A stretch of 64,000 nucleotides of DNA from Candidatus Electryonea clarkiae (GCA_030765455.1 JAVCCM010000168.1:1-64000), one strand, 5' to 3'. Shown: positions 1 through 64,000, counted from the stretch's first letter. The notes: generated by a model not told the origin, from the letters alone. Numbers and translations are program-made.

Positions 1-119
1 CTTGGTTGAACAAACATTGTATGGAAAACATAATGTTTGACCTTGGAGGCTGAATTTCAAAGAGCTAATGAGAGACAAAACTATTGAAAAGAAAGAAATT
101 CAATATCAACTCATTTTAG

Positions 120-602
120 CCAGACTCGTTTGAATTGTCAAATGATATTGAATTCAATGACAATGTTTATACTGTCGAGGCGATTGATTCGGTTTCGATA
201 GACAATATGGAGATTGATTCATACTGGTGGCGTGTCAGGGCGTTTGATACTTTCGGTCTATTTACGGTTTCATCCGAAATGAGGAAAATCTCTGTAACCT
301 TATCAGTCGAAGATGAATCTTTTACAGGAATTCCGACTGAGTATTCAATCTCATCTATTTACCCGAATCCCTTTAATCCTGAACTGAACATAGTAATCGG
401 GCTGCCTGAACCATCTGATCTGAGAATAGGTTTATTCAACATAGTCGGAAGAGAAGTAGCAGTCATCTCAGACAATAACCATTCACCCGGATACAAACGA
501 TTTGTTTTCGATGCATCAGAACTTTCCAGCGGAATCTATTTCATCCACGCCAGTGTGCCGAGGAAGATGGACGAAATGAGGAAAGTAGTATTGGTAAAAT
601 AA
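120..602 (+). pseudogene. Broken remnant of a T9SS-targeted secreted protein (FN3-like piece + sorting domain)
   Basis: The 155-codon open frame from a TTG at 135 lacks a signal peptide. It starts inside a fibronectin-III-like domain (YWWRVRAFDTFG) and ends in a complete T9SS-type C-terminal domain (YPNPFNPELN, LFNIVGREVAVI, SSGIYFI, EMRKVVLVK). A stop codon at 117-119 sits directly before an in-frame PDSFEL, the same hexapeptide that opens an FN3-like domain of the intact FG-GAP protein at 32809-34896. That protein has about 75 residues between PDSFEL and its WTVHATD strand; here there are about 30. I therefore read this as the 3' end of a larger gene that has lost its front and part of a domain. 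The DNA before it (1-119) shows no recognisable coding remnant. Whether the open frame is still translated is unknown. Confidence 0.6.
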
Positions 603-751
603 AATATTATGATTGAATATCTCTTGCATTCTGCAACAAAGATAGATTAATGTTGCTAACATAGTCTATTCAGATAAAACGATTTACGGTTCTTCACTTT
701 CATCAGGACTACAGAAAGTCAATTTTGGTTTCTTAAGTCTTAGGAGGTTGC

Positions 752-3184
752 ATGAATACCCGTTTTTCTTCCATTCTCGTTGTACTTCTCTTTCTCTCGA
801 GTTGCGCCCTCGGTCAGGACAGCCTTGGTATTTCCCTGCTTGATGCTACTATTACGATTGATGACATCAGGGATGTAGATATTGAGGGTGATATCATCTA
901 CATAGCAGCAAATGTTTCCGGCGTAGTGATCGTCTCCATTGAAAACAACGAGGTGAATCTGCTGTCACAGATTCCAAGGGGTGAAGGAGACGTTGACCAA
1001 GTCAAGGTAAACGGCAATCGGTTGGCGGTAAGAAAAGGAGATGAGATTCATATCTACGATATTGCCGATCCGGAAAATCCTGAGTTTATCTCTGATACCG
1101 AAATGGGTATTGGCGGTTTCAGCATGTACGGTTCCATGGTATGGATTGGTAATATTCTGACAGTAAATTCAAGTAGATCGGCAAGTATTCTTCATATGAA
1201 TACCGATGGAATTGTTTCAGAAATATCTGTCATAGATTATGATATCCAGGTAAGTTCAACAACATATTGGAATAATATAATATATGCAGTATCGAGTTCT
1301 GGATTTTTAGCTTTTGATATCAGTGATCCGGAAGAACCGGAAGAAGTGGAATTAGGTCTTGATATTTCCGGAAATGGTATAGCAATAAACGATGGAATAG
1401 CAGCTATTTCTAATGACGATTCGGTCACTTTCATTGACTTGACTCAAGTGGGTGATGAGGAAATAATCAGCACATGGATTACCGAAGGGGAAAATCACCT
1501 CTATGATCCCTGCTTCATCGGTAATTATCTGGTCGTCAGGGAGTGGTCTGAAAGTATCAGGCTTATTGACATACAGGATATTGAAAATCCTGCTCTTGTG
1601 AACTCGCTTGAAATTGAAGATGCCTGGTTTGGGGGCTGTGATCAGTTTGAAGATAGAATTGTTTACGCAAACCGCTCTGACGGACTTATGGTTGTTGAGG
1701 TATCTGATGAGGAATATCTCGACCGTACAATAGATTGGGATCCAGTATCTTTATGGACCAGGGGAACTATACTTGGAGATAATGTCATTTTCGGAACCAA
1801 TGGTAACGGGGTGCAAGTATTTTCAAACCAGGAACCTGATGAGCTTCCCTTTATAGATTCATACCCTGGTAATGAAGGTTCTAACGGCAGGGTATATGAG
1901 GGTGACGAAAATATTTCAATAATCCGCTGCTATGGTGGTGATAATCCCACAGATCCTTATCTATGTACACCCGATCCGGATGAACAGTTAGGATTCCGAA
2001 CGAGAGGAGCATTGAGTTCATCTTTATTCGCATTGAATATGACAGACAGTATCCTGTTCGCTTCAAGTCATACTACAATAACGGTATATGATATTTCTGA
2101 TATTGATAATCCTGATATGATTACCAATTTTTATGTCGAAGATACACGGGGTATCTATTACTACCAGGATGCCTTGTATGTCGCCGGTCATGATGATGGA
2201 ATGGTGATATTCGATGTCAGTGATCCTTCTGATCCAGAAATCATAGATACATTGCATGTCTGGTTTGGTCTGCTGGATCTATTTCTCGGCAAGGACAACC
2301 TTCTTTTTATATCAATGCAGGCGGAAACCAATCGAATAGATATTTACTCCCTGGAAGATCCTTTTGAACCTGAAGTGATCGGATCTATTGTAACTCCCGG
2401 TTGGGCACGTAAACTCTGGAACTATGAAGACGGACTATTATTGGTATCTGAAAATATTTACAGACCTGCTTCTTCAGTATTGGAAGTATATAACATCGCT
2501 GACCATCGCAACCTCGAACTTGTAGCCTGGTATCCGGTTGGTAATGATCTACAGTGGGCAACACTGGATGGACGGAGGATTATTGCATCATGGAGAAATG
2601 GAGTCGGGCTGTTTGAACTTGATGAAGATCTGGTTGCAGTTGGAACAGTTGAGGGAACTGTAACCGGTGGCGAAAACGGCGATGCAATCGAAGGAGCGTT
2701 AGTGCGGAATTCCAACGGTACCTGGATCACCACCACAGACGAGTTTGGTCATTACCAGTTGGAAGGTGTATTAGCAGGAACATATGACTTTGAATGTTCC
2801 GCAGAGGGTTATGATCTTGCTATTTCTGAGGATATTGAAGTCGCTGCGGATCAGGTGACCGAGCTGAATTTCGAGCTTATTGAAGAGAACGCATTGATTG
2901 AAAATAATTCCTCACCTCTTCATTGGGAATTCACCGGTTGCTCACCAAATCCTTTCAACTCAATGACAACAGTTAGATTCACATTGAAAAGTTCAGCGCA
3001 TGTGAATGTCGTTGTCAATAACCTCCTGGGACAGGAAATAGAAATTCTTGCGAACGGAACAATGTCAAGAGGGCATCACTCCCTAAGTTTCGACGCAACA
3101 GGACTTCCCAGCGGAATCTACTTCATCCACGTCAACGTACTGGGGAAGATGGATGAATTTAGGAAAGTGGTTTTATTGAAATAA
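752..3184 (+). CDS. Secreted LVIVD-repeat beta-propeller protein with regulatory-like domain and T9SS tail
   Basis: An 810-residue exported protein. Residues 1-21 form a signal peptide; LSSC within it fits a lipobox, so lipid attachment cannot be excluded. Residues about 30-620 are repeated strands of the type DISDPEEPE, DISDIDNPD, DVSDPSDPE, typical of LVIVD/choice-of-anchor propellers found on bacterial surfaces. Residues about 630-710 look like a carboxypeptidase-regulatory-like beta sandwich (GTVEGTVTGGENGDAIEGAL, then DEFGHYQLEGVLAGTYDFE). The last 85 residues are a T9SS-type sorting domain (SPNPFNS, NNLLGQEIEIL, PSGIYFIHV, FRKVVLLK). The start is supported by taggagg just before the ATG. 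It is a close relative in design of the protein at 36775-40020. The likely role is adhesion or scaffolding at the cell surface; no enzyme motif is visible. Confidence 0.85.
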   Translation: MNTRFSSILVVLLFLSSCALGQDSLGISLLDATITIDDIRDVDIEGDIIYIAANVSGVVIVSIENNEVNLLSQIPRGEGDVDQVKVNGNRLAVRKGDEIHIYDIADPENPEFISDTEMGIGGFSMYGSMVWIGNILTVNSSRSASILHMNTDGIVSEISVIDYDIQVSSTTYWNNIIYAVSSSGFLAFDISDPEEPEEVELGLDISGNGIAINDGIAAISNDDSVTFIDLTQVGDEEIISTWITEGENHLYDPCFIGNYLVVREWSESIRLIDIQDIENPALVNSLEIEDAWFGGCDQFEDRIVYANRSDGLMVVEVSDEEYLDRTIDWDPVSLWTRGTILGDNVIFGTNGNGVQVFSNQEPDELPFIDSYPGNEGSNGRVYEGDENISIIRCYGGDNPTDPYLCTPDPDEQLGFRTRGALSSSLFALNMTDSILFASSHTTITVYDISDIDNPDMITNFYVEDTRGIYYYQDALYVAGHDDGMVIFDVSDPSDPEIIDTLHVWFGLLDLFLGKDNLLFISMQAETNRIDIYSLEDPFEPEVIGSIVTPGWARKLWNYEDGLLLVSENIYRPASSVLEVYNIADHRNLELVAWYPVGNDLQWATLDGRRIIASWRNGVGLFELDEDLVAVGTVEGTVTGGENGDAIEGALVRNSNGTWITTTDEFGHYQLEGVLAGTYDFECSAEGYDLAISEDIEVAADQVTELNFELIEENALIENNSSPLHWEFTGCSPNPFNSMTTVRFTLKSSAHVNVVVNNLLGQEIEILANGTMSRGHHSLSFDATGLPSGIYFIHVNVLGKMDEFRKVVLLK

Positions 3185-3214
3185 TAATTGATCTGACAGC
3201 CTAAGAGGATCATC

Positions 3215-6200
3215 ATGAGATTGAGTTATTTGCCGGTTATACTGCTTTTGAGTTTTTCAACAGTATTCGCCGCTTTTGATGATAACACTCCTACCCGGAT
3301 ACCGGAAGTTTTTGAGTGGCAACGTTCAGGAATGAATGCCAGGGTGATTTTTGATGCTCCGGCTTTATCATGGGGCAGGCAGGAAGATGGAACTGTAATT
3401 CCATTATTAGCCGGTGCCGGGGAGGAATTTGTCGCTGGAGCGCCGCAACTCCCCCTGTACTCAAAGCTGGTTGCTGTTCCGGCTGGGATGGATGTGCGGA
3501 TTGCCAATGTAACTGTAGAATGGGAAGACGCTGGAATAAATGCGATTACCCATGATCCAGGATCAAGCCCCGAATTGCCGGGAGAACTCGACACCTGGGA
3601 ACCTGCTCCCCTAGACATAAAAAAATATACCGAAGTATCTGAACGTAGTTCTCAAACTGCTACAATCGGTCAGACCGGGAGATGGCGAGATATACGTGTT
3701 GCTCAACTGACCATACGCCCACTGCGATACGATGCTTCAACCGGTCAGACTGATCTTGCTTCTGAAGTTGAAATCGAACTGGAATTTATCACTTCGGCTG
3801 ATATAGATGGCTATGATCCTCCGGGTGTAAGCGAAGCTATGTATAAGCTTTATAATGCTTACGTGCTTGGCGCCGGCGATGAACTTGACGAAGACGAGGT
3901 GATGCGCGGAACATACCTGATCATTTGTCGCCCCGCGTTGGTAGATCTTATGGCACCTCTTGTAGAATGGCGAACAAAGTGCGGTTTCAATGTAATTGTT
4001 GCAACTACTGACCAAACCGGGACAACAGACACTTTGATCCACGATTATATCGATGATATCTACGAAGATGAAGATACGCCGCTCGATTATGTGCTGCTTT
4101 TTGGAGATACAGACCAGCCATTTGCGATTCCGACCTACCATATTCCCGGTAGTCCGGCACACAACCAATTCATCCCAACTAACCATAAGTACACAATTGA
4201 TCTCCAGCTCGACCAAAGTGTGATTGCAAACGTTCTACCAAGGTATCTGATCGGGAGACTTTCAGTGGATACAAATACACAGGCAACAGTTGTTATTAAC
4301 AAGATTTTACAATATGAAGCGACTCCGGATGATGGAGATCTTGACCGGTTCGAAAAAGGTTTAATGGCATGTACTTCAGTTCCTGGCATTAGTGTTAAAG
4401 AGACTAAACGTTGGGTACGACAGAAAATGCTCGATAATGGTTTTGATACTATTGATGAACAATACTACCCAGGCAATGGGACTGCAGCCGGTATCAGCAA
4501 TTCTATAAATGACGGTGTTTCATGGGTGAACTATACAGGTTATGCAAATTACTACGGTTGGTGGCTACAGACTGGTGATTTTACCAGTGATAGAGTGGCA
4601 GCTCTTACAAATAACGACGAACTACCTGTTGTGACAAGTATGAGAGAAGGAACTGGAAATTTCGATCATGCCAATTATGATCCATGTTTCGGTGAGACCT
4701 GGTTACGTCACGGCACACCCAACAGCCCTAAGGGAGCAGTTGCTTTTATCGGTCCGAGTGAACTTAATACAATAATTCGATGGGACCTTATCATGGATGG
4801 CGGTTGGTATCGTGGATTGTTCGATTTTGATCTGCGGACTCTGGGACAATGCATGATCGCGGCAAAGATCGAAGTAGCCAATGCTTACCCTGATCATTGG
4901 AATGAAAATCCCGGTGGCGGCGGCTCTTATAATAGTGTCTGGTTTTACTGGCACACTTACAATATTCTTGGTGATCCAGCCTTGCAGTTGCGCTGCGAAA
5001 TACCCGTCGAGATTATGGCAGACCACCTCGAAGAGGTACCGCAAAATTCCACTTTCCTGCGGGTTGAAACCTGGGCTGATGACGAAAATGAGGCACCGGT
5101 TGAAGGCGGACGTGTAGTTATCACCAATTCAGAAATGGAAATCATCGGAAATGATTTGACGGATCAAGATGGAATCGCTTACGTGTATTTTACAGAACCG
5201 CCCACTGGTGAAGAATTGGAAATTACCATTACCAGGCCTGACATGATCCCATATACCGGAACTTTTAATTCCGCTGTAGAAGCCGGTTTGGCTCTTTCTG
5301 AAATCAGTATGATTGAAGATCAGGACGATAATGAAAACAACAATGATGATACAGTCAACCCAGGTGAGCTTATCATCCCGGCAATATCATTTGAAATCGT
5401 GGAGCCGGAAGGGATTGGAAATTTAACGGTAACAGTTTCACTCATTTCAGAGGTGGGAGAAGTCGCTGAAGAATCCGAAGAATTCGGTAATGTGGATGTT
5501 TATGATGTAATTACTTTGTCAGAACCAAGGATTAGAATTAATGAAGATCTTCACAATGAAGAACTCATCGAAATAATTTTCCTTTTCGAAGGTGACGGCG
5601 ATTTCGAGCAATCCCACTATGTCGCATTTGAAGATATAGCCGCGCCAATAATAATATACAGTGATGCTGATTACGGCGAAAGCATTGTGCCCGGTGATAC
5701 TCTTTCATTATCGATATTCCTGGCTAATACACATCCCGATCTCGGCGCTGGTTCCGTTGACGGAATCCTGTCAACTGTGAGTGAAGATGTCACGGTTACC
5801 GATGCTGAAGGAAGCTGGACAGAACTTCCTGCCAATGACGAAGCTGAAAGTAATGAAGATTTTGAAATTGTGCTGAATGATTCAACTTATCCGGGTCGTG
5901 AACTTTTCTTCACACTTGATCTTACTACTGCGGAAGGGTACACATCAACTATTCCATTTACACTTATCATTGACGGATGGGATGATGAAAATAGTCCGAC
6001 CGGTCCAACAGGTCCCGGTTATTGGTTTTTCGAGGATAATGATGATGGTTACGGTTACGATATAGAATTTGAATATACTTCTCTTGTAAATGACGGTGAT
6101 GATATCGGCATAAATGATAACGGCAACAATGGGGATGAAGTGGTAACTGTGGATATTCCTTTTGAATTCCCGTATTGGGATGACACATATCAGGAAATAA

Positions 6201-8593
6201 CTATCAGCTCGAATGGTTTTTTCACTTTTGGAGAAACTGAGTTTTATTTCAAGCGCAATAGAACCATCCCCGGAACTTTGATGCCTGAAGCCGCTGTCTG
6301 TGTCTTTTGGGATGATCTCGCGAGTGGTGAAATTTACTCTTATCATGACGAAGAAGAAGGTTGGTTTGGTATTGAATGGTATAATGTTCAATATACCACG
6401 TACGACCATATTGGGGGAGGTAATCCAACCGGGGATCGAATGAAATTCCAGGTGCGGTTGCTTGACCCACTGGTTCATGGCGCGCCGGGAGGACTGGGAA
6501 TAATAGTTCTTATGTATAACGAAATCGATAATGGGGACGATGATAGCAATTATTGCACTATTGGAATTACCAGCCCTGACGGATTGAGCGGCTTGCAATA
6601 CGAATTCAATGAAACACCGGCACCAACCGCAACCGGAGTACATGTAGGTTTACAGATAATCATAGCTCTCGGTACTGATGCCGGGATATCGCGGCCTGAT
6701 CTCTCATTTTCTCCTCCGTTAATCCAGATTTCGAGGGGTATCGATGAGGAGCTTAATGCCTCTTTCGAGATGTCCAATGTTGGTGGTTTGAGGATGACTT
6801 ACAGACTTTGGACTGAGGCTATTTGGCATTCATGGCCATTAGGCAATTCTGAAGGAGCGCTGAATGTTGAGGGTCGAAATCCTGGTAATGTTGCTGACAA
6901 TTCAAATTTGACAAGCGGGAATGAGTTGGACGATTTTGGCGGTCCGGACGACTTCGGCTACATATTTTACGATTCCGATGAATCCTATGGTCCGGTTTAT
7001 GAATGGATCGATATTGCTGTAGATTCAAATGAGGTTGCATGGGTTGACCGAGCTGATCCAAGACTGACTGAAGAGATAGAACTGCCCTTTACATTCCCAT
7101 TCTACGGTGAAGATTTTGAATCTATCTGGATTACTGAATGTGGATATGTGGTATTCATGGATCCGAACGGTGTAGTAATAAACAGGAATACGCCATTACC
7201 ATTTGATACATCCCCATTTGCCGGAATTTATCCATTCTGGGAAGATATTGGGATTGACGAAGGCGGATCTGTTTACGCCGCAGCATACCAGGATTCATTT
7301 GTGGTCACCTGGGAAAGCCTGCATCAACTCGCCTGGGACGCGGATGATGGTCCTTACACTTTCCAGATGTTGATAACCTCAGACGGTGCGATTCATTTCC
7401 AATATGCTGAAATGAATCCGAGTTTCCGTAGTTGTACTGTCGGGATACAGGATCATGAAGCTGCTTCAGGGCTTGAGGTGGTCAGATACCTGGATGCGGT
7501 CGAATATCTGCACAGCAACATGTCAATTCGGTTGATTCCTCCTGTAACCTGGTTCTCCCTTGATGATACGAGCGGGAGACTTGCTCCCGGGGAGTCGATC
7601 ACGATAACCCTGGCGGGGAGCACTAATAGTATGAGTGCCGGAATTTACCAGGCGCGAATCATCATGCTGAATGAGACCAGCATGGAAGCCGATATGCTCC
7701 CGATAACCCTGGCGATCTACGAAAATGAGCCCGGTGACGCACCGCAGTTGACTGAATTGCCCGGGGAATCAATAATCCGTGGAGAAGAGTTCTCGACATT
7801 TGCCTTAGATCCCTATGTTTATGACCCGGACAACCTCGACAGCGAGATTTCCTGGATGACTTATGGAGGGCAAGGCATTACGATAGAAATCGATTCAAAT
7901 CGTGTAGTTCATCCAATAGCTTCAGAATACTGGTCCGGTGAGACTTCTGTAATATTCAGGATGTGGGATCCCGAATTGAACTGGGTTGAGCAGGAAGTTG
8001 TATATGACACTCTGGATCTGAATGATGTCCCACGTTTCCTTGATGCCAGCCCCGATTATTACGCTTGGAAAGATTCGGTTGCTCTGGATTCCTCGATCAC
8101 CCTGTCTTTCGAATCAATGGATCCGGAAGACGACAGACAGCAAATAACCTGGTTTTATCGCGACGTGGTTTTCGGGATGGATACAACCGCTGTTACTGTT
8201 GTTCTTGATGCGGTAGGTCGTGATTCAGTCTGGGTGATGGTTGAAGCTGTGAATTCCGAGATAACGCATACCTGGTGGATCGATGTTTATTCCACTGATG
8301 AAATCGGCGCGGATGAAGAAGCATTACCAGACAAATTCGCGTTGGAGAATGTCTATCCAAATCCATTCAACTCAAAGATAAGTGTATCCTACGCGCTGCC
8401 TGAAATCGCGGATGTTCAATTGCGGGTATTCAATGTTCTTGGTCGCGAGGTGGCAAAATTATCATTCAATAAAGTCGCTGCCGGCAGACACAGAACCATG
8501 ATTGAAGCGAAAAACTGGTCAAGTGGAATCTATTTCCTCCAATGGCAGGCGGGAGGAGTCAAACAGGTACGTAAGATGGTTCTATTGAAGTGA
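3215..8593 (+). CDS. Giant gingipain-family (peptidase C25) surface protein with substituted catalytic residues and T9SS tail
   Basis: 1792 residues. Signal peptide 1-19; about 20-200 resembles the C25 propeptide; about 230-595 is the C25 domain (GTYLIICRPALVDLM, DYVLLFGDTDQPF, RYLIGRLSVDT, and the closing NILGDPALQLR). Then come an Ig-like domain, long acidic beta regions with two repeats of the kind FPYWDDTYQEITISSNGFFTF / FPFYGEDFESIWITECGYVVF, and a T9SS tail (YPNPFNSKIS, VFNVLGREVAKL, SSGIYFLQW, VRKMVLLK). In gingipains the catalytic His lies in NYTGHGS and the Cys in VACVNGDF. Here the first reads NYTGYAN (Y443) and the second SMREGTGNF with Glu at the Cys position (E478); no Cys occurs until C491, which matches the conserved non-catalytic Cys downstream. 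Family known, loss of peptidase activity inferred. It lies 30 bp after the LVIVD gene and is probably co-transcribed. Confidence 0.85.
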   Translation: MRLSYLPVILLLSFSTVFAAFDDNTPTRIPEVFEWQRSGMNARVIFDAPALSWGRQEDGTVIPLLAGAGEEFVAGAPQLPLYSKLVAVPAGMDVRIANVTVEWEDAGINAITHDPGSSPELPGELDTWEPAPLDIKKYTEVSERSSQTATIGQTGRWRDIRVAQLTIRPLRYDASTGQTDLASEVEIELEFITSADIDGYDPPGVSEAMYKLYNAYVLGAGDELDEDEVMRGTYLIICRPALVDLMAPLVEWRTKCGFNVIVATTDQTGTTDTLIHDYIDDIYEDEDTPLDYVLLFGDTDQPFAIPTYHIPGSPAHNQFIPTNHKYTIDLQLDQSVIANVLPRYLIGRLSVDTNTQATVVINKILQYEATPDDGDLDRFEKGLMACTSVPGISVKETKRWVRQKMLDNGFDTIDEQYYPGNGTAAGISNSINDGVSWVNYTGYANYYGWWLQTGDFTSDRVAALTNNDELPVVTSMREGTGNFDHANYDPCFGETWLRHGTPNSPKGAVAFIGPSELNTIIRWDLIMDGGWYRGLFDFDLRTLGQCMIAAKIEVANAYPDHWNENPGGGGSYNSVWFYWHTYNILGDPALQLRCEIPVEIMADHLEEVPQNSTFLRVETWADDENEAPVEGGRVVITNSEMEIIGNDLTDQDGIAYVYFTEPPTGEELEITITRPDMIPYTGTFNSAVEAGLALSEISMIEDQDDNENNNDDTVNPGELIIPAISFEIVEPEGIGNLTVTVSLISEVGEVAEESEEFGNVDVYDVITLSEPRIRINEDLHNEELIEIIFLFEGDGDFEQSHYVAFEDIAAPIIIYSDADYGESIVPGDTLSLSIFLANTHPDLGAGSVDGILSTVSEDVTVTDAEGSWTELPANDEAESNEDFEIVLNDSTYPGRELFFTLDLTTAEGYTSTIPFTLIIDGWDDENSPTGPTGPGYWFFEDNDDGYGYDIEFEYTSLVNDGDDIGINDNGNNGDEVVTVDIPFEFPYWDDTYQEITISSNGFFTFGETEFYFKRNRTIPGTLMPEAAVCVFWDDLASGEIYSYHDEEEGWFGIEWYNVQYTTYDHIGGGNPTGDRMKFQVRLLDPLVHGAPGGLGIIVLMYNEIDNGDDDSNYCTIGITSPDGLSGLQYEFNETPAPTATGVHVGLQIIIALGTDAGISRPDLSFSPPLIQISRGIDEELNASFEMSNVGGLRMTYRLWTEAIWHSWPLGNSEGALNVEGRNPGNVADNSNLTSGNELDDFGGPDDFGYIFYDSDESYGPVYEWIDIAVDSNEVAWVDRADPRLTEEIELPFTFPFYGEDFESIWITECGYVVFMDPNGVVINRNTPLPFDTSPFAGIYPFWEDIGIDEGGSVYAAAYQDSFVVTWESLHQLAWDADDGPYTFQMLITSDGAIHFQYAEMNPSFRSCTVGIQDHEAASGLEVVRYLDAVEYLHSNMSIRLIPPVTWFSLDDTSGRLAPGESITITLAGSTNSMSAGIYQARIIMLNETSMEADMLPITLAIYENEPGDAPQLTELPGESIIRGEEFSTFALDPYVYDPDNLDSEISWMTYGGQGITIEIDSNRVVHPIASEYWSGETSVIFRMWDPELNWVEQEVVYDTLDLNDVPRFLDASPDYYAWKDSVALDSSITLSFESMDPEDDRQQITWFYRDVVFGMDTTAVTVVLDAVGRDSVWVMVEAVNSEITHTWWIDVYSTDEIGADEEALPDKFALENVYPNPFNSKISVSYALPEIADVQLRVFNVLGREVAKLSFNKVAAGRHRTMIEAKNWSSGIYFLQWQAGGVKQVRKMVLLK

Positions 8594-8645
8594 TTTTTAC
8601 TGATCATTACAATATCTGTTATTTAGCCCGGATTGTACGAGTATC

Positions 8646-8711
8646 GACTTCATCTATGTCAGTGTACAAGAGAAAATGGATGAATTTAGGAAGGTAGTAT
8701 TGCTGAGATAA
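8646..8711 (+). pseudogene. Orphan 21-codon T9SS tail remnant
   Basis: An open stretch ending in TAA reads DFIYVSVQEKMDEFRKVVLLR, matching the last residues of the T9SS domains nearby (for example the MDEFRKVVLLK end of the 752-3184 protein). It has no start codon and no upstream domain in frame, so it is the decayed 3' end of a lost gene in this cluster of surface-protein genes. Confidence 0.65.
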
Positions 8712-8809
8712 GAAATATTTATTAATATAAATTACATTTATCACACTTTTGAACTTGTCAGACGAGATTTGAAGTAGTACACATTCTGACGCAGGGGAGG
8801 AGAGCCGAG

Positions 8810-9253
8810 ATGTATAGACGTGTACCGTTACTGTTGACCGCAACCTTAATGCTGTTCATTTCATTAACTGCTGATGTCTCGGCAGTTTACCTGCAAGATA
8901 CCGTCAAAGACCTGGTAGAAAAATCTGATCCGGACGAAATGCTCCCTGTAATACTCATCATGGCGGAGCGTCCCGACCTGGATTACTTGAGAGATGAAGT
9001 GCAGGAGCTGCGTCGCCGGGAGAGAAGAATTGTTGTCTGGGAATACCTGGTTGAGTTAGCTGAGCACAGCCAAGCGGAACTACATGTTTTCAATCTACTC
9101 GGACGTGAAGTCGAACTGGAGGAAGGCAAATTGTTTAATGCCGGATGGCATTCGGTTCAATTCAAAGGAGAAAATCTTTCCAGCGGAATATATTTCGTGT
9201 TACTCGATGCAGGGGATTATACAAAAGCTGTGAAAATGGTACTTTTAAAATGA
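8810..9253 (+). CDS. Internally deleted S8-type protease: signal peptide and propeptide joined to a T9SS tail
   Basis: 147 residues. Residues 1-25 are a signal peptide (LLLTATLMLFISLTADVSA). Residues about 26-88 (LVEKSDPDEMLPVILIMAER, LRRRERRIVVWEYLVELAEHSQ) resemble the inhibitor-like propeptide at the front of subtilisin-family (S8) surface proteases of FCB bacteria. After SQ the sequence jumps into the middle of a T9SS sorting domain (AELHVFNLLGREVE, SSGIYFVLL, VKMVLLK), without the YPNPFN half and without any catalytic Asp/His/Ser domain. The frame is intact across the joint, so an in-frame deletion of over a kilobase is the simplest history. A ggggagg motif precedes the ATG. If made, the product would carry no active site. 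The protease origin is inferred from the propeptide only. Confidence 0.6.
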   Translation: MYRRVPLLLTATLMLFISLTADVSAVYLQDTVKDLVEKSDPDEMLPVILIMAERPDLDYLRDEVQELRRRERRIVVWEYLVELAEHSQAELHVFNLLGREVELEEGKLFNAGWHSVQFKGENLSSGIYFVLLDAGDYTKAVKMVLLK

Positions 9254-9372
9254 GAACAACAGTACGGGAATGATACATTTTTAGAAATTGTCACAATCTC
9301 GTTGGGAATTTCAGTAATTTTATTCTATATTTCAATATCAATAAATCAAAATTCTTATCACAGGTAGATAAA

Positions 9373-9978
9373 ATGCGATCCGGTTCAAATCTGATCGTTT
9401 TTCTGATTATAATTATATTTATTTCCTCTTCGGGTCCTGTTATTGCCAACCCGAAAATTGTGAGTGTAGAAACTTTCTGGGAGGACTCCCTGGCAGTAGT
9501 ACGACCGGAGATCATCGAGCCTTTCAGGGAAGAAATCTGGCGAGCTTTGTTGTCGGGACTGCCGATAGCAATTGATTTTGAGATACGAATCAGTCGTATA
9601 GGCTATGTAAAAAGACAATCCTACCAGGTAATCGTTCAGCATGAAGTCTGGGAAAACCGTTTTAGGGTTGTAGCACCGGTAGGTACCATAACAATCATTG
9701 ATTATAACGCTTTAGAGCATTATTTCAAAAATAACCTTGGTCTCTATGTTGATGCTCATGATCTTCCATATATCGGTTACTGGTTTGTGAAAGTCAGGGT
9801 TGGCGAGGGACGGGTGATTCGTGACAAAGGGTTGAAACAATCCCACGGAATAGAACCGGAACTTATCGGTTTGACAGCCTGGTTATTCAAATGGGGCAAG
9901 CCGAAAGCAAATTATAGCGATTGGTCTGAGTTAGTACGTCTTCCCGATCCAATTAAAAGTGGTAAAAAGGCCAAATGA
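9373..9978 (+). CDS. DUF4390-type exported protein
   Basis: 201 residues with an N-terminal hydrophobic segment (LIVFLIIIIFISSSGPVIA, about 7-25) that looks like a signal peptide. The body (RALLSGLPIAIDFEIRISRI, YQVIVQHEVWENRFRVV, and GYWFVKVRV) fits the DUF4390 family, small periplasmic beta-rich proteins usually encoded directly before an NtrY-like sensor kinase. Exactly that arrangement is present: the stop overlaps the kinase start (ATGA, 9975-9978), implying translational coupling. A sensing or periplasmic accessory role for the kinase is inference; no biochemical function is known to me. Confidence 0.7.
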   Translation: MRSGSNLIVFLIIIIFISSSGPVIANPKIVSVETFWEDSLAVVRPEIIEPFREEIWRALLSGLPIAIDFEIRISRIGYVKRQSYQVIVQHEVWENRFRVVAPVGTITIIDYNALEHYFKNNLGLYVDAHDLPYIGYWFVKVRVGEGRVIRDKGLKQSHGIEPELIGLTAWLFKWGKPKANYSDWSELVRLPDPIKSGKKAK

Positions 9979-11459
9979 AACTGCGTTGGCGTCTCGTACT
10001 CGCTCTGGCGGCTGCCGGAATTCTCCCCCTGATACCCCTGTTATATACTGCATCATCGGTAATCCGCACCAGTGCTCGGATTCTCGCACCTGAGAACATC
10101 GGCGATGCCCTACAGGATGGTCTTGATCTCGCGAGGGATCAATTTCAAAGCCGGGTCGAAGCTCAGCAACAACACCTGGAATCTTTAGCTCTTAACCTAC
10201 CACATCCACCCGGTGATGCAGGTATTGATACTAAAATTGACAGTTTTGAAACGTTGTATTGCTGCAAAGATGGTTCATGGTGGGTGTACCGTGCAAATCA
10301 GGTCTCCTGGATGGAAGAAATTCCTGAACAAGAGCAGCCTGCCCTGGGCGGTGAACTTCCTGAGAAGATATTCTCGAAATACAATTATGATGGCATGGAC
10401 TGGATATTGATAACAGTTCTGGATGAAGAGTTCAGGAACAGGGCAATGGAACTCCGTCAATCTTCTGCTGAATGGTTCGCGAGGGGGATTGACCGGGAAA
10501 GGTTAATCAAGAGCCTGACATGGTATTTTTTCATAACCTGCCTGTTTGTTGTGGCGATATCTATATTGGTTGCTCAATTTGTGGTGTCAAAATCGACTAC
10601 GAGGATTGAGAAATTGACAACTGTGACCGGGATGGTCGCAGATGGAAACGAAGGATTTCGAGCGGAAGAAAATGGCAGTGATGAAGTTGCACAATTGGCT
10701 CGCAGTTTCAACCGAATGCTTGATAACCTGATCGAAAGCCGGAATCAAGCCGCTGAGCTGGAGAAAAAAGCGGCATGGCGAGAACTCGCAAGAGTGTTAG
10801 CGCATGAGATTAAAAATCCGCTGACTCCAATCCAGCTTTCAGTTCAACAGCTTGCGCAACAGTATGATGGTTCAGATCAAATCTATGGAACAATGCTGAA
10901 CACCACGCGGGAAATAGTTGACGAAGAGGTGGAAAGCCTGCGTAAACTTGTTAAAGAGTTCAGTGATTTCGCCCGGGCGCCAAGAATGGAGCCAGAGCCA
11001 TGCGATGTTGAGGAACTGGTTGAAGATATTGCTGCACTCTACTCAAACCGGTTGACTGTTGAGATAAATACAGATGTATCAGATTGTACAATTGACAGGG
11101 AAAAAATCAAACGTGCGATAATCAATTTGGTGGGGAACGCTATTAACGCTGCCGGGAAAGAAAAAGAAGTTGTTTTACGTTTGCAGGAATCAGGGAATAA
11201 CCTGGTTTTCGAAGTTGAGGATGATGGTCCGGGGGTACCTGAGGATGCACGCGAAAAAATCTTTGAGCCCTATTTTACAACCAGGGGAACAGGTATAGGG
11301 CTCGGTCTGCCGATAGTGAGGACAATAGCAGAGCAGCATGGGGGCGGAGTTGTTTGCATGAAGGGCGAAAAGTTTGATGGAGCGCTTTTCCGTTTATGGA
11401 TCAATAGTAGCAATACGGTTGAAGATGTCAATGATTCCGACAACATGGAATCGGCGTAA
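9975..11459 (+). CDS. NtrY-like membrane sensor histidine kinase
   Basis: 494 residues. A transmembrane segment near 5-25 and another at about 179-200 (FFITCLFVVAISILVAQFVV) flank a periplasmic sensor region of about 150 residues. A HAMP-like linker follows, then a HisKA helix with the phospho-acceptor H277 in LAHEIKNPLTPIQLSVQQL (the PLTP variant is typical of NtrY kinases), and an HATPase domain with NLVGNAINAA (N box), DDGPGVPEDA (G1) and GTGIGLGLPIV (G2). It autophosphorylates on His and would pass phosphate to a response regulator, but no regulator gene is next to it. The last codons (atggaatcggcgtaa) already belong to a 19-bp tandem repeat, so the C-terminus may have been altered by repeat expansion. 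Confidence 0.85.
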   Translation: MKLRWRLVLALAAAGILPLIPLLYTASSVIRTSARILAPENIGDALQDGLDLARDQFQSRVEAQQQHLESLALNLPHPPGDAGIDTKIDSFETLYCCKDGSWWVYRANQVSWMEEIPEQEQPALGGELPEKIFSKYNYDGMDWILITVLDEEFRNRAMELRQSSAEWFARGIDRERLIKSLTWYFFITCLFVVAISILVAQFVVSKSTTRIEKLTTVTGMVADGNEGFRAEENGSDEVAQLARSFNRMLDNLIESRNQAAELEKKAAWRELARVLAHEIKNPLTPIQLSVQQLAQQYDGSDQIYGTMLNTTREIVDEEVESLRKLVKEFSDFARAPRMEPEPCDVEELVEDIAALYSNRLTVEINTDVSDCTIDREKIKRAIINLVGNAINAAGKEKEVVLRLQESGNNLVFEVEDDGPGVPEDAREKIFEPYFTTRGTGIGLGLPIVRTIAEQHGGGVVCMKGEKFDGALFRLWINSSNTVEDVNDSDNMESA

Positions 11460-11560
11460 CCGCACGGAATCAGCGTAGTCATATGGAATGAGCTTAACCG
11501 TATAGAATGAGCATAACCGTGTGGAATCGGAAAAACAGTAATGAATAAGAAAAACAGTAT
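11447..11560. repeat. 19-bp imperfect tandem repeat, six units
   Basis: Units start at 11447, 11466, 11485, 11504, 11523 and 11542, with a consensus close to ggaatSRGCRTAACCGTRT. The first unit contains the kinase stop codon. The last two units share the variant ending aaaaacagta. The array ends about 10 bp before the first REP palindrome. Confidence 0.75.
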
Positions 11561-11570
11561 TTTAAGTAAA

Positions 11571-11651
11571 TCCCCGAAGGGGATAGATATGAATAGCCAC
11601 AGGTGAAACCTGTGGGACAAGAATCGAGATCAAATCAACCCTTACGGGGTT
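11571..11651. repeat. Left REP palindromes flanking a RAYT gene
   Basis: Three hairpins in a row: 11572-11582 (ccccgaagggg), 11597-11615 (8-bp stem, gaa loop, ccacaggt/acctgtgg) and 11637-11651 (aaccc/gggtt). The same modules, in reverse order and orientation, occur downstream of the transposase gene at 12138-12218, with the linker atagatatgaatagcc on this side matched by ggctattcatatct on the other. This is the layout expected of REP sequences mobilised by a RAYT. Confidence 0.75.
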
Positions 11652-11673
11652 GAACGAATACCGGAACAGAACA

Positions 11674-12120
11674 ATGTCAACATATACACAGATTATTTAT
11701 CATATCGTATTTTCGACAAAAGATCGGAAAAATGTTATTACAACGGAAAATCGTGATGAATTATTCCGTTATATCTGGGGTATTATAAAAAACAAAAAAT
11801 GCCACCTGTACCGCATGAACGGCACGAAAAATCATCTTCATATCCTGTCCCATCTTCATCCGTCTATATGCCTGGCAGATTATATCAGGGAAATTAAAGT
11901 CGGTTCTACAAAATGGATCAAAGAGAACAAGAAATTCCAAGGTTTCACAAACTGGCAGGACGGTTATAGCGCATTTACCCATTCAATTCAAGATAAAAAT
12001 ACCCTGATTGAATATATCAAAAACCAGAATGAACATCATAACAATATTTCTTTTATTGATGAATACAGGACATTGTTGAATGATGCAGGTATTGAATTTG
12101 ATGAGAAATATTTATTTTAA
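11674..12120 (+). CDS. REP-associated tyrosine transposase (RAYT), IS200-like Y1/HUH family
   Basis: About 148 residues from the ATG at 11674 (MSTYTQIIYHIVFSTKDRK); the frame is open 24 nt further but the usual family start is here. It carries the HUH metal-binding motif NHLHIL (about residues 57-62) and, near residue 101, the context WQDGYSAFTHS with the probable nucleophilic Tyr of Y1 transposases. These enzymes nick and join single-stranded DNA through a 5'-phosphotyrosine bond. The REP-like palindromes on both sides, in inverted arrangement, favour a domesticated RAYT over a simple IS200. Length is normal and the frame unbroken, so the enzyme may be active. Confidence 0.85.
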   Translation: MSTYTQIIYHIVFSTKDRKNVITTENRDELFRYIWGIIKNKKCHLYRMNGTKNHLHILSHLHPSICLADYIREIKVGSTKWIKENKKFQGFTNWQDGYSAFTHSIQDKNTLIEYIKNQNEHHNNISFIDEYRTLLNDAGIEFDEKYLF

Positions 12121-12137
12121 TCGTCAAGTTTTTGTCC

Positions 12138-12218
12138 AACCCCTTCAGGGTTGTTTACATTTGGAATCAGTCTCCGTGGGTTAAAACCCACGGCTATTCA
12201 TATCTAACCCCTTCGGGG
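12138..12218. repeat. Right REP palindromes flanking a RAYT gene
   Basis: Hairpins at 12138-12152 (aaccccttcagggtt), 12174-12193 (ccgtgggttaaaacccacgg, near-perfect) and 12208-12218 (ccccttcgggg). Together they are the inverted counterpart of 11571-11651. The remaining gap to the next gene, 12219-12564, is AT-rich and shows no gene or clear structure to me. Confidence 0.75.
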
Positions 12219-12564
12219 AAGGTCTGAAATACATCTAAATAAATTGAATCATATTACGTTTCTAAAGCAAATTGTAGAGTGTCTAACTACAGTGATCGGT
12301 GTAGCATTGTATCGGCGTAATATTTGCTCTTTCTTCTTGGATATTTGAATCTTAACAGGTGTTACTATTATGAACCAACTGTCTTTTAAAGAGTTCAAAT
12401 ATTGAAAACAAATACTTCCTGAGAAATGGACACTCTGGAGCTTTATTTCGCAACATTGAGCGAAAGAATATGTTTCATTGTAAATTCAGGTTGATATTAT
12501 TTACTTTCTAAATATTGATTTAAGCTTAGTCGCTGGCATTAAGAGAAAAAGGAAGGGTTATTAA

Positions 12565-15500
12565 ATGAATGGTCATAGCAGGTTGTGGATGAACCTGGTT
12601 ATTGCACTCATCCTGGTTGCAATACCCGCAAGCATTTTAATCGCAGGAGAGGTTTCCGGATTTTATCGTTTTCCGGATGTAAATGGTGATCTCGTGGTTT
12701 TTACCTCAGAAGGTGACCTTTGGGCAGCATCACTCTCAGGAAAAAGTGACGTGAAACGTTTGACACGTCATGATGGTCAGGAAATGTACGCTCGGATAAG
12801 TCCTGACGGAAAATGGATTGCATTTACCGGGCAGTATGACGGCAACAGTGATGTTTATGTCATACCATCAACCGGTGGAGAACCTGAACGCCTAACCTAT
12901 CATTCTGCCTACGATGAAGTTGTCGGATGGACAGAAGATGGCAAATCCGTAATTTTCCGCAGCTACAGGTATGCCGCTATCAGGGCATGGAAACTATATA
13001 CGGTCGGACTTGACGGCGGATTTCCAAAGGATATTGGTCTGGATAAGGGAACCCGTATCAGTTTCGATCCATCCAGCGATAGTTTCGCCTTTACACGCCT
13101 GCGCCGTGAACAACGCTCCTGGAAACGCTATAAAGGCGGTTGGGCAATGGATATATGGGTCGGCAATATGACCACAATGAAATTTGATCTTATAACAGAA
13201 TTCGATGGCACTGACGCTTACCCGATGTGGGTAAACGACAGGATATACTATATCTCTGACCGTCCGGGACGATTCAATATTTTCAGTATGAAACCTGATG
13301 GATCTGACATAAAACAACATACCAGAGAATCGACCTGGGATATTCGATGGCCCTCAACCGACGGTAAGACTATCGTCTATCAAATGGCTATGGATCTCTG
13401 GGCGTATGATATTGGCACAGGCAAAGCAAGTAAAGTGAATGTCAGCCTTCCCACTGACCGAATCCGGGCACGGGACAGGATGCTGAAAAACCCAACCGAT
13501 TATCTCGAATCATGGTCAATTCCCAACTCCGGAAAGCGGATGGCATTTTCCGCGCGTGGAGAAGTATTCACATTCCCTGTGGATAAGGAAGGATATATCC
13601 GCCGCTTGACACACTCACCGGGATCGCATGAGAAGTACGTGGCTTTCAGCCCTGATGGTAAAACGTTAGCGATGATGTCCGATGCATCAGGAGAGGATGA
13701 AATCTGGCTCGTACCTTCTGATGGAAAAGAAGAAGCTAAGCAATTGACCAAGGGCGGCAAAATGACCCGGTTTGGTATGGACTGGTCGCCTGATGGCAAA
13801 TATCTTGTTTTTGCCGATAAAGGTAAAAATTTGTGGATTGCTGACGCTGAGAACGGTAAACTAACCAATGTCTCAAAAAATGCCGGTTGGGAAATTCACG
13901 GATATGAATGGTCGTCCGATAGCAAATGGATAGCTTGGACACAATTGGATGAAAACTGGTCATCAGATGTATTTATCTATAATATAGACTCAAAGAAAAC
14001 ATTCAGATTTGACAAACCAATGACCCAGGAAACAAACTTCTCCTGGGAACCTGACGGTAAATATCTTTACATAATGTCTGAGAACTACTTCAATCCTGTC
14101 ATCGGCAATATGGACGAAACCTTCATCTATGATACTACTACAAAACTTTATGTTGTTTTATTAGCTGAAGACACCGACAATCCCTTCGCGTCCGAATTAG
14201 TTGAAGCATTTGAAGCCGAAGAAGATGAAGAAGACGGTGACGACGATGAGGATGATGATAAGGATGATGACGATGGCGAAGGTGATGAGGAGGACGATGT
14301 AGAGCCGATAGTACTCGACCTCGATGGTCTCGCTGAACGTATCTATCCCCTCCCGATTGATGCCGGCAACTATGGCGGTCTCTATGGTGTTTCCGGTAAA
14401 GTTTATTTCACTTCTTCTCAAAGAAGAGGAATGAAAGCTGAAGGGAAAAAACCCAAAGGCGTAACCTTGAATGTGTTCGATCTCGAAGAGGAAGAAGTTG
14501 AGGTCGTAACCGAAACTTGCATGGGATTTGGCTTCAGTCCGGATCGCAAAAAGATGTATGTTAAAACCGGTCCCACCAATTTTGTCGTAATGGACGCCGG
14601 GTCAGATAAGATTCCGGAGGAGGATGGTCATGTAAGTCTTTCGGGATGGAGTTTCGAGTTTGATCCCGGTGAAGAATGGAATCAAATCCTGCGTGAAATC
14701 TGGCGCTGGCAGCGTGATTTCTTCTATGATCCCGGAATGCATGGTGTTGATTGGAATGGGATATGGAAACAATACAGCGCACTTCTCCCCCGTGTTTCAA
14801 ACCGTGATGAACTTAACGATTTAATCGCAGAGATGATCGGTGAACTGAACATCGGACATGCATATATCTGGGGTGGGGATGTTAAAGGCGGCGAAAAAAC
14901 CGGTACAGGCTTACTTGGCGCAGATCTTGAACCCGGGAAGTCCGGTGCCTACAAGATCAGCTATGTTCCGTATGGAGACGGTTGGGGCGACGAACCGGTC
15001 AGCCCTTTAAAAGGAATGAAGACCGGTGAATACATTACTGCTGTTGATGGTGTTGAATTAAAAGCAGGCGATAATATCTATGAATACCTGGTAGATAAAT
15101 CAGGCAGAGAAGTTCTATTAACTGTCAGCGAATCGGCAAAGGGAAAAGACTCTCGTGATGTACTGGTAAAACCGATGGGCAGTGACAGACGACTGCGTTA
15201 TCTCGATTGGGTCAGGGACAGGCGCGAATACGTTGACAAGGTTTCAAATGGTAAAATTGCCTATGTTCACCTGCCGGACATGATGGGCATGGGTCTATCC
15301 ATGTGGGGTCGGATGTACCTCCCGCAAGCGAATAAAGAAGGACTTATTGTAGATGTTCGTTATAACGGCGGTGGATTTGTTGCCGAGATGATCCTCTCAC
15401 AATTAGAGAGAACCTTATGGTGCCGTGGTAAAGGACGCGAAACGCCACTTTACAAACGTCCGAATTCCGCTTTTTATGGCCCCATTGCAGCAATATGCAA

Positions 15501-15882
15501 CCACGAAACCGGTTCAGACGGCGAGACTTTCTCAGAAGGATTTAAGCGTCTGGAACTTGGTACATTATTCGGTACAAGAACCTGGGGCGGCTGGGTCGGT
15601 ATCCGTGGAGGACGAGGAACAGTCGATAAGGGCGGCAACACACAGCCCGAATTCTCAGGATGGGGCGCTTTCGATGGCAAGTGGCTGATCGAAGGTCCGG
15701 GAGTTACTCCTGATGTGGAAGTTCTCGATAATCCGGCACAGATGATCCGAATGGAAGATCCACAGCTTGATGCGGCACTTCATCATGTGCTGACGGAACT
15801 AAAGGATACAAAGAAATGGCCCCCATTGCATGAACCACCTGCATATCCTAAGAAACCGTTGAAGATCAATCACATGAAATAG
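12565..15882 (+). CDS. Tricorn-like serine protease (S41 family), exported
   Basis: 1105 residues. A hydrophobic N-terminus (LVIALILVAIPASILIAGEV) suggests export to the periplasm. Residues about 30-330 and 330-680 are WD/TolB-like propellers (ISPDGKWIAFTGQYDG, FSPDGKTLAMMSD, WSPDGKYLVFAD) that gate peptide access in tricorn. Then come the C1 helical domain, a PDZ domain (about 795-870) and the C2 S41 core. The catalytic His is H765 (ELNIGHAYIW), the Ser S984 (GSDGE) and a Glu E1043 (IEGPGVTPD); the His-Ser spacing of 219 equals that of Thermoplasma tricorn (H746/S965). An unusual insert of about 30 almost purely Asp/Glu residues lies at 550-583. Tricorn trims peptides to short products. A single-gene unit with a terminator at 16025. 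Confidence 0.9.
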   Translation: MNGHSRLWMNLVIALILVAIPASILIAGEVSGFYRFPDVNGDLVVFTSEGDLWAASLSGKSDVKRLTRHDGQEMYARISPDGKWIAFTGQYDGNSDVYVIPSTGGEPERLTYHSAYDEVVGWTEDGKSVIFRSYRYAAIRAWKLYTVGLDGGFPKDIGLDKGTRISFDPSSDSFAFTRLRREQRSWKRYKGGWAMDIWVGNMTTMKFDLITEFDGTDAYPMWVNDRIYYISDRPGRFNIFSMKPDGSDIKQHTRESTWDIRWPSTDGKTIVYQMAMDLWAYDIGTGKASKVNVSLPTDRIRARDRMLKNPTDYLESWSIPNSGKRMAFSARGEVFTFPVDKEGYIRRLTHSPGSHEKYVAFSPDGKTLAMMSDASGEDEIWLVPSDGKEEAKQLTKGGKMTRFGMDWSPDGKYLVFADKGKNLWIADAENGKLTNVSKNAGWEIHGYEWSSDSKWIAWTQLDENWSSDVFIYNIDSKKTFRFDKPMTQETNFSWEPDGKYLYIMSENYFNPVIGNMDETFIYDTTTKLYVVLLAEDTDNPFASELVEAFEAEEDEEDGDDDEDDDKDDDDGEGDEEDDVEPIVLDLDGLAERIYPLPIDAGNYGGLYGVSGKVYFTSSQRRGMKAEGKKPKGVTLNVFDLEEEEVEVVTETCMGFGFSPDRKKMYVKTGPTNFVVMDAGSDKIPEEDGHVSLSGWSFEFDPGEEWNQILREIWRWQRDFFYDPGMHGVDWNGIWKQYSALLPRVSNRDELNDLIAEMIGELNIGHAYIWGGDVKGGEKTGTGLLGADLEPGKSGAYKISYVPYGDGWGDEPVSPLKGMKTGEYITAVDGVELKAGDNIYEYLVDKSGREVLLTVSESAKGKDSRDVLVKPMGSDRRLRYLDWVRDRREYVDKVSNGKIAYVHLPDMMGMGLSMWGRMYLPQANKEGLIVDVRYNGGGFVAEMILSQLERTLWCRGKGRETPLYKRPNSAFYGPIAAICNHETGSDGETFSEGFKRLELGTLFGTRTWGGWVGIRGGRGTVDKGGNTQPEFSGWGAFDGKWLIEGPGVTPDVEVLDNPAQMIRMEDPQLDAALHHVLTELKDTKKWPPLHEPPAYPKKPLKINHMK

Positions 15883-16024
15883 GGATGTTGTCAGGTAAAA
15901 CTGAATCTCGGATGGTTTGACCGGCCCGACCTCTGGCGCATTGAAGCCGGGAATTGCTTGATGACAGATAATACTCTTATTAAAATATTCAGGGTGCAAG
16001 CCACCCTGGATATTTATATTCAAT

Positions 16025-16056
16025 GACCATGCTTTTTTTGAGGCATGGTCTTTTTT
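16025..16056 (+). terminator. Rho-independent terminator
   Basis: Stem gaccatgc/gcatggtc with a T-rich loop, followed by six T. It lies about 140 bp after the tricorn-like gene and points in its direction. A second small hairpin (agggtg/caccct) is at about 15990-16006. Confidence 0.75.
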
Positions 16057-16095
16057 ATATGCAGGATATGGTTAATGCCGGCATGCACAATAAGT

Positions 16096-16230
16096 CTATT
16101 TAGATATTCCGAAAATTTGCTCAGGAGTTTTATTTTCAGTCAATCTCTGGTACAATCTTTCAAGGCGATTTATCATTACATCAACGCTGAAAAATGTTTC
16201 CGCATGAAGCCGCCCGGCATTACCCAGCTC
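16096..16230 (-). pseudogene. Detached C-terminal end of the glycosyltransferase
   Basis: Beyond the TAA at 16231-16233 the same reading frame continues for 44 codons to a TAG (16096-16098) as ELGNAGRLHAETFFSVDVMI and NRLERLYQRL, the normal last helices of GT4 enzymes. One base change (for example AAA, GAA or CAA to TAA) would explain it. Confidence 0.75.
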
Positions 16231-17298
16231 TTAACGGAGTTCCTCGTCATTCAACAGGTCAATGATTGCATTCGCAGTTGAGTCAATGTCGCCATTTGGC
16301 ATGACATACCCGGTTTTTTCATTAACGATAACTTCTGCAACACCTCCACTATCCATGGCAACCTGGGGGATTTCTGCAGCCATTGCTTCTACGAGAACTC
16401 TTCCCTGCCCCTCATTTCGACTTGTAAGAGCCAAGACGTCGAATGCAGGATAAAGCGCGGGGGTATCAGGTTGCCAGCCTAACCAGAGTATTGCATCTGA
16501 TATACCGAGTTCTACAGCACGTTTTTCAAGTTCGGCTCGCATTTCGCCATCGCCGGCGATTACAAATCGAACATTTGTTAAGGTGTTGGAAACAATCTTT
16601 GCAACTTCAATAAACCGGTCAGGTCCCTTAACCTCATCGAACCTCCCGATAAAACCAACTACCAGTGTGTCATCTGCCAATCCAAGCTTTTTTCGTGCTT
16701 CAGCTCGTGAATTTTCTTCCTGGTAATACTTATGCAATTCAACACCGCTCGGTATCACACAGAATAGGTGTTGATGACCCGCACCGACCTCCTGGAAAAT
16801 CCTGATTTCATCAAGAGTTAAGCCTACGATTGCATCGGTCCATTTAACAAGATATTTTTCAATTATTGTGAAAACTTTGTTTGATAACGAACCACCATAT
16901 CCTGAAAAAACATGTCCATGCGGCGTGTAAATGACTTTTGCTTTACTTCTTGCGAGTTTTGCTGCGACACGACCGATAGCGCCTGATTTGGCGGAATGGA
17001 GATGAATTATCTGTGGCTGAACGTTTTTGATATATTTTGCGAGAGAAAACAAACCTGCCAGATCTGTGAATGGACGTACCGGACGAACAAGTTTATTATC
17101 GACTTTTAGTTTATGTCCAATACGGTCTGTGTATTGCGAAGGCGGACCCGATCCTTTTAATCCCGGGCCGGTCAATATAGTGGAATCAAATCTTGAAGGA
17201 TCGACTCGCTCTACCGATAACACAGTATTTTCGGCTGATCCACCCGGATCAAGGCGGGTTATTATGTGTAGAACAGTTATACGTTTGTTTTCTGTCAT
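16231..17298 (-). CDS. GT4-family glycosyltransferase cut short by an in-frame stop
   Basis: 355 residues up to a premature TAA; the intact gene would give 400, the usual size. The N-terminal Rossmann domain has ITRLDPGGSAENTV and the donor-side domain has VVGFIGRFDEVKGPDRFIEV, FVIAGDGEMRAELE and SRNEGQGRVLVEAMA (the E-x7-E motif). It would transfer a sugar from a nucleotide donor in capsule, LPS or surface-polysaccharide synthesis at the inner membrane face. The part lost, about 44 residues, forms the C-terminal helices that pack across both domains, so activity is doubtful unless the stop is a sequencing error. It stands alone on the minus strand. Confidence 0.85.
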   Translation of the reverse strand: MTENKRITVLHIITRLDPGGSAENTVLSVERVDPSRFDSTILTGPGLKGSGPPSQYTDRIGHKLKVDNKLVRPVRPFTDLAGLFSLAKYIKNVQPQIIHLHSAKSGAIGRVAAKLARSKAKVIYTPHGHVFSGYGGSLSNKVFTIIEKYLVKWTDAIVGLTLDEIRIFQEVGAGHQHLFCVIPSGVELHKYYQEENSRAEARKKLGLADDTLVVGFIGRFDEVKGPDRFIEVAKIVSNTLTNVRFVIAGDGEMRAELEKRAVELGISDAILWLGWQPDTPALYPAFDVLALTSRNEGQGRVLVEAMAAEIPQVAMDSGGVAEVIVNEKTGYVMPNGDIDSTANAIIDLLNDEELR

Positions 17299-17480
17299 GA
17301 TTCAGCCTAAAAATGATCGAAGGATTTCAACCTAACTCCTGAACATATACCTATTCAAGTAAGATTAGAGTCAATTGAAAAAATAATATGAGAGCGTTTC
17401 TATATATTGTCCTCCGGTTGACACATCAATTGCTCTCAAGTAACTTAAACAATTCAAAAAAACACAGAGAGTAAATATAG

Positions 17481-18476
17481 ATGAATGTTTTAGACGACGA
17501 TCTTCAGAGACTTGAACGTATGGCGCAGGCACGAAATACACTGCGTTCCGAGATTGGTAAAGTAATTATAGGGCAGGATGAAGTAATCGATCAAATGCTT
17601 GTTTCCCTGTTCAGCCGGGGGCACGTTCTACTCGTAGGTGTTCCTGGACTGGCAAAAACATTATTGATTAGAAGCCTCTCAAAAGCGCTAAACTTGAAAT
17701 TCAACCGGATACAATTTACACCTGACCTGATGCCTTCAGATATTACCGGTACTGAGATAATAGAAGAGAATAAAGCTACCGGGAAAAAGGAATTCCGTTT
17801 TGTTCGCGGTCCTCTTTTTGCCCAGATAGTTTTGGCTGACGAGATCAACAGAACGCCGCCAAAAACCCAGGCTGCTTTACTGCAGGCAATGCAGGAATAT
17901 GAAGTCAGCGCTTCAGGAACCACATACAAATTGGAAGAGCCCTTTTTTGTCCTCGCCACTCAAAACCCTATCGAGCAAGAGGGTACTTATCCGCTTCCCG
18001 AAGCACAATTAGATCGTTTCATGTTTAACCTGCTCGTCGATTACCCAACTTCAGAGCAGGAAGTTGAAATAGTTGGATCAACTACTGCTATGGCTGGAGA
18101 AGAACCTCTACCTGTTATCGAAGGAAGTGAAATTATTGAGTTGCAAGAGCTGGTTCGACGTGTACCGGTGGCGCCGAATGTGCTCAAACACGCGGTTAAT
18201 CTTGTTCGTAAAACCCGTCCGACGGAGGATGAAGCCCCGGATTATATCAAGGAATGGATCAGGTGGGGTGCCGGTCCAAGAGCAGGACAATACCTGATAT
18301 TAGGCGCCAAAGCACGAGCAACCCTTGACGGTCGTCCAACACCGGAAGTCGCAGATATTGATGCTCTTGCCCACCCGGTTTTCCGGCATCGCCTGGTAAG
18401 AACGTTTAGAGCTGAAGCGGACGGGATAGATTCAGATGCAATTATTGACAGGTTGCTTGAAAACAAATCAAAATAG
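17481..18476 (+). CDS. MoxR-family AAA+ ATPase
   Basis: 331 residues, normal family length. Walker A at about 53-60 (GVPGLAKT), Walker B LADEINRT, sensor region TQNPIEQEGTYPLPEAQLDR and the family-typical C-terminal GAGPRAGQYLILGAKARA and GRPTPEVADIDALAHPV. MoxR ATPases act as chaperone-like remodelers and are nearly always followed by DUF58 and von Willebrand A genes. Here the next gene is yebC on the other strand, so this copy is an orphan in the window. It is followed by a palindrome at 18485-18507. Confidence 0.9.
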   Translation: MNVLDDDLQRLERMAQARNTLRSEIGKVIIGQDEVIDQMLVSLFSRGHVLLVGVPGLAKTLLIRSLSKALNLKFNRIQFTPDLMPSDITGTEIIEENKATGKKEFRFVRGPLFAQIVLADEINRTPPKTQAALLQAMQEYEVSASGTTYKLEEPFFVLATQNPIEQEGTYPLPEAQLDRFMFNLLVDYPTSEQEVEIVGSTTAMAGEEPLPVIEGSEIIELQELVRRVPVAPNVLKHAVNLVRKTRPTEDEAPDYIKEWIRWGAGPRAGQYLILGAKARATLDGRPTPEVADIDALAHPVFRHRLVRTFRAEADGIDSDAIIDRLLENKSK

Positions 18477-18484
18477 CTTAAGTG

Positions 18485-18507
18485 AATCCATTTCGTCGAA
18501 ATGGATT
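18485..18507. repeat. Palindrome, AATCC-TTTCG family
   Basis: Stem aatccatttcg / cgaaatggatt around a single T. It sits 9 bp after the moxR stop and could terminate it, though only taaaaa follows. A sister copy with a C-G pair in place of the A-T pair lies at 43805-43829. Confidence 0.6.
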
Positions 18508-18585
18508 TAAAAACGCCGGTACAAAAGCATACTAAGACTGTAAATCGAGAGTACCATAGTTCCTGTAGAAAAATTATAGAAAGAC

Positions 18586-18675
18586 GGTCATTCTGAACGA
18601 AAGTGAAGAATCTCGATCATTTTAGATTGTTGTAATTCAGGAGATTGCTTCGTCGCTTCGCTTCCTCGCAATGAC
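18586..18675. repeat. REP-like dispersed repeat (ggtcattctgaa ... cgcaatgac)
   Basis: An imperfect inverted structure beginning ggtcattctgaacgaaagtg and ending cttcctcgcaatgac. The terminal gtcatt/aatgac match relates it to the hairpins at 24098 and 47511. It lies between two convergent genes. Confidence 0.55.
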
Positions 18676-18684
18676 GGCGATTGT

Positions 18685-19431
18685 CTATTCAATCTTTTCA
18701 AGTATTTCCGGTGCTATATCAAAATTGGAATATACTTTCTGGACGTCGTCATTTTCTTCGATCAGTTCCATAAGTCTCAGAAGGTTTTTAGCGTGTTTTT
18801 CATCAATCTCTACATTCACTTTCGGGATCATAGTTACTTCTGCTGATATAATCTTGACTTCAATGCTTTCCATCGCTGATTTGAGAGATTCAAGGTCATT
18901 GGGTTCGCCTACTATGCTGTAGGTATCACCTTCATCAGTAATATCCTCTGCATCGAACTCAAGGGCTGCTTCGAAAATTTCGTCCTCAGTTTTATCCATA
19001 GATTCGACTTCAATCAGGGTTTTGCGATCAAACAGGTAGGCGACAGCATTGGTATCAGCGAGATTGCCTCCATGTTTGGAAAACATATGGCGGATCTCTC
19101 CGAATGTACGGTTTTTATTATCAGTCATTGTGTCGATCATAATTGCACATCCACCAGGCCCGTAACCCTCATAGGTGATTTCTTCATAAATTGCGCCAGG
19201 CAGCTCCCCGGTGCCCTTTTTAATTGCACGCACCATATTATCCTGCGGCATGTTTGCTGCTTTTGCAACAGCAACAGCAGATCGAAGCCTGGGATTTCCG
19301 TCAACATCCCCGCCTCCCATACGTGCAGCAACGCTGATTTCTTTAATCAACCTTGAGAAAATCCGCCCCCTTGCCGCGTCGGTTTTCTCTTTCTTTCTAC
19401 GAATAGTAGCCCATTTGGAATGACCGGACAT
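18685..19431 (-). CDS. yebC: YebC/PmpR (TACO1) family protein
   Basis: 248 residues, full length. It opens with the family signature MSGHSKWATIRRKKEKTDAA and continues GRIFSRLIKEISVAARMGGG, NPRLRSAVAVAKAANMPQDN, and IMIDTMTDNKNRT. Members are cytosolic; they were first described as DNA-binding regulators and some act as translation factors that relieve ribosome stalling. It is usually next to ruvC; here it is 70 bp downstream of the B12-binding mutase gene on the same strand, possibly in one transcript. Confidence 0.95.
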   Translation of the reverse strand: MSGHSKWATIRRKKEKTDAARGRIFSRLIKEISVAARMGGGDVDGNPRLRSAVAVAKAANMPQDNMVRAIKKGTGELPGAIYEEITYEGYGPGGCAIMIDTMTDNKNRTFGEIRHMFSKHGGNLADTNAVAYLFDRKTLIEVESMDKTEDEIFEAALEFDAEDITDEGDTYSIVGEPNDLESLKSAMESIEVKIISAEVTMIPKVNVEIDEKHAKNLLRLMELIEENDDVQKVYSNFDIAPEILEKIE

Positions 19432-19501
19432 GCTTCCCTCGATAATAAAATATTACAAAGAATTAAAAATCTTTACAAAAATAGAATTAATACCGCCTGT
19501 T

Positions 19502-19921
19502 TTATTCAGGTCTATTTTCTGCAACCCACTTTTTAATGTATTCAATAGGCTCCCTGGTTGACGTTCCCGGACCGAAAAGTTTTCCCACACCTATTTCTTC
19601 CAGGCTATTCATGTCCTCTTCCGGAATGATACCACCACCGGTTAACAGAACATCGTCAAGACCTTTTTCACGCATTAATTCGAGTACTTTTGGAAATTGA
19701 GTCATATGAGAGCCGGACAGGATTGAAACAGCAATTACATCTACATCCTCCTGCAATGCCGCCTGAACAATCATCTCCGGGGTTTGTCGCAGACCGGTAT
19801 AGATTACTTCAAACCCGGCGTCCCTGAATGCCGATGCAAGCACTTTTGCGCCTCGATCATGACCATCCAACCCAGGTTTTGCAAGGATAATTCTGATTTT
19901 TCTTTCACCTGTACCTGTCAT
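19502..19921 (-). CDS. Cobalamin-binding subunit of methylmalonyl-CoA-type mutase
   Basis: 139 residues, the size of a free-standing B12-binding domain. The DxHxxG motif is DGHDRG (in [20 protein letters not shown]), with [18 protein letters not shown] and [12 protein letters not shown] further on. It binds adenosylcobalamin for the radical rearrangement of methylmalonyl-CoA or a related acyl-CoA. The large catalytic subunit and the MeaB/ArgK chaperone are not in the window. Confidence 0.9.
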
Positions 19922-20115
19922 GTCTTATCCTTTCAATCTTTTACAAATTGTTATTGCGTATCTCTATTTACATTGGGAATATATGAAAATGTCATCAAGG
20001 CTGAAAGTATGCAATTTATAAGAGCCTGTATAATTTATTGCAGGAGGCTGACATATCAAATTTTCTCAAGCAGATAATAAATGTTGAGCAGTTGCGAACA
20101 CCGAAATATTGATAT

Positions 20116-20140
20116 GCCGGGACATCGAGCTGTCCCGGGC
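20116..20140. repeat. Hairpin between divergently placed unit ends
   Basis: cgggaca/tgtcccg stem around tcgagc within a 299-bp gap that otherwise shows no gene. It may be another REP-like palindrome or a terminator remnant; there is no T tract. Confidence 0.4.
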
Positions 20141-20219
20141 ACCCAAAATGAGATTTTATTTTCAAGAAATACATAATTCCAAGAGCAACAGAACGTAGCG
20201 TATGAACAAAAATTTAAAC

Positions 20220-22685
20220 TTACACTTTTATTGTTTTTGATTGGACTATATCCTCAATAGCCTGCTGCAGCTCTGCGACTCTATATGGTTTTGGCACCAT
20301 ACCCGCAAATCCGTGAGCTTGATAATCCGCCATTGAAGGATCATTGGAATAGCCGCTTGATACAATCGCTTTTACATCAGGATCATATTCCAGCAATATC
20401 TTAATTGTCTCCTTTCCTCCAAGGTCTCCCGGAATAATTAGATCCATAATAACCAGGTCAAACGGAGTGCCATTCTCTTTTGCTTCTTTATACTCTTTTA
20501 TAGCTTTTGAGCCATTCTCAACACATTTTACGTCATATCCCAGGAGTGAAAGCATTTCATCAAGAACGAGGAGCAATGGTTCTTCATCGTCCATAACTAA
20601 TATTCTTTTTTTACTTTCCTCAGCATTTGACTGATCTGATTGTCCCCCGGTTTCCTGGACGTCAGCAGCCGGCAAATAAACACAAAATGTACTTCCTTTT
20701 TCCGGAGTTGAATCGACGATAATACATCCCTTATGATTTTTAATAATGGAAAATGAAGAAGCCAGACCCAGTCCGGTTCCTTGTTGCTTGGTAGTGAAAA
20801 ACGGATCAAAGATTTTATTTTTCAAATTGTCCGGTATTCCAATTCCTTGATCAGAAATATTAATACATATATATTTACCGGCTTCAAGTGGTATTGCGGA
20901 CCCAGGTTGAATGTCCACATTTTCCACAGAGAGATGAACAACTCCCCCGTCTATCATTGCCTGATGTGCATTGAGAAGCAGATTATAAAATACCTGGCTG
21001 ATTTGACTGTCATCTACTTCCGCATTCCACAGGTCGTCCTGAATTGTGTAATCGCATTTAATATTTCCGCCCTTAATTGCAATATCGACTGCTTCCTCAA
21101 CCAGGTTTTTCAGAGATGTCAACTTGCGAACAGGGGTACCGCCCTTTGAAAAAGTTAGCAATTTGTGGGTAAGCGCTTTCGCCCTGTGAGCAGATTTCTC
21201 TGCTTCATCCAGCTTATCTAGCACTACAGCCTTGGAATCCAATCGCATACGGGCAATAGATATGTTTCCAACAATTGCAGACAGGATATTATTAAAATCA
21301 TGGGCAATTCCTCCTGCAAGGATACCAAGAGATTCAAGCTTTTGAGCTTTTATAAGTTCTTCATTCAGGTCTCGTTTTTCTGTCACGTCCCGAAAAACTA
21401 TCACTACTCCAAATAAATTTGAGTCTTTGTCTTTGATTGGTGCAATACTCTCTGATACATATCTCTTTGAGTCATTTCTGGAAATTAGTTTTACTTCATG
21501 AGACAACCCGGTTTTTGTCCAGTTTAAAAGAACATCCTGCACCAGGGATTCCAGTTTAGCATTGGATTCAGCATCATATCGATGATATATTTCATTCAGG
21601 TTCTTTCCAATCGCTTCCCCCAGCGGCCACCCGGTGAGTTCTTCCGCCACCGGATTCATTGTAATTATTTTTCCTTTTGTATCAGTACTTATTACTGCAT
21701 CTCCAATGGACTTCAGAGTTACTACGAGACGTTCTTTTTCATCCGCAAGATCCAGAACAGCTTTTTTGCGTTCATCTTCAGCTCTTTTTCGCTCAATGGC
21801 AATAGCAGAATGATCTGCAATGAATTCAAGAAGTTCCAGGTCCTTCTTTGTGTACAGATCATCACGTGTATAGCTCTGTAGTGCGACAACTCCTATTATA
21901 CCGGAAGAGGTCTTTAAGGGCGCACCCATCCAGATGGACGAAGGAGCCCCCACCAGTTTAACCTTACCTTCTGCGCACAGTCGGTTGAATGTTTCTTCAT
22001 CAGCAAACAGGGATTTACCGGTTGTCCGTACATAATCAGTCAGGCTGTTCTGCAAAGCGTACTGAGTATCATTATCCCAGGTCTCTTCCTCATCGACTTC
22101 ATAAGGAATTAAGTATGTGTCGCTATCCGGATCATAGAGGGAAACGTAATAATTTGTAGTATCGATCAGGGTTCCAAGCTGACGGCGAATTGTGGCAAGG
22201 AGATCTCGGAGGTCACTGGAAACACTTGTTGACTCTGAAACATTAAATAATGCTTGATGAATTTGTGCTGTGTGTTTGCGTTCGCTGATGTCGCGTACAA
22301 TACTCAGGATTCCTGTGTCATTTCCTACAGCGATCTTTATAAGGTTAACTTCCGTATAAAAAGGTGTACCGTTTTTCCGTTTATATACCCACTCAAAATA
22401 ATCACATTCGCCGTCCAATACCTTTTGTTTCATCTCGGCGCCGGCAAGCTCTGAGTTTCGTCCGTCAGGCTGGTGTTCAGGAGATATATCGAATGGTGTT
22501 TTTCCTATCAGCTCGTCCCTGCTAATACCGAACATAGCTTCTGCCGTACGGTTGCAATCTACATACAAACCGTCTTTTGCGACAAAAATGGCATCCTTGG
22601 CGTCATGAAAAAGACCTTGGTAAACATCATCAACTTTAAGGAGTTTTTTCGATCTTCGGCTATTCTTTTGGGCAGGTTTTTTCAA
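20220..22685 (-). CDS. Cytosolic hybrid histidine kinase (PAS-GAF-PAS-HisKA-HATPase-REC)
   Basis: 821 residues without transmembrane segments. PAS at about 20-140 (GLFHDAKDAIFVAKDGLYVD, ending SIVRDISERK), GAF about 150-300 (YYVSLYDPDSDTYLIPY, IAIERKRAEDE), second PAS about 318-440 (GDAVISTDTKGKIITMNPVA), HisKA with H462 in LAGGIAHDFNNILSAIVGNI, HATPase (FYNLLLNAHQAM, ISDQGIGIP, GTGLGLASSF) and a receiver domain with phospho-acceptor D748 in DLVIMDLIIPGD. The REC would pass phosphate to an Hpt protein or act in feedback. No output gene is adjacent. Long 5' gap (22686-22993) shows nothing I can support. Confidence 0.9.
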   Translation of the reverse strand: MKKPAQKNSRRSKKLLKVDDVYQGLFHDAKDAIFVAKDGLYVDCNRTAEAMFGISRDELIGKTPFDISPEHQPDGRNSELAGAEMKQKVLDGECDYFEWVYKRKNGTPFYTEVNLIKIAVGNDTGILSIVRDISERKHTAQIHQALFNVSESTSVSSDLRDLLATIRRQLGTLIDTTNYYVSLYDPDSDTYLIPYEVDEEETWDNDTQYALQNSLTDYVRTTGKSLFADEETFNRLCAEGKVKLVGAPSSIWMGAPLKTSSGIIGVVALQSYTRDDLYTKKDLELLEFIADHSAIAIERKRAEDERKKAVLDLADEKERLVVTLKSIGDAVISTDTKGKIITMNPVAEELTGWPLGEAIGKNLNEIYHRYDAESNAKLESLVQDVLLNWTKTGLSHEVKLISRNDSKRYVSESIAPIKDKDSNLFGVVIVFRDVTEKRDLNEELIKAQKLESLGILAGGIAHDFNNILSAIVGNISIARMRLDSKAVVLDKLDEAEKSAHRAKALTHKLLTFSKGGTPVRKLTSLKNLVEEAVDIAIKGGNIKCDYTIQDDLWNAEVDDSQISQVFYNLLLNAHQAMIDGGVVHLSVENVDIQPGSAIPLEAGKYICINISDQGIGIPDNLKNKIFDPFFTTKQQGTGLGLASSFSIIKNHKGCIIVDSTPEKGSTFCVYLPAADVQETGGQSDQSNAEESKKRILVMDDEEPLLLVLDEMLSLLGYDVKCVENGSKAIKEYKEAKENGTPFDLVIMDLIIPGDLGGKETIKILLEYDPDVKAIVSSGYSNDPSMADYQAHGFAGMVPKPYRVAELQQAIEDIVQSKTIKV

Positions 22686-22993
22686 ATAATCCTCTGAATT
22701 GATTCTAAATTTGCATTGATGGAAGTATTGTTACTGATCCTTCAATCCCGTAAAAGTGAGACTACTATAAATTTTACTTTGGCAGATATACTTGAAACAT
22801 CATAATAAATTAACCAACGAGATATTAAAGGACAACAGCAAATTTTGATTCCACCATGTATTTTCAGTTGTATAGAGTCTGAATAATTGGCTTTTGAATA
22901 CACTCTGGATTGTATCTGATAGGTCGCATTTGGCGGAACAGAGCAATGATTATTATTGGCTAAATATTAATAACTGGCGGCAGGCACTACTGA

Positions 22994-24040
22994 CTACCAG
23001 CTTATATCAACTCTATATGCTCTATGGTCACTTCCAGGTGCTTGGATAATCCGTGCGTTGTATGCTGAATGAAAACCTTGTTGAAGAATATAATCTATAC
23101 GGAAAATACCAAGCTCACCCGGCCATGTTCCACCGAATCCGAAACCTCCCTCAGACCACGTATCTTTTAGAACTCTCTTCAACGGACGAATACTGCGGTC
23201 TGTTGGAGTTGCATTAAAATCACCCAGAACGAGCCAATAACCTTCTGTCTCCTTCACTTTTTCAGCTAAGAGTTTTGACTGTTCATATCTCATTCGCGAG
23301 GCTACAGAGAACTTTGCTGTAACCGGCGGATCACCATAGGGTTCCAGATGGCCGGTAATAACATTAACGGTTACATTTTGAATTTGAGTGGTTACATAAA
23401 GAGATGATCGAAGTGGTGATTTATAGGAAGAAGGCGCTGCCAGTGGTTTTGATTCGAGAATCGCTCCTTTACTCAATATTAAAACACCTGTATGTGCCTG
23501 CGGGTAGTCATTGATATACCTGAGGTAATATCCTGCTTCTTTTGCAATGTTCATGTAGTTGTCGATGCGTAATTCGCTTATTTCCTGGAAACCGGCAATA
23601 TCGATGGAGTTGTTCACGCAATATTTTATCCAGGTATCGAAGCTCGCAGAGCGATTATTATTTACTGTCAGTACCCTCAGCGGATATTCTTCAAAACGAT
23701 CCTGGCGAAATTTCAGGATAGGTGTAGTAAGGAAAAATTCAGTCAGAAACAATACCAGTGTGATCTCAGCTAAAAGAAGACTTTTCCAATGCTCTCCGGC
23801 GGCGAAATGCAGTGCCATGATTCCTGAAAGTATCAGGAGACTGATTCTTATGAGCTGGTTCCCAACCAACCACTCGATGGACATTAAGAAGGTGCCGGGT
23901 AAATAATTTAGAATCAACACGAGAAACAGAATAAATTGAATAGTAAGCAGTGTGAACCTTGAGAATGTAGAAACACGGAATCCCAGGCTTGAATGTATCC
24001 TTTGAGAACGATTTCGATTAATGAGATTAATTCGATACAT
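22994..24040 (-). CDS. Membrane-anchored endonuclease/exonuclease/phosphatase (EEP) family protein
   Basis: 348 residues. Three hydrophobic segments in the first 105 residues (FTLLTIQFILFLVLILNYLP, LIRISLLILSGIMAL, LLLAEITLVLFLTEF) precede an EEP domain with the expected metal and phosphate site motifs: IAGFQEIS (Glu), VITGHLEPYG, LVLGDFNATPTD (Asp/Asn), FRIDYIL and GSDHRAYRVDI (Asp-His). Such exported EEP proteins hydrolyse phosphoester bonds of nucleic acids, lipids or sugars; the substrate cannot be told from sequence. The EEP domain should face the periplasm. Confidence 0.85.
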   Translation of the reverse strand: MYRINLINRNRSQRIHSSLGFRVSTFSRFTLLTIQFILFLVLILNYLPGTFLMSIEWLVGNQLIRISLLILSGIMALHFAAGEHWKSLLLAEITLVLFLTEFFLTTPILKFRQDRFEEYPLRVLTVNNNRSASFDTWIKYCVNNSIDIAGFQEISELRIDNYMNIAKEAGYYLRYINDYPQAHTGVLILSKGAILESKPLAAPSSYKSPLRSSLYVTTQIQNVTVNVITGHLEPYGDPPVTAKFSVASRMRYEQSKLLAEKVKETEGYWLVLGDFNATPTDRSIRPLKRVLKDTWSEGGFGFGGTWPGELGIFRIDYILQQGFHSAYNARIIQAPGSDHRAYRVDISW

Positions 24041-24097
24041 CTTGCTCCTTAAACTATGCAGTGTTCATCATAGTGCTATGATTCTTATGAAATGAGG

Positions 24098-24130
24098 CTG
24101 TCATTCTCGGGCTTGACCCGGGAATGACAG
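24098..24130. repeat. REP-like hairpin, ctgtcattc family
   Basis: Stem ctgtcattctcggg / cccgggaatgacag with one wobble pair and a short cttga loop. Related to 47511-47540. The rest of the gap 24041-24414 is AT-rich with no gene visible. Confidence 0.65.
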
Positions 24131-24414
24131 AGTACCCCAAAGCATGTGAACTGATCTACTAGTAAATAATGTTTTATAGAAGAATAAAATGATAATTTCA
24201 TTCCTCATATTGACATTTGAATTTTGATTGTCTCAATTATTCCAAATATAGGTTCAATATCTTCCAATATCAGATGAAATATGTCATTATTTTGAATATA
24301 TGCTTTCATTTCGGCTCTTCAGAGAGACCGTCAGGAAACTTTTATTCATGTGAAGTGTCTTATTTATGGAGCCATATAGTTTTGGGAAGGGTTTATTTAA
24401 CAAGGAACATTAAC

Positions 24415-25461
24415 ATGAAAAATCGAACAAAGTTTGTGCGGGTATTGTCTATCTACCTGATTATTGCGTTTGGTGTAGTTGTTTTTCAATCGGTACTACT
24501 GGCTGGTGAGGGAGAAGAGAAGTCGAAATCGGGATTCCTTGGAATTTATCCCAGGGAAATTGATAATGCTATGCGCGAGGCGCTGGATTTTGAAGAGGCA
24601 GGAATACTGGTAGAGGATGTTGTAAAAGATGGTCCGTCAGACCAGGCAGGATTGATGGCAGGGGATATCATTCTTGAGGTGAATGGTATAAAAATGTTCA
24701 ACGTTGACAGACTGCATAAAATTGCAGGACGTTCCACCCCTGGCGATAAAGCTGCTATCGCTGTTTTAAGGGATGGCAAAAAGAAAAAGATATCGGTCAC
24801 TGTTGGTGAGCGTGAAGAACCAGAACATTTCTTCATGCAGAATGAACATGGAGACATGAACATGATGTTCGCTCCCGAAAATAAAAAGAAAATGAAACAA
24901 ATGAAGAAAAAAATGAAGAAAATGAAAAAGGAGAAATGTTGTCCAACAGTATGGATCGGAGTAAAGCTTGATGATTTAAGTGAGCAATTGGGTGATTATT
25001 TCGGAGTTTCCAAAGGTGAGGGTATCCTGGTAAGTGAAGTAATAACTGATTCACCTGCTGAAAAAGCCGGACTCAATGCCGGAGATGTAATTGTTGAGGT
25101 CGAAGGAAACAAAATCACCAGCGCAAGCGATATTCACAATGCGCTCATGGACAAAAAGCCAGGCGAGGAAACGAGTGTTGGTTTGATTCGAGACAAGAAA
25201 AGCATAAATAAAAAGGTAACACTTGAAGAACCTCCTGAAGACTGGGGATTAGGGTTTGAAGGTTTTGATAAAGATATTCATGTTATGGTAAACGACATTC
25301 TCGAAGATATGGATTTTGATTTTGATTTCGATTTTGACGTTGATCAAGAGGATGATCAGGATCATTGGATTATGGATGACGATGACGGGAACTTGATAAT
25401 TATCGAAGAGCATCATGATCACCAGGGAGACGGAACTACAGGCAACAAACTCCCTGAATGA
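24415..25461 (+). CDS. Exported double-PDZ protein with Lys/Met linker and acidic-histidine tail
   Basis: About 348 residues from the ATG at 24415, chosen because it begins a signal peptide (VRVLSIYLIIAFGVVVFQSV) after aaggaac; the open frame extends 66 codons upstream without such features. PDZ1 at about 40-130 (GPSDQAGLMAGDIILEVNGI), a linker at about 160-176 built almost only of Lys and Met and ending in CC, PDZ2 at about 185-275 (SPAEKAGLNAGDVIVEVEGN), then a tail with alternating Asp-Phe (299-311) and a His-rich stretch (EEHHDHQ). No protease domain is present, unlike DegP/HtrA. Possibly a periplasmic scaffold; metal binding by the tail is inference. A terminator follows. Confidence 0.8.
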   Translation: MKNRTKFVRVLSIYLIIAFGVVVFQSVLLAGEGEEKSKSGFLGIYPREIDNAMREALDFEEAGILVEDVVKDGPSDQAGLMAGDIILEVNGIKMFNVDRLHKIAGRSTPGDKAAIAVLRDGKKKKISVTVGEREEPEHFFMQNEHGDMNMMFAPENKKKMKQMKKKMKKMKKEKCCPTVWIGVKLDDLSEQLGDYFGVSKGEGILVSEVITDSPAEKAGLNAGDVIVEVEGNKITSASDIHNALMDKKPGEETSVGLIRDKKSINKKVTLEEPPEDWGLGFEGFDKDIHVMVNDILEDMDFDFDFDFDVDQEDDQDHWIMDDDDGNLIIIEEHHDHQGDGTTGNKLPE

Positions 25462-25484
25462 TCTATTGGTGATTTGTATAAATA

Positions 25485-25515
25485 AAGCCCGGCTGGATTA
25501 TTGAGCCGGGCTTTT
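25485..25515 (+). terminator. Rho-independent terminator after the double-PDZ gene
   Basis: Perfect 10-bp stem aagcccggct / agccgggctt with a 9-nt loop and a short T tract. Confidence 0.85.
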
Positions 25516-25547
25516 GAATTTCAGTATTATAAATATTAAAAAATCGT

Positions 25548-25629
25548 TTCACGCAAAGACGTTAAGGGGCAAAGATCACAAAGAAAAACAATATCCTTTT
25601 CATCCTTAATATCCTTATATCCTGTGAAT
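25548..25629. repeat. Dispersed repeat, cgcaaag type (copy 1)
   Basis: Begins ttcacgcaaagac and ends with a run of atcct-type units (ccttaatatccttatatcctgtg). Two further copies, with the same order of elements, lie at 40127-40190 and 42421-42480. Confidence 0.55.
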
Positions 25630-25633
25630 GATT

Positions 25634-28126
25634 TTAAAACTCGAATTTCACACCACCGACAATGAATAACCTGAATTGATAAACAGTATCCCTCTCGCCG
25701 TTATCCGCATATATATACTGGGCAATATTTCCGCGATCAAGAACATTCTCTGCTTCAACGTAAACAATAATAGAATTACCACCGAAGAAATACTTGCTGT
25801 CGATACGTACATCCCAACGGGAGTAAGCGGGGTAACGAACACCGTTGATTTCAGGGCTGCGGTCCCAGTGACCTTCGTAAATGGGTAAGGGAGAATTTGG
25901 ATTGCCCTCACCATACCATATTCGCTCGTCATACGGTCTGCCGGAAATATAACGTAGCCTCGATGATACCATCAATTCGTCCCCACTGACCGGCAAAACA
26001 TAAGTCCACCACCACCAGGGTTTATGTTGTTGAGTGATGCGCCAATCTGTCATACTGGTTTTGTAACCGAGAGTAACACTTGATATCTGCTGAAAATCAT
26101 AATCAGCCCGATAGGTTCCATGTACCGGATCAGTGAAATCAGCCTCGCCCCAGGAGTAACTGAGTATCCCATACCAGTTACGGTCTAATTTTTGATGAGC
26201 AAATAATTCAAATCCATAAACCTCTTTTGTCCCTACTGAGAGCATCCGGTCAGATCGAAAAGTCTCATTTCCTGAATCTCTTTCTTGTCGTTCTTCAGAA
26301 ACGAGAAGGTTGTCATAATCCTTGTAATAAACTTCTACACTGAGTTTGGATGATTCACGCGGAATATAACTGATACCGGCAACATATTGGTCTGCATGAC
26401 TATGGGGCAGGTCCTTATTAGCTGGATCATCGGTATAGAATAACATGGGGTGAGATTGATAATAGACACCATAGGCTGTGCTCAAAGTCCATCGAGGCAA
26501 AAAATCCCAGGTTGCTGAAACCCGGGGTCCAACATAGTGTTTATCTGAATAATCGAAACCGTCATACCTTAGACCACTCACAATTGAGACTGTTTCAAGT
26601 GGACGCCAGGTATATTGCAGGTAGGACGCATATTTGTATGTAGTTGTTGTCTCATGAATTCTTCGCTCAAAAACAGCCAGGGTATCGGGAAATCCATCCA
26701 TTAATACACCACCTGTAAGATAACCATCCTCATATATTGTTTCCTGTTCATCAAGCCACCAGTTATGGGTAAACTTAATTGGTTTCAAACTGACGCCTGA
26801 AGACCATTCGTCTCGACCGAATCCTTTACCTGTAATATGCAGGTGCGCCTGATCATGTACTTCCTCGTTTCGTTCCCAGTAAACATCTTCTTTGATTGCA
26901 GCCCCACCAGCTATACTATCTACTTGCTGCACATCAATATTATAGTCAGCAAAACTTCTACCCACAACCAGGTCACTGAATCCCCATCCCCACAAGGATC
27001 GAAGTTTAGCCCCTGCAATGATGCGTGAGCCGTGATAATCAACCGATTCAGCACCACGGCTGTAACCGCTCTCTTCATCGTCTTCAATCTTTATCACATC
27101 ATTACCATACAGCCCGAAGAAGCTGAGTGAGTGTTTCGGTGATATGTCCCTGACAATCCTTGTTTGTGTATCCCAAAAATTGGGAACAGCAGTCAGCCCG
27201 ACATTATCTTTGATCAAGTCCAGGTAACTCTTTCGCCAGGATGCGAGGATTGATCCGTTTCCCCCAGGTAATGGACCCTCCAGGTTCGCACCGGCGCCTG
27301 CCATACCCATTCCCACCTCACCATGATATGCTTCCCGGTCTCCCTCTCTCAAGTCCATGGCGAGAACGCTGGATAGCCTGTCGCCATATCTTGCGGAAAA
27401 TCCACCAGAGGCAAAGGTGACTTCCTGCAAAAAGTCAGGATCAAGTGCGCTGATTGGTCCGCCTGTTCCACCTTCATAGCCATAATGATTTATATTGTCA
27501 ACTTCAATCCCGTCTATGACTGTCAGATTCTCAAAGGGACTTCCGCCCCGGACTACGATTTCATTATTCTGATCGTTTTCACCTGCCACGCCTGGGAATG
27601 CCTGTATCATTCTTTGAACGTCTTCTACTCCTCCCGGCGCTCTTCTCACTTCTTCGTAGCGAAGCGAACGGCTCGAGGTCGGCAGTTCAGGTACATCCTG
27701 AAAATATACTTTCTTGCGGTAAACGACTTCTTCTGTTTCAAGCAGTGTTGGTATTAGCAGGAACTCTATTGAGGTAGTCCTATCAGGCATAACATGAATT
27801 TCGCTGATTGTAGCCGGTTCATAACCGAGTGCTGTGGCGCGGACATGATACAATCCCGGCTCCAATTTCTCGATGGAGAATTTGCCGCTAAGGTCTGAAG
27901 CTGCTCCCCGTTGCCTCCCGACGATTATCACATTAGCCGACGCAATGGGAGAACGAGTCGCTCTTTCCACCACCACGCCTTTAATACTGCCGGGAACCAC
28001 ATTGCCTTCAACGGCAAAAGCCGGTGAGAAGGAAAGTAAGAGGGAAATTGCAACGAAAAGGAATATGGTTAAATCAGCAACCGGATTGTTTTCAATTTTG
28101 TTATGAAAATGCATGATAGTTTTCAT
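25634..28126 (-). CDS. TonB-dependent receptor with carboxypeptidase-regulatory-like N-terminus
   Basis: 830 residues. Signal peptide to about residue 39 (FLFVAISLLLSFSPAFA). Residues 46-130 are the regulatory-like beta sandwich (GSIKGVVVERATRSPIASAN, DLSGKFSIEKLEPGLYHVRA). The plug follows at about 155-270 (GGVEDVQRMIQAFPGV, NNEIVVRGGSPFENLTVIDG, GFSARYGDRLSSVL), then a beta barrel ending in an aromatic strand (FRLFIVGGVKFEF), as needed for outer-membrane insertion. It would import a substrate across the outer membrane using TonB energy; the substrate is not evident and no SusD-like partner is nearby. The gap 28127-28551 upstream holds no visible gene. Confidence 0.92.
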   Translation of the reverse strand: MKTIMHFHNKIENNPVADLTIFLFVAISLLLSFSPAFAVEGNVVPGSIKGVVVERATRSPIASANVIIVGRQRGAASDLSGKFSIEKLEPGLYHVRATALGYEPATISEIHVMPDRTTSIEFLLIPTLLETEEVVYRKKVYFQDVPELPTSSRSLRYEEVRRAPGGVEDVQRMIQAFPGVAGENDQNNEIVVRGGSPFENLTVIDGIEVDNINHYGYEGGTGGPISALDPDFLQEVTFASGGFSARYGDRLSSVLAMDLREGDREAYHGEVGMGMAGAGANLEGPLPGGNGSILASWRKSYLDLIKDNVGLTAVPNFWDTQTRIVRDISPKHSLSFFGLYGNDVIKIEDDEESGYSRGAESVDYHGSRIIAGAKLRSLWGWGFSDLVVGRSFADYNIDVQQVDSIAGGAAIKEDVYWERNEEVHDQAHLHITGKGFGRDEWSSGVSLKPIKFTHNWWLDEQETIYEDGYLTGGVLMDGFPDTLAVFERRIHETTTTYKYASYLQYTWRPLETVSIVSGLRYDGFDYSDKHYVGPRVSATWDFLPRWTLSTAYGVYYQSHPMLFYTDDPANKDLPHSHADQYVAGISYIPRESSKLSVEVYYKDYDNLLVSEERQERDSGNETFRSDRMLSVGTKEVYGFELFAHQKLDRNWYGILSYSWGEADFTDPVHGTYRADYDFQQISSVTLGYKTSMTDWRITQQHKPWWWWTYVLPVSGDELMVSSRLRYISGRPYDERIWYGEGNPNSPLPIYEGHWDRSPEINGVRYPAYSRWDVRIDSKYFFGGNSIIVYVEAENVLDRGNIAQYIYADNGERDTVYQFRLFIVGGVKFEF

Positions 28127-28551
28127 CTTCAGGATACCTTTGAGTTCTGTTCAAAAAATTCCTCACAGTGTGAATGAAAAAATAATATAAGCCTAATCAT
28201 TTATTCCGAGAATAGAGCAGAGGCACAAATCAGGAAAAAATCCTATAAAGATATGTGTAACTTTTCAAATCTGTTTTATATTGATTATATTATTAATCTA
28301 TCCGAGCATTCCGCACCTTCGATTGTTCTTCGTTTACATTGCACCCTGAATTGAAGATTTTCAATTCTTTCTAATGACATTCATACAATACTGATATCAT
28401 GAAAGAAATTGCTGTAATACCGTTATTGATGCAAAATGTATCATTATGCCCTGAAGTTAATTGCCAGGTACTGCCAATTATGGTAGCCGAGGCAATCTAG
28501 ATAATATTTGTTGGAAAAATTTAGGTTCTTATACCTTTGCAGGAGTCGAAA

Positions 28552-31362
28552 ATGAAGTTTCAATCAAAAATGATTTTAGTATTATTGCTTGTCACATTGC
28601 CTGTCTCAATGTGCTTCGCAATCCTTCAGTTTAACGAACACATTGTAACAGATGATTTTGGCGGAGCGCATGCGGTTTGGCTGACTGATATGGATCAGGA
28701 TGATGATATGGATATTGTTGGTGTAGCAAGTTCCGCGAATACGGTTTCCTGGTTTGAGAACGATGATCTGGAATTTACCGAACATGTAATCGATGATAAC
28801 TTTGCTTATGCCCATTCGGTACATACTGTTGATATGGATGATGACGGCGACATCGACGTGATCGCATGCGCCCGGAACAGCGACACACTATCCTGGTTCG
28901 AAAATGACGGTGATATGGAGTTTACCGCTCACATTATCACTGATGTGACCGAACACCTGGATTATCCACGATACGTTCAGGGAGCCGATTTGGATGGTGA
29001 TGATGATATCGATGTGTTTGCTACCAGTGACCTTGGCTACGATGTCAAATGGTTCGAAAACGATGGAGATGAAAATTTTACGTATCACATAATATCCGAC
29101 TCTGTAGCTTTTGCATATGCAGGATATGCAATTGATTTGGATAATGATGATGATATTGACGTAATTAGGGTTAGTCAGACGGTGGGATACTTCATCTCAT
29201 GGTGGGAAAATGACGGTGACGGAAATTTTGGCGATGAGATTACAATCGACAATACTCTGACTGATGGAAGGGGAGTATTTGCTTGCGATATGGACGGAGA
29301 CGATGATATCGATGTATTAGGAACGGCACATATCGCTGCCGGTCCCACTGCTGCCACGGTAGCCTGGTACGAGAATGACGGCGATCAGGATTTCGAAAGA
29401 CACATTATAACCGATGAATTGATCGGAGCCTGGCATTCCTGGGCTGATGATCTCGACGGCGACAACGATATCGATGTAATCAGCGTCGGTGAAGAAAGCG
29501 ATTCACTGGTCATCTTCGAAAACGATGGGGATATGAATTTTACCGAACACCTATTGGCAGAAGAATGGGATGGTGCCATATATAATATGACTGGAGACAT
29601 AGATGGTGACGGTGATGCCGATATAATAGCCGCGGGATTTTATAATCATACGATTTCCTGGTTCGAGAACCTGGAACAAAATGCATCGATCACTGGAACT
29701 ATCACCGATTCGGAGACCGGTGAGCCAGTCGATAGTGCTATAATTACAATGGGATTCTATATCGATACAACTGATGTCGATGGGCACTACGGCGCCGACG
29801 AATTCTTCAGTAGCTTTTACACTGTGACTATCACTAAGGAAGGCTATGGCGATTACGTGGAAGAAGATGTTGAGTTAGAAGAGGGAGATAATGAGATTGA
29901 TTTTGAAATAACTGTTCTCTCCGGCGACCTGACTGGTGTCGTTACTGACGAACTGACCGAGGAACTTCTTGAAGGAGTAAATATTGAATGTATTGATACC
30001 GAGACAAACGAAATATTCCGGGAAGTTCTAACTAATGATCTTGGAGAATATATAGTCTCCCTTCATGATGGAGTCACATACCGGATAATTGCAACGATGG
30101 ATGGATATGCGCCTTCGGACACGGCGGAAAAAACAATTCGGTGGGACAGGGAACAATCAGAAGATTTTGAACTTACTCCTGTCTTCGCGCGGACTATCAG
30201 GGAACTCCAGCAGGAACAGGACCCGGAAACCTGGATCTCAACTACGGGAATAGTAACGCAAGGAACAAATGTAACTGATACGGAACACACAAATATTTAT
30301 ATCCAGGATGATTCTGACTGGGGAATCCAATTGTGGGATGATACTCCCTGGGATCATGAAAATAATATCAATCGTGGTGACGAAATAACTGTGATAGGGT
30401 TCCTTATTGAGGAAGATGATATTACCAGTATCACCAACTTTGTTGAACTTGTTGTGATTGATAACGATAATCCTTTGCCTGATCCACTAATTGAATCCAC
30501 CGGTGATATGAGCCGGAATGCCCAGCGCGAGGGTACCTGGGCACAGATGAGCGGACAGATTAACCGTGATCCTCCGGGTGAAGGCAGCTATACTTTAATT
30601 GCCGATGACGGCAGCGGGCAATGTGCATTATGGATCAGCGAAACTGCCGCACTCGACTTGTCAGCGTTCTCCGCCGATGATTGGGGAACTTTCACAGGTG
30701 TAATCAGTCTTACCCGGCAGGGTTTACGTCTCATTCCCAATGACCAGGATGATATTGAGCGGACTAACATTAATGTCCCCTCCGAGTTGTTAGCTGAAAC
30801 CGAAGTTGTGTGGGGTGGTCCCTTACAGCTCGACGTGGTCCTTTCCTGGACGCATGATAATCTCGATGATTTTATCCGTTTCAAAATTTACCGCGATGAT
30901 GAACATATCGGAAATACCCAGGAATCAACCTGGTCGGAAAAACTTGTCGATCCGAATCCGGGTGAATATGAAACTCATTCCTGGATATACACGGTAACTG
31001 CGGTTTATGATGAAGGTGAAACCGAACATTCCAACGAGGAAGAGGTTATATGGGACATAACTTCAGTAGGTGAACATTTCTATTCCGGCATTCCTGTTGA
31101 GTGGGCATTGGAGGCAGTTTATCCGAATCCATTCAACCCAACGGTTACTGCTGTAATAGGGCTGCCGTTATCTGCAAACTTGACTGTGAAAATAAATAAT
31201 ATTCTTGGCGAACAGTTGGCGGTATTGGGTGATGGATTATACGCCCAGGGATATCATAAGTTTGTCTTTGACGCACATAATCTTTCAAGCGGTATTTATT
31301 TCATCCAGGCTACAGTGCCAGACAAGTTGAATGTAATTAGGAAAGTGGTTTTAGTGCGTTAA
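28552..31362 (+). CDS. Secreted FG-GAP/VCBS-repeat protein with two regulatory-like domains, OB-fold-like region and T9SS tail
   Basis: About 936 residues. The ATG at 28552 is preferred over an upstream TTG because aggag lies 7 nt before it and a signal peptide follows (MILVLLLVTLPVSMCFA). Residues about 25-375 hold seven FG-GAP repeats with calcium-type loops (DMDDDGDIDVIA, DLDGDDDIDVFA) and WFENDGD strands. Two carboxypeptidase-regulatory-like domains follow (about 380-535), then an OB-fold-like region (about 545-740: ISTTGIVTQGTNV, NIYIQDDSDWGIQLWD, RGDEITVIGFL), an FN3 domain and the T9SS tail (YPNPFNPTVTA, INNILGEQLAVL, SSGIYFIQA, IRKVVLVR). A surface adhesin or binding protein is likely. 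Confidence 0.85.
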   Translation: MKFQSKMILVLLLVTLPVSMCFAILQFNEHIVTDDFGGAHAVWLTDMDQDDDMDIVGVASSANTVSWFENDDLEFTEHVIDDNFAYAHSVHTVDMDDDGDIDVIACARNSDTLSWFENDGDMEFTAHIITDVTEHLDYPRYVQGADLDGDDDIDVFATSDLGYDVKWFENDGDENFTYHIISDSVAFAYAGYAIDLDNDDDIDVIRVSQTVGYFISWWENDGDGNFGDEITIDNTLTDGRGVFACDMDGDDDIDVLGTAHIAAGPTAATVAWYENDGDQDFERHIITDELIGAWHSWADDLDGDNDIDVISVGEESDSLVIFENDGDMNFTEHLLAEEWDGAIYNMTGDIDGDGDADIIAAGFYNHTISWFENLEQNASITGTITDSETGEPVDSAIITMGFYIDTTDVDGHYGADEFFSSFYTVTITKEGYGDYVEEDVELEEGDNEIDFEITVLSGDLTGVVTDELTEELLEGVNIECIDTETNEIFREVLTNDLGEYIVSLHDGVTYRIIATMDGYAPSDTAEKTIRWDREQSEDFELTPVFARTIRELQQEQDPETWISTTGIVTQGTNVTDTEHTNIYIQDDSDWGIQLWDDTPWDHENNINRGDEITVIGFLIEEDDITSITNFVELVVIDNDNPLPDPLIESTGDMSRNAQREGTWAQMSGQINRDPPGEGSYTLIADDGSGQCALWISETAALDLSAFSADDWGTFTGVISLTRQGLRLIPNDQDDIERTNINVPSELLAETEVVWGGPLQLDVVLSWTHDNLDDFIRFKIYRDDEHIGNTQESTWSEKLVDPNPGEYETHSWIYTVTAVYDEGETEHSNEEEVIWDITSVGEHFYSGIPVEWALEAVYPNPFNPTVTAVIGLPLSANLTVKINNILGEQLAVLGDGLYAQGYHKFVFDAHNLSSGIYFIQATVPDKLNVIRKVVLVR

Positions 31363-31525
31363 ACGTGAAAGACTAAGCAAGATTACTGATAAAACACATT
31401 TCTTTATTTTCTACTTTTACATATTGATCTTTGCAGTTTTCATGTATTAATATTTACCATTGCTGTTTTAACCGTTGGAAGCCGAAATGGTTTTCCACAC
31501 ATTTTATTCACTACAGGGAGGAATG

Positions 31526-32149
31526 ATGAAAAAGTTTTTGGTTGGTATTTTAGTTGTAGCTTTGCTGGCAACGACAGGTTTTGCAGGAGAACTTGGCTAC
31601 AAAGGTGTCAAGCTTGGTATAAATATGGCGAACGTCACCGGTGATGATGCAAGTGAAGACGCTGCAATGAAGCTCGGATTCGCATTTGGCGGATTTGCCG
31701 ATTATACGTTGAACGACAATATGGCTATCGGTGTAGAACTCGCGTTCAGTATGAAGGGTTACAAAGCAGAGAGTACTGTTGCAGGCATTGACATTACCTC
31801 TACTTTAGCGCTCAATTATATCGATATTCCTATTCTTTTCAAGTACTATATGAAGCCAGGTGAAGATATGAATCCGGTCGTATTCGTTGGTCCGTGCATT
31901 GGTATGTTAATGAGCGCTAATGCAACAATGGATATTGACGGCGATGAGACCGAAACAGATGTCAAGGATACCACAACTGGCATGGACATGGGTCTTGCTA
32001 TCGGAGCCGGTGTTGCAAAAGCGATGGGTGAACACTCACTCTTGATAGACGTGCGTTATGTTATGGGAATGTCATCCATTGATGATTCAGATGCTGAATT
32101 AGATTATAAGAATACGCTAATCCAGATCGGTTTAGGTTATACTTTCTAA
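31526..32149 (+). CDS. Small outer-membrane beta-barrel protein
   Basis: About 207 residues from the second of two adjacent ATGs; gggagg lies 4 nt before it. The signal peptide is KKFLVGILVVALLATTGFAG. The rest has alternating strands such as GVKLGINMANVTG, MKLGFAFGGFADY, MAIGVELAFSMKGY, NYIDIPILFKYYMKP and an aromatic C-terminal strand (LIQIGLGYTF), the pattern of the porin-like OMP_b-brl family, probably eight strands. Asp/Glu-rich loops are extracellular. A terminator follows at once, so the gene ends a transcript. Confidence 0.85.
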   Translation: MKKFLVGILVVALLATTGFAGELGYKGVKLGINMANVTGDDASEDAAMKLGFAFGGFADYTLNDNMAIGVELAFSMKGYKAESTVAGIDITSTLALNYIDIPILFKYYMKPGEDMNPVVFVGPCIGMLMSANATMDIDGDETETDVKDTTTGMDMGLAIGAGVAKAMGEHSLLIDVRYVMGMSSIDDSDAELDYKNTLIQIGLGYTF

Positions 32150-32171
32150 GTGGAATATTTATTAATTATTC

Positions 32172-32198
32172 AGGGCTATCGTTCGGTAGCCCTTTTTT
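32172..32198 (+). terminator. Rho-independent terminator after the OMP gene
   Basis: Stem agggctatc / ggtagccct (one wobble) with gttc loop, followed by TTTTTT. Confidence 0.85.
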
Positions 32199-32356
32199 GA
32201 TGCTTGTTTTCGAAGCATTCGGAAACAATCGAAGCATGAGTAATGTACTCAGGCAAATCCACCAGCTTCGTTCTTCTTAATGGGCAATATTCACTTAAAT
32301 CAGTGCTAACAAATAAATTCGCATGACTATAAAGAATATCATTTGATACATGGGAA

Positions 32357-32424
32357 TGTAGGGGCAGGATTTATCCGCCCGTGATTGAGTCAATAGGACC
32401 GGACGGATAAATCCTGCCCCTACA
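32357..32424. repeat. Perfect 21-bp inverted repeat
   Basis: Arms 32357-32377 (tgtaggggcaggatttatcc then g) and 32404-32424 are exact reverse complements, separated by 26 bp. No gene lies inside. It sits in a 660-bp intergenic gap (32150-32808) that otherwise holds only the terminator and no convincing gene. Confidence 0.75.
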
Positions 32425-32808
32425 ACATGCGAACTTGCTTCCGAGTAATGCTATAGCATGAATGTGCGCTTCAGTTTGTGTCTCAAGTTAAGTTAATTCT
32501 GCGCATATTATGCAGTCATTGCACATTTAACATTGGTTTACTTGTTATCAACCGATTAGAGTTAATATGCAATTTTTTCATACCTGTCAATGCTTTTCCA
32601 GTAATATCCCTCCCCTTTTTGATCATCTGGCACCTGAATTGCACATATTAGAAATTGAATTAATACAATCAAGGAAATCCAACTATTTCATAATCACAGC
32701 TAAAACCAGGATACTTTTTTCTTTTAAAGATATCGTTCGAACCATTCCGGAAGACGGGAGCATACTCCCCGAACAACATTAACGGTTTCATGGGAAAGGT
32801 GGAGAAAA

Positions 32809-34896
32809 ATGGTAAAGTTCAAGGGTTTTAGAAGCAGGGCGCTGATATTTCAGCTCTCATTAGTAGTTGTGTCGTCAGGATTTGCTGACATCGATTTTGT
32901 CAAGCATGTGGTAACAGATCGTTTTAATGGCGTCAAGTCAGTTTACGCTGTTGATATTGATCGTGACGGTGATGCAGACATTATCGGAGCGGCGGCAAAT
33001 GATAATGCTGTTGCATGGTGGGAAAATGACGGGATGCAGGGATTTACACGGCATACCCTCATCACAGAATTTGATGGTGCAATCTCGGTTAAATCGGCGG
33101 ACGTTGATAACGATGGTGATGCTGACATAATGGCTGCCGCTTACCGTGACGGCAGTATGATGTGGTGGGAAAATGACGGATGGGGGAATTTTATCACTCG
33201 TTCCATTACCTCCAATTTCACTCACGCTTCTTGTATCCACGCCGCTGATCTTGATGGTGACAGTCTGCTGGATTTCATCGGAGCAGCCGGTGGCTTGGCA
33301 AACCGCGATTATGGACTCATCAAATGGTGGAAACAGGATAATAACGGAGGCGGCACAAAAAATGTTATCGATGATCATTTCCCCGGCGCTATCTCGGTGT
33401 TTTCAGCCGATCTGGATGGCGACGACGACCAGGATGTAATAGGAGCTGCTGCCGAACCGTATAACATCGTCGTCTGGTGGGAGAATGAAAACGGGGAAGA
33501 GTTTACCAGGCATGTGCTTGACTATCACTTTGCTGTCGCGAAAAGTGTTTATGCAGACGATATGGATCGTGACGGAGATATCGACATCATCGCTGTTGCC
33601 ACCGAACCGCAAAATAAAATTGTGTTATGGGAAAATTCGGGGGACGGAGAGTTTGAAGTCCATAACCTGACCTACGCTTTAAACGGTTGTCAGGATGTTA
33701 TTGCCGCGGATATCGATGGAGACGGCTGGCAGGATATTATCACTGTCGAGTATTGGAGACGCGCTATCAGATGGTGGGAAAATGTCGGCTACCTTAGCAG
33801 ATTCTCAAAGCACACGATAACCGGCAATTTTACCGGGGCTACATCTGTTTACCCATTCGATATTGATTCCGACGGTGATATTGATGTTGTAGGCGCTGCA
33901 TTTTTCGATGGTGAAATCGCATGGTTTGAAAATGATCTGAATCCTGCGGCAGTCCTTGCGTATCCTCCTGATCTTGCAAGAATAAATGCAAACTCATTAA
34001 CTGTTAGATGGTCTGTTTATGATTATTCCCATAAAAATTCATTCATCGTAGAATGGTCAGCCCTCAGTGATTTCCCGCCCGGTGGAACAAACAGTATCAC
34101 TACGAAAGAAAATTATTGTCTTATCACCGGATTTGATCAGGTTGTAGATGACACCAGGAATGAGTTGGACGAGCTGCCAGAGGATATTGCTATCTACTGG
34201 CGGGTTAAAGTCGTGCGAAGCAATGGGATTGAGAGCTGGGCTGTTCCGGGAGAACAAGGCAGGCAATTTAAAGTTGATATACCAAATTCCCCGGATTCTT
34301 TTGAGCTGATCGGACATGTTTTAAACGGTGAATGCCGCAAACCGGGTATGGAATTAGCTTGGCATCCTTCCCATGATCCTGATCCTTACGACCAGCCGCT
34401 ATACGATATATGGTTGGACACGATACCTGATCTATCAACGGCTTGGCTGGTAGATGAAAATATTTCGGATACTTCCGTTTGTCTTTCTGAGCTGCCTTCA
34501 GAGAAAACTTGCTATTGGACTGTCCACGCTACGGACAGTAACACACCCGGAACATGGGCAAGTGACACGATGGCTTTCAGTGCGCCATTCACCGGTGTAT
34601 TGTCACATCAGAGATTTTCCAGCATTCCGGAGAAATATTCAATCACTTCAATTTATCCCAATCCTTTTAATTCAGCGGTCAGGGTAGTGTTCGGAATTCC
34701 TGAATATTCAAATCTTGAAATTAAAGTTTTTAATCTTCTCGGTGAGCGTATAGCAATCTTAACAAAAGGTGAATATCAGCCGGGTTATCACGAATTTACA
34801 TTCAATGCAGAAAATCAAAGTAGTGGAATATATTTCATCCAGGCGGTGGTTCCAGGTAAGTACAAAGAAATCAGAAAAGTCGTACTCACAAGATAA
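32809..34896 (+). CDS. Secreted FG-GAP/VCBS-repeat protein with FN3-like domains and T9SS tail
   Basis: 695 residues. A hydrophobic N-terminus (ALIFQLSLVVVSSGFA) serves as signal peptide. Residues about 28-385 form seven FG-GAP repeats with loops DIDRDGDADIIG, DVDNDGDADIMA, DMDRDGDIDIIA and WWENDG strands, expected to fold as a calcium-binding propeller. Two FN3-like domains follow (YWRVKVVRSNGIE; CYWTVHATDSN), then the T9SS tail (YPNPFNSAVRV, VFNLLGERIAIL, SSGIYFIQA, IRKVVLTR). It is a shorter paralogue of the protein at 28552 and its FN3 domain contains the PDSFEL hexapeptide also found in the broken fragment at the window start. ggtggag precedes the ATG. Confidence 0.85.
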   Translation: MVKFKGFRSRALIFQLSLVVVSSGFADIDFVKHVVTDRFNGVKSVYAVDIDRDGDADIIGAAANDNAVAWWENDGMQGFTRHTLITEFDGAISVKSADVDNDGDADIMAAAYRDGSMMWWENDGWGNFITRSITSNFTHASCIHAADLDGDSLLDFIGAAGGLANRDYGLIKWWKQDNNGGGTKNVIDDHFPGAISVFSADLDGDDDQDVIGAAAEPYNIVVWWENENGEEFTRHVLDYHFAVAKSVYADDMDRDGDIDIIAVATEPQNKIVLWENSGDGEFEVHNLTYALNGCQDVIAADIDGDGWQDIITVEYWRRAIRWWENVGYLSRFSKHTITGNFTGATSVYPFDIDSDGDIDVVGAAFFDGEIAWFENDLNPAAVLAYPPDLARINANSLTVRWSVYDYSHKNSFIVEWSALSDFPPGGTNSITTKENYCLITGFDQVVDDTRNELDELPEDIAIYWRVKVVRSNGIESWAVPGEQGRQFKVDIPNSPDSFELIGHVLNGECRKPGMELAWHPSHDPDPYDQPLYDIWLDTIPDLSTAWLVDENISDTSVCLSELPSEKTCYWTVHATDSNTPGTWASDTMAFSAPFTGVLSHQRFSSIPEKYSITSIYPNPFNSAVRVVFGIPEYSNLEIKVFNLLGERIAILTKGEYQPGYHEFTFNAENQSSGIYFIQAVVPGKYKEIRKVVLTR

Positions 34897-35034
34897 ATAC
34901 AGTTTTTGTAAATATGAACCTTAAAAAATAGTTGTGATTAAACGGGGAAATTTCATTATATTTGAAATATCACTATGAATATGTCTGTCTAACAGGCGGA
35001 TCGATTTATCAACAGGTTTTATCCGGTTGTAAAT

Positions 35035-36573
35035 ATGAAACGATTTTCCCGGTTTTTAATACTAATATCCTTAATATTTTGCAGTTGCCGTGCCGGATCA
35101 GGGAACGCCGGGAATGGATGGGATAAAGTACGTCCACCGGCTGTTGCAGGATCATTCTATCCATCCGATGCCGCCAAACTCGAAGCCGCAATACACGGAT
35201 ATGTGAAGGATGCGGTCAGGTCGGAAGTCGATAAACCAGTAGCTCTGATAGTCCCACATGCCGGGTATATTTATTCCGGTCAGATAGCTGCGGACGCCTA
35301 CAGCCAGGCTGTCGATCATGAATATGATGTCGTAGTCATCCTGGGCACAAACCACACCACAGCCGGATTTTCGGGTGTATCGGTTTATAAGGGCAGCGGA
35401 TACCGCACTCCACTCGGAATCGCTGAAATAGATATTGATCTTGCAAAACAATTGATCAATAAAGACCAGCGTTTCTCATTCAATCCTAAAGTACATCAAC
35501 GGGAGCACTCTGTTGAGGTTCAGGTTCCGTTTATCCAGGTCTTATTCCCCGGTTTGAAAATTGTACCGGTTGTAATGGGTGCGCCTGATCTTCAGTTGTG
35601 CAGGGATTTTGGGAAAGCCCTGGCAGAAGTGATCGGAAACCGAAACGCCCTGGTTGTAGCAAGCTCAGACCTGTCACATTACCCGGGATATGAAGACGCC
35701 AAAAAAGTTGACCACAAAACACTCGATGCTATCAAGACCTTTAATCCTGAGGAAGTAAAGCAGGCAATCGAAGAGCAGGAAAAAAGCGGGGTGGCAAATC
35801 TTTCGACCTGTGCCTGCGGTGCAGGTCCGATCATGACTGCACTGACGACGGCAAAACATCTCGGCGCAACTACTGCTTCGGTGGTAAGTTATGCAAATTC
35901 CGGTGATGTGCTGACAGGTGACAAATCACGGGTTGTAGGATATGGCGCAGTGGTTTTGCATAAAGGTAAAGATATTGAGAAGCCACCTTTGGAAGGCAAA
36001 CAATCATCACTTCTTAGCCCTGATGATCCAATTCCCGAAAATGACCGTAAAGCGCTCATAAAATTAGCTCGTACAACAATAACTCGCTATCTTGAGACTG
36101 GGACATTACCTCTGGTACGAGATCCCGTACCTTCTTTTTCATTAAAACGTGGGGGATTTGTAACGCTTGAAAAGGATGGTCGTTTACGTGGTTGTATCGG
36201 ACATATGACGGATGATCTGCCGTTAAAAGATGTTGTAGGAAAAATGGCGCTCCAGGCGGCGTTTAACGATTACCGTTTCAAGCCGGTTACACTTGAAGAA
36301 ATGGACGAGATTGAGATAGAAATTTCCGTTCTCACCCCATACAAGCCGGTTTCAAGTCCTGAAGAGATTGTTGTCGGCAGAGATGGAGTAATGATTAAGA
36401 AATCAGGAAAGAGCGCAGTTTACCTGCCCCAGGTAGCGCCTCAGCAGGGTTGGAACAGGGAGCAGATGTTAGACAAACTGTGTCAAAAAGCCGGGCTTCC
36501 AGCAGGGAGCTGGCGCAAAGGAGCAGAGTTCCTGACCTTCCAGGCGGAAGTATTCAAGGAATCCGGGCATTAA
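35035..36573 (+). CDS. Exported Memo-AMMECR1 fusion (AmmeMemoRadiSam system)
   Basis: 512 residues. The N-terminus RFLILISLIFCSC looks like a secretion signal, perhaps of a lipoprotein although the lipobox is imperfect. Residues about 30-320 are a Memo/MEMO1 domain (RPPAVAGSFYPSD, LIVPHAGYIYSG, ILGTNHTTAG, HSVEVQVPFIQ, VASSDLSHYPGYE), with His residues placed as in the dioxygenase-like metal site of Memo. Residues about 335-510 are an AMMECR1 domain (GGFVTLEKDGRLRGCIGH, LQAAFNDYRF, YLPQVAPQQGWN). In many bacteria and archaea these two proteins are encoded with a radical SAM enzyme as the AmmeMemoRadiSam system; no radical SAM gene of that type is here. Function of the system in bacteria is not known to me. 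Confidence 0.9.
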   Translation: MKRFSRFLILISLIFCSCRAGSGNAGNGWDKVRPPAVAGSFYPSDAAKLEAAIHGYVKDAVRSEVDKPVALIVPHAGYIYSGQIAADAYSQAVDHEYDVVVILGTNHTTAGFSGVSVYKGSGYRTPLGIAEIDIDLAKQLINKDQRFSFNPKVHQREHSVEVQVPFIQVLFPGLKIVPVVMGAPDLQLCRDFGKALAEVIGNRNALVVASSDLSHYPGYEDAKKVDHKTLDAIKTFNPEEVKQAIEEQEKSGVANLSTCACGAGPIMTALTTAKHLGATTASVVSYANSGDVLTGDKSRVVGYGAVVLHKGKDIEKPPLEGKQSSLLSPDDPIPENDRKALIKLARTTITRYLETGTLPLVRDPVPSFSLKRGGFVTLEKDGRLRGCIGHMTDDLPLKDVVGKMALQAAFNDYRFKPVTLEEMDEIEIEISVLTPYKPVSSPEEIVVGRDGVMIKKSGKSAVYLPQVAPQQGWNREQMLDKLCQKAGLPAGSWRKGAEFLTFQAEVFKESGH

Positions 36574-36774
36574 TAAACCTCCAAATGACAATAGAAATTG
36601 AATAAAATCAGCATCTGACTTGACAAAACATTCATATAGTTCATATACTTTTTAAATTGAAACAATTATCTAATTACTGATATCTGATAATTATTATTTT
36701 TGTTCAGCATTAAAGACGTTTCATTTGATTTTCAACCTTTCTTGCAGTGACGAGCTTAAACGAAGGAGATGATC

Positions 36775-39700
36775 ATGCGTCAGTATTCACTTCCCATTTT
36801 AGCAGTGCTGCTTTTAGTGCTGTTTAGCTTCCCCGCTCAGGCAGACCTCGAATTATTGCACCTGAGACGGATGTATGATGCTTCCACTTATGCCCATGAG
36901 ATATTTTATGATGGCGGGAGTGCTTATCTCCTGGATTCTTATGATGGTCTGGGTATTGTAGATTTGAGCGATTCAACTTATCCCAGGTTTGCCTCGAGGA
37001 TAGACCTCACTGAGGAGTATCATTCCCGGTTTGTAATTAAAGAGAGTACTGCGTACATCGGGGGTGACAGTTTATATGTGGTTGATATAGAGGACAGATA
37101 TAATCCCTCATTGGTTTTAACCGTTGAAGATATTGGAGCAATCAGGGGCGTTACAATAAAAGGAGATACTTTAGCTGTAATAAAAAACTATGACACCTAT
37201 TTGTTCGATATATCCAATCCTGAACAACCTGAGCTGATATCTCATTTAAATAATTTTGATTTTAGAATTTACTCAATTATTTTTTATAGAGATTATTTGT
37301 TACAGTACGGTCGGGTAAACGGTCAGGATTATGAGTTGAGAATCTCTGAAATAGATGAAAATGGTGAGCTAAATGTTATTGGCGAGATTAGCGATTTGTA
37401 CTCTGTGGCAGGATATGCTATATCTGGTGATTATTTAATTATTACTGAGGCTTATGAAGGATTTTATATATTTGACCTTTCAGACCCGGAGAATCCTGAA
37501 CAGGTTCACTTTAATCCGGACTGGGATCGACTTGAATATTTTGAAGTTCATGATTCATATCTCTATTGTAGAGAAAGCAGGAGCATAACTGTTCATGATA
37601 TTTCCGATCCGGCTGACATCGAACAAATCGGAACAATCAACCTGGAGTTCTACCCTCGAAACTTTGTAATTCATGAAGATGAATTGCTGATTGAATATTC
37701 TAATTATTTGGTTCTTTTAAACATTGAAGATATTGAGAATGTATCGCAGGTATCGGAATATTTAGGAACTAATTCGTTCAGCAAGATATGTATATATCCT
37801 CCTTACGCTTATCTGACATGCCCATCAAATCCTGGAAATCTTCGCACACTGGATATTTCTTATCCAGGTAATCCCGTAGAAATAAATTATCTTAATTTAC
37901 CAATAAATAAGATAGTCGTTTCGGGTGATTACGCATCCGCCATTGGTAACTTTGATGGTATGAAGATACTCGATCTTAGCGATCCGGAAAATCCAGAGGA
38001 ATTCTCTCAGTTCCTCTTTGATGAGAATCAATCGGCACGAGATATATTTATTGACGACGATTATGTTTATACGATTGTCAGGCAACGTACTGAAAATCAC
38101 GATTACTCTTATTTTATAAGTATTATTGATGTTTATTATCCTGATACTCCAACAATAATGTTCAACGGGTTTCACTATGACAACATCTCAAACATACTTG
38201 TGGATAACGGCTACCTGTTTTTCTCACGCTCAAGTCGTCATCAGGAAAACGGCAGTGCAATAAATATTTATTCTCTTGAAGATCCTATGGAACCTGTTTT
38301 TGTAAACATTTTTGAAGCTGGATCTAATCTTCGTGATTTTGTTGTAGGAGATAGTCTTCTTTTCGTTCTAAATGGGACAAATCCTGCGACCCTAAGCATT
38401 TTCGATATTTCTGATCCCGAGAACGTGGAGTTGAGATCAAGTTTTGAATTTGATGAAAACTCACCTGTGAAAATGGATATTGATTCGGAGCAGCTTTATG
38501 TTCTCTTCAACGATGCATTGGCGGTTCTTGATTTTACTGATCCGGATCATCCATGCCTAATTAGTGATTTTGCTTTTAATGATTTCGATTATGCGTGTGA
38601 TTTCCAGGTTTTTTACCCATATATATACATTGTTTCACAATATCATCTCGATATTTTTGCATATAATGAAGGCATTTTTTCAGTTTCAATAGACACTCTT
38701 GCCGTTTCAATCGAGGATACGGCTCAGGAAACGTCAGAGGATTTTTATATCAGTAATCCCGGAGCGGTAAACCTGAATGTTGATCTCTATCCCAGCCCTG
38801 TTCGGGAAACGGACGATTACCTGTCAGGTCTAATTGAAATTAATGTCACTGAAGCTACGGAAGAAATGCGGTCAAATTGCGTAGCATTTGTCAATGACAC
38901 ATTTTATGTCGCTGGATCAAATAACTATAGCAATCCGAATAAAATCTATCTCTTTGACGAGTCAGGTGAATATATCCGGTCATTCGATCAACCGGAAAAC
39001 GAAGGCAATGATGCAAGTTTGACCGGTTTTACGGATTTGACGTTTGACGATACAATGTTCTGGGGAGTTGAAGAAAACGATATCGTCGCATTCAATATGG
39101 TGAGTGGTGAGGAAAATAACCGTTTTGCAGGTCCCTTCCCATTAAATCCCGCGGTCACATTCGATCCCGACAATGATCAACTATGGATTGGAGCGTTCAA
39201 CGGAATCGCTTCCGTTGATCCGGAAACCGGTGAGGAGATACATAGGATAGATTTCCCAAATCGCATTCGTGGGCTGAGTTACCTCCAACAACCGATTGAT
39301 GGATATTCACTATTTATTCTTTCTTTTGAGGGAGATGAGCCTTGCCAGCTATACAAAATGAACCTCGAAACCGAAGATTATAAGTTTATATCAAGCCTTG
39401 ATCCGGATAACCGTGATGTCCGCGGCCTGTTTTTTGGCGATGATTATTTCATGGAAAATGCTAATTATGACATTGCACTTGGAATTATTGATACTCGAGA
39501 AGCGGATTTTATTGCCGTATGGGAAATGGGGATGGCTGTGGACTGGGTGAGTATATCGCCCGAAAGATTGAGTATTGCGCCGGGGGACAGCCAGTCTGTA
39601 AGTGTAACGTTTGGATCTGAGAACCTTGAGAACGGTAATTATTTCGGAAATATCGTAGCATTAAACAACTCCCGAGATGACGTTATAAATATTCCCTTTT

Positions 39701-40020
39701 TACTCACTGTAGGTGATGCAAATTCTTCCAACGGCACAAAAAACTCTCTCCCGGAGTCTTATACTTTGAACCAACCATACCCGAATCCTTTTAATGAAAC
39801 GGTCAGAATAAAATACGCATTGCCGGAACGCTCAGATTTAAAACTGGTCATATATGATATATTGGGACGAGAAGTGATAAGACTGGAAGACGGTATGCAG
39901 AATCCCGGATGGCATCAAACCACATTCAATGCCCGAGGTTTGTCCAGTGGTATCTATTTCGTGCAGGCTGAAGTGCCGGGAAAGATGAAGGAAATTCGGA
40001 AAATAATATTGATAAAGTAG
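36775..40020 (+). CDS. Secreted LVIVD-repeat protein with T9SS tail
   Basis: About 1081 residues. The ATG at 36775 lies 6 nt after aaggag; the ATG at 36769 would leave no spacing. Signal peptide 1-23 (LAVLLLVLFSFPAQA). Residues about 30-640 carry LVIVD-type repeats (DISNPEQPELIS, DLSDPENPEQVH, DISDPENVELRS). A second part (about 650-960) holds a choice-of-anchor-like strand region and a propeller-like section (IYLFDESGEYIRSFDQP, VSPE-type strands), then the T9SS tail (YPNPFNETVRI, YDILGREVIRL, SSGIYFVQA, IRKIILIK). Similar in plan to the protein at 752-3184, lacking its regulatory-like domain. Likely cell-surface or released. Confidence 0.85.
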   Translation: MRQYSLPILAVLLLVLFSFPAQADLELLHLRRMYDASTYAHEIFYDGGSAYLLDSYDGLGIVDLSDSTYPRFASRIDLTEEYHSRFVIKESTAYIGGDSLYVVDIEDRYNPSLVLTVEDIGAIRGVTIKGDTLAVIKNYDTYLFDISNPEQPELISHLNNFDFRIYSIIFYRDYLLQYGRVNGQDYELRISEIDENGELNVIGEISDLYSVAGYAISGDYLIITEAYEGFYIFDLSDPENPEQVHFNPDWDRLEYFEVHDSYLYCRESRSITVHDISDPADIEQIGTINLEFYPRNFVIHEDELLIEYSNYLVLLNIEDIENVSQVSEYLGTNSFSKICIYPPYAYLTCPSNPGNLRTLDISYPGNPVEINYLNLPINKIVVSGDYASAIGNFDGMKILDLSDPENPEEFSQFLFDENQSARDIFIDDDYVYTIVRQRTENHDYSYFISIIDVYYPDTPTIMFNGFHYDNISNILVDNGYLFFSRSSRHQENGSAINIYSLEDPMEPVFVNIFEAGSNLRDFVVGDSLLFVLNGTNPATLSIFDISDPENVELRSSFEFDENSPVKMDIDSEQLYVLFNDALAVLDFTDPDHPCLISDFAFNDFDYACDFQVFYPYIYIVSQYHLDIFAYNEGIFSVSIDTLAVSIEDTAQETSEDFYISNPGAVNLNVDLYPSPVRETDDYLSGLIEINVTEATEEMRSNCVAFVNDTFYVAGSNNYSNPNKIYLFDESGEYIRSFDQPENEGNDASLTGFTDLTFDDTMFWGVEENDIVAFNMVSGEENNRFAGPFPLNPAVTFDPDNDQLWIGAFNGIASVDPETGEEIHRIDFPNRIRGLSYLQQPIDGYSLFILSFEGDEPCQLYKMNLETEDYKFISSLDPDNRDVRGLFFGDDYFMENANYDIALGIIDTREADFIAVWEMGMAVDWVSISPERLSIAPGDSQSVSVTFGSENLENGNYFGNIVALNNSRDDVINIPFLLTVGDANSSNGTKNSLPESYTLNQPYPNPFNETVRIKYALPERSDLKLVIYDILGREVIRLEDGMQNPGWHQTTFNARGLSSGIYFVQAEVPGKMKEIRKIILIK

Positions 40021-40126
40021 TTTCAGTGTTTTAGTACAGAAGTATTAATTATCTTGTTTTTCTGCCAGAAAATGTTATATGCTTTATAATTCAGGTATAT
40101 ACATCTATATTCTTTGGCAGTATTTT

Positions 40127-40190
40127 TCTCGCGCAAAGCCGCAAAGCCGCTAAGATGCAAAGAAATCCTGCTTGTCTTGTGTGTCCCGTA
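40127..40190. repeat. Dispersed repeat, cgcaaag type (copy 2)
   Basis: gcgcaaagccgcaaagccgc followed by an aaagaaatcct unit; same order of elements as 25548-25629 and 42421-42480. Confidence 0.5.
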
Positions 40191-40212
40191 AAATATAGTT
40201 CCGGTTTTTCAT

Positions 40213-42399
40213 ATGCTGATTGAATTATTGTTAATTGGTTTTTTGTCGATTTTCGGGCAGGTAGTACTGCTGCGTGAATTGAATGTCGCTTCTTTCGGCA
40301 TTGAACTGATTTACATTCTTGCATTCGGATTCTGGTTGTTGTGGACGGCAACCGGAGCATTAATCGGACGGCGCAGTTATGTCCCTACTCAAAAAAGTCT
40401 CTCCATAATTTTTATCATCAGTGCATATTTATTGCCGGTTACAGTTGTTTTCATACGTGGAAGTCATCTTCTCTTCGGTGGAGTTCCCGGGGCTTACCTG
40501 TCGTTTATCACTCAGATTTTACTAATAGCTATTGCATTGTTTCCTACCGGAATATTGATGGGACTGCTGTTTCAATGGGCTGCAAAAAGATATACGCTGG
40601 CAGGAAAAAGCCTGGCGTTTGCGTATGGAATTGAAAGTATCGGCGGAGTGATCGGCGGTCTGGCTTCAACACTTTTTCTCAAGTTCGGTGTACAGAATTT
40701 TGCCATTGCAGTGATCTTTGGATTGATAGCTTTGATTGCCATTATTTATAGACAATTGATACCGGTTCCTTTTAATAATAATCAAGCAACAGGTAAACGG
40801 AGATTTACTGCTTTTTTAACGCTCGAGGGCGTCATTTTATTGTCTTTTATCATTCTGCTTTTTTTGAATAATGTTGTCGATATGAAGCTGACCTCGTTGA
40901 ATCATCCCTCGATGATTGCCACCAAAGACACCCCCTATGGCAGAGTAACGATAACAGAGCGTTTAGGGCAGATCACAATTTTTGAGAACAATGTTCTCAC
41001 TTACGAATCCCAGGGAACGACCGCTGAAGAATTTGTGCACCTGTCGCTGCTTCAGCATCCCGGAATAGAGTCTGTACTACTCCTGGGCGGAGGATTTGAG
41101 GGGATAGTGAGTGAAATCCTCAAACATAATCCATTGAAAATAACCTATGTAGAATTGAACAAATCGCTTTTGAGTTCAGTGATGGAATTCCTGCCACAAG
41201 ATATAGAATCCGGTTTGAACTCGAACAAAGTCAGATTAATACATGATGATCCTCGTCGTTTTCTTGAAAAATTGGAAGAGTATGACGTGATACTGGTCGG
41301 GATGCCTGATCCATTGTCATTGCAGGCGAACCGCTACTATACACAAGAGTTTTTCAAATTGTGCAAAAGTCGAATGAGTACTGACGGCATCCTCGCATTC
41401 CGTCTTAAATCTTCAGAGAACTACTGGACACCGCAGCTCACTCTTCGCATTGGAAGCATTTATAAAGCACTGAAATCCGAATTTGAAGATGTTGTGGTTT
41501 TGCCCGGAGCTACAAATGTAATGATAGCTTCAAATACAATGATGGTTCGTGATCCTGATATCCTGTCTGATAGATTGCATAAAAGGAGTATCCAGGCAAG
41601 ATTAGTGACTGAGCCATTTCTGCATTATATCTATGCGAATGACAGGTTTGTAAATGTGATATCCAAACTGGAAGAGATTCAGACTGTTACCAATAGTGAT
41701 TTGAATCCAGCCTGCTATCGTCATGCCCTGATTGTCTGGCTTTCAAAGTTCTTTCCCGGTATGGCATACATTGAGATAGAGTCCCTGCAAGAGAAGATCA
41801 AGAAAATTCTTCCTTTTTCCATTCCACTCTTCCTGTTGATAATTGGAGTTCTAATATGGATCAGGAGATTCAAGAGTATAAGGCTTGCCGTTCTGGTAGG
41901 TTTTGCCGGGTTTGCCGGAATGGTTCTCGAGACAGTTCTTGTAATGTTTTATCAGGTAAAAAATGGAGTTCTATACCAGGATTTGGGAATTCTATTAATG
42001 CTCTTTATGGGAGGATTAGCGGTTGGAGCAATTTCGGTTGATCGTTTGATAAAATTGAATAAATTTCAGCTCAGGATTGCCGGTGGTATCCTTGGTTTGT
42101 TGATAATGCAATGCATTTATATAATAATTCGTTTTAGATCGGGCGGATGCGGTACACTCTTCGAAATCGGATGTATGTTGTTGTTGTCGGGTGTGATAAC
42201 ATCCGGATTATTTGCTTTCAGTACAAAAGTTCATCCTCGAAAGCAGAATGAAATTATATCTCCTCTCTATGCAGCAGATCTGCTTGGTGGCTGCCTGGGG
42301 TCTCTCATATGTAGTTTAATCCTGCTCCCAATATTCGGCTTGGGAAACAGCTTGATGATTTTGGTTGTAATTTCGGTTATTGTTCTTTTGTTAATATAA
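40213..42399 (+). CDS. Polytopic membrane protein with spermidine-synthase-like domain
   Basis: 728 residues. About six membrane segments in the first 225 residues (LIELLLIGFLSIFGQVVLLR, ILLIAIALFPTGILMGLLF), a soluble domain at about 230-480 resembling spermidine synthase (TPYGRVTITERLGQITIFEN, LLLGGGFEGIVSEILKH, VELNKSL, DDPRRFLEKLEEYDVILVGM, NRYYTQEFFKL), then about six more segments (540-728). In true spermidine synthases the acidic residue after VEL is Asp and the substrate loop has conserved Asp residues; here VELN replaces VELD, so aminopropyl transfer is uncertain. Such fused proteins are common in uncultured bacteria and their substrate is unknown. Confidence 0.8.
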   Translation: MLIELLLIGFLSIFGQVVLLRELNVASFGIELIYILAFGFWLLWTATGALIGRRSYVPTQKSLSIIFIISAYLLPVTVVFIRGSHLLFGGVPGAYLSFITQILLIAIALFPTGILMGLLFQWAAKRYTLAGKSLAFAYGIESIGGVIGGLASTLFLKFGVQNFAIAVIFGLIALIAIIYRQLIPVPFNNNQATGKRRFTAFLTLEGVILLSFIILLFLNNVVDMKLTSLNHPSMIATKDTPYGRVTITERLGQITIFENNVLTYESQGTTAEEFVHLSLLQHPGIESVLLLGGGFEGIVSEILKHNPLKITYVELNKSLLSSVMEFLPQDIESGLNSNKVRLIHDDPRRFLEKLEEYDVILVGMPDPLSLQANRYYTQEFFKLCKSRMSTDGILAFRLKSSENYWTPQLTLRIGSIYKALKSEFEDVVVLPGATNVMIASNTMMVRDPDILSDRLHKRSIQARLVTEPFLHYIYANDRFVNVISKLEEIQTVTNSDLNPACYRHALIVWLSKFFPGMAYIEIESLQEKIKKILPFSIPLFLLIIGVLIWIRRFKSIRLAVLVGFAGFAGMVLETVLVMFYQVKNGVLYQDLGILLMLFMGGLAVGAISVDRLIKLNKFQLRIAGGILGLLIMQCIYIIIRFRSGGCGTLFEIGCMLLLSGVITSGLFAFSTKVHPRKQNEIISPLYAADLLGGCLGSLICSLILLPIFGLGNSLMILVVISVIVLLLI

Positions 42400-42420
42400 T
42401 AAGGCAGAGGAAAACGATTT

Positions 42421-42480
42421 TTCACGCAAAGGCGCAAAGGACAAAGAAAAAATCCTGTTAATCCTATGTATCCCTATAAT
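42421..42480. repeat. Dispersed repeat, cgcaaag type (copy 3)
   Basis: ttcacgcaaaggcgcaaagg, then acaaagaaaa and atcctgttaatcctatgtatcc. Same family as 25548 and 40127. The gap 42400-42671 holds no gene. Confidence 0.55.
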
Positions 42481-42671
42481 CTAATCTGGTTACGTCTTGT
42501 GTCAGTCAGGGATCGAGTTTGAAATATGGACACATGACTTCATATATTAATAAAAGTATTGCAAAATAAATTATCCTCGTCATGATAATCTGGATAATAC
42601 TCCGATGAACGCTTATCTTTATATTATAATTCTGCCAACATTTTTGTGACAATAAGTAAAAGGGGTTCAAG

Positions 42672-43769
42672 TTGAAACTGATCCGGTTATTGAGCATCGT
42701 TGTTATATTTTCTTTATGCTCCGGTATTTCGGCACAAGAGGTCGAAAAAGTTGAAGTCCAGGGGATTGGGGATACGCGAGAACTTGCCATTGAGGACGCT
42801 AAGAGAAACGCAGTCGAAAGAGTAGTCGGAGCGGTAATCAGCTCTGAAACGATTGCACAGAATTTCGCTTTACTATCTGATAAGATTCTTAGCCGTTCAG
42901 TTGGTTTCGTTCGTTCTTACGACGTTATACATGAGACGACAGATATTGGGGGAATGTTCACAGTAACGATTACTGCTGAGATCGGGGAAGTTCTTGACCA
43001 GGTGATCAAGGACCGAATCGCAATGGAGTTGTTGCTTTCATGGGTTGATAAACCCCGAATATTAATCGCAATCACGGAATCAAATATGGGAGATGAATCC
43101 TCCCGTGTTGCAGAATCGGCAATTGCAGAAGCGTTATTGCAGGTTGGTTTTAAAGTGGTTGAAGCTGCTGATATTGGAGGAGCATCCTCACTGGTGTCCT
43201 CCCTTGCGAAAAAACCTGATGATGTGAATACTCATGGTGCTGATTTGATACTTGCCGGTAATGCCAAGGCAACAGAGGGGATAACGCCGCCGGTGATGAA
43301 AAAAGCAGGAATGACTTCTGTAGCGGGAGTAATACAGGCGAAAGTTTATCGAGCTGACACAAAATCAGTGCTGGCAGTACACCGAGCGGAGGATCGCAAG
43401 CCTGATATAAATCCCACCGCTGGAGGGGCAAAAGCGTTGGGGTTTGCAGCAGAAAAACTCACTCAAATGTTAATTGGAGATGTAATTAAACTGTGGTCAA
43501 TGCAACAATCCAATGTGGTGCCGATTGAGATTGTTGTTGAAAAAGCAACCTTCAGTATGGGCGGCGAACTGCTGGATTTTTTACGGAAACAATCGATAGT
43601 GGATAATGTAAACGAACGTGGATTGTCGGACGGTGTGTATAGATGTGAAGCAGAGATAAGGGGCAAAGCTCGTGACCTGGCTGGAATACTCGACGGTTTC
43701 AGTTGCAGCTCAGGGACATGGAGCGTTACAGGTTTAACCGGCAGAAAAATTGTTCTGTCGCCAAAATAA
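42672..43769 (+). CDS. Exported FlgT-like / LPP20-like protein of unknown function
   Basis: 365 residues from a TTG start preceded by aaggggttcaa. Signal peptide 1-21 (LLSIVVIFSLCSGISA). Residues about 24-105 (VEVQGIGDTRELAIEDAKRN, AVERVVGAVISSET) match the pattern of the FlgT N-terminal domain, in which a string of Ala-rich helix residues packs on a sheet. The central part (RILIAITESNMGDESSRVAE, GADLILAGNAKA) resembles the second FlgT domain, and the end (FSMGGELLDFLRKQSIVDNV) a repeat of a similar fold. FlgT supports the flagellar H/T rings in Vibrio, but no flagellar gene is here, so a general outer-membrane or periplasmic role is as likely. It heads the run to 47452. Confidence 0.6.
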   Translation: MKLIRLLSIVVIFSLCSGISAQEVEKVEVQGIGDTRELAIEDAKRNAVERVVGAVISSETIAQNFALLSDKILSRSVGFVRSYDVIHETTDIGGMFTVTITAEIGEVLDQVIKDRIAMELLLSWVDKPRILIAITESNMGDESSRVAESAIAEALLQVGFKVVEAADIGGASSLVSSLAKKPDDVNTHGADLILAGNAKATEGITPPVMKKAGMTSVAGVIQAKVYRADTKSVLAVHRAEDRKPDINPTAGGAKALGFAAEKLTQMLIGDVIKLWSMQQSNVVPIEIVVEKATFSMGGELLDFLRKQSIVDNVNERGLSDGVYRCEAEIRGKARDLAGILDGFSCSSGTWSVTGLTGRKIVLSPK

Positions 43770-43804
43770 GATAAATTGACGATGTCGAAAACTACGAACA
43801 TCAA

Positions 43805-43829
43805 AAATCCCTTTCGACGAAAGGGATTT
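43805..43829. repeat. Palindrome, AATCC-TTTCG family
   Basis: Twelve-bp stem aaatccctttcg / cgaaagggattt around one A, between the FlgT-like gene and the prenyltransferase gene. Same family as 18485-18507, with a compensated base-pair change. Confidence 0.6.
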
Positions 43830-43849
43830 ACTTTTAGGAAGCTTAACCG

Positions 43850-44710
43850 GTGAGTATATTTTCTACTTTTAAGAATTCAATTACACTTGTCCGACCCGGA
43901 AATTTATTATTAACAATACTTGGAACTCTTATTGGGGGTGCGTTAGGCAGAATTTCTGGGGGAGAGACTGATAGTTGGATGCTCCCTCTTGCAGCGTTGG
44001 CGTCCGGTTTGATTGCGGCGGGTGGATATGCTATTAATGATGCATTCGATAGAAAAGAAGACCTGGTCAATCATCCGGAAAGACCTGTTCCTTCGGGTGT
44101 TTTTTCCTCCCAGAAGGCTGGTGGATTAGGTATAGTCTTACTGATTTCGGGTTCAGTTGTGTCCTGGTTCGTTTCTTTTACTTGTGGAATATTTGCAGTT
44201 ATTATAGTTCTTTTGTTGATAATATACTCTGTTCGTTTGAAATCAAAAGCAATTGTGGGAAATACTCTTGTGGCAATTTGCGGCGCTGCTCCACTTCTAT
44301 TTGGAGCGCTTGCAGCAGGTAAACTTGAAGCGGGACTCCTGGCATTCAGCCTCGCCGCACCGTTACACCTGATCAGGGAAATCGTTAAAGACGTTGAAGA
44401 TCTTGAGGGTGATAGTATTGCCGGCAGAAAAACTCATCCGATAATTCATTCAAAATTAAAATCAATAAGACTTGCAGGGATTCTAATGCTTCTTCTGGCG
44501 ATATATATTCCCATTCCTTATTTTATGAAATGGATGGGGTTGCCTTACCTGGTTATCGCTGGATTGTTTGCGGCATTTCCATTAGCATATTTTGGCGGTG
44601 GCACTATTGCTTATCCTGAATCGGTAAATGCAGGAAAGATTCAGCGTATATTAAAGTTGTTAATGGTTTCAGGAATGATTGCCATTATCGCAGGAACTGT
44701 AATTCGATGA
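43850..44710 (+). CDS. UbiA-family membrane prenyltransferase (GGGP/DGGGP synthase-like)
   Basis: 286 residues from a GTG start with aggaagc upstream. About eight or nine membrane helices. The first Asp-rich motif is NDAFDRKED (about 63-71) and the second DVEDLEGDSIAGRKTHP, both needed to bind Mg-prenyl diphosphate. HPERPVPSG after the first motif is typical of UbiA enzymes. The overall pattern (RPGNLLLTILGTLIGGAL) is closest to geranylgeranylglycerol-phosphate geranylgeranyltransferases, which also occur in FCB bacteria, but the acceptor (quinone ring, glycerol lipid or other) cannot be fixed by eye. Its stop overlaps the maf start (ATGA). Confidence 0.85.
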   Translation: MSIFSTFKNSITLVRPGNLLLTILGTLIGGALGRISGGETDSWMLPLAALASGLIAAGGYAINDAFDRKEDLVNHPERPVPSGVFSSQKAGGLGIVLLISGSVVSWFVSFTCGIFAVIIVLLLIIYSVRLKSKAIVGNTLVAICGAAPLLFGALAAGKLEAGLLAFSLAAPLHLIREIVKDVEDLEGDSIAGRKTHPIIHSKLKSIRLAGILMLLLAIYIPIPYFMKWMGLPYLVIAGLFAAFPLAYFGGGTIAYPESVNAGKIQRILKLLMVSGMIAIIAGTVIR

Positions 44711-45285
44711 TAATTACTTCTATTCACTGGACTCTTGCATCCGGTTCTCCCCGTCGCCTGGCTCTTTTGAGGCAGCTTGGTATTGAACCAACTGTTATTC
44801 AGACCAATGTCGAGGAGATACAGAATCACTCTGATCCCTACGATACAGTTCTGGTAAATGCTGAGAAAAAAGCTGGTTTTGTTGAGAAACAACTAAATGA
44901 TGGCGTAATGCTGGCGGCTGATACCATTGTGGTGTTGAAGGGCAGGTTGATTGGCAAGCCTGAGAATGAAAAGGAAGCAGTCGAACATTTAAGCAGATTG
45001 TCAGGAACATGGCATGAAGTTATAACAGGTTACGTGCTTTACATGGCGGGAGAAGGGAAGTTCGCAGAAGGAACTGAAATGACACGAGTTCATTTCCGCA
45101 GCATATCATTTCAAGAGATAGAAACATATATTTCAACAGGTGAACCATTTGATAAAGCTGGAGGATATGGGATGCAGGGACAAGCTGGCGCATTCGTTGA
45201 TAAGATAAATGGCTGTTATTTTAACGTTGTGGGATTACCGCTCGCAAGAATTGTCGAAGATGTCCTTCGGAAGCTGGAAGATTAA
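44707..45285 (+). CDS. maf: Maf-family nucleotide pyrophosphatase
   Basis: 192 residues, full length. Signature motifs: LASGSPRRLALL at the N-terminus, LAADTIVVLKGRLIGKP, SGTWHEVITGYVL, GEPFDKAGGYGMQGQAGAF and INGCYFNVVGLPLA at the end. Maf proteins hydrolyse non-canonical or modified nucleoside triphosphates (dTTP/UTP or m7GTP types) to monophosphates in the cytosol, protecting nucleic acids and in some species slowing septation. Overlaps the prenyltransferase gene by 4 bp, so translation is probably coupled. Confidence 0.95.
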   Translation: MIITSIHWTLASGSPRRLALLRQLGIEPTVIQTNVEEIQNHSDPYDTVLVNAEKKAGFVEKQLNDGVMLAADTIVVLKGRLIGKPENEKEAVEHLSRLSGTWHEVITGYVLYMAGEGKFAEGTEMTRVHFRSISFQEIETYISTGEPFDKAGGYGMQGQAGAFVDKINGCYFNVVGLPLARIVEDVLRKLED

Positions 45286-45299
45286 ATGATGGAAAAAAC

Positions 45300-46397
45300 A
45301 TGAACTCAGAGGATTTCACAGAAAATAAAAAGAGATTTCTTGCTGAATTAAAGGCTGCAAGAGAAGACAAAGAACTTGAACTCTCTCGTTTGTCCGAAAG
45401 AAGTAAAATAGCTCTGTCATATCTTGAAAAGTTAGAAGAAGGGGATTGGGATTTCCTTTCAAGAGCATATATACGATCTTTTCTAAAGACCTATGCACAA
45501 TATGTTGGAATTCAAATAGAAGACGCGCTGCGTCGTTTTGATGAAATTGTTGGTCAAGTATCTGTACCTAAATCCCAACAGACTACTTACGATGACTCTC
45601 TTGAAGTTACCCAGAGCGAATCAGCAGATGGTCTAAACACCCGAATACCATTATCACAGAAATCCGCCTACAGCACAAAATCATTTCAAACATTCAGCGG
45701 TAAATCCATATACTGGATTATGGGTGTCGTTCTGATAATTATCGTTGTTTCCTCACTAATTTATTTGACCCAGAGAAATAATAACAATGAAGTCAGTGAA
45801 ATTCCATTCGATGAAGTAGTCGAGGAACATGAGCAAATGGTTGGCGATATCGGGACGGAACAACCGTTGGAAGAATCGGTTAGCGAAATGCCGGAATCAA
45901 CAACAGAATCACTGGAAAGCTATGAAGAGCCTCAAGCCGCGAAGGGCCTTACACTCGATATGATTGCAACTGATGAATGTTACATCCGAGTAACAGCAGA
46001 TAAAATTGACAATATTATTGATGACGTTGTGTTGATCAAAGGTTTTAAAAGAAGCTATCATGCTGATTCTCTTTTCATGGTAGTTTTGGGAAATGCCGGT
46101 GGGATAAAGCTGTCTCTTAATGGTGAGGAGCTGGGAGAACTTGGTGAAATTGGACGAGTTGTGACTGTCACACTTGGCGAGGATGGTTTGAGAAAGCTGC
46201 GCCGCGGTATCCTGAAGACACCTAAAGCTGATGTGGATGTTCCTGAAAAATCACCAGCAGATTCTGTTTTGAATGCTGTGGAAAAAGAAGAAAACACCTC
46301 TGAGGTTTTAGAAAACCCGGTACAGACCGATACTTCTCAAAACAGGAGTGATGAACAATTCTTAGAAAAAATTGATACTTCTGCTGGAATATATTAG
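45300..46397 (+). CDS. RodZ-like membrane protein with HTH and DUF4115 domains
   Basis: 365 residues. N-terminal helix-turn-helix (about 10-75: LKAAREDKELELSRLSERSK, AYIRSFLKTYAQYVGI), linker, one transmembrane helix at about 141-160 (IYWIMGVVLIIIVVSSLIYL), an acidic stretch and a C-terminal DUF4115 beta domain (TLDMIATDECYIRVTADKID, IKLSLNGEELGELGEIGRVV). This is the layout of RodZ, which links MreB filaments to the wall-synthesis machinery at the inner membrane. It ends in a low-complexity Ser/Thr/Glu tail. The stop (TAG) shares a base with the GTG of the next gene. Confidence 0.85.
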   Translation: MNSEDFTENKKRFLAELKAAREDKELELSRLSERSKIALSYLEKLEEGDWDFLSRAYIRSFLKTYAQYVGIQIEDALRRFDEIVGQVSVPKSQQTTYDDSLEVTQSESADGLNTRIPLSQKSAYSTKSFQTFSGKSIYWIMGVVLIIIVVSSLIYLTQRNNNNEVSEIPFDEVVEEHEQMVGDIGTEQPLEESVSEMPESTTESLESYEEPQAAKGLTLDMIATDECYIRVTADKIDNIIDDVVLIKGFKRSYHADSLFMVVLGNAGGIKLSLNGEELGELGEIGRVVTVTLGEDGLRKLRRGILKTPKADVDVPEKSPADSVLNAVEKEENTSEVLENPVQTDTSQNRSDEQFLEKIDTSAGIY

Positions 46398-47452
46398 TGT
46401 TTGTTTCAATTCAATATTTTCGCAATCGTGTAGCCATTAGTTCTTTTCCCGCAATTATTATTTTCGCTGTCGTGTTTTTTTTCTTCTCATCACCCTGTAC
46501 AGCAAATGATAGTATTTTCAACAATGATGATGCAAAAATCGCTATACGCACCGGGTTCAGTGGGATTCTATGGAAACCGGGTGGGATATCACCGTATGTA
46601 CTTGACAATTATGGGAGAGGCTTCATTCATTTAGATGTAAGTCTTAAGAAACCTTTATGGTTTCTTGGCGAGTCTTTCGATTTGATTGATCTGCCACACA
46701 TTCGTTTTGACACCAACTTCGGGACATTTAGTCAAGAAACTAATGCAGAGGATTTGCTCGTCTCAGAGGAAAAAGATATCTCTTACATGTATTCAGAGAT
46801 TGAAGCGGTGTTTTTGGATTTTCTATCTGCACGCTGGCAATCGACTCGCTTTATTTCCGAGTTATCATATCCAGGACATTTTTTTAATTCTGGAGGAATT
46901 CCCGACGGTTCATCGGGATATAACCTGGTCAAGGCTGAAAATTTGAGTCATGATCTTGAATTCGGATTAATAGGAACTATCGACGGTGAAGAAAATGAAA
47001 CAACACTGGAAGCCGGTTATTATATCCGCATGTGGCATTATCCCGTCTCGATGACAGTTGACGGAGGGGGGACAGCACCACAATTGTTCGTGCCTGATTT
47101 CAGGTTTGGTGGTATATATTTAATCGCCCGTACCGAGCCGATACCTGATTTGTGGCCCATATTTTCTCAATTCAGAATAAGTTTTGCCACCGGCACTATC
47201 AGAACCTCAACCGGGACAGATTTAGACCGGTTATTCAGAGGTGATGATGAGCGCGTTTTCCAATTAACTGGTTTGGGAGCAAAATTTACGTTCGAACAGT
47301 ATGTGTACAGAAAAACTAAAGGTGGCGTGAGCTTCGAAGCGGATTATCATTTCCTGGATGGCAGTTATACAGCCGGAGATGGTTTCACCTATGACCTTAG
47401 CCCCATTGAAACACGATTCAAGGCAACTGTCTATTTATTGTTTAATATTTGA
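46397..47452 (+). CDS. Predicted outer-membrane beta-barrel protein, unknown
   Basis: 351 residues from a GTG that overlaps the previous stop by one base, suggesting coupled translation. Signal peptide FPAIIIFAVVFFFFSSPCTA (about 17-36). The rest has alternating polar/apolar strands with aromatic girdles (IRFDTNFGTFSQ, SYMYSEIEAVFLDFLSARW, TLEAGYYIRMWHYPVSMTV, GVSFEADYHFLDGSYTAGD) and ends with a strand TRFKATVYLLFNI terminating in Ile rather than Phe. I do not recognise a family. Its place behind rodZ-like and the FlgT-like gene suggests a role in the envelope. Confidence 0.65.
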   Translation: MFVSIQYFRNRVAISSFPAIIIFAVVFFFFSSPCTANDSIFNNDDAKIAIRTGFSGILWKPGGISPYVLDNYGRGFIHLDVSLKKPLWFLGESFDLIDLPHIRFDTNFGTFSQETNAEDLLVSEEKDISYMYSEIEAVFLDFLSARWQSTRFISELSYPGHFFNSGGIPDGSSGYNLVKAENLSHDLEFGLIGTIDGEENETTLEAGYYIRMWHYPVSMTVDGGGTAPQLFVPDFRFGGIYLIARTEPIPDLWPIFSQFRISFATGTIRTSTGTDLDRLFRGDDERVFQLTGLGAKFTFEQYVYRKTKGGVSFEADYHFLDGSYTAGDGFTYDLSPIETRFKATVYLLFNI

Positions 47453-47510
47453 AGAAGGACAGGGAAGTTTAGTTCAGAATTGGCTATGGTTGTCAAGTAA
47501 CTGTTTAGCT

Positions 47511-47540
47511 GTGTCATTCCTGCCTTCGCAGGAATGACAC
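47511..47540. repeat. REP-like hairpin, gtgtcattcc family
   Basis: Perfect 13-bp stem gtgtcattcctgc / gcaggaatgacac with a cttc loop, after the OMP gene. Same terminal bases as 24098-24130 and related to 18586-18675. No T tract, so a repeat rather than a terminator. Confidence 0.7.
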
Positions 47541-47629
47541 ATAGGTTTGATCTTACATGTTATTATACAACAATATAATAATAATTGATCTGACTAAGCA
47601 GGAACGTTGTCAAGAGAAGAGGTAAAAAA

Positions 47630-48583
47630 ATGAGTCGATTTGAGGAGATTGATCTTTCAAAAGTACGAACATATTCAGCAACTGAACGAGCCTCCAAGGT
47701 TCGTCTGGATGAAATTGCTACACCGCCTCAAGCAGGAATGACTGTTCGTGAATTCCTGAACAGTCTTCCCCGGATTCTTAAAGCAGATGATCTGAAGGGT
47801 GTTGCCAAAGCTGTTGTTGAGGCGCGGAAAAAAGGTAAGCCGGTTATTGTAATGCTTGGAGGGCACGTTATTAAAACCGGTTGCGCCCCCATTCTTGCAG
47901 ATCTCGCCGGTAAAGGTTTTATTACACATTTCGCCTCCAACGGTGCAGTCGCAATTCATGATACAGAGCTGGCAAGGTTCGGGCATACCTCTGAGGATGT
48001 TGCTGTTCAACTCGAAGATGGTTCTTTCGGTATGGCAGATGATACCGCCGGTTTTGTCAATGCCGCCGCACGTCATGCTCATGACCGCAAAGAGGGATTC
48101 GGCGAAGCTGTGGGAGCGTTGCTTATTGACGAAGATGCTCCTTATCTCGACCGTGCGTTGCTGGCGGTTTCATACAAACTTGGAATTCCTTACACACTCC
48201 ATGTCGCAATCGGTACGGATATCGTGCATCAACACCCGACTGCTGACGGATCAGCAATAGGTGATTCTTCTCTGCGAGATTTCAGGATTTTCTGTGCGAC
48301 AGTAGCAAAGTTGGGGAATGGTGGGGTGGTTTTAAACCTGGGAAGCGCCGTGATCATGCCGGAAGTGTTTCTAAAAGCTCTATCGGTCGCCAGAAATTTA
48401 GGTAACCGTGTAGTTGATTTCACCACTGCGAATTTTGATATGATACAACACTATCGACCAACTGTAAATGTCGTTAACAGACCTGTGATACCCGGAGGAA
48501 AAGGGTATTCCATTACCGGTCATCATGAAATAATGATCCCTCTATTAGCAGCGGCAATTCTTGAAACTGCTGAAAAAGATTAA
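47630..48583 (+). CDS. Conserved protein, possibly deoxyhypusine-synthase-like
   Basis: 317 residues, no signal peptide. Conserved-looking blocks include PVIVMLGGHVIKTGCAPILA, GFITHFASNGAVAIHDTELA, FGHTSEDVAVQLEDGSFGMA, and IPYTLHVAIGTDIVHQHP. Gly-rich loops after strands fit a Rossmann-like NAD-binding fold, and the set recalls bacterial proteins filed with deoxyhypusine synthase; a catalytic Lys equivalent cannot be assigned by eye. Bacteria lack eIF5A, so the substrate would differ, for instance a polyamine or small metabolite. The gene lies 34 bp before miaB, perhaps in one transcript. Confidence 0.6.
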   Translation: MSRFEEIDLSKVRTYSATERASKVRLDEIATPPQAGMTVREFLNSLPRILKADDLKGVAKAVVEARKKGKPVIVMLGGHVIKTGCAPILADLAGKGFITHFASNGAVAIHDTELARFGHTSEDVAVQLEDGSFGMADDTAGFVNAAARHAHDRKEGFGEAVGALLIDEDAPYLDRALLAVSYKLGIPYTLHVAIGTDIVHQHPTADGSAIGDSSLRDFRIFCATVAKLGNGGVVLNLGSAVIMPEVFLKALSVARNLGNRVVDFTTANFDMIQHYRPTVNVVNRPVIPGGKGYSITGHHEIMIPLLAAAILETAEKD

Positions 48584-48617
48584 TAACCGATTCATCATCA
48601 ATTAGAAATTATCATTA

Positions 48618-49928
48618 ATGGAAAATTTTAAGAGCGGTAAAATCTTTATAGAGACATACGGCTGCCAGATGAATCTGGCTGACTCCGAAGTGGTGATGTC
48701 GCTGCTGGAAGAACAGGGTTATGAACGTACATTCAGCGCGGAAGATGCCGGAATAATCCTGGTTAATACCTGTATAGTCCGTGAACATGCCCAGGAGAAG
48801 GCAATCACGAACATCTCCCAATTCCGTCGTTATAAGAAAAAGAATAATGGAGTACGGGTTGGGGTGTTGGGATGTATGGCGAGTGGTGCTGGTGAAACAC
48901 TTGCTGAAAGACTACCGTTTCTCGATTGGATTATCGGGCCTGATGCCTACAGGATTCTACCAGAAATAATCAGCTCACCTCCTGCAGGGAAACCATTAAT
49001 CAAAATGAAGGGGGCGGATGATGAGCTGTATGATGAAATTGGTCTTGCAAGAAGAGAAGGAATTAACGCCTGGGTCGTTATTACCAGGGGATGTGATAAT
49101 TTCTGCACCTATTGTGTAGTTCCACATGCTCGCGGGAAAGAACGATACCGCCCTGTTGCCAGTATCATCAAAGAAGTTAAAACAGCAGTGCAGGAAGGAT
49201 TCCCACAGGTCACTCTTCTCGGTCAAAATGTGAATAGCTGGAGAGACGAGAATCTCGATTTTGCAGATTTGTTAAAACAGGTATCTGATATTGAAAACCT
49301 GAAGAGAGTCCGTTTTATAACTTCCCATCCGAAAGATTGCTCAATGAAGTTATTGAATGTTATGAGTGAAGGTGGAAAAATATGTCCTGAACTTCACCTG
49401 CCGGTACAGTCGGGAAGCAATCGAATTCTGCAGCGAATGGGACGGGGTTACACAAGAGAGCATTATCTTGATCTTGTAAAAGAAGCAAGGGATAGAATTC
49501 CAAGGTTACACTTAAGTTCGGATATTATCGTTGGTTTTCCCGGCGAGACAGAATCGGATTATCTTGATACCAAGGAGCTTGTGCGTGACGTTCAATTTGA
49601 TGACGCATTTGTCTATCGTTATTCTGAACGTCCGGGAACTGCTGCCGCCAAATTTGATGATGATATCCCTGAGGAGGTTAAGATCAGCCGTCTGATGAAA
49701 ATTGGTGATATTGTACGAAAGAGTGGAAAACAAAAACTTGAAGCTCTGATAGGACAAACTGCTACCGTCCTTGTTGAGGGAATAAGCACGAAATCGTTAG
49801 AAGAATCTATGGGAAAAACAAGAGCAGGTCATGTTGTGGTTTTTCCCGGAAAGGATACCCCCAGGACTGAAGTTAATGTTATATTGAAACAATTAAGCGG
49901 TTTCACATTAAGAGGAGAGAAAACATAA
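48618..49928 (+). CDS. miaB: tRNA-2-methylthio-N6-dimethylallyladenosine synthase MiaB
   Basis: 436 residues. The N-terminal UPF0004 domain supplies C16 (ETYGCQMNLADSEV), C52 (VNTCIVREHAQEKA) and C86 (VLGCMAS) for the auxiliary iron-sulfur cluster; the radical SAM cluster uses C159, C163 and C166 (CDNFCTYCVVPHARGKE). LLGQNVNSW, LPVQSGSNRILQRMGRGYTR and DIIVGFPGETESDY are also typical. A C-terminal TRAM domain (about 370-434) binds tRNA. It adds a methylthio group to i6A37 of tRNAs reading U-starting codons. The next gene starts 1 nt after its stop. Confidence 0.95.
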   Translation: MENFKSGKIFIETYGCQMNLADSEVVMSLLEEQGYERTFSAEDAGIILVNTCIVREHAQEKAITNISQFRRYKKKNNGVRVGVLGCMASGAGETLAERLPFLDWIIGPDAYRILPEIISSPPAGKPLIKMKGADDELYDEIGLARREGINAWVVITRGCDNFCTYCVVPHARGKERYRPVASIIKEVKTAVQEGFPQVTLLGQNVNSWRDENLDFADLLKQVSDIENLKRVRFITSHPKDCSMKLLNVMSEGGKICPELHLPVQSGSNRILQRMGRGYTREHYLDLVKEARDRIPRLHLSSDIIVGFPGETESDYLDTKELVRDVQFDDAFVYRYSERPGTAAAKFDDDIPEEVKISRLMKIGDIVRKSGKQKLEALIGQTATVLVEGISTKSLEESMGKTRAGHVVVFPGKDTPRTEVNVILKQLSGFTLRGEKT

Positions 49929-49929
49929 A

Positions 49930-50400
49930 ATGTGGATTCTCAGGTGGATCATTGCGGTAATTGTTTTAGCAGCAGTTCTGATTGTAGCAATTCAGAATCA
50001 CGGTGAATCTGTCCAAATCAGTCTTCTTAACTGGAATTGGTCAGATGTTTCATTATTTCTTTCACTTTTTTTAGCGTTCATGGCGGGTGTTATCGCATTT
50101 ATGCTGATCTCCATTACCGACCAGTTGAGTTTGCGTACAAACCTGAGGCGGGAACGACGCGAGTCGGCAAAAAAAGATAAGAAGATCGAGGAAATACAGG
50201 AAAATATTGAACAAGAAATAAAGGAAAAAAATGTTGCCAAAGCAAAACGATTAATCCTTGAAGAAAAACTCGCGACAGAGCAGAAAAGAGTTGAAGAGAT
50301 CAGCAAAGAACTTGAAGAATTGAAAAACCCACCATCTGAGACAACTCCGCCAAAATCATCAGACACGGGAATCCCGCCAACATTCCGAAATATAGTATGA
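49930..50400 (+). CDS. LapA-domain (DUF1049) inner-membrane protein with coiled coil
   Basis: 156 residues. Two membrane helices (ILRWIIAVIVLAAVLIVAIQ; LFLSLFLAFMAGVIAFMLIS) around the NHGESVQISLLNW turn typical of LapA/DUF1049 proteins, then a Lys/Glu-rich coiled coil (about 70-135) and a Pro-rich tail. In E. coli LapA works with LapB in regulating LPS assembly; no lapB is here. It follows miaB by one base and is likely co-transcribed. The gap 50401-50663 shows no gene. Confidence 0.8.
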   Translation: MWILRWIIAVIVLAAVLIVAIQNHGESVQISLLNWNWSDVSLFLSLFLAFMAGVIAFMLISITDQLSLRTNLRRERRESAKKDKKIEEIQENIEQEIKEKNVAKAKRLILEEKLATEQKRVEEISKELEELKNPPSETTPPKSSDTGIPPTFRNIV

Positions 50401-50663
50401 TACTACCGGTCAGAGAGGAGATTCACTCCTGCTTCAGTGGTTGACTTCAGGATTTTTAAGAGTTAACCTTGCACCATGATTCACATGGGGCTCAGTTCTG
50501 AAAATTATTCGGGATGAGCCCGTTTGTTTCGGTTTAATTTTGTCTTTTCGCTTTTTTGCGGGGAAAGAGATATCCTGGATTTGTTTAACGAGCTTTGCGA
50601 TACAAAGGTTCAGTGCAAACCGGGCAATATTCAATTCATGAAAATAGATAAAAAGTGACATTT

Positions 50664-50975
50664 ATGAGCAGTGACAATAGTCAAAAAGATACTACTTCTG
50701 GAAACAATCCACCTGTTTGCATACACTGTGGCGAAAGCATGTCAAAATGGGCGACGCCGCAGTTAACAAATTGGGAAACGGAATGGTTCTGGGTATGTTT
50801 CAATGATGAATGCTTCTATTTCAAAAAAGGCTGGGATTGGATGATGGCGCAATACTCTTCAAGCACTTCCTACCGGTACAGGATCGACCCTTCCAGCGGC
50901 GAGGATGGACCTCTCCCGGTCTGGTCAGAAGATGCACTAAAAGACGGTATTATCAAGGAGAATGAAAATGGGTAA
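50664..50975 (+). CDS. Small zinc-ribbon protein
   Basis: 103 residues from the ATG at 50664. A zinc-ribbon-like set CIHCGESMSKWATP ... WVCFNDECFYFKKGW (four Cys in two CxxC/CxxxxC pairs) is followed by a Tyr/Ser-rich stretch. Function unknown. The stop overlaps the next gene by 8 bp and the ribosome binding site of that gene lies inside this one, so the two are probably expressed and act together. Confidence 0.75.
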   Translation: MSSDNSQKDTTSGNNPPVCIHCGESMSKWATPQLTNWETEWFWVCFNDECFYFKKGWDWMMAQYSSSTSYRYRIDPSSGEDGPLPVWSEDALKDGIIKENENG

Positions 50976-51786
50976 ACTAACTGCGGAAGACCTGAAAGAT
51001 CAATTTACAGCTTTTGATCATTTCAAGAAAAAACTATTTGATGAAGCCGAACGTCTTCCTGCCAATGCGGAGTTCAGTTTCAGTTGTAATCCAGGTGTTT
51101 CCTGTTTTAATAAATGCTGTACGGACGTAAATATTTTCCTTACTCCTTATGATATAATCCGCTTGAAAAACCGGTTTGATATGGATAGTGAGGAATTTTT
51201 AGCTCGTTATACTATCATGCCAATGGATGCCCGTCAGTCGTATCCAATTGTATTATTTAAAATGCAGAATGATGAAGACAAGAGCTGCCCTTTCCTTGAC
51301 GCGGAAAAGGGGTGTTCGGTCTATGAAGACCGCCCCTGGCCCTGCAGAATGTTCCCGATTGGTAAAGCTTCGCCGAAGGAAGAGAGTGCTTTCCCCTTCT
51401 ACTTCTTTATGAGAGAAGATGTTTGTAAAGGTTTTGAGGAAGCGACCGACAACTGGACGATTGAAAGTTGGATTGAGAATCAGGAAGTAGGTCCTTATGA
51501 TGAAATGGGCGAATTGTTCAAAGGCATCGCACTGAACACCTTTTTCGGTAAAGGACAACGCCTGACTCCACCCCTGATGGAAATGTTCCACATGGTTTGT
51601 TATAACATAGACAAATTCAAGGTATTTGTCTTTGAATCAACTTTCCTTGATCGTTTCGAGGTTCCGGAAGATCGCATTGAAAAGATGCGAACTGATGATG
51701 TGGAGCTGCAAAAATTCGGTTACGAATGGCTGCGATTCTCACTGTTCCAGGAACGTACAATGGTGGTTAAAGAAGAAGCAAAATAG
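50968..51786 (+). CDS. YkgJ-family cysteine-cluster protein
   Basis: 272 residues; the ATG at 50968 lies 7 nt after aaggag, whereas the ATG at 50962 has no spacing. The Cys-rich core is FSCNPGVSCFNKCCTDVNIF, KSCPFLDAEKGCSVYEDRPW and PCRMFPIG, matching the YkgJ/FliB-type cluster CxxCC...CPFL...CxIYxxRPxxCRxFP, thought to bind Zn or an iron-sulfur cluster. The long C-terminal extension (about 150-272) is unfamiliar. Coupled to the zinc-ribbon gene upstream. A terminator hairpin follows at 51833. Confidence 0.85.
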   Translation: MGKLTAEDLKDQFTAFDHFKKKLFDEAERLPANAEFSFSCNPGVSCFNKCCTDVNIFLTPYDIIRLKNRFDMDSEEFLARYTIMPMDARQSYPIVLFKMQNDEDKSCPFLDAEKGCSVYEDRPWPCRMFPIGKASPKEESAFPFYFFMREDVCKGFEEATDNWTIESWIENQEVGPYDEMGELFKGIALNTFFGKGQRLTPPLMEMFHMVCYNIDKFKVFVFESTFLDRFEVPEDRIEKMRTDDVELQKFGYEWLRFSLFQERTMVVKEEAK

Positions 51787-51827
51787 TAGGTCCTGGTCTC
51801 AGAGCCGGACATTGAAATATGGATAAA

Positions 51828-51859
51828 AGTAGCCCGGACAACTTGTGTCCGGGTTTTCT
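51828..51859 (+). terminator. Terminator hairpin, left member of a direct repeat pair
   Basis: Stem gcccggaca / tgtccgggt with acttg loop and ttttcttt tail. The 32 bp are repeated at 52472-52503 with 28 identities, so the MazF-type module lies between two copies. Confidence 0.8.
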
Positions 51860-51902
51860 TTGTAGCCTTGAATTCATACCCCACAGGCGGTATATTGGTA
51901 GT

Positions 51903-52133
51903 ATGAAAGTAAAGACATCTATCACACTATCGAACCAGTTGATTGAAGCAATCGAGGAGTACGGTCAACCGTTTAAGAATCGATCTGATTTTATTGAGGC
52001 GGCTATTTGGGCATTCATCGATATGATTAAACGCGAACGGCAAAATGCTCGCGATATTAAGATTATAAACAAAAATGCCGACCGTTTAAACGCCGAAGCT
52101 CTGGATACGCTTGACTACCAGGTTCATCCGTGA
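51903..52133 (+). CDS. Ribbon-helix-helix antitoxin of a MazF-type toxin
   Basis: 76 residues from the ATG at 51903; the longer open frame upstream runs through the terminator and is not credible. [20 protein letters not shown] is the DNA-binding strand and first helix of a ribbon-helix-helix (CopG/MetJ) protein, [14 protein letters not shown] the second helix; the rest would wrap the toxin. It should repress its own operon and neutralise the toxin. Stop and toxin start overlap (GTGA, 52130-52133). Confidence 0.85.
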
Positions 52134-52456
52134 AACGAGGCGAACTTTACCGGGTGGCTCATCCGGGTAATGACCCAAAGCGATTCAGAGTATTTGTGAT
52201 TGTCAGCCGTCAAGCATTGATTGATTCGCGTTTTTCTACTGTAATCTGTGCTCCGATTTTCTCTACATATGATGGTTTGGCGTCTCAGGTCGCTGTTAGC
52301 ACCGACCAAGGTTTAAAACATAATAGCAGCATTCATTGCGACGAATTAGTGAGTTTACCTAAATCAGCGTTAACGAATTATATTGGGATGTTAGCGCCTG
52401 ATAAAGTAGAGGCGTTAGACGATGCAATACAGGTAGCCCTGGAATTACCGGGTTAG
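52130..52456 (+). CDS. MazF/PemK-type endoribonuclease toxin
   Basis: 108 residues from a GTG overlapping the antitoxin stop. [20 protein letters not shown] and [20 protein letters not shown], then [19 protein letters not shown], are the conserved strands of the MazF/PemK fold; the Arg after DP and the STVICAP Thr correspond to catalytic positions. These toxins cleave single-stranded RNA at short motifs. Gene order antitoxin-toxin and overlap are typical. A near copy of the upstream terminator follows. Confidence 0.9.
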
Positions 52457-52471
52457 TGTAAAATTATATTG

Positions 52472-52503
52472 AGTAGCTCGGACGGCTTGCGTCCGGGTTT
52501 TCT
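52472..52503 (+). terminator. Terminator hairpin, right member of a direct repeat pair
   Basis: Stem ctcggac / gtccggg with ggcttgc loop and ttttct tail. Differs from 51828-51859 at four of 32 positions, including paired ones. Confidence 0.75.
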
Positions 52504-52538
52504 ATTAATCGCTTTGCACAAGAAAAAAGAATTATGTG

Positions 52539-52567
52539 TTGACAATATTCGTAGTATTCCTTACCTT
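52539..52567 (+). promoter_or_regulatory. Candidate promoter of the VapBC-type operon
   Basis: TTGACA at 52539-52544 followed after 17 bp by TACCTT at 52562-52567. The -35 is perfect, the -10 is weak. It lies just upstream of the antitoxin start at 52596. Confidence 0.45.
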
Positions 52568-52575
52568 ATGTAAGG
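52559..52575. promoter_or_regulatory. Palindromic operator candidate for VapBC autoregulation
   Basis: ccttac-cttat-gtaagg, a perfect 6-bp inverted repeat with 5-bp spacer, covering the putative -10 box. AbrB-type antitoxins commonly bind such palindromes in their own promoter. Confidence 0.55.
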
Positions 52576-52595
52576 AATCAATATGGAGTAGAAAA

Positions 52596-52829
52596 ATGCC
52601 TGTTGCAAAAATCACTTCTAAAGGTCAGATAACCATACCGAGCGAGATACGAAAACAATTAGGTTTAAATGCCGGGGACAGGATCTCTTTCCAGGTACGG
52701 AATAACAGTGAAGTGTTATTCTACCCAGAAACAGTTGACGTCTTGACCTTATGTGGCGTCATCGATCCGGAGAAAAAAGGTGTTTCAATAAAGGATATGA
52801 ACGAGATAATCCGTGACCGGAGCATGTGA
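52596..52829 (+). CDS. vapB: AbrB/MazE-fold antitoxin (VapB type)
   Basis: 77 residues from the ATG at 52596, preceded by ggag at 7 nt. MPVAKITSKGQITIPSEIRK followed by LGLNAGDRISFQV is the swapped-hairpin AbrB DNA-binding domain; the C-terminal part (KGVSIKDMNEIIRDRSM) would bind the toxin. The open frame extends 20 codons further up through the promoter region and that part is rejected. Gene order with a PIN toxin makes the VapB assignment firm. Confidence 0.9.
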   Translation: MPVAKITSKGQITIPSEIRKQLGLNAGDRISFQVRNNSEVLFYPETVDVLTLCGVIDPEKKGVSIKDMNEIIRDRSM

Positions 52830-52831
52830 AC

Positions 52832-53236
52832 ATGATCGCCCTGGATACTAACGTCCTTCTCAGATTCCTGGTGAAAGATGAGGAGAAACAAAGTCAAATG
52901 GCTCGCAACCTGATTGAACGAGTCAGTGAGAAGAACGAATTTATATTCATAAGTGAAATTGTTTTATGCGAGATGGTCTGGGTGTTATCCTCATCAAGAG
53001 GTTATAATCTCAAGCGAGTGGAGATCGTTGATCTTCTAAAAATGATCTTTAATACAAAGCAATTTGCCTTTTCAGATGCTGACCGAATAAAAAATGCCCT
53101 GGAATTATTTAATAACAACAAAGGTGATTTTGCAGATTTCTTAATCAAGGAGCAGGCAATAGCAGCAGGATGTAAATACGTAGCAACGTTTGACCGGACT
53201 TTGCTTGCAACAGATGGTTTCAGGGAAGCAAAATAA
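52832..53236 (+). CDS. vapC: PIN-domain ribonuclease toxin VapC
   Basis: About 134 residues from the ATG at 52832 (a GTG at 52826 overlapping the antitoxin stop is the alternative; ggag lies 9 nt before the ATG). PIN acidic residues are visible: D5 in MIALDTNVLLRFL, the Glu in SEIVLCEMVWVL, and Asp residues in KGDFADFLIKEQA and VATFDRTL, forming the Mg site for RNA cleavage (often tRNA or 23S rRNA in VapC toxins). Complete and apparently functional. Confidence 0.92.
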   Translation: MIALDTNVLLRFLVKDEEKQSQMARNLIERVSEKNEFIFISEIVLCEMVWVLSSSRGYNLKRVEIVDLLKMIFNTKQFAFSDADRIKNALELFNNNKGDFADFLIKEQAIAAGCKYVATFDRTLLATDGFREAK

Positions 53237-53453
53237 AATTGACATTGTTATATAACGCTATGAGAAAAATTGAATAATATATCATCCATATCCATAAGAA
53301 TTCAGAGAAACCACTTTAGGTGACGAATTTGGATTCTTGAACCGTTGAAATGTAAAATGTAGCCATAACCTTAGGTTCATGCTGGTTTCAGAGAGGTGGC
53401 TGAGAAGCAACGCAAACAGTCCGAGTTACTTTTACCAACAGAAGGATTTCCTA

Positions 53454-56400
53454 ATGCTGCATTTAATCCCATCATTTATAAGTGTGCAATATGATAAGAG
53501 GCAATTCAAAGGGGACTTTCAAGCCACAACGATGTTCATAGACATTGCAGGATTCACCGCAATGACACAAGCACTGATGGTCAAAAGCAAGGAAGGTGCG
53601 GAAGTGTTATCTGACCTCATTAATAGTGTGTTCTCGCCTGCAATCAGCACTATATATGTATACGATGGTTTTATCTCGAGCTTTGCCGGAGATGCGTTTA
53701 CCGCCATTTTCCCGTCTGATCAAACATCTATAAACGATGCAGTCTCGGCAGCGATTCGCATTAGAGAAATGTTCAAGAAAGCAGGATTGATTAAGTGCAG
53801 ATTTGGTTCATTTGAACTATCCGTAAAGATCGGGATGTCATGGGGTCAAGTAGAATGGGGTATTATTAGGCACGAGCGTCAGAACGCCTATTATTTCATG
53901 GGGAAAGCGATTGATCAATGCGCCGAAAGTGAGCATCACGCAGATAAAGGAGAGGTGATCCTCGATAATGAAATATTGCCCCAAATTTCTAATTTATCTG
54001 AGTTGACTTATCTAAAGAGGAATGATCGTTTTTATCTACTTCGGTCTGCACCTGTAACTTCAGTTAAAGATGTCATATTCGCGATCATTCCCACCAGCCA
54101 AGACAAATTCATCCCAGAAAATATCCTCACCCTGAATAGCCAAGGTGAGTTCAGAAACATTGTCTCCTGTTTTATATCCTTTAAAAGTTATGACTTGTCT
54201 GAAGATATTGCCAGCATTATTACTTTGGCACATCGCTACAAGGGATATTTTAACAAGGTTGATTTCGGTGACAAGGGTGGTGTGATACTTGTTCTGTTCG
54301 GTACACCCAAAGGTATGTCGAATCTATTTAGTCGTTCATTAGATTTTGCCATGGCCGTAAAAGAAATTCCTGAATTATCCGTGCGAATCGGTCTGGCTGT
54401 GGGAGTAGGCTTCACCGGATTCATCGGGAGTGAGGTACGCAGTGAATATACTGCATTAGGTTCTGTTGTGAACCTGTCAGCGAGGTTCATGATGGAGGCG
54501 GGTTGGGGTGAAGTCTTCATTGATGAGCAAATTCATAAGCAAGCTGATGCACGGTATAAAATATTAGCATCGGAACCGCGGCATTTCAAGGGATTCGAAG
54601 GTGAAATCCCCGTCTATCGGGTAACAGAACGCAATGAACAGGTTCTCGTTACTTTATTCGAAGGGGAGATGGTAGGCCGCGATGAGGAGTTGAAACGATT
54701 AGTAGAGTTATTGCAGCCAGTAAAAGAGAAGAAGTTTGGTGGTATAGTATATGTCTATGGTGATGCTGGCATCGGTAAATCACGACTGATCTACGAACTG
54801 ATCAAGCAACAAGACATCTTGACCTTGACATTGCAGACAGATGATATCCTCCAGAAGGGTTTGAATCCATTCACATACTTTTTCAGTAACTACTTTGAGC
54901 TGTATGAGGCTCGTTCCTTCGAAGAGCGGAAAGAAATTTTCAAGACAAATTATGAAAAGCATTTTAAACGTATAGAAAACAGCCTAAATGTCGATGGCAG
55001 GACGAAACCTGTTATTAATAAACTGCGGCGAATTGAATCGATTATCGGAGCCATCATCGGACTATTCTGGGATGGATCAATTTACGACATGATGGATCCT
55101 AACGATCGATCAGTGGCGACTAGATTAGCGATTAAGGAGTTCTTTACCACCCTCAGTCTCGTAGAGCCAATTATAATACACGTGGAGGACTTTCAGTGGT
55201 TGGATGGTGAATCACAAACAGTCTTTGAAATCCTTACCCGCCACATTGAAAACTTTCCTCTACTAATTCTTGCTTCCGGTCGTTTAAATGACGATGGATC
55301 CAAGCCTGAGATACCTGCAGATGAGAATATTATGTGTCATGAAATCATTCTTAATCAACTGTCGCAGGATTCAATAAGTGTTTTGATCGCAGATCGCTTG
55401 GGTGATAAACCGGATAATAACCTGACTGCCTATTTATTTTCACGGACGGAGGGTAACCCGTTCTATGCCGAACAGTTATGTCTCTATCTGCAGGAAAATA
55501 ATCTTATTGTACTGCATAAGGGACGATACCAATTGATGGCGGCGCCTGCTGACATTCCAACAGGAATCACTGAAATCCTTATCGCACGGATTGACCGGTT
55601 GACAAGAGTGTTGAAGGAAACAGTGCAGATCGCATCAGTATTGGGACGTGAGTTCGAGGTACAAGTGCTTGCAGTACTGATAGACATGCTGACCTCAAAG
55701 GCGACGGAAGAGGAATCATCGCTTCACGGCTGTGAAATCCATCCATTGATTTTCGAAGGCGAGGTGGAGCGAGTTTGGGTACGCTTGGCGGAACTGCGGT
55801 GCATCTTCCGCCATGTCCTAATACGCGATACGGCGTATGATATGCAGTTAAGGAAAAAACTTAGGTTTCTTCATAAATTGGCTGGTGATACCATTGTAAA
55901 ACTGTATTATGATAACAGGATATTCTATTCGGACATAGCATACCATTATGAACAAGCGGAAGTGTGGAATCTGGCACTTAAATATTGTCTCAGCGCAGGA
56001 GATTATTTCAAAGAAATAATAAAATATGATGAAGCCTTAGTCTATTTCCAGAAAGCATTGTCAATCTGTCAAGAGAGATTGAAGGAGAAACATCCGTATA
56101 CAGCTACTTCATACAATAACATTGGAGAAGTATTTCGACAGAAAGGCGCCGATGAGGAGGCTATGAGCTATCATGAAAAAGCGCTTGCCATCAGGAAAGA
56201 ATTATTGGGTGAAAAACATCCGGATACAGCGCAATCTTACAATAACATCGGACTCGTCTATCATAGCAAAGGCCACTATGACAAAGCTCTAAGATACCAT
56301 GAAAAAGCACTTGCCATCAGGAAAGAATTATTAGGCGAGAAACATCAAGATACGGCACTTTCATATAATAACATTGGAGCAGTATATCGCCAGGATGGCA

Positions 56401-57323
56401 AATACGATAAGGCTCTAGAATACTACGAGAAAGCACTTCATGTCTGGGAAGAGGTGTTGGTGGAGAAACATCCATATACGGCTACTTCATTCAATAACAT
56501 CGGTGATTTATATCGTCAGAAAGGCCAATATGACATTGCATTTAGATACTTTGAAAAAGCACTTACCATCTGGGAAGAGGTGTATGGCAAGAAACATACG
56601 GAAACGGCCAATTGCTACAATAACATAGGAGGCGACTATAATAGTAAAGGCGACTATGACGAGGCTCTAAAATACTACAAAAAAGCACTAGCTATCAGAA
56701 AAGAATTGTTGGGCGAAAACCATCCAAGTACAGCGCAATCTTACAATAACATCGGACTTGCATATATTAATAAGGGCAACTATGACAAGGCTCTAAGATA
56801 CCTAGAAAATGCGCTTGCAGTCTGGGAGGAGGTGTGGAGTGAAAAACATCCCTCTACGGCATTTTCCTACAATAACATCGGAGGTGTCTATCATAGCAAA
56901 GGCCACTATGACAAGGCTCTAAGATACCATGAAAAAGCGCTTGCCATCAGGAAAGAATTATTGGGTGAAAAACATCCGGATACAGCGCAATCTTACAATA
57001 ACATCGGACTCGTCTATCATAGCAAAGGCCACTATGACAAGGCTCTAAGATACCATGAAAAAGCACTTGCCATCAGGAAAGAATTATTAGGCGAGAAACA
57101 TCCGGATACAGCACAATCGCTGGCAAACATCGCATCAGAGTATTTTTCCCAAGGGAGATACCGGAAAGCGGAGCCACTCGTTAAAAGAGCTCTAGCTATA
57201 TGCGAGGACTCGCTTGGAGCAAACCATACTTATACGAAAACAGTGATGAATAATATGGTCATGATGTATGAAAGTATGGGCAATAAAGCGGAAGCGAATA
57301 AGATTCGGATGCGGATATTGTAG
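53454..57323 (+). CDS. Soluble-adenylyl-cyclase-like protein: two cyclase domains, NTPase, TPR array
   Basis: 1289 residues from the ATG at 53454, which follows gaagga and starts like other members (MLHLIPSFI); 25 more codons are open upstream. Cyclase domain 1 (about 15-200) has both metal Asp residues, D30 in MFIDIAGFTAMT and D80 in SFAGDAFTAIF. Cyclase domain 2 (about 225-390) has K268 (NKVDFGDKGG), N340 and R344 (GSVVNLSARFM), the substrate and transition-state residues. An AAA/STAND NTPase follows with Walker A G436-S443 (GDAGIGKS) and a Walker B-like IIIHVEDFQWLD. From about 850 to the end there are ten 42-residue kinesin-light-chain TPRs. Same domain order as mammalian sAC. Expected to make cAMP (or cGMP) from a single chain; the signal is unknown. 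Confidence 0.88.
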   Translation: MLHLIPSFISVQYDKRQFKGDFQATTMFIDIAGFTAMTQALMVKSKEGAEVLSDLINSVFSPAISTIYVYDGFISSFAGDAFTAIFPSDQTSINDAVSAAIRIREMFKKAGLIKCRFGSFELSVKIGMSWGQVEWGIIRHERQNAYYFMGKAIDQCAESEHHADKGEVILDNEILPQISNLSELTYLKRNDRFYLLRSAPVTSVKDVIFAIIPTSQDKFIPENILTLNSQGEFRNIVSCFISFKSYDLSEDIASIITLAHRYKGYFNKVDFGDKGGVILVLFGTPKGMSNLFSRSLDFAMAVKEIPELSVRIGLAVGVGFTGFIGSEVRSEYTALGSVVNLSARFMMEAGWGEVFIDEQIHKQADARYKILASEPRHFKGFEGEIPVYRVTERNEQVLVTLFEGEMVGRDEELKRLVELLQPVKEKKFGGIVYVYGDAGIGKSRLIYELIKQQDILTLTLQTDDILQKGLNPFTYFFSNYFELYEARSFEERKEIFKTNYEKHFKRIENSLNVDGRTKPVINKLRRIESIIGAIIGLFWDGSIYDMMDPNDRSVATRLAIKEFFTTLSLVEPIIIHVEDFQWLDGESQTVFEILTRHIENFPLLILASGRLNDDGSKPEIPADENIMCHEIILNQLSQDSISVLIADRLGDKPDNNLTAYLFSRTEGNPFYAEQLCLYLQENNLIVLHKGRYQLMAAPADIPTGITEILIARIDRLTRVLKETVQIASVLGREFEVQVLAVLIDMLTSKATEEESSLHGCEIHPLIFEGEVERVWVRLAELRCIFRHVLIRDTAYDMQLRKKLRFLHKLAGDTIVKLYYDNRIFYSDIAYHYEQAEVWNLALKYCLSAGDYFKEIIKYDEALVYFQKALSICQERLKEKHPYTATSYNNIGEVFRQKGADEEAMSYHEKALAIRKELLGEKHPDTAQSYNNIGLVYHSKGHYDKALRYHEKALAIRKELLGEKHQDTALSYNNIGAVYRQDGKYDKALEYYEKALHVWEEVLVEKHPYTATSFNNIGDLYRQKGQYDIAFRYFEKALTIWEEVYGKKHTETANCYNNIGGDYNSKGDYDEALKYYKKALAIRKELLGENHPSTAQSYNNIGLAYINKGNYDKALRYLENALAVWEEVWSEKHPSTAFSYNNIGGVYHSKGHYDKALRYHEKALAIRKELLGEKHPDTAQSYNNIGLVYHSKGHYDKALRYHEKALAIRKELLGEKHPDTAQSLANIASEYFSQGRYRKAEPLVKRALAICEDSLGANHTYTKTVMNNMVMMYESMGNKAEANKIRMRIL
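56172..57102 (+). repeat. Near-identical 175-bp copies within the TPR array
   Basis: 56172-56346 and 56928-57102 match at all but one base by my reading and are exactly 756 bp (six TPR units) apart. Units between them are more diverged, so a recent internal duplication or gene conversion copied one block. Confidence 0.8.
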
Positions 57324-57550
57324 GCGCGTAGCAGATAACTGTGTAGTTTGTTTCGTAGTTCTTAGAAAAACAGCAGTATAGCCTGGATTCAATGCAACTA
57401 TCTTTTAGTCAAATCGTCTGCATCGCTGTTCAGACGAAGATTTACGGTTTAGAAATTCGTTTTTGATGACTCGTTTATTGCTGGAAGACAATGAATCTTG
57501 AACAAAACATGTGACTTAGGGACAGGGTTCGGAAACCCGGGCATACCTGA

Positions 57551-58606
57551 TCAATAGAATTTTCGTTTTATCCAAAACGCTACATTGACCAATCCTATCA
57601 TAACCGGTACTTCAACCAGTGGACCGATCACTGCGGCGAAAGCGGCTCCTGAATGCAATCCGAATACTCCTATTGCTACTGCAATTGCCAGCTCAAAATT
57701 ATTTGAGGCGGCGGTGAACGAAAGAGACACGGTTTTCGGATAGTCCACCTTGGATTTTATTCCGATGAAAAAGGTTATAAGGAACATCAGCACAAAATAA
57801 ATCAGTAAGGGAATTGCTATCCTGATAACATCCATAGGAAGTTCGATGATCTTATCGCCTTTTAAGGAAAACATGATGACTATAGTGAAGAGCAGCGCTA
57901 CCAGGGTGATAGGGCTGATCCTCTTTATAAAGACTTTGTGATACCACTCCTTCCCGCGAAGCCGCACTAATACCGTTCTTGTCAGGAATCCGGCGATAAA
58001 TGGTATTCCCAGGTAGATGAACACACTCTTGGCGACATCAACCATTGTGATATCCACCACGAAACTGCTCAATCCCATCCATTTCGGAACGACAGTGATG
58101 AAGATAAATGCATAGAATGAATAGAAGAAAATCTGGAATAGTGAATTCAAGGCAACTAAACCGGCGGCATATTCCGAATCCCCCTTCGCCAGTTCGTTCC
58201 AGACGATGACCATGGCAATACATCTGGCTAATCCGATAAGAATCAGTCCGGCCATGTAATCAGGGTAATCCCGGACAAAAATTATTGCGAGGACAAACAT
58301 CAATATTGGACCGACAATCCAGTTTAGTCCAAGTGATAAGCCAAGAATCTTGTAGTTCCGAAAGACCTTTCCAAGTTCCTCGTATCGAACCTTGGCTAAA
58401 GGAGGATACATCATCAAAATTAAGCCGATTGCAATTGGGATCGATGTTGTTCCGACTGACAATTTTGTGATAGAATGTGGAATTACCGGAGCCCATTTCC
58501 CAAAAACTACCCCGATTCCCATCGCAAGAAATATCCAGAGTGTCAGATACCGGTCAAGGAATCCCAGTCTTTTTCCTTTATTAGATTTTGTCATCTTTTC
58601 ACCCAA
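57551..58606 (-). CDS. acr3: Arsenite efflux permease ACR3
   Basis: 351 residues, about ten transmembrane helices. [20 protein letters not shown] at the N-terminus, [19 protein letters not shown] with the Cys needed for As(III) transport, and [20 protein letters not shown] plus [18 protein letters not shown] at the end are family signatures. It exports arsenite using the proton gradient. Last gene of the minus-strand ars unit, 28 bp after the mini-thioredoxin gene. The gap 57324-57550 shows nothing I can support. Confidence 0.93.
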
Positions 58607-58633
58607 ATTGTTTATGATGTATAATCGTTTGAT

Positions 58634-58879
58634 TTAGGTCAACCAACTCCCAATGGTATTTTTTTTTGGAATCCTGCCTCTTGATACTATTTCACCATCA
58701 ACAGCAACACCAGGTGTTGAAAGTATCCCCTTCGCAGCAATTTGGGAAATATCAGTGATTTTGGTCAACTCATAATCCTGACCTTCTTTCAATCCTTTCT
58801 CCTGAGCGACTTTATGAATTATGTCTGCCGTCTTTTTACATTTAGGACAACCCGGTCCAAAAACCTCAATTTTCTTCAT
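58634..58879 (-). CDS. Small thioredoxin-fold protein with CPKC motif
   Basis: 81 residues from the second of two adjacent ATGs (58879; the first, 58882, is too close to aagagg). KKIEVFGPGCPKCKKTADII holds the redox pair, followed by GILSTPGVAVDGEIVSRGRI with the cis-Pro. This is the redox-active disulfide protein 2 family, often found in ars and metal operons, where it may recycle a disulfide or pass electrons to an arsenate reductase; no arsC is present here. Confidence 0.85.
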   Translation of the reverse strand: MKKIEVFGPGCPKCKKTADIIHKVAQEKGLKEGQDYELTKITDISQIAAKGILSTPGVAVDGEIVSRGRIPKKNTIGSWLT

Positions 58880-58908
58880 CATATCCTCTTGTATATCTAT
58901 GGTATAAA

Positions 58909-59403
58909 CTAATCCTGTTCGAACCTGTCATCTGCTCTTCCGGGGACTGTCCGGTATCCTGATTCTTCCAACCAGCCGAACCGCGCGGCGGGATAGCAAT
59001 CGATCGATGGCACATAAGGCTTGATATCCAGCAGCGGTGTACCGTCCAGCATATCCACGTCCTCAACCTGGAGAAGGTTGTCTTTAATGCCAATTAACCG
59101 TACAGCAGAGATACCGATAGGGTTGATCCGGCTTGGCGCACGAGTTGCAAACAATCCCCGCGGCTTATCATCCATGTATGGAGTGATAATCATTTCCGGT
59201 TCTTTGCTCTTGTGAAACCAGTAGATCAACCAGATCCGCTCGAAGCCCTCGAGATCTTTTAATGCCGTTGCATATTCCGGCGCGACATCTACTGTTCCCC
59301 TAATTCCTTTTGCTTTGAAAGGCTGGATCGGTGTGCCTTCTGACACTTTGTGGGGAGTTCTTATCACACCAATCGACCGCCATTGATTCTGTATCATACT
59401 CAT
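58909..59403 (-). CDS. trmO: TrmO/TsaA-family methyltransferase
   Basis: 164 residues. SIGVIRTPHKVSEGTPIQPF, GFERIWLIYWFHKS, RGLFATRAPSRINPIGISAV, VEDVDMLDGTPLLDIKPYVP and the ending GWLEESG are the conserved blocks of TrmO, which uses SAM to N6-methylate t6A37 in threonyl tRNA. It overlaps the permease gene by 4 bp and lies inside the arsenic unit, so a resistance-linked methyltransferase role is possible but unproven. C-terminal Pro/Arg/Glu-rich tail is short. Confidence 0.85.
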   Translation of the reverse strand: MSMIQNQWRSIGVIRTPHKVSEGTPIQPFKAKGIRGTVDVAPEYATALKDLEGFERIWLIYWFHKSKEPEMIITPYMDDKPRGLFATRAPSRINPIGISAVRLIGIKDNLLQVEDVDMLDGTPLLDIKPYVPSIDCYPAARFGWLEESGYRTVPGRADDRFEQD

Positions 59404-60509
59404 CCGGCAAACCTCCCGAAAATCATACCAACAAAAGTGGAAAGAACCACTACCAGAACAACGTAAACCGCCGTCCGTTTTACGCCCATCACCCTTCCAA
59501 TCACGATCATATTTGGCAGGCTGAGTGAGGGTCCGGCAAGCAGCAGGGTTAATGCCGGTCCCCTGCCCATCCCAAGGTCCATCAGCGCTCGGACAATTGG
59601 TACTTCGGTAAGAGTCGAAAAATACATTAATGCCCCGAACACGCTGGCAAGCAGGTTGTTCCAGATACTGTTACCCCCGACCCAGCGTTGAACAACCGGC
59701 TCGGGCAGCAAAACTTTTATCATCCCCGCAACGAATACCCCGATGAGCAGGATGGGAACTATCTTCTTAACCAGACTCCAGGTTTCCTGCATCCACAATG
59801 CCACCTCGTTTCCAGAGTACCAGCGAACCACCATGATTATAACCGCTGCTAAGAAAACAACAGAAATTAATGCTGGAACAGGTTTTCCTTCGAAAATCAT
59901 TGACCATCGTCCGGATTCTGCCCGTGTCAATTCGACAACTAAGCCAATTGAAGAAGCCGCAACCAGGAATATGACCATTGCGGCGAAATAGGGGATAATC
60001 CGGCTAAGGGGATGGGAACCATCGTCTTCATCTTCCCCATACGCCCAATCAGTGTTTTCCGCATATAGTTTCTCTTCCTGCTTACGGAAGATGACTGCCA
60101 TTATTAAGCCGATAACGACCGAGAAAGAGATAGCACCTACAGCGCGGGCTATGCCTATGTCAAAACCAAGAAGTTGTGCAGAGTAAATGATCGCCAGGAC
60201 ATTTATCGCCGGTCCGGAATAGAGAAATGCGATAGCAGGTCCCAAGCCCGCTCCCCGCTGACGAATTCCCGCGAACAGGGGAAGAATAGTACAGGAACAG
60301 ACTGCAAGGATAGCTCCAGATAAAGAGGCGACAGTATAGGAAAGCCACCGTTTCGCCCTGGGTCCGAAATAACGGATCACGGCGGTCTGGCTTACAAAAA
60401 CTGCGATTGCACCGGCGATAAAGAAAGCCGGCACCAGACAGGTCAGGACATGTGCTGACAGGTATTCAGTCAAAGCTTCCCATCCCGATAATAACAATTC
60501 AGTCAACAT
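59400..60509 (-). CDS. arsP: ArsP-type permease (DUF318)
   Basis: 369 residues with about eight or nine membrane helices and an acidic cytosolic loop near 160-185 (YGEDEDDGSHP). LAVCSCTILPLFAGIRQRGA and FLYSGPAINVLAIIYSAQL, repeated in weaker form as YFSTLTEVPIVRALMDLGMG and LLLAGPSLSLPNMIVIGRVM, mark the two-fold DUF318 permease family. ArsP members export trivalent organoarsenicals; others export different substrates. Position behind arsR and before trmO-like, thioredoxin and acr3 supports an arsenic role. An operator-like palindrome lies 14 bp upstream. Confidence 0.8.
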   Translation of the reverse strand: MLTELLLSGWEALTEYLSAHVLTCLVPAFFIAGAIAVFVSQTAVIRYFGPRAKRWLSYTVASLSGAILAVCSCTILPLFAGIRQRGAGLGPAIAFLYSGPAINVLAIIYSAQLLGFDIGIARAVGAISFSVVIGLIMAVIFRKQEEKLYAENTDWAYGEDEDDGSHPLSRIIPYFAAMVIFLVAASSIGLVVELTRAESGRWSMIFEGKPVPALISVVFLAAVIIMVVRWYSGNEVALWMQETWSLVKKIVPILLIGVFVAGMIKVLLPEPVVQRWVGGNSIWNNLLASVFGALMYFSTLTEVPIVRALMDLGMGRGPALTLLLAGPSLSLPNMIVIGRVMGVKRTAVYVVLVVVLSTFVGMIFGRFAG

Positions 60510-60522
60510 AATACAATGCCTC

Positions 60523-60544
60523 TATGCATGTGCTTGCATGAATA
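60523..60544. promoter_or_regulatory. ArsR operator candidate in front of the permease gene
   Basis: Imperfect palindrome tatgcatgtgcttgcatgaa + ta. Its reverse complement matches 60911-60932 at 19 of 22 positions. It lies between the arsR stop and the permease start, which suggests a second regulated promoter for the transport genes. Confidence 0.65.
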
Positions 60545-60559
60545 CAAAGAAAAAAAGAG

Positions 60560-60883
60560 CTACAAAGCTCCCGCTACTTCGCGAGCATGTTTTTGTGCGA
60601 GGTCCCGGAGAATGTCGTCAGCCATCTCCAGCAGGCGAAACACGCGGGGCTCTGCGATACTGTAGTAAACAGATACCCCTTCTTTCCTGGAACTCAACAA
60701 TCCCATTCTTCGCAGCTTAATAAGGTGACGGCTTACAACCGATTGATCCTCCTTCATTGCAGGATGAATATTACAGACGCATTTTTCTCCATCTCGCAGT
60801 TTATAGAGCAACTTCAACCGTGTAGGCTGTCCAAGTACTGTAAACAACTGGGATTCTATTTCAAGTTTTTTTGGATCGATCAT
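60560..60883 (-). CDS. arsR: ArsR-family metalloregulator
   Basis: 107 residues from the ATG at 60883 (MIDPKKLEIESQLFTVLGQP), preceded by gagagg; the frame is open ten codons further but overlaps the operator side. Winged helix: EKCVCNIHPAMKEDQSVVSR and HLIKLRRMGLLSSRKEGVSV. CVC in helix 3 is the typical As(III)/metal site of ArsR. It should bind the palindromes on both sides of its own gene and release on arsenite binding. First gene of the minus-strand unit ending at 57551. Confidence 0.9.
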   Translation of the reverse strand: MIDPKKLEIESQLFTVLGQPTRLKLLYKLRDGEKCVCNIHPAMKEDQSVVSRHLIKLRRMGLLSSRKEGVSVYYSIAEPRVFRLLEMADDILRDLAQKHAREVAGAL

Positions 60884-60910
60884 AAGAGAGCCTCTCAATA
60901 TTCTTAGTTG

Positions 60911-60932
60911 CATTCATGCATGAACATGCATA
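60911..60932. promoter_or_regulatory. ArsR operator candidate in front of arsR
   Basis: cattcatgcatgaacatgca + ta, with inverted ATTCATG / CATGCAT half sites. 28 bp upstream of the arsR start and twin of 60523-60544. It could also affect the divergent gene at 61149. Confidence 0.65.
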
Positions 60933-61148
60933 GTTTACGAATTGTTAAGCACGAAGTCAAGAGACAATCAGAAAATAATATTCAGCGAATTGTATCTTCA
61001 AGCTGTGCAGGAGTAATGATGGTTATTCTTTTTGTTTTCTGAACAAAGACTCTGATGGATGTTGATTAGTTGATAAAACTTATTTGAAAATCACATGAAA
61101 ATGATTTGAAAACCAGTGAAGTAGAATCATTAGGAGGTATGAAAGAAG

Positions 61149-61757
61149 ATGGATCTACAAGAACTATTTGAGACGGGATTAAAATTTCATGGACACAAGT
61201 GTCCCGCGATGCCAATGGGAATCAGGGCAGGAATGGCTGCCATGAAATCTCTTAATGTAACCCGCTCCCAAGATAAAGAACTCTATGTAAAGTCTGAAAC
61301 AGGAAAGGGACATGCAGCAGGTTGCTTTTTGGATGGAATTATGACAGCTACGGGTTGCACTTACGGTAAGTCCAACATAGAAAAGCTCTATTACAACAAG
61401 ATGGCGTTCACACTGATTGATCAGATCACAGGAAGAGCCATTCGAGTTTCGCTTAAACCGGACTTCTTTGAGATGGCGCTGGCTTCTCCATTCGTGCGAA
61501 AACGGGAAGCAGGTGTGCTGCCCCAGGATATTGAGGCTGAAATTACCGATCCCCTGGTATCTCGTATTCTGGGGCTGAAGGATGAGGACTTTCTCGAGTT
61601 AGGTGAGATACAAAGTGTGGAAGTAATAAAGGAAAAAGGTATTTTCGCGACGAAACGATGTGATCAATGCGGCGAAGTTACGTTTGAGAACAAGCTTCGC
61701 AAAACCGATGATGGTAGATCAGTTTGTTTACCGTGTTTCGGTGAAGATGCAGATTGA
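61149..61757 (+). CDS. FmdE-family protein with C-terminal zinc finger
   Basis: 202 residues. [20 protein letters not shown] and [20 protein letters not shown] are the conserved Cys/His blocks of FmdE/FwdE, originally named from the molybdenum formylmethanofuran dehydrogenase operon; [13 protein letters not shown] follows. Residues about 170-200 are a treble-clef zinc finger ([19 protein letters not shown], then CLPC). In bacteria these proteins are of uncertain role, perhaps in metal or molybdenum cofactor handling or sulfur transfer. It lies divergent to arsR, whose operator is in the shared gap. Confidence 0.85.
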
Positions 61758-61820
61758 CTTCAGTAATGTGATCGACTTTAAAAATGGACGATAGCATTTT
61801 TTTGTTAGTAGGAGGTTAGC

Positions 61821-62570
61821 ATGCTGATAAATGTGGTTGCAGGGGTTATTACTCTGTTCTTTACCGCTTTGCTAACGATTGCCGGTGTCGGTGCAGCATT
61901 TATTCTTATCCCGATATTCATTGCTCTTGGTATTGATGTGCATGTTGCAATGGCAACGGCATTGCTTCTCAATTCCATTGCAATGATTTTTGCCTCACAC
62001 CGATTTATTAAGAAGAAACTGGTACTATGGAAAGTTGCAGTTCCAATATTAATTGCAGCAACTGTCGCTTCACCGGTTGGAGCGTATATAAGCACTGATT
62101 TAAACAGGGAGATACTCCTGTGGCTTTTCGTGATTTTCCTGATCTTTGCTGCCAGTATGATGCTCTTTTACAGACCAGTGCAAAGAGTCCGAGATATCTC
62201 GAAGACGAAACAGATACTGTCTGGTGTACTGGTTGGCATATTTGCCGGTTTCATGGGTGGATTGCTGGGGGTTGGCGGGGGAAATTTTATTGTCCCTGTA
62301 CTGGTCTGGTTGGGATATAATCCTAAAAAGGCTTCGGCTACGACCTCTTTTATTGTAATATTTTCATCATTCTCCGGTTTCCTCGGGCATATGACAGTCG
62401 GAAACATCAGTGTGCCTTTGCTAAGTTTTACTGCAATTGGTTCGGCACTTGGAGCTGTCGCCGGTGCATGGTTGATGACCGAAAAACTTAAGCGCAACCA
62501 GGTCAAATACATTATCGGTTTTGTTCTTCTTGTAATTGCAATAAAAATGGTCTGGAACCTTTTAGCGTAA
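61821..62570 (+). CDS. TauE/SafE-family sulfite exporter-like permease
   Basis: 249 residues with about eight helices in two similar halves: GVITLFFTALLTIAGVGAAF and GVLVGIFAGFMGGLLGVGGG with NFIVPVLVWLGYNPKKASAT, the family signature. TauE/SafE proteins move sulfite, sulfoacetate or other small anions through the inner membrane. ggaggt lies 5 nt before the ATG. It follows the FmdE-like gene by 63 bp and may be in the same transcript. Confidence 0.9.
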   Translation: MLINVVAGVITLFFTALLTIAGVGAAFILIPIFIALGIDVHVAMATALLLNSIAMIFASHRFIKKKLVLWKVAVPILIAATVASPVGAYISTDLNREILLWLFVIFLIFAASMMLFYRPVQRVRDISKTKQILSGVLVGIFAGFMGGLLGVGGGNFIVPVLVWLGYNPKKASATTSFIVIFSSFSGFLGHMTVGNISVPLLSFTAIGSALGAVAGAWLMTEKLKRNQVKYIIGFVLLVIAIKMVWNLLA

Positions 62571-62695
62571 AAATTAGAAGAGTGTGATTTTTATTGATGA
62601 TTTAGAGATAGAATTGCCGAGGATGTCCGAAACAGACTGAAGACCGAGTTGGCATCATGAACGTGATAGCCACTTTGACAAGATTGGAGTTCATA

Positions 62696-63601
62696 ATGAG
62701 TGATAATCACAGCCACGCTGAGGCATTGGGAAAGCGGTTACTTCTTTCGATGTTAATAAACTTGTTAATTCCTGCATTACAGATAATCGGTGGAATCCTG
62801 GCAGGAAGTGTAGCTCTTCTCTCTGATGCAGTGCATAATTTGGGTGATTTTACCGCGTTACTTGTCGCCTATCTGGCTAATAAAGTTAGCAGACGGGGAC
62901 CGTCAGCCAGGCATACATTCGGACTTAGACGAGTCGAGATACTTGCGACTGTGATAAATTCCGCTCTCCTTGGAGGAGCGGCTGTTTATATCGCGGTGGA
63001 AGCATTGCATCGCCTGGCTCATCCCACTGACGTATCGGTTAATTTGGTTATCTGGTTTGCGCTGATCGGCATTGTGGGCAATGGATTATCCGCCATCCTG
63101 TTGCACAAAGACTCTGGGCAAAGCCTCAATGCCCGCGGAGCTTTTCTACACATGCTCGGTGATTTGTTAACCTCGGTAGCAGTGTTGACCGGAGCGTTGA
63201 TTATGCGCTTTTTTGAATTTCCCTGGATTGATCCAGTACTAAGTTTGGTAATAGTGGCTTATATATCGTATAACAGTGTTTTGCTTCTGAAAGCTGCCAT
63301 TCATGTCTTGATGGATGGAACTCCCAAGGGGGTGGATCTCGAAACTGTCAGAGCAGAGATAGAAGCCATTAGCGGAGTGAACAGCGTCCATTATATGCAT
63401 GCGTGGAGCTTGGAAGAAAAACCGTTGGCATTGACCTGTCACATGGTAGTTGGTGACCAGTTGATATCTACCTCTAAAACACTGATAGAAATGATATACA
63501 CGAACCTTCTTGAACGGTTCGAGATCAATCATCCTGTATTGCAATTTGAAACCAAAGTGTGCGGTCAAGGTCAGCTCTTATGCCAGATGATTAGTGAATA
63601 A
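62696..63601 (+). CDS. Cation diffusion facilitator (Zn/Cd/Co exporter)
   Basis: 301 residues from the ATG at 62696, preceded by ggag at 6 nt; 13 more codons are open upstream. His-rich start (SDNHSHAEALG), six helices, metal-site motifs SDAVHNLGDF (helix 2) and HMLGDLLTSV (helix 5), both HxxxD, giving the tetrahedral Zn site, and a C-terminal ferredoxin-like domain (about 205-295) that dimerises. It exchanges cytosolic divalent metal for protons. Last complete gene of the window. Confidence 0.93.
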   Translation: MSDNHSHAEALGKRLLLSMLINLLIPALQIIGGILAGSVALLSDAVHNLGDFTALLVAYLANKVSRRGPSARHTFGLRRVEILATVINSALLGGAAVYIAVEALHRLAHPTDVSVNLVIWFALIGIVGNGLSAILLHKDSGQSLNARGAFLHMLGDLLTSVAVLTGALIMRFFEFPWIDPVLSLVIVAYISYNSVLLLKAAIHVLMDGTPKGVDLETVRAEIEAISGVNSVHYMHAWSLEEKPLALTCHMVVGDQLISTSKTLIEMIYTNLLERFEINHPVLQFETKVCGQGQLLCQMISE

Positions 63602-63936
63602 CATGTAGTTTTCCAGCGAATGATCACAGGAAAAATAAAATACCGGTTGGAGCTGGAACTGCAATAGTCAGCGGCTGAATTATCGGAAATAGTCTCAGAG
63701 GATCGGCGTAAACGGGTGTTGGAAATATTATCTTCGCCGCAAATGTTGTTCTTATAAACTTGATTGCAACTTGTCTCTTGATGACTTGTGGCGTATCCAA
63801 ATTCAAAAGCGAAGTAGAATACAAGTAAACCGATGGCTGTGAAAATATTTGAAATCACTAAATATTGAAATGCTCTCTATTTTTCCCGGGACAGCGTGCA
63901 TGTGTTGGGAATTATGGTTATACAAAGGTTTTAAAC

Positions 63937-64000
63937 ATGAAACGAAAATTGCCAAAAGTACTTGTTCTAATTGCGGTAGCTGCTGCTGTTACTGCAGTAA
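63937..64000 (+). CDS. 5' end of an exported or membrane protein (cut by window edge)
   Basis: ATG at 63937 opens a frame running off the window: MKRKLPKVLVLIAVAAAVTA, a Lys/Arg-rich start followed by a hydrophobic segment, as in a signal peptide or signal anchor. After a CDF exporter a membrane-fusion (HlyD-type) protein would be a natural guess but nothing shows it. The gap 63602-63936 before it holds no gene I can support. Confidence 0.5.
   Translation, partial: MKRKLPKVLVLIAVAAAVTAV

Follow-up and report, generated by a model that had tools for sequence, protein, structure and literature searches.

The window analyzed here, a 64,000-nucleotide stretch of DNA from Candidatus Electryonea clarkiae, encodes on its plus strand a 1289-residue protein that resembles mammalian soluble adenylyl cyclase (sAC). 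The reading frame runs from an ATG at 53454 to a stop at 57323; the mechanical ORF start lies at 53379. Pfam assigned Guanylate_cyc to two stretches of the protein, AAA_16 to residues 406-605, and TPR_12 or TPR_10 to 9-10 stretches. The original prediction had described two cyclase domains followed by a STAND-like NTPase and TPRs. This plan holds on the basis of Pfam and the predicted folds, with about nine TPRs, and its residue numbers agree with the 1289-residue frame from the ATG at 53454. A promoter and terminator scan of the gap upstream of the gene found nothing. The features of the gene are the following:

53454-57323, plus strand: sAC-like cyclase gene, 1289 residues, C1-C2-STAND-TPR (open frame, Pfam domains)
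53505-53987, plus strand: cyclase domain C1, residues 18-178, with Asp30 and Asp80 (Pfam Guanylate_cyc, phmmer to human sAC C1, AlphaFold2/Foldseek)
53541-53543, plus strand: Asp30 codon, equivalent to human sAC D47 (invariant in 37/37 relatives)
53691-53693, plus strand: Asp80 codon, equivalent to human sAC D99 (invariant in 37/37 relatives)
54141-54638, plus strand: cyclase domain C2, residues 230-395, with Lys268, Thr333, Asn340 and Arg344 (phmmer to human sAC C2, alignment)
54669-55268, plus strand: NTPase AAA_16, residues 406-605 (Pfam, invariant G-x-G-K, Foldseek to Apaf-1, PH0952 and MalT)
about 54759-54782, plus strand: Walker A of the NTPase
55605-55808, plus strand: predicted winged helix within the STAND core, about residues 718-785 (AlphaFold2 secondary structure, boundaries inferred from PH0952)
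55701-55736, plus strand: loop, about residues 750-761, matching the head/tail split site of the homologous Candidatus Hatepunaea gene (AlphaFold2 loop 355-366 of the second model, L038/L071 frames)
55815-56078, plus strand: predicted arm, a helical link, about residues 788-875 (AlphaFold2 helices, arm definition from PMC6468293)
56088-57308, plus strand: TPR sensor array of 42-residue (126-bp) units (nine Pfam TPR_12 matches, TRF, unit alignment)
56169-56358, plus strand: 190-bp block of the TPR array, repeated with 97% DNA identity 756 bp further downstream (unit matrix)

The catalytic pair resembles that of human sAC

In a phmmer search of all PDB sequences, the best chain was human sAC, which matched both cyclase domains at E 1e-27 and about 23% identity, with other cyclases far behind. 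In the alignment, D30 and D80 correspond to human D47 and D99, K268 to K334, T333 to T405, N340 to N412 and R344 to R416; at the bicarbonate-site positions, S76 aligns with K95 and A157 with R176. In the structures of human sAC, these residues act in metal binding (the Asp pair), adenine recognition (Lys/Thr), the transition state (Asn/Arg) and the bicarbonate pocket (K95/R176). The metal Asp pair is confined to C1, the Lys/Thr and Asn/Arg pairs lie in C2, and both domains are arranged in tandem in one soluble chain. Among aligned relatives, D30, D80, N340 and R344 are invariant (37/37), and 34/37 retain K268 and T333.

Structure prediction of the C1/C2 pair for comparison with human sAC had been suggested as a check, and we carried it out. 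With the AlphaFold2 model of residues 1-419 (pLDDT 90.9, pTM 0.88) as a Foldseek query, the top 24 PDB places were all human sAC (E 4e-31 to 2e-27), and membrane cyclases followed at E 5e-19. The TMq to human sAC was about 0.8 over both domains, an agreement of the whole assembly. D30/D80 and N340/R344 are predicted to meet in one site, as judged from the residue alignment and the whole-assembly TM-score rather than from measured distances. In a maximum-likelihood tree of single cyclase domains, with four further cyclases from the host genome serving as outgroup, all C1 domains including the human one formed one clade (98/89) and all C2 domains including the human one formed another (100/98). 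Since C1s and C2s fall into separate clades, the C1-C2 duplication is older than the split between human sAC and the bacterial family, and is common to both, in a tree whose human branches are long and whose outgroup comprises four sequences. The complementary, sAC-like C1/C2 pair first proposed for this gene is thus borne out by the sequence match, the predicted fold, the invariant residues and the domain tree.

In such a pair, C1 would supply the two metal-binding aspartates and C2 the adenine-recognizing Lys/Thr together with the transition-state Asn/Arg, and the two domains would form one active site, most likely converting ATP to cAMP. We consider it very unlikely that the catalytic unit makes another cyclic nucleotide, such as cGMP, cCMP or cUMP. 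The base-recognition residues do vary in the family, with K268/T333 replaced by G/G in L039 and by V/D in L071, two relatives from the host phylum, but Lys268/Thr333, the sAC pair that most relatives retain, is present in the window protein. Because L039 and L071 have lost this pair, the substrate may nevertheless differ within the family. The host genome contains 12 cNMP-binding domains.

A STAND module and a putative TPR sensor follow the cyclase domains

A second AlphaFold2 model, covering residues 396-920, reached a pLDDT of 88.6, and its first PDB fold matches in Foldseek were Apaf-1, PH0952 (an archaeal STAND with a TPR sensor) and MalT. The GxxGxGK motif is invariant in the NTPase alignment, and we took a conserved GNPF motif to be the GxP of the STAND helical domain. 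By alignment and predicted fold, the STAND feature set is present: P-loop NBD, GxP helical domain, winged helix, arm and repeat sensor. The second model and its STAND fold matches therefore support the original prediction in so far as a STAND-TPR module capable of gating the cyclase is present. The C-terminal half of mammalian sAC is dispensable for activity, so gating of the window cyclase by its tail is not guaranteed. A predicted STAND domain has been mentioned for full-length mammalian sAC (PMC12802110). In STANDs with a TPR sensor, the arm, aided by contacts between TPRs and NBD, prevents the switch from opening before an inducer is bound (PMC6468293, PMC4381067); by analogy, we infer that the same autoinhibition logic may apply to the window protein.

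Within the sensor, TPR units six apart are up to 99% identical at the DNA level (window 56088-57308). Together with the 190-bp block repeated at 97%, this points to units having been copied or converted recently inside the sensor. How near-identical the TPR units are varies widely among relatives, and the tail repeat period is 40 residues in most relatives of 1200-1400 residues.

Relatives are patchily distributed across bacteria

A search of 84,980 species genomes returned 80 related loci. The nearest relatives belong to Fermentibacterota (54-55% identity), followed in order by Atribacterota, Cloacimonadota, Neomarinimicrobiota, Coatesbacteria, WOR-3, Delongbacteria, Chloroflexota and Ignavibacteria, and the majority are fused into a single protein of about 1200-1430 residues. 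In the host phylum, which the names of relatives suggest is probably Electryoneota or a close neighbor, the clade of the window gene occurs in only 3/39 genomes, which suggests horizontal spread; in Chloroflexaceae, such proteins were found in 37 of the 41 genomes searched. Carriage on mobile elements was considered and rejected, as plasmid matches were remote (23-26%) and the cyclase had no match in 50,697 phage records. A second sAC-like clade (L041-L047; e.g., L042 7445-18258) sits at a constant location in several host-phylum genomes, in the order FAD-linked oxidase, cyclase, proline dehydrogenase, uvrB and purD (gene names assigned by eye). Members of this clade keep a Lys at the K95 position and lack the Arg at R176.

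A split gene in Candidatus Hatepunaea

One relative is divided into separate genes. On the minus strand of a Candidatus Hatepunaea contig (L038 1082-10175, the contig shared with L071), a cyclase-NTPase head precedes four TPR-tail genes arranged in tandem. The 749-residue ORF of the head ends in the loop matching about residues 750-761 of the window protein, which places the split inside the predicted winged helix. The ATG of the first tail lies one base past the head stop codon and is preceded by a GGGGAG motif, and each of the three later tails starts with an ATG within the last codons of the previous one (ATGCCAAATAGC-type overlap). Each tail opens with the missing last winged-helix elements and the arm. 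The tails are 77-82% identical over their first 100 residues and 44-48% identical over the remainder. Their first 95 codons have a pN of 0.08-0.12 against a pS of 0.65-0.83, indicating strong purifying selection. Such low pN relative to pS marks these tails as functional genes of some age, not debris, and on this ground we rejected a reading of them as decayed copies.

We found no further tail-cassette array among the remaining 38 genomes of the phylum, 42 Fermentibacterota genomes and 21 genomes from other relatives, so the head with four tails rests on a single metagenome contig. A break at a similar place in L083 is a probable assembly or frameshift error, since that contig is by its own name at very low coverage. 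The simplest reading suggested by the Hatepunaea array, in this one genome, is four alternative sensors for one head. We tentatively propose, as a possibility that we hold with some doubt, that the TPR tail acts as an exchangeable sensor module, present in some lineages as a separate subunit, the Hatepunaea head being completed in trans by any of the four tails. If so, Hatepunaea would have a cAMP switch with several inputs, and the window gene would represent its single-input counterpart, with head and tail fused.

The bicarbonate site

The original prediction had judged bicarbonate sensing unlikely because the position of K95 is Ser76 and the R176 region is not conserved. Both observations stand, with Ala157 at the latter position; the conclusion drawn from them does not follow. 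An Arg at the R176 position is absent in all 37 relatives and in every alignable Chloroflexaceae sequence. K95 and R176 are a trait of the mammalian enzyme and not of the wider sAC-type family, and, as no aligned bacterial relative has R176, we did not treat the absence of the pair as excluding sAC-type membership.

It is possible, though on balance rather unlikely, that the window enzyme is a bicarbonate (CO2/pH) sensing cyclase like those of sAC and Chloroflexus, with a tail that serves only for localization or partner binding. The protein has a Thr at the adenine-binding position (T333), a residue that, in work of Cann from 2003, is said to mark a bicarbonate-responsive subset of cyclases. 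In addition, a Chloroflexus enzyme of sAC-like kind has been reported to be bicarbonate-activated (PMC11006738), and the alignable Chloroflexaceae members, which may or may not include the assayed enzyme, also lack the Arg at R176; absence of the K95/R176 pair therefore does not predict insensitivity. Against this reading, both residues of the human pocket are replaced (K95 by Ser, R176 by Ala), and no CO2-related gene adjoins the window cyclase. Formate dehydrogenase and FdhD-like genes, identified by eye, do adjoin the cyclase in two Chloroflexota relatives (L076 6208-9916, L080 26-5203), a possible link to CO2 that favors a bicarbonate response.

Genomic neighbors and an improbable role in defense

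Two toxin-antitoxin pairs lie upstream of the cyclase gene and are probably unrelated to it:

51903-52456, plus strand: RHH-like antitoxin (51903-52133) and PemK/MazF toxin (52130-52456) (Pfam PemK; antitoxin by eye, no Pfam match)
52596-53236, plus strand: AbrB/MazE-type antitoxin (52596-52829) and PIN toxin (52826-53236) (Pfam MazE_antitoxin, PIN)

That these pairs are real, as initially described, is confirmed by the Pfam matches to PemK, MazE_antitoxin and PIN, together with the RHH-like ORF recognized by eye. The stress or defense role that had been drawn from them finds no such confirmation. No relative of the four toxin-antitoxin proteins was found in 62 related loci covering 908 kb, the neighborhoods of close relatives showed no recurring or fixed neighbors, and no PADLOC effector or receptor adjoins the cyclase in the window. 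The host genome has 8 PemK and 3 PIN genes in any case. We rejected the pairs as functional partners, and they look incidental. A single divergent MazF-like gene was seen by eye about 3 kb away from the cyclase in L079. Convergent with the window cyclase, an apparent arsenic-resistance cluster occupies 57551-60913 on the minus strand, with an SBF/ACR3-type transporter, a thioredoxin-like protein, a permease and an ArsR-like regulator, of which Pfam confirmed only SBF.

An enzyme of defense (abortive-infection) signaling, acting with the adjacent toxins in the manner of a Pycsar cyclase or a bacterial NLR, is in our view improbable. The STAND-TPR architecture with its near-identical, recently copied units does recall NLR-type recognition, and the patchy distribution of the clade (3/39 genomes of the phylum) would suit such a role. 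PADLOC PycC profiles also match C1 (E 1.8e-14), though the matches probably reflect the homology of class III cyclases in general. Among the scanned neighbors there was no TM or TIR effector of the Pycsar kind that senses cyclic pyrimidines, and no cNMP receptor lies beside the window gene. We therefore rejected membership in Pycsar. The missing toxin-antitoxin relatives, the lack of recurring neighbors and the absence of any match among the phage records likewise speak against a defense function. Sigma-54 activators were found beside relatives and indicate transcription control rather than defense. In three Fermentibacterota, a TPR-sigma-54 activator of about 1240 residues (L061 6150-9872, L088 5912-9664, L162 12086-15820) immediately precedes the cyclase, and a cNMP-binding sigma-54 activator (L039 15594-17150, plus strand) lies 18 bp downstream of a related cyclase, probably as an enzyme-receptor pair.

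Discussion

The domains, their fold, the conserved catalytic residues, the C1-C2 ancestry shared with human sAC and the STAND fold were all computed for the window protein. We consider it likely, from sequence and structural models, that the gene product is a soluble adenylyl cyclase of the sAC type, made as a single chain and probably STAND-gated, with both catalysis and gating predicted. The STAND switch (NTPase, winged helix and arm) and the TPR sensor would sit behind the catalytic pair. In the resting state we expect a closed, ADP-bound switch that arm and TPR contacts keep shut. Binding of an inducer to the TPRs could then open the switch, allowing it to exchange to ATP and oligomerize, and oligomerization might alter the packing of C1 against C2 and with it the activity of the cyclase. 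ATP as substrate, gating by ADP-ATP exchange, oligomerization and sensing by the TPRs are what we infer from the fold and residues.

Bacteria commonly have the entire plan of human sAC (C1-C2-STAND-helical tail) in addition to its catalytic core; Cloacimonadota, Fermentibacterota and Chloroflexota are among those that do. What the C-terminal half of full-length sAC does is an unsolved question for which these proteins offer tractable models. In the split relative, whose four tails show purifying selection, the exchange of sensor modules can be tested directly.

Bacterial two-domain cyclases of the sAC-like kind have been published before and are widespread, a point missing from the original prediction, and the window gene adds one more. 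Kobayashi, Buck and Levin reportedly described such cyclases with long C-termini from Chloroflexus in 2004. Their study (doi 10.1007/s00427-004-0432-2) is cited in PMC11006738 and PMC3085406, and the latter also cites the 2003 work of Cann. The window protein shares with these a bacterial origin, two cyclase domains and a long C-terminal extension, but differs in phylum and in its tail repeats, and it is in Chloroflexus that a bicarbonate response has been reported. With the STAND ATPases MalT and PH0952 it has the NTPase, winged helix, arm and TPR sensor in common, whereas their effector is a DNA-binding domain and its own is a class III cyclase pair. Pycsar cyclases (PycC) have the same class III fold; however, PycC is simpler and is accompanied by an adjacent cNMP-sensing effector, which the window gene lacks. 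Mammalian sAC (ADCY10) has the same order of C1, C2, P-loop STAND and helical C-terminus, the same split of catalytic residues and the same C1-C2 duplication, and the window protein differs from it in being only about 23% identical, in having Ser and Ala at K95 and R176, and in its regular 42-residue C-terminal TPRs.
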